This document shows positions 1-10,771 of a stretch of DNA of 10,771 bases, piece by piece (position 1 is the first letter of the stretch; each line of letters begins with the position of its first letter). The position numbers and the translations under genes were made by a program. The notes under the pieces were generated by a model. It did not search any database, was not told the origin of the DNA, and worked only from the letters and a program-made list of their open reading frames with translations. Source of the DNA: Bacillota bacterium (lineage in GTDB: Bacteria; Bacillota_C; Negativicutes; JAEYSJ01); assembly GCA_023434855.1 (NCBI GenBank), contig JAEYSJ010000189.1:1-10771 (forward strand), written 5' to 3'.

Positions 1-93
1 AAACCGCCCTGACGCGGGGAACAGAAACCACCCTGACGCGGGTAGCAAAAACCACCCTGACGCGGGGAACAGAAACCGCCCTGACTCGGGAAA
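1..93. repeat. 24-bp tandem repeat inside the Cys-rich gene
   Basis: Nearly identical 24-bp units (minus strand: GGTTTCTGTTCCCCGCGTCA plus GGGC or close variants) follow one another from the left edge to about base 93. They encode the 8-residue repeats of the overlapping gene. About 3.8 units are visible. They differ at single bases, giving Ser/Tyr and Arg/Ser changes. The array may continue beyond the window and is likely to vary in copy number. Confidence 0.85.
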
Positions 94-209
94 CACTGCC
101 GGTCGTCTTGGTATTCAAATTCTGTAATACCTGGATCGTCGTAATCTTCAATTCTTGGATCATCAAATTCAATATCGTCGAATTCAGGATATTCTTTTTC
201 AAAAGACAT
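1..209 (-). CDS. Cys/Gly-rich octapeptide-repeat protein, 5' part only
   Basis: This reading frame starts at an ATG (207-209) with a strong AGGAGG site 8 bases upstream and stays open to the window edge, giving 69 complete codons. The first ~36 residues are very acidic and aromatic, with many D/E, F and Y and an approximate repeat around FDDP and YDDP. From residue 39 the protein turns into tandem octapeptides: CFPSQGGF, CSPRQGGF, CYPRQGGF, CSPRQGG. There is no signal peptide or membrane segment. I do not recognise the family. One Cys per eight residues in a Gly/Pro/Arg setting would suit a disulfide-crosslinked structural protein (for example spore coat) or a metal-binding protein, but both are guesses. 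The gene is divergent from the polysaccharide deacetylase gene. Its C-terminus and total repeat number lie outside the window. Confidence 0.75.
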   Translation of the reverse strand, partial: MSFEKEYPEFDDIEFDDPRIEDYDDPGITEFEYQDDRQCFPSQGGFCSPRQGGFCYPRQGGFCSPRQGG

Positions 210-497
210 TTAATTTACCTCCTAATGTTCTTCTGTGGGTTCATTACATAGTATTCTGATGATGACCGGTTAGTGACTTTTTACGTTCCGTTATTTGATT
301 TTCTTATAAATTATTCACCATGAAGCAATGGCGTGATGCCAAGCAGCACTAGACTGCATTCTCAGCATTTTTTCTGATTCATTGTGAAGGGGTTATAAGG
401 TGTTTTTTATCGAAATATGTAAAATAGATGGCAGGATTTACAATTAATCTGTGGAAGATGTTATTGCTACATAATGTCTGACATAGGAGAAGTATAA
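210..497. other. Divergent intergenic region
   Basis: This 288-bp gap separates the divergent Cys-rich repeat gene and the polysaccharide deacetylase gene. Apart from the two ribosome binding sites at its ends I see no RNA gene, repeat or convincing sigma-A promoter. It is AT-rich, and -10-like words occur on both strands without well-placed -35 partners, so an alternative sigma factor is possible for either gene. Confidence 0.4.
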
Positions 498-1706
498 ATG
501 GCGAAAACAAGCAGTAAGCGGCCTTGGATTTTAGTATTATTAATGGTTGCAGCAGTTGTACTGTATTTTCAGGTACCGAAGAATGATGTGCAGGAAGTAA
601 ATAAGCCTTACACCATCGAAAAAACGGGTGCCGGGGTAGTAGTTGACTTTACGGCAACGTCACGGAAAATTCACTCAGCCGTAGATGGGGGGCTGTCCAA
701 AACCGGGTTGACTGCGCAGGATGTTAAGGAAAGTAGCAGGGAACAACCGCGACAGGGGGTAGAGGGAGTTATCCGCTGGCATTCACGGCAGATAATGGTA
801 AACATCCCTGCAGATGCGTCCCTGGAAGGGATTGAACAGACTTTAGCCGGGCAGGTGCGGAATGCGGGCGGGGAAATATTAGCATCTCAGCCTGATAATT
901 ATGAAGGACTGCCAGTCGTTCGTCTGGACATTGGTGTGCGCGACACGTTGGCCGGTGATCCATTAACCATTATAGCCGACCGTCTGTATATAACTAAGGA
1001 AAAGGCAGCCGGTACCGCTAAAAAATCGAAAACAAGTGGCCCGGTGCGCGGTGAATTGGCAATAATTATTGACGATTTTGGCTATACAAGGGAGCCAATA
1101 GGGGCATTTGCCGCTATTGAACGTCCACTGACCTTTGCTGTACTCCCATATCGTCCTTATAGCAATGAAGCGGCGGCGCGCGGGGTGAGTTCAGGGCATC
1201 AGGTAATGCTGCATTTGCCGCTGGAGCCCTTAACGACAGCTGAACAATCGGAAGAGACGACCATAACCGTTACTATGAGTGATGAGGAAATAAAAAGCAG
1301 GACAGCCAGGGCAATTAATTCTATACCCGGCTTAATTGGTGTTAACAATCACCAGGGGTCGCGGGCTACGGCAGATCACCGGGTAATGCGTCTGGTGCTT
1401 GGTGTAGTTAAGGCTAATAACTTATTTTTTGTGGACAGTCGGACGAACAGCCTGTCGGTGGCCGGCGAAGTAGCCAGACAAATGTCTGTGCATACTACGG
1501 ATAATGAATTATTTATTGATAACAGTAATGAAGTCAGTGCTGTTAAAAAGCAGCTGCATGCTGCCGGAGAAATGGCTGCACGTTATGGGAGCGCCACGAT
1601 AATTGGTCATGCCAGGCTAAGCACGGCCACAGCCGTTCAGGAAATGATACCTGAACTGGAAGCTAGCGGTATAAAGCTGGTATTTGTCTCGCAGATTGTT
1701 AGATAA
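498..1706 (+). CDS. Divergent polysaccharide deacetylase (YibQ/COG2861 type), membrane-anchored
   Basis: The 402-residue product starts at an ATG 7 bases after AGGAGA. Residues 9-25 form one hydrophobic segment after a basic N-terminus, so the protein is probably exported and held by an uncleaved anchor. Residues ~40-180 are a poorly conserved linker region. Residues ~185-400 match the divergent polysaccharide deacetylase domain (Pfam Polysacc_deac_2). The visible motifs are AIIIDDFGY with Asp192-Asp193, MLHLPLEP (237-244), NNHQGSRAT (283-291) and VDSRT (312-316), the usual metal and active-site regions of this fold. The last motif reads IGHAR (369-373), where many relatives have a His-Pro. 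The substrate is unknown, though a role at the cell envelope is expected. The family is common in diderm bacteria, often near peptidases or envelope genes; here the gene stands alone. Confidence 0.88.
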   Translation: MAKTSSKRPWILVLLMVAAVVLYFQVPKNDVQEVNKPYTIEKTGAGVVVDFTATSRKIHSAVDGGLSKTGLTAQDVKESSREQPRQGVEGVIRWHSRQIMVNIPADASLEGIEQTLAGQVRNAGGEILASQPDNYEGLPVVRLDIGVRDTLAGDPLTIIADRLYITKEKAAGTAKKSKTSGPVRGELAIIIDDFGYTREPIGAFAAIERPLTFAVLPYRPYSNEAAARGVSSGHQVMLHLPLEPLTTAEQSEETTITVTMSDEEIKSRTARAINSIPGLIGVNNHQGSRATADHRVMRLVLGVVKANNLFFVDSRTNSLSVAGEVARQMSVHTTDNELFIDNSNEVSAVKKQLHAAGEMAARYGSATIIGHARLSTATAVQEMIPELEASGIKLVFVSQIVR

Positions 1707-1718
1707 ATAAATTAAAAG

Positions 1719-1794
1719 AGACTGTTACAAAATACCCATCAGCGTTTCGAGTTTGAAAGTCAGTACGGCGAACATGGGTATCTTGTAACAGTCT
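1719..1794. repeat. 76-bp element with 21-bp inverted ends (MITE-like or terminator)
   Basis: Bases 1719-1739 and 1774-1794 are reverse complements at 20 of 21 positions, separated by a 34-nt centre. The left arm begins AGACTGTTACAAAATACCCA. No ORF lies inside and no clear target-site duplication flanks it. The hairpin would lie 12 bases after the deacetylase stop codon, so it could end or stabilise that transcript, but there is no real U-tract after it (CTTATAAA). The long, nearly perfect arms look more like a small mobile or dispersed repeat than a standard intrinsic terminator. Confidence 0.6.
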
Positions 1795-1851
1795 TATAAA
1801 CTTTATGGAAGTGTATTTTTAGAAAAAACACTATAGAAACAGGTGATAGTA

Positions 1852-2046
1852 TTGAATGGTACAGAACGCAAGAATATCAGGCCGGGTGTGAGAGTGAAAA
1901 TTGTGCAAAAACAGCATCAACGTACCGGACAACTGACAGAAGGGATTGTAAAAGATATCCTTACCAACAGTTTAGTTCATCCTCGCGGCATTAAGGTAAG
2001 ACTTGAGGATGGAACTATTGGCAGGGTTCAGGAAGTTATTAATTAG
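1852..2046 (+). CDS. ywbE: YwbE family protein (DUF2196)
   Basis: This small basic protein has 64 residues from the TTG at 1852, which lies 6 bases after AGGTG. A longer frame from GTG 1843 is possible, but that codon overlaps the Shine-Dalgarno sequence. The TTG start also gives MNGTERKNI, which lines up with the start of Bacillus YwbE. The conserved family stretch is obvious: QRTGQLTEGIVKDILTNS, then HPRGIKVRLEDGTIGRVQ. The protein is a single KOW/SH3-like beta domain of about the usual length. The molecular function is unknown; nucleic-acid binding is often suggested because of the fold and charge. The gene is monocistronic, between the inverted-repeat element and the exporter promoter. 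Confidence 0.92.
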   Translation: MNGTERKNIRPGVRVKIVQKQHQRTGQLTEGIVKDILTNSLVHPRGIKVRLEDGTIGRVQEVIN

Positions 2047-2065
2047 TTATGGAACATTATACTTG

Positions 2066-2094
2066 TTGTATGGAAATGATTAAATGATTATAAT
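2066..2094 (+). promoter_or_regulatory. Sigma-A-type promoter of the MFS exporter gene
   Basis: A perfect -10 TATAAT (2089-2094) is preceded 17 bases upstream by TTGTAT (2066-2071), a weak -35. Transcription would start near 2101, giving a leader of about 50 nt before the exporter ATG. Confidence 0.6.
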
Positions 2095-2096
2095 TG

Positions 2097-2113
2097 AATG
2101 ATGTATCATCATT
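2097..2113. promoter_or_regulatory. Operator-like palindrome over the exporter start site
   Basis: AATGATG-TAT-CATCATT is a perfect palindrome with 7-bp arms and a 3-base centre. It begins two bases after the -10 box and covers the predicted transcription start, a classic place for a repressor of the MarR or TetR type that controls drug exporters. No such regulator gene is in the window next to it. Confidence 0.5.
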
Positions 2114-2152
2114 AAAATGAGGTGAATTGTATAGAATAGGCAGGTACTATAA

Positions 2153-3738
<1,586 letters not shown>

Positions 3739-3739
<1 letters not shown>

Positions 3740-3773
3740 AATGGCTGTCGCCTATTTGCGACAGCCATTTTTT
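3739..3773 (+). terminator. Rho-independent terminator of the exporter gene
   Basis: A 13-bp perfect stem (3739-3751 with 3758-3770, AAATGGCTGTCGC) has a 6-nt loop and is followed by a T-run ending at 3773. It starts on the last base of the stop codon. The A-run on the 5' side means it may also work on the other strand. Confidence 0.93.
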
Positions 3774-3853
3774 AATATATGTAAGCTTGGGCAGGGATAA
3801 AAGGAATAAATAGCGAAAATAAACAGAACTATTTTAAATGGAGAGTGACTTTT

Positions 3854-4189
3854 ATGTTATGGGAAAAGGAATTTGCCGGATCTGTGACAGTCTGTGATAC
3901 CGAAGGGGTTATTCTGGAAATGAACGATAAAGCCTGCGAAACTTTTGCAAAGTATGGCGGGCGGGATTTAATCGGTAAAAATCTGTTAGACTGTCATCCT
4001 GAACCGTCACGTACCAAATTGCTGGAAATATTGAAAAATGAGACAACTAACAGCTATACTATTGAGAAAAACGGCATAAAAAAGCTTATTTACCAGGCAC
4101 CATGGTATAAGGATAAGAAATATGCCGGACTGGTTGAATTATCGCTGGAAATACCTTTTGCTATGCCGCATTTTGTTAGAAAGCCATAG
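3854..4189 (+). CDS. Small single-PAS-domain protein
   Basis: The 111-residue product starts from ATG 3854, placed after GGAGAGTG; a GTG at 3845 in the same frame overlaps that site and is less likely. Almost the whole protein is one PAS fold. A first strand (VTVCDTEGVILEMNDKAC, 11-28) leads into the helical part, with FAKYGGRDLIGKNLLDCHPEP (31-51) being a typical PAS turn. The last strands include IKKLIYQAPWYKDKKYAGLVEL. No output domain (kinase, cyclase or HTH) is fused and no membrane segment is seen, so it may act as a stand-alone sensor or partner protein. Ligand unknown; His48 and Cys47 are possible heme or metal contacts, but this is a guess. It is probably cotranscribed with the DUF3786 gene 38 bases downstream. 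Confidence 0.82.
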   Translation: MLWEKEFAGSVTVCDTEGVILEMNDKACETFAKYGGRDLIGKNLLDCHPEPSRTKLLEILKNETTNSYTIEKNGIKKLIYQAPWYKDKKYAGLVELSLEIPFAMPHFVRKP

Positions 4190-4215
4190 AAAGTGGATCA
4201 AAAAGCATAGAAAGT
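4185..4215. repeat. Short direct repeat at the PAS gene end
   Basis: CATAGAAAGT occurs at 4185-4194, across the stop codon, and again at 4206-4215, 21 bases later. It may be a small local duplication in the spacer between the PAS and DUF3786 genes. Confidence 0.5.
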
Positions 4216-4227
4216 TGAGGGATTGCT

Positions 4228-4893
4228 TTGTCACAATCTTCAAATTATCGTATTGCCTTTGATGTCGCAATGAAAGGGGTTAGAGGTACCGAACCGGAGA
4301 GAATTGCGCGCAATGCCGGCGTGGAATACAGGGCCTGTGAACAGCAATATATAATACCCTTTTTTCAGCAAACTCATATTGTAGACTGTAAAAAAGGTGA
4401 AGTTGTTGAACAGGATACCGGACGCAAGAGTGCTTTAGGTACAGGGGTAGTTATTCTAAACTATTTGCGTACTGCCGCGGATTGGCCGGTGGATAACCGA
4501 CTGATTTCCCTTAAGGAAGTACCTAACGGCGGCATGATTTTCTATCCTGCTTTCAAAAATCAAGTGATCGATTCATTGATAGCCGACTTTCAGTATGATG
4601 TGGCTGCATTGGAGCCTGCTGCGATTCGTCTCGGCGGTCAAATGGTGAAAATGGGCCATGCCGCTGCCCGGTTTCAGGCTTTGCCCAAGATCGCGCTGGC
4701 GGTTGTATTATGGGGCGGCGATGACGAAATGGCTGGCTCGGCCAATGTTTTGTTCGACCGGTCTGTTGGCGATTTTTTGCCTGTTGAGGACATTATTGGG
4801 TTAGGTTATTGCTGTGCTCATAAACTAATTAAGTATCACGGTTTGGCACAGGGAAGGGATGTTTTCGACTCGTTCTGGGATAGCACAGACTAA
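4228..4893 (+). CDS. DUF3786 domain protein
   Basis: The 221-residue soluble protein starts at TTG 4228, 6 bases after GAGGG. The C-terminal half has the hallmark stretch of DUF3786: LPKIALAVVLWGGDDE followed by a segment ending in LFDRSV (152-180), then LPVEDIIGLGY. The N-terminal half holds WPVDNRLISLKEVPNGGMIF, also typical. Cys37, Cys54 and the pair Cys195-Cys196 could bind metal, but there is no Fe-S domain as in the longer DUF3786 proteins. The family is found mainly in strict anaerobes and has no established function; links to corrinoid or iron-sulfur chemistry have been suggested by context only. It follows the PAS gene at 38 bases and is probably in the same transcript. Confidence 0.85.
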   Translation: MSQSSNYRIAFDVAMKGVRGTEPERIARNAGVEYRACEQQYIIPFFQQTHIVDCKKGEVVEQDTGRKSALGTGVVILNYLRTAADWPVDNRLISLKEVPNGGMIFYPAFKNQVIDSLIADFQYDVAALEPAAIRLGGQMVKMGHAAARFQALPKIALAVVLWGGDDEMAGSANVLFDRSVGDFLPVEDIIGLGYCCAHKLIKYHGLAQGRDVFDSFWDSTD

Positions 4894-4896
4894 TGC

Positions 4897-5055
4897 TAAC
4901 CGCCAAGGGCGCCAAGAACGCCAAGGATTCTTATTGTTTCTACTTAAGAAAATTTTTGCCTCGGCATGCAAGATGCTCCTAAAAAGAGGAAAGCATCCTA
5001 GTAATTATAAATATAATCCAATGTTTCTTGGCGCACTTGGCGTCCTTGGCGGTTA
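4897..5055. repeat. Inverted-repeat element made of 9-bp CGCCAAGGA units
   Basis: The left arm 4897-4927 is TAAC followed by three 9-bp units (CGCCAAGGG, CGCCAAGAA, CGCCAAGGA). The right arm 5025-5055 is its reverse complement at 27 of 31 positions and is also built of three units. The ~97-bp centre is AT-rich and non-coding. Frames through such repeats give peptides like NRQGRQERQG or TAKDAKN, which are spurious. A further partial copy sits at 8285-8306. I take this as a dispersed non-coding repeat; it could fold into a long hairpin after the DUF3786 gene. Confidence 0.8.
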
Positions 5056-5097
5056 ACCCGTTCCTTATTGCAAATCAAATCCGCATGACACCCACAG

Positions 5098-5119
5098 GCC
5101 CGCAATAGCGGGTTTTTTT
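5098..5119 (+). terminator. Rho-independent terminator of the PAS-DUF3786 unit
   Basis: The stem CCCGC (5099-5103) pairs with GCGGG (5108-5112) around an AATA loop, followed by seven T (5113-5119). The T-run overlaps the end of the convergent TtcA-like gene. On the minus strand no T-run follows the hairpin, so it should act mainly for plus-strand transcripts. Confidence 0.85.
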
Positions 5120-5897
5120 ATTTGCGCCAGAAGGCGATATGCTTGGTCAGCATTTCTTCCCGCGACAGCTTTGCAGGCCATAGTTCTGTAGAGGGGCTGG
5201 TGCGCATGGCCGAAGACAAGTGAGTATAGGTCAATTGATTATCTTGTTCCATGTGATGGATCATGTCTTTGATTTCCTGGCGCTTGGTGCGGCCGTTGTA
5301 CGGACAGGGGCTGGGAATGGGGGTGAAACCATGGATTTGTGGTGTGCCGCATAGTTCAGATTCGCGGAAATAAATAAGCGGGCGGATTACGGTAAGTCCG
5401 GTGCGGTCCAGGTAGGTTTTCGGCAAAAAGGTTTTCAATTGTCCTGAATATAAGATGCTCATCAAAAAAGTTTCCACTGCATCATCATGATGATGGGCAT
5501 AGGCAATTTTATTAAACCCATGCAATGTGGCAAACTTGTTTATCGCGCCCCGCCGAAAAAATGCACAGCTAAAGCAGGGGTCGTTATAGTTATTGCGGGC
5601 AATGATCCCCGCGATATCCACTTGCTGGGTATAAAAAGGAATGTCCAGATCAGTGCAGAACCTGGCCAGTCCGGATGTATCAAAATCGGAACTGAACATT
5701 GGATCAAGGGTGATTACGGCAAGTTCAAACTTATGGTCTTTACGGTCCCGCAAAAAGGCCAGGGCATAGGTAAGAAACAGGCTGTCCTTGCCTCCGGACA
5801 AGCCTATTAAGATTTTATCACCGTCCTCGATCATATCAAATTCGACTATGGCCCGGCACAGCCTGCCAAAGAAATTTTTCGGCAAGAGTTTCTTCAT
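5118..5897 (-). CDS. TtcA-like PP-loop ATPase / Fe-S tRNA-type sulfurtransferase
   Basis: The 259-residue product starts at ATG 5897, 10 bases after AGGAG; the frame is open further upstream, but that would overlap the previous gene. The N-type ATP pyrophosphatase signature SGGKDS is at 34-39. CFSC (Cys108, Cys111) and a third Cys198 in SPCPYNGRTKRQ match the three cysteines that hold the [4Fe-4S] cluster in TtcA. HHHDDAVETFLMSILYSG (135-152) is the typical adjoining motif. TtcA adenylates C32 of certain tRNAs and inserts sulfur to make 2-thiocytidine. The protein is somewhat shorter than E. coli TtcA and may be a paralogue with another target. It is the third gene of the minus-strand operon, 17 bases after the DUF4130 gene, which raises the chance that it works with that pair. 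Confidence 0.85.
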   Translation of the reverse strand: MKKLLPKNFFGRLCRAIVEFDMIEDGDKILIGLSGGKDSLFLTYALAFLRDRKDHKFELAVITLDPMFSSDFDTSGLARFCTDLDIPFYTQQVDIAGIIARNNYNDPCFSCAFFRRGAINKFATLHGFNKIAYAHHHDDAVETFLMSILYSGQLKTFLPKTYLDRTGLTVIRPLIYFRESELCGTPQIHGFTPIPSPCPYNGRTKRQEIKDMIHHMEQDNQLTYTHLSSAMRTSPSTELWPAKLSREEMLTKHIAFWRK

Positions 5898-5914
5898 CTT
5901 GTCATAACTCCTGT

Positions 5915-6742
5915 TTATGTATTTTTTTGACAATCGGGGGAATTTAGCAATGCCGCGCTGGAGCCAGGCAGCTTTGTTGGGAGATTTTTCTCTGCGCAGC
6001 CAAACTCTGTCATGTATTTCCAGTAACGCTTTGGCATGTGACTCATGCGGCACTCTGGGTTGTACCGTCCCTGTATCGCAATGGTATCATAAAACAGCTG
6101 CCACAGTTCGCGGAATGTTTGTTCTTCCTCATCTGCCGCCGGCAGTTCAAGGGATTCGATAGGAATGATCGCCGACTGATAAGGCTGATACACCAGGCCC
6201 ATGCCATGGGTTTTATCGTGGATCAAAAAACGTTCTTCGGGATAACGCTCGCAAAAATGCTGCACTAAGAGTGGCAGTACGTAATTTTTTGGCTCTATTT
6301 CGCCGACGAGAACGTTATTAACTATGGAAAACCGCAGGAAACCTTTTAATAGATGACTTTCCCTGTCTAAATGTTTAATTGCTTTAAAGAGTGTATTCAC
6401 CACGTTGTCTGTCAGCATATTCATTACAGCAGGACCGTGGCGGAACCCAAGTCGTAGAAATAACAGGATGCATAACTCTTTTTCAACAAGACAAGTCAAA
6501 AAGGCACGCCGAACAAAATTAAGCGCCGAAGCTCCCAGCTTTTTGGGAATGGAAGTCAATACCCGGCCTGCTTTTTGCAAATCTGTCGGTATCTCCTTTG
6601 TGGGAAAGAGCAGGGGTTGACATGCATCGGGCGTAAGAATATTCACCGGAATTTCTTTCTCTGCATAACTTTCAAAAACGCAGCACAACAAACCATCGAG
6701 ACTTCCGTCATAGCGATAAATCAGGTCTGACTTGTTAAGCAT
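5915..6742 (-). CDS. DUF4130 protein (TIGR03915 type), partner of the radical SAM DNA-repair candidate
   Basis: This 275-residue protein starts at an ATG 10 bases after a perfect GGAGGA. Its start overlaps the end of the radical SAM gene by 22 bp, indicating translational coupling. Recognisable conserved parts are the N-terminus YRYDGSLDGLLCCVFESY (9-26), HLLKGFLRFS (130-139), a strand region FLIHDKTHGMGLVY (172-185), and the C-terminal signature RYNPECRMSHMPKRYWKYMTEF (226-247). In about four in ten members, as I recall, this domain is fused to a uracil-DNA glycosylase-like domain (TIGR03914); here that domain is absent and the protein ends ~28 residues after the signature. No catalytic function is known. 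Constant pairing with the radical SAM protein implies the two act together, probably on nucleic acid. Confidence 0.88.
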   Translation of the reverse strand: MLNKSDLIYRYDGSLDGLLCCVFESYAEKEIPVNILTPDACQPLLFPTKEIPTDLQKAGRVLTSIPKKLGASALNFVRRAFLTCLVEKELCILLFLRLGFRHGPAVMNMLTDNVVNTLFKAIKHLDRESHLLKGFLRFSIVNNVLVGEIEPKNYVLPLLVQHFCERYPEERFLIHDKTHGMGLVYQPYQSAIIPIESLELPAADEEEQTFRELWQLFYDTIAIQGRYNPECRMSHMPKRYWKYMTEFGCAEKNLPTKLPGSSAALLNSPDCQKNT

Positions 6743-8046
6743 TTTAGTATATCCTCCTGTGGTAAAGGCAGCATCGGCGGCTGATCAAAAAGAGAAAGTT
6801 GTTCAGTCTGCAAGGAGAAATCCGCATGAAAGCGTTCCAGAGTTTTTTCGGAAAACAAAGAGCGGAGCATTATGTTTTGTGAAATTTTCGGGCTAGCTGC
6901 TGGTTTTCCGGCAGTGGTAATAAAATACTGTGCTCGCTTGAGGACAACTCCCAGTTTTTTCAAGCCTTCAAAATGGAGAACTGTTGTACGGCGGGCGGTA
7001 AGAATTCGTTTGGCACTGGTTACGCCGATGCCAGGCACTCGCAGCAAGTCCTGATAGGGAGCACGGTTCACATCAACAGGGAAAAACTCCAGGTGATTGA
7101 GTGCCCAGTTGCATTTAGGATCCAAATAGGGATTAAAGCTTTGATGCTGCTGATCGAGAAGCTCGCCGGCGGAAAAGCCGTAAAACCTGAGCAGCCAGTC
7201 CGCCTGGTAAAGACGGTGTTCACGCCACAGCTGCGGTTTTACATCTAATGCCGGCAAAAGACTATCATCAGCTACCGGCATATATGCAGAAAAAAAGACG
7301 CGTTTGAGTTTATATTTTTTGTAAAGACCTTCTGTTAAATTCAAAATTTGAAAATCTGTGTCCGGTGTAGCACCGATAATCATCTGCGTACTTTGTCCTG
7401 CGGGAACAAATTTTGGTGTATGGCGGTACTTTACAATGTCGCGTGAATTTTCCTCTATGCGGTTTTGAATATAGCCCATGGGTGCAAGAATCGAATGCTT
7501 TGACTTGTCCGGAGCCAGCATTTGCAAACTATTTTGCGATGGCAGCTCAATATTCACACTCATCCGGTCTGCCAGCATACCGAGGCGGGTTAAAAGAGAA
7601 CTGTCTGCTCCAGGGATTGCTTTGGCATGAATATATCCCGAAAACCGGTACTCCTCCCGTAAAATTCGCAGCGCCTCAATCATTTGTTCACATGTATAGT
7701 CCGGATTTCTCAGTACGCCGGAGCTCAAAAAAAGGCCTTCAATGTAATTCCGGCGGTAAAAATTAATGGTCAGCTCAGCTAATTCCCGTGGTGTAAAGGA
7801 AGCCCGCGGCGTGTCGTTAGTCAAACGGTTAACGCAGTATTTGCAATCATAAACGCAAACATTTGTCATGAGTATTTTTAACAGGGAAATGCAGCGTCCG
7901 TCTGCCGAAAAGCTGTGACAGATTCCACAAGCTGCCGCACTGCCGATTCCACCGGCAATTGTTTTTTTGTCAACCCCGCTCGAGGTGCAGGCCACATCAT
8001 ATTTTGCTGCATCGGTTAAAATTTTCAACTTATCAAAAGCATCCAC
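6721..8046 (-). CDS. Radical SAM protein with HhH domain, putative DNA repair/modification (TIGR03916 type)
   Basis: The protein is 441 residues from GTG 8046, 9 bases after GGGAG. A TTG at 8055 in the same frame touches the Shine-Dalgarno site and is unlikely. Cluster motif CVYDCKYC (Cys64, Cys68, Cys71; CX3CX2C) binds the [4Fe-4S] cluster that splits S-adenosylmethionine. Extra cysteines at 20, 40, 43 and 52 precede it, in the conserved N-terminal YDVACTSSG and ACGICHSF segments. The barrel spans ~55-290. Residues 327-380 contain a helix-hairpin-helix (LLRVPGIGVTSAKRIL, 334-349), a DNA-binding motif. The low-complexity tail carries QLSLF (416-420), the consensus sliding-clamp-binding peptide. 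It heads the operon with the DUF4130 and TtcA-like genes. The family is uncharacterised experimentally to my knowledge; a DNA-related role is inferred. Confidence 0.93.
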   Translation of the reverse strand: MDAFDKLKILTDAAKYDVACTSSGVDKKTIAGGIGSAAACGICHSFSADGRCISLLKILMTNVCVYDCKYCVNRLTNDTPRASFTPRELAELTINFYRRNYIEGLFLSSGVLRNPDYTCEQMIEALRILREEYRFSGYIHAKAIPGADSSLLTRLGMLADRMSVNIELPSQNSLQMLAPDKSKHSILAPMGYIQNRIEENSRDIVKYRHTPKFVPAGQSTQMIIGATPDTDFQILNLTEGLYKKYKLKRVFFSAYMPVADDSLLPALDVKPQLWREHRLYQADWLLRFYGFSAGELLDQQHQSFNPYLDPKCNWALNHLEFFPVDVNRAPYQDLLRVPGIGVTSAKRILTARRTTVLHFEGLKKLGVVLKRAQYFITTAGKPAASPKISQNIMLRSLFSEKTLERFHADFSLQTEQLSLFDQPPMLPLPQEDILKCLTSQT

Positions 8047-8126
8047 ATGTGTCAACTCCCTTATTTGCGATGGGTTATCTTAGGTAATAATCAGTAATGG
8101 ATGTGCCAAATAAGTTATTAATTCTA

Positions 8127-8155
8127 ATTATACAGCCAAAACATATGTTTGGCAA
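8127..8155 (-). promoter_or_regulatory. Sigma-A promoter of the radical SAM operon
   Basis: On the minus strand, -35 TTGCCA (8155-8150; 5 of 6 consensus bases), a 17-bp spacer and -10 TATAAT (8132-8127; perfect). Transcription would start near 8120, leaving a ~75-nt leader before the GTG at 8046. This is the best promoter match in the window. Confidence 0.8.
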
Positions 8156-8166
8156 ACATATGTACT
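8138..8166. promoter_or_regulatory. 23-bp palindrome with two SOS-box-like sites, over the operon promoter
   Basis: Bases 8141-8163 form a perfect palindrome with 11-bp arms (ACATATGTTTG and its complement) around one central base. Within it, two sites 15 bp apart resemble the Bacillus LexA box CGAACATATGTTCG: AAAACATATGTTTG (8138-8151) and CAAACATATGTACT (8153-8166), each identical at 11 of 14 positions. They cover the -35 and part of the spacer of the minus-strand promoter, so a bound protein would repress. The outer G/C bases of the Bacillus box are missing, so another dimeric regulator is possible. Confidence 0.6.
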
Positions 8167-8177
8167 ATTTTTAAAGT
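8149..8177 (+). promoter_or_regulatory. Possible divergent promoter toward the HMA-like gene
   Basis: TTGGCA (8149-8154), 17 bp, TAAAGT (8172-8177). The -35 lies on the opposite strand at the same place as the operon -35, at the centre of the palindrome, so one regulator could control both directions. The -10 is poor and the leader to the gene at 8369 would be about 185 nt, which makes this a weak call. Confidence 0.3.
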
Positions 8178-8284
8178 TTTTTATAAGAATAAAGTAAGAA
8201 GGATGGTGAAGAATATATATTGAACGAATTCAGAAAAATGTGGTCCTGAGCAAGAAAAGCTCTTTGCTGGTAAGAAACTCCATG

Positions 8285-8306
8285 TTTTTGGCGTCCTTGG
8301 CGGTTA
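8285..8306. repeat. Partial copy of the CGCCAAGGA repeat
   Basis: The minus strand reads TTAACCGCCAAGGACGCCAA, the same end and two 9-bp units as the arms of the element at 4897-5055, in the same orientation as its right arm. No matching second arm is found nearby, so this is a solo or decayed copy. It lies in the 322-bp gap between the operon and the HMA-like gene. Confidence 0.75.
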
Positions 8307-8368
8307 AAAATTCTTGATGTATCCAGCCATGTTCCGTCTCAATATATGCAGAATACGGAGGGATGATA

Positions 8369-8710
8369 ATGTGGAAGAGCGCTAATGACAACTGGGTAAA
8401 TGAATGCAGTTCAGGCAAAGGCTGCCAGCTTACCCAAAAGCAAAGCTTTGGGGTAGCAGGCATTTATGACTGCTGCGGCCGCTGGCCGGGTGTGGTAGAA
8501 AAAGCAATATATGATATACCCGGAGTATTTAAGGTCAGAGCTAACGAAGTATCGAAAATAGTAACGGTGGAACATAATACCCAGACTACGTTGGATGATA
8601 TCAAACAAGCGGTAATTAATGTCGGTTTTACCCCTGTAGATATGGAGGATATCGATGAAGAAGTGGTTGAAATGGGAAAAATAAATATGGGGATAGACAA
8701 ACAAATGTAA
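8369..8710 (+). CDS. HMA-like domain protein with non-canonical CC motif
   Basis: The 113-residue product starts at ATG 8369, 6 bases after GGAGGG; the ATG at 8363 directly abuts that site. Residues ~28-95 fit the beta-alpha-beta-beta-alpha-beta layout of heavy-metal-associated domains (CopZ type): a first strand, then GVVEKAIYDIPGVFKVRAN, VSKIVTVEHN and LDDIKQAVINVGFTPV. The normal metal loop GMxCxxC is replaced by IYDCCGRW (Cys35-Cys36). Two further cysteines lie upstream (Cys13, Cys19). The C-terminal ~20 residues are acidic and then Met-rich. It could bind a soft metal by a different cysteine set, or have lost metal binding. It stands alone, with no metal ATPase or metalloregulator beside it. 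Confidence 0.7.
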   Translation: MWKSANDNWVNECSSGKGCQLTQKQSFGVAGIYDCCGRWPGVVEKAIYDIPGVFKVRANEVSKIVTVEHNTQTTLDDIKQAVINVGFTPVDMEDIDEEVVEMGKINMGIDKQM

Positions 8711-8740
8711 GGCATACACTAGATGGACGCAATAAGAAAT

Positions 8741-8763
8741 GCCCTGAAATTAATTTTCAGGGC
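8741..8763. terminator. Hairpin between convergent genes
   Basis: A 9-bp perfect stem GCCCTGAAA (8741-8749 with 8755-8763) has a 5-nt loop and lies 30 bases after the HMA-like gene and 17 bases after the LysR gene, which converge here. The T-content after the stem is modest on both strands, so it is probably a weak bidirectional terminator. Confidence 0.6.
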
Positions 8764-8780
8764 TATCTGTTTATCTGTTC

Positions 8781-9677
8781 CTATTGTTGTTCAGTCATAG
8801 GATGGTTTGTCAAATAGTTCCAGAATAATTCCATACAAGTCGGCAGTAAAGGCGGGCTGGCGACGGCGTAAAATTTACGTTCGATTTTAAAGTTAGCTAA
8901 TTCGATGATGCGGAGGCGGCCGGACAGAAGCTCTTCTTCTACGGCCCATTTGGAAATAAAGCCAATGCCTATGCCATTTAGGATTGCAGCTTTCAATGCC
9001 TCATTGCCGGCAACCTGCAGTATAATATTTAATTGCTCATTGCTGATGCCATGGGATGTCAGCGCATTTAATACAGCACATCTTGTGCCGGAAGAAGATT
9101 CGCGCAACACAAACGGATAAGTCAGGATCTGGGCCAAAGTCGGATTTGGCTGTACGCTGAATTTTGGAGAGGCGACCAGGATAAGTTCATCCTGCCATAA
9201 CGGACGGCTGGTAAAGGCGTCGTCAGGTCTGATGCCGACAATAGCCAGGGGGAATTTACCATTCTGATAAGCCTGTAAGATGGACATACTGTCCCCTGTC
9301 TTTAGAGAAATTTTTAGACCTGGATGTTGTCGCAAAAAATCGGCCAACAACCCAGGTAAAATGTATTCTCCTGGAATAGTACTGGCGCCAATAATTATTT
9401 CCCCTGCGGCACCTGCAATTAAAGCCTTAATCTGATTTGCTGTTTCAGTGAAAATGTTATCAATTTTACAGGTATTGGCGTATAATTTTTCTCCGTAAAC
9501 GGTTAATGAGACTCCCTTGGCTGTTCTGGTAAACAATGGACAGTCAAATTTTTTTTCTAAATTATCAATATGAAAGGATACTGTTGGTTGGGTAAGACCG
9601 AGCTTTTTAGCTGCGGCGGAAAAACTTTTTTCTTCTACTACGGTAAAAAATACGGAGAGGGAATGTAAATGAGACAT
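8781..9677 (-). CDS. LysR-family transcriptional regulator
   Basis: The 298-residue product, normal for the family, starts at ATG 9677, 6 bases after AGGTG; the GTG at 9686 in the same frame overlaps that site. The winged HTH is at the N-terminus (FFTVVEEKSFSAAAKKLGLTQ through TVSFHIDNLEKKFDCPLF, ~10-49). The effector domain begins at ~93 with GEIIIGASTIPGEYILPGLL, a stretch shared by the CysL-like and selenium-metabolism-associated LysR subgroups, and contains the second-subdomain segment GIGIGFISKW. The effector and target genes cannot be told: no divergent metabolic gene is next to it, and its own upstream neighbour runs in the same direction. Confidence 0.9.
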   Translation of the reverse strand: MSHLHSLSVFFTVVEEKSFSAAAKKLGLTQPTVSFHIDNLEKKFDCPLFTRTAKGVSLTVYGEKLYANTCKIDNIFTETANQIKALIAGAAGEIIIGASTIPGEYILPGLLADFLRQHPGLKISLKTGDSMSILQAYQNGKFPLAIVGIRPDDAFTSRPLWQDELILVASPKFSVQPNPTLAQILTYPFVLRESSSGTRCAVLNALTSHGISNEQLNIILQVAGNEALKAAILNGIGIGFISKWAVEEELLSGRLRIIELANFKIERKFYAVASPPLLPTCMELFWNYLTNHPMTEQQ

Positions 9678-9747
9678 CTGGTTCACCTCGCTAAAGCAAT
9701 ATTCGGCAAGACTAGGACATTTCCCTGTATTGAAGCAAGTTAAATGT

Positions 9748-9784
9748 AAAAAACGGTCTGCGACTTAAAAATAGTGGCAGACTG
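9748..9784 (-). terminator. Rho-independent terminator after the HD-GYP gene
   Basis: On the minus strand a 12-bp stem (9784-9773 with 9765-9754; one mismatch and one G-T pair) with a 7-nt loop is followed by TTTTTT (9753-9748). It lies 44 bases after the HD-GYP stop and before the LysR gene, separating the two transcription units. Confidence 0.85.
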
Positions 9785-9804
9785 CGCTTTATATCTACAA
9801 TTAT

Positions 9805-9832
9805 GGTATAATAAATCTGGGCTGGTTGTCAA
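9805..9832 (-). promoter_or_regulatory. Possible promoter just ahead of the terminator
   Basis: On the minus strand a perfect -35 TTGACA (9832-9827, overlapping the HD-GYP stop codon) is followed after 16 bp by TATACC (9810-9805). It would start transcription near 9798, only ~14 nt before the terminator stem. It could drive the LysR gene through the terminator or make a very short RNA; it may also be chance. Confidence 0.35.
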
Positions 9833-10771
9833 AGGACTTCAGTAATATATAAATTTGGGTTTCTTGCTAAATTCATCTCGGCTAATCTTTTGCAGCTCTG
9901 ACCATTTTCGTCACATGTCACCTGAATAAACGGAATAAGCTTGTCACCGTCTCTGTATCCGGTTATTGTACCCAGAGTTTTGTCACTTAAACGGACGGTT
10001 GCACCTATAGGATAAAAAACCGTTGTCTCAGCCAACAGACGGATAAGTTCAGGCTGAAAAAGCGTCTCGCCTGTCCGCTGAATTATGGCCAGGGTGTCAT
10101 ATACCGGGATCGCTTTGCGGTAGGGCGTAGGTGAGGTCATAGCGGTAAATACATCAGTCAGAGCCACAATACAGGAATATTCGTGGATTGCGGTATTCGC
10201 AAGCCTTTGAGGATAGCCGCTGCCGTCAAACCGCTCATGATGCTGTAACGCACAAGTGGCAGAGGCTAGACTGATATCAGGATTGGTGCGTAAGAGTTCA
10301 AAGCCTGCTTCAGGGTGCTGTCTGATTAACTTGTTTTCTGCATCAGTTAACTTACCAGGCTTGTTGAGAATTGCCGGGTCAATTTTTATCATGCCTGAAT
10401 CGCGCAAAAGCGCTCCAGTTCCTAAATCGCGAAGTTTATTTCCTTCAAGACCAAGTTTGGCCCCCAGGACTATTCCCAGGAAAAACCCGGTTACAGAGTG
10501 GGCAAACAAATAATCGTTGCAATTTTTCATAGCCATAAAAATTGGCTGCAGGTCCTGGAGACGAAAAAGTTCATCCAATAACGGTACGGCTCTGGTTTTT
10601 TCTTGTCCCAGATCCACATACTTGCCCAGTTGCACGTTTTTAATAGTATCACAGGCTTCTTTAAGTAAGTTGGTGCGTATTTGCTGTGCCTCTTTATCTG
10701 CCTGGTCGATATATTTTGAATTGTCATCTTCAACATATATATAGTCGACAATATCCAGGTCTTTTAGTTTG
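9829..10771 (-). CDS. HD-GYP-family protein with degenerate HD motif, N-terminus outside window
   Basis: The frame is open to the right edge, giving 313 visible residues; the true start lies beyond the window. Residues ~80-230 match the HD-GYP domain of cyclic di-GMP phosphodiesterases: AHSVTGFFLG, then LGTGALLRDSGMIKI, LNKPGKLTD, IRQHPEAGFELL, the intact HHERFDGSGYP signature (177-187) and LTDVFTAMTSPTPYRKA. The central HDIGK is RDSGM: the metal-binding His is Arg123 (codon CGC at 10404-10402) and Lys is Met, while Asp124 is kept. Activity on cyclic di-GMP is therefore doubtful and a sensor or scaffold role is possible. The C-terminus (YPIGATVRLSDKTLGTITGY) is the small beta region common in Firmicute HD-GYP proteins. 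The visible N-terminus is helical with no membrane segment. Confidence 0.87.
   Translation of the reverse strand, partial: KLKDLDIVDYIYVEDDNSKYIDQADKEAQQIRTNLLKEACDTIKNVQLGKYVDLGQEKTRAVPLLDELFRLQDLQPIFMAMKNCNDYLFAHSVTGFFLGIVLGAKLGLEGNKLRDLGTGALLRDSGMIKIDPAILNKPGKLTDAENKLIRQHPEAGFELLRTNPDISLASATCALQHHERFDGSGYPQRLANTAIHEYSCIVALTDVFTAMTSPTPYRKAIPVYDTLAIIQRTGETLFQPELIRLLAETTVFYPIGATVRLSDKTLGTITGYRDGDKLIPFIQVTCDENGQSCKRLAEMNLARNPNLYITEVL

Follow-up and report, generated by a model that had tools for sequence, protein, structure and literature searches.

Why should a gene from a family of tRNA thiolases stand directly behind a pair of genes thought to act on DNA? The window analysed here, positions 1 to 10,771 of contig JAEYSJ010000189.1 of a Negativicutes genome (GCA_023434855.1), carries such an arrangement, in which a first-pass annotation had seen a possible three-part system for the modification or repair of nucleic acids. 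On the basis of sequence comparisons we favour another reading, with a probability of about 0.55: the locus would be a DNA-repair operon controlled by LexA, i.e. part of the SOS response, and its last gene would encode a thiolase of the TtcA family that lies outside the repair chemistry.

Three adjacent genes on one strand

The three genes are encoded on the minus strand. The first, a radical-SAM/HhH (rSAM) gene (6721..8046), starts with GTG at 8046, stops at 6721 and overlaps by 22 bp the gene of a putative DNA-repair protein of the DUF4130/TIGR03915 family (5915..6742; ATG at 6742, stop at 5915). The ATG of the TtcA-like PP-loop Fe-S thiolase gene (5118..5897; ATG at 5897, stop at 5118) comes 17 nt past the DUF4130 stop. 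The open reading frames thus bear out the genes, order, overlap and gap given in the first-pass annotation, and the spacing suggests that all three share one message. Upstream of the rSAM gene there is a sigma-70-like promoter (TTGCCA-17-TATAAT, 8127..8155, minus strand) with 11 of 12 consensus matches, the best promoter-like site in the window; same-strand sites inside the three-gene unit match at 9 or 10 of 12 positions. A convergent polysaccharide deacetylase gene (PF04748; 498..1706, plus strand) and a LysR regulator gene (8781..9686, minus strand) are conserved flanks of the locus, in the same order as in relatives. A PADLOC run gave no match.

The first two genes are indeed the TIGR03916/TIGR03915 pair, since both products exceed the curated cut-offs: the rSAM protein scores 662.3 bits against TIGR03916 (rSAM_link_UDG; cut-off 343.5) and the DUF4130 protein 239 bits against TIGR03915 (cut-off 112.25). 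The latter, 275 aa long, also matches PF13566 (168.7 bits, cut-off 27), the sole family found on it, with no UDG domain. Searching the sequences of the PDB with a profile of DUF4130 gave nothing beyond chance matches, and homology to the DHH phosphoesterases (RecJ, Cdc45, NrnA, PAP phosphatase), compared as candidate kin, was sought and not demonstrated. In the rSAM protein the CxxxCxxC motif (C63, C67 and C70) is invariant across 46 aligned sequences, as are C42, H43 and C51; the predicted structure has low confidence around C42-C51 (pLDDT 40-49). Its HhH part scores 26.7 bits against HHH_3, just below the Pfam gathering value of 27, and finds a ComEA-related PDB match only at E 0.096. PMC3765255 presents DUF4130 as a predicted mutagenesis-related enzyme and terms the radical-SAM proteins linked to it SplB-like. 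An NCBIfam scan of the window protein at E 1e-3, however, gave no SplB family, and in the fold comparison LipA and HydE came first, SplB being absent from the matches listed, with which SplB kinship remains compatible.

The third gene had been described as encoding a PP-loop Fe-S protein resembling TtcA, and this description stands: the SGGKDS PP-loop, the central CxxC and a third cysteine align with those of E. coli TtcA (b1344), the tRNA cytosine(32) 2-sulfurtransferase. The motifs are identical in the aligned copies, whether linked to the pair or not. The window protein also matches PF01171 (67.3 bits) and, in phmmer, the structures of a U34 tRNA thiolase (6scy), TtuA and TilS; the first two, Fe-S enzymes that thiolate tRNA, are its closest relatives of solved structure. 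Yet it differs from the E. coli enzyme in several ways. Just the second cysteine of the E. coli CNLC is matched in the alignment, the score against the TtcA model NF007972 is 162.2 bits, below the equivalog cut-off of 272, and the gene sits behind a repair pair. The sequence resemblance makes tRNA the probable substrate, and because the protein falls below the curated cut-off, thiolation of C32 is a guess.

LexA-like operators upstream of the pair

The DUF4130 gene lies 3' of the rSAM gene on the same strand in all 80 loci viewed, the best 80 of 430 in a contig search. In Negativicutes there is also a second, distant type of pair (type B), whose rSAM protein is about 45% identical to that of type A, the type of the window. 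The four type B rSAM proteins scanned all exceed the cut-off of TIGR03916; the DUF4130 proteins paired with them match TIGR03915 with scores short of its cut-off.

As signs of SOS control we counted sites matching the core box GAAC-N4-GTTC at 7 or 8 of its 8 positions; PMC4234289 gives this box for B. subtilis. The same scan found the box at lexA in 19/19 cases and at recA in 19/20, against a background of 97/1120 random windows. Of the 23 type A rows from Negativicutes, 22 have it upstream of the rSAM gene, the window being the exception, as do 53/61 other type A rows and 14/15 type B rows. The last count was 12/12 before three more loci, L134, L136 and L143 (start unmappable), were added; L134 has no box upstream of the pair, and L150 came without upstream sequence. 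Leaving the window aside, 36 of the 37 relatives from Negativicutes thus have a LexA-box-like operator ahead of the pair, and in 24 of the 37 two boxes stand exactly 15 bp apart. Under a stricter score over 10 positions, no box is found in several relatives, and many loci taken singly are marginal against shuffled sequence.

The window has the tandem arrangement in a weaker form. Two 12-mers 15 bp apart (8139..8165, minus strand), each with 6 of 8 core matches, overlap the promoter. As single sites such boxes are not above chance (35 found against 38.3 expected), whereas a tandem of this grade arose in 4 of 2000 shuffles of the region and in 34 of 5000 random windows. The second 14-mer of this operator is identical in two relatives, L132 and L133.

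The literature on related genes points the same way. We take COG4277 to be the same kind of protein as TIGR03916. According to PMC8565304, SOS control is predicted for an operon of a uracil-DNA glycosylase (UDG, COG1573) and COG4277 in Bacteroidetes, and that text cites reports of such control for Verrucomicrobia and Alphaproteobacteria. The window resembles the COG1573-COG4277 operon in joining a protein of the COG4277 kind to a UDG-linked gene under predicted LexA control. It differs in that its second gene has no UDG part, a TtcA-like gene comes next, and its operator belongs to the Gram-positive GAAC-N4-GTTC type. The core SOS regulon of Gram-positives given in PMC7739468 includes a radical SAM protein, listed without a name, which may or may not be of this kind. 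On an Azospirillum plasmid an rSAM gene lies beside a gene annotated as UdgX-family that matches DUF4130. Literature searches on the TIGR03916 family and on UdgX together with radical SAM brought up no papers, and we found nothing in print on the chemistry of the pair.

Taken with the operators of relatives and the tandem over the window promoter, the reported SOS control of UDG-linked relatives makes the pair probably SOS-induced. The LexA-like operators, the SOS control reported for UDG-COG4277 and the UdgX-annotated partner in Azospirillum also support the earlier view that the pair works on DNA, which we consider very probable given these comparisons.

Recurrence of the linkage

The first-pass annotation had suggested a survey of gene neighbourhoods for conserved linkage. 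We ran it on 300 Negativicutes genomes, the pair being represented in the genome-wide search by its rSAM gene, and found the TtcA-like gene beside the pair in other genomes of the class. A TtcA-like gene occurs in 180 of the 300 genomes, with one match in 179 of them, and an rSAM gene in 98 (E 1e-60). The two are found together in 41 genomes against 58.8 expected if they were independent, i.e. they are rarer together (odds ratio 0.33, p about 1e-5, a guide only because the genomes are related). In 14 of the 41, and in the window, the TtcA-like gene lies 3' of the pair. This count covers the 35 genomes for which the TtcA position was listed, the other six being weak matches; none of the 35 has a TtcA-like gene within 5 kb of the pair in another orientation. 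In the 14 genomes the distance from the rSAM match to the linked gene is 764 to 946 bases, and the linked gene is the sole TtcA-like match at E 1e-30. The gap from DUF4130 is at most 83 nt in all 15 linked loci, window included, with a 4-nt overlap in two. A rough figure for the chance of such linkage is less than 0.001 per genome.

The linked thiolase adjoins either type of pair. A TtcA-like match occurs in seven of the 15 genomes with a type B pair, and in all seven it is linked. The 14 other genomes, their varied flanks and the two pair types rule out a linkage confined to one species. The arrangement was seldom met in two other sets of loci. Of the 80 rSAM loci closest to the window's (best 80 of 430), 77 had no TtcA-like gene in view around the pair, a few of these contigs ending soon after DUF4130 (e.g. 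L025, L068, L077); the pair of Sporomusa ovata, for instance, comes with no TtcA-like match. Among Clostridia, where 245 genomes were searched and 101 were positive, the best 30 loci, viewed with flanks of about 1.5 kb and including short contigs such as L267 and L283, showed none near the pair, sampling beyond Negativicutes being thin.

History of the locus

The genes around the triples have a recurrent order, from pcrA, sometimes LysR, and a pyrophosphatase-like gene through rSAM-DUF4130-TtcA to Lrp, an aminotransferase and the convergent deacetylase, with different members missing from different loci. The names of pcrA, Lrp, gcvT, aminotransferase and pyrophosphatase were given by eye from the sequence; the pyrophosphatase frame of L006 matches PF01368. 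Some loci have the pair only (L005, L016, L141, L145, L146), and at 10 of the 20 unlinked TtcA loci fetched the pyrophosphatase is still the neighbour of TtcA while the pair is missing. At L132 and L133 the flanks are gcvT and a LysR gene instead. In the window LysR and the deacetylase still flank the triple, with additional genes in between. This gene order suggests a single old locus, thinned out in different lineages.

In the tree of TtcA-like proteins, operon-linked copies do not form a single clade: the linked label needs four changes, two of them forced by well-supported branches, and a single change is found in 0% of bootstrap trees. They are nevertheless clustered, four changes against a shuffle average of 12.8, which fits one origin with losses. 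Well-supported clades mix the pair types, L135 and L136 (type B) grouping with L147 (type A), and the clade of L134 (type B) holding five type A rows. Since both types stand beside TtcA within the same clades, the linkage seems old, the pair having apparently been swapped beside a TtcA gene that stayed; alternatively, pair and TtcA may have joined repeatedly. The position of the window protein is unsure, as it groups with unlinked rows (95/90) and, in a smaller tree, with the linked L132 (87/87). In that tree, from which two wrong-frame Clostridia rows were left out, L138 is parted from the other 15 by the rows from E. coli and Clostridia (81/71, weak, midpoint root), leaving a Negativicutes-only TtcA-like family without support.

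A thiolase in a proposed SOS operon

In the scheme that we infer, for LexA binding and cotranscription as for substrates and chemistry, DNA damage would make LexA leave the tandem operator and one message would be produced. The HhH part of the rSAM protein would bind DNA, and its Fe-S cluster and SAM would yield a 5'-deoxyadenosyl radical acting on a damaged base; the DUF4130 protein, the constant partner, would probably be a nucleic-acid-binding subunit. The TtcA-like protein would adenylate and thiolate tRNA, at C32 or a similar base, being made in larger amount under damage and taking no step in the repair chemistry. In relatives the operon's thiolase would be the cell's sole TtcA-like enzyme. 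Unlinked TtcA-like genes have no 7-of-8 box upstream (0 of 30 distinct regions, from 40 rows with 10 duplicates removed, where chance expects 2 to 3), and the best promoter-like site found in the window is that of the pair; a repair operon carrying this enzyme is the simplest account. There is a precedent for stress control of such an enzyme, as ttcA of P. aeruginosa is induced by H2O2 (PMC6082896). Against this account stand the weak boxes of the window itself, the outcome of the stricter score, the lack of a box at L134 and the TtcA score below cut-off; in addition, operon-tight linkage with two pair types exceeds what mere cotranscription needs. This repeated linkage is also the reason to think that it may bring some benefit.

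Plain inheritance of an old gene order, with damage induction of the thiolase being useless, is possible, and we hold it for the strongest of the other explanations while doubting it. Related flanks surround triples, pair-only and TtcA-only loci, half of the unlinked TtcA genes viewed keep the same pyrophosphatase neighbour, and rSAM and TtcA meet less often than independence predicts, all of which inheritance would account for. But the two distant pair types beside TtcA inside well-supported TtcA clades, the linkage of every type B genome with a TtcA-like match and gaps that remain operon-like sit poorly with it.

One might also speculate that the SOS response of Negativicutes drives an Fe-S sulfurtransferase together with a repair pair, all three acting on one nucleic-acid substrate, which we think unlikely. 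If true, a damaged DNA base might for instance be marked with sulfur or repaired with its help, or tRNA thiolation might be induced by damage and serve the repair programme. The three-part modification or repair system first proposed, in which the TtcA-like enzyme would give sulfur to the DNA target of the pair or thiolate it, or serve an extra cluster of the rSAM protein, looks more improbable still. Two of its elements found support, the pair's very probable action on DNA and the recurrence of the linkage. Yet 57 of 98 rSAM-positive genomes have no TtcA-like match and 139 of 180 TtcA-positive genomes no rSAM match at E 1e-60, so pair and thiolase are each dispensable to the other. The Clostridia loci viewed lack the linkage, and the structure model is unsure around C42-C51. 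As evidence against its own proposal the first-pass annotation had named a linkage limited to one species, a sole TtcA copy inside the canonical tRNA clade and mutants without a repair or base-modification phenotype. About half of this is borne out: the linked gene is the sole TtcA-like match in the 14 linked relatives, and linked copies have no clade of their own, but the linkage extends beyond one species. That the pair itself works on RNA, the thiolase being the clue to its substrate, is suggested by the superfamily of tRNA thiolases to which the linked gene belongs, but the UDG/UdgX association, the SOS control of relatives and the LexA-like operators make this very improbable.

The reading of the locus as an SOS repair operon with a thiolase as its last gene has consequences for both parts. 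The rSAM/DUF4130 pair is widespread, and conserved LexA-like operators in Firmicutes strengthen the case for it as a true SOS repair unit, whose substrate is then open to testing with DNA-damaging agents. If the thiolase is indeed a tRNA enzyme under the pair's operator, DNA damage would be wired directly to the modification of tRNA. The arrangement recurs within one bacterial class, where tRNA chemistry could in this way be coupled to the response to DNA damage.

The three-gene unit of radical SAM/HhH protein (rSAM), DUF4130 protein and TtcA-like thiolase (5118-8046, all on the reverse strand) has copies of an inverted repeat of the type CCGCCAAGGACGCCAAG on either side, at 4897-5055 and 8284-8307. 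Tandem repeats occupy positions 1-95 of the window, as three overlapping copies of 47 nt spaced by 24 nt. Between the unit and the polysaccharide deacetylase gene (498-1706), the domain search placed a PAS-domain gene and, after it, a DUF3786 gene (3845-4893). In L136, a Negativicutes locus where the more distant type B pair is linked to TtcA, the space from TtcA to the deacetylase likewise holds a gene of similar appearance, as judged by eye. On the other flank, the LysR regulator (8781-9686) scored 248.7 in the family scan with the model of the selenium-metabolism LysR family, whose cut-off is 250.

Relatives of the DUF4130 protein (5915-6742) are found in 11 phage and 16 plasmid records, including ones labelled Acinetobacter phage MD-2021a. 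Three Clostridia loci (L260, L261, L262) encode rSAM relatives at about 50% to type B, and three DUF4130 queries found no DUF4130 partner within the fetched flank of their rSAM genes. Finally, searches for rSAM gave a two-piece match in seven sampled Negativicutes genomes (G101, G144, G148, G160, G181, G211 and G232). Since both pieces lie in a single longer open frame of 504-563 aa, these matches suggest an inserted protein stretch.
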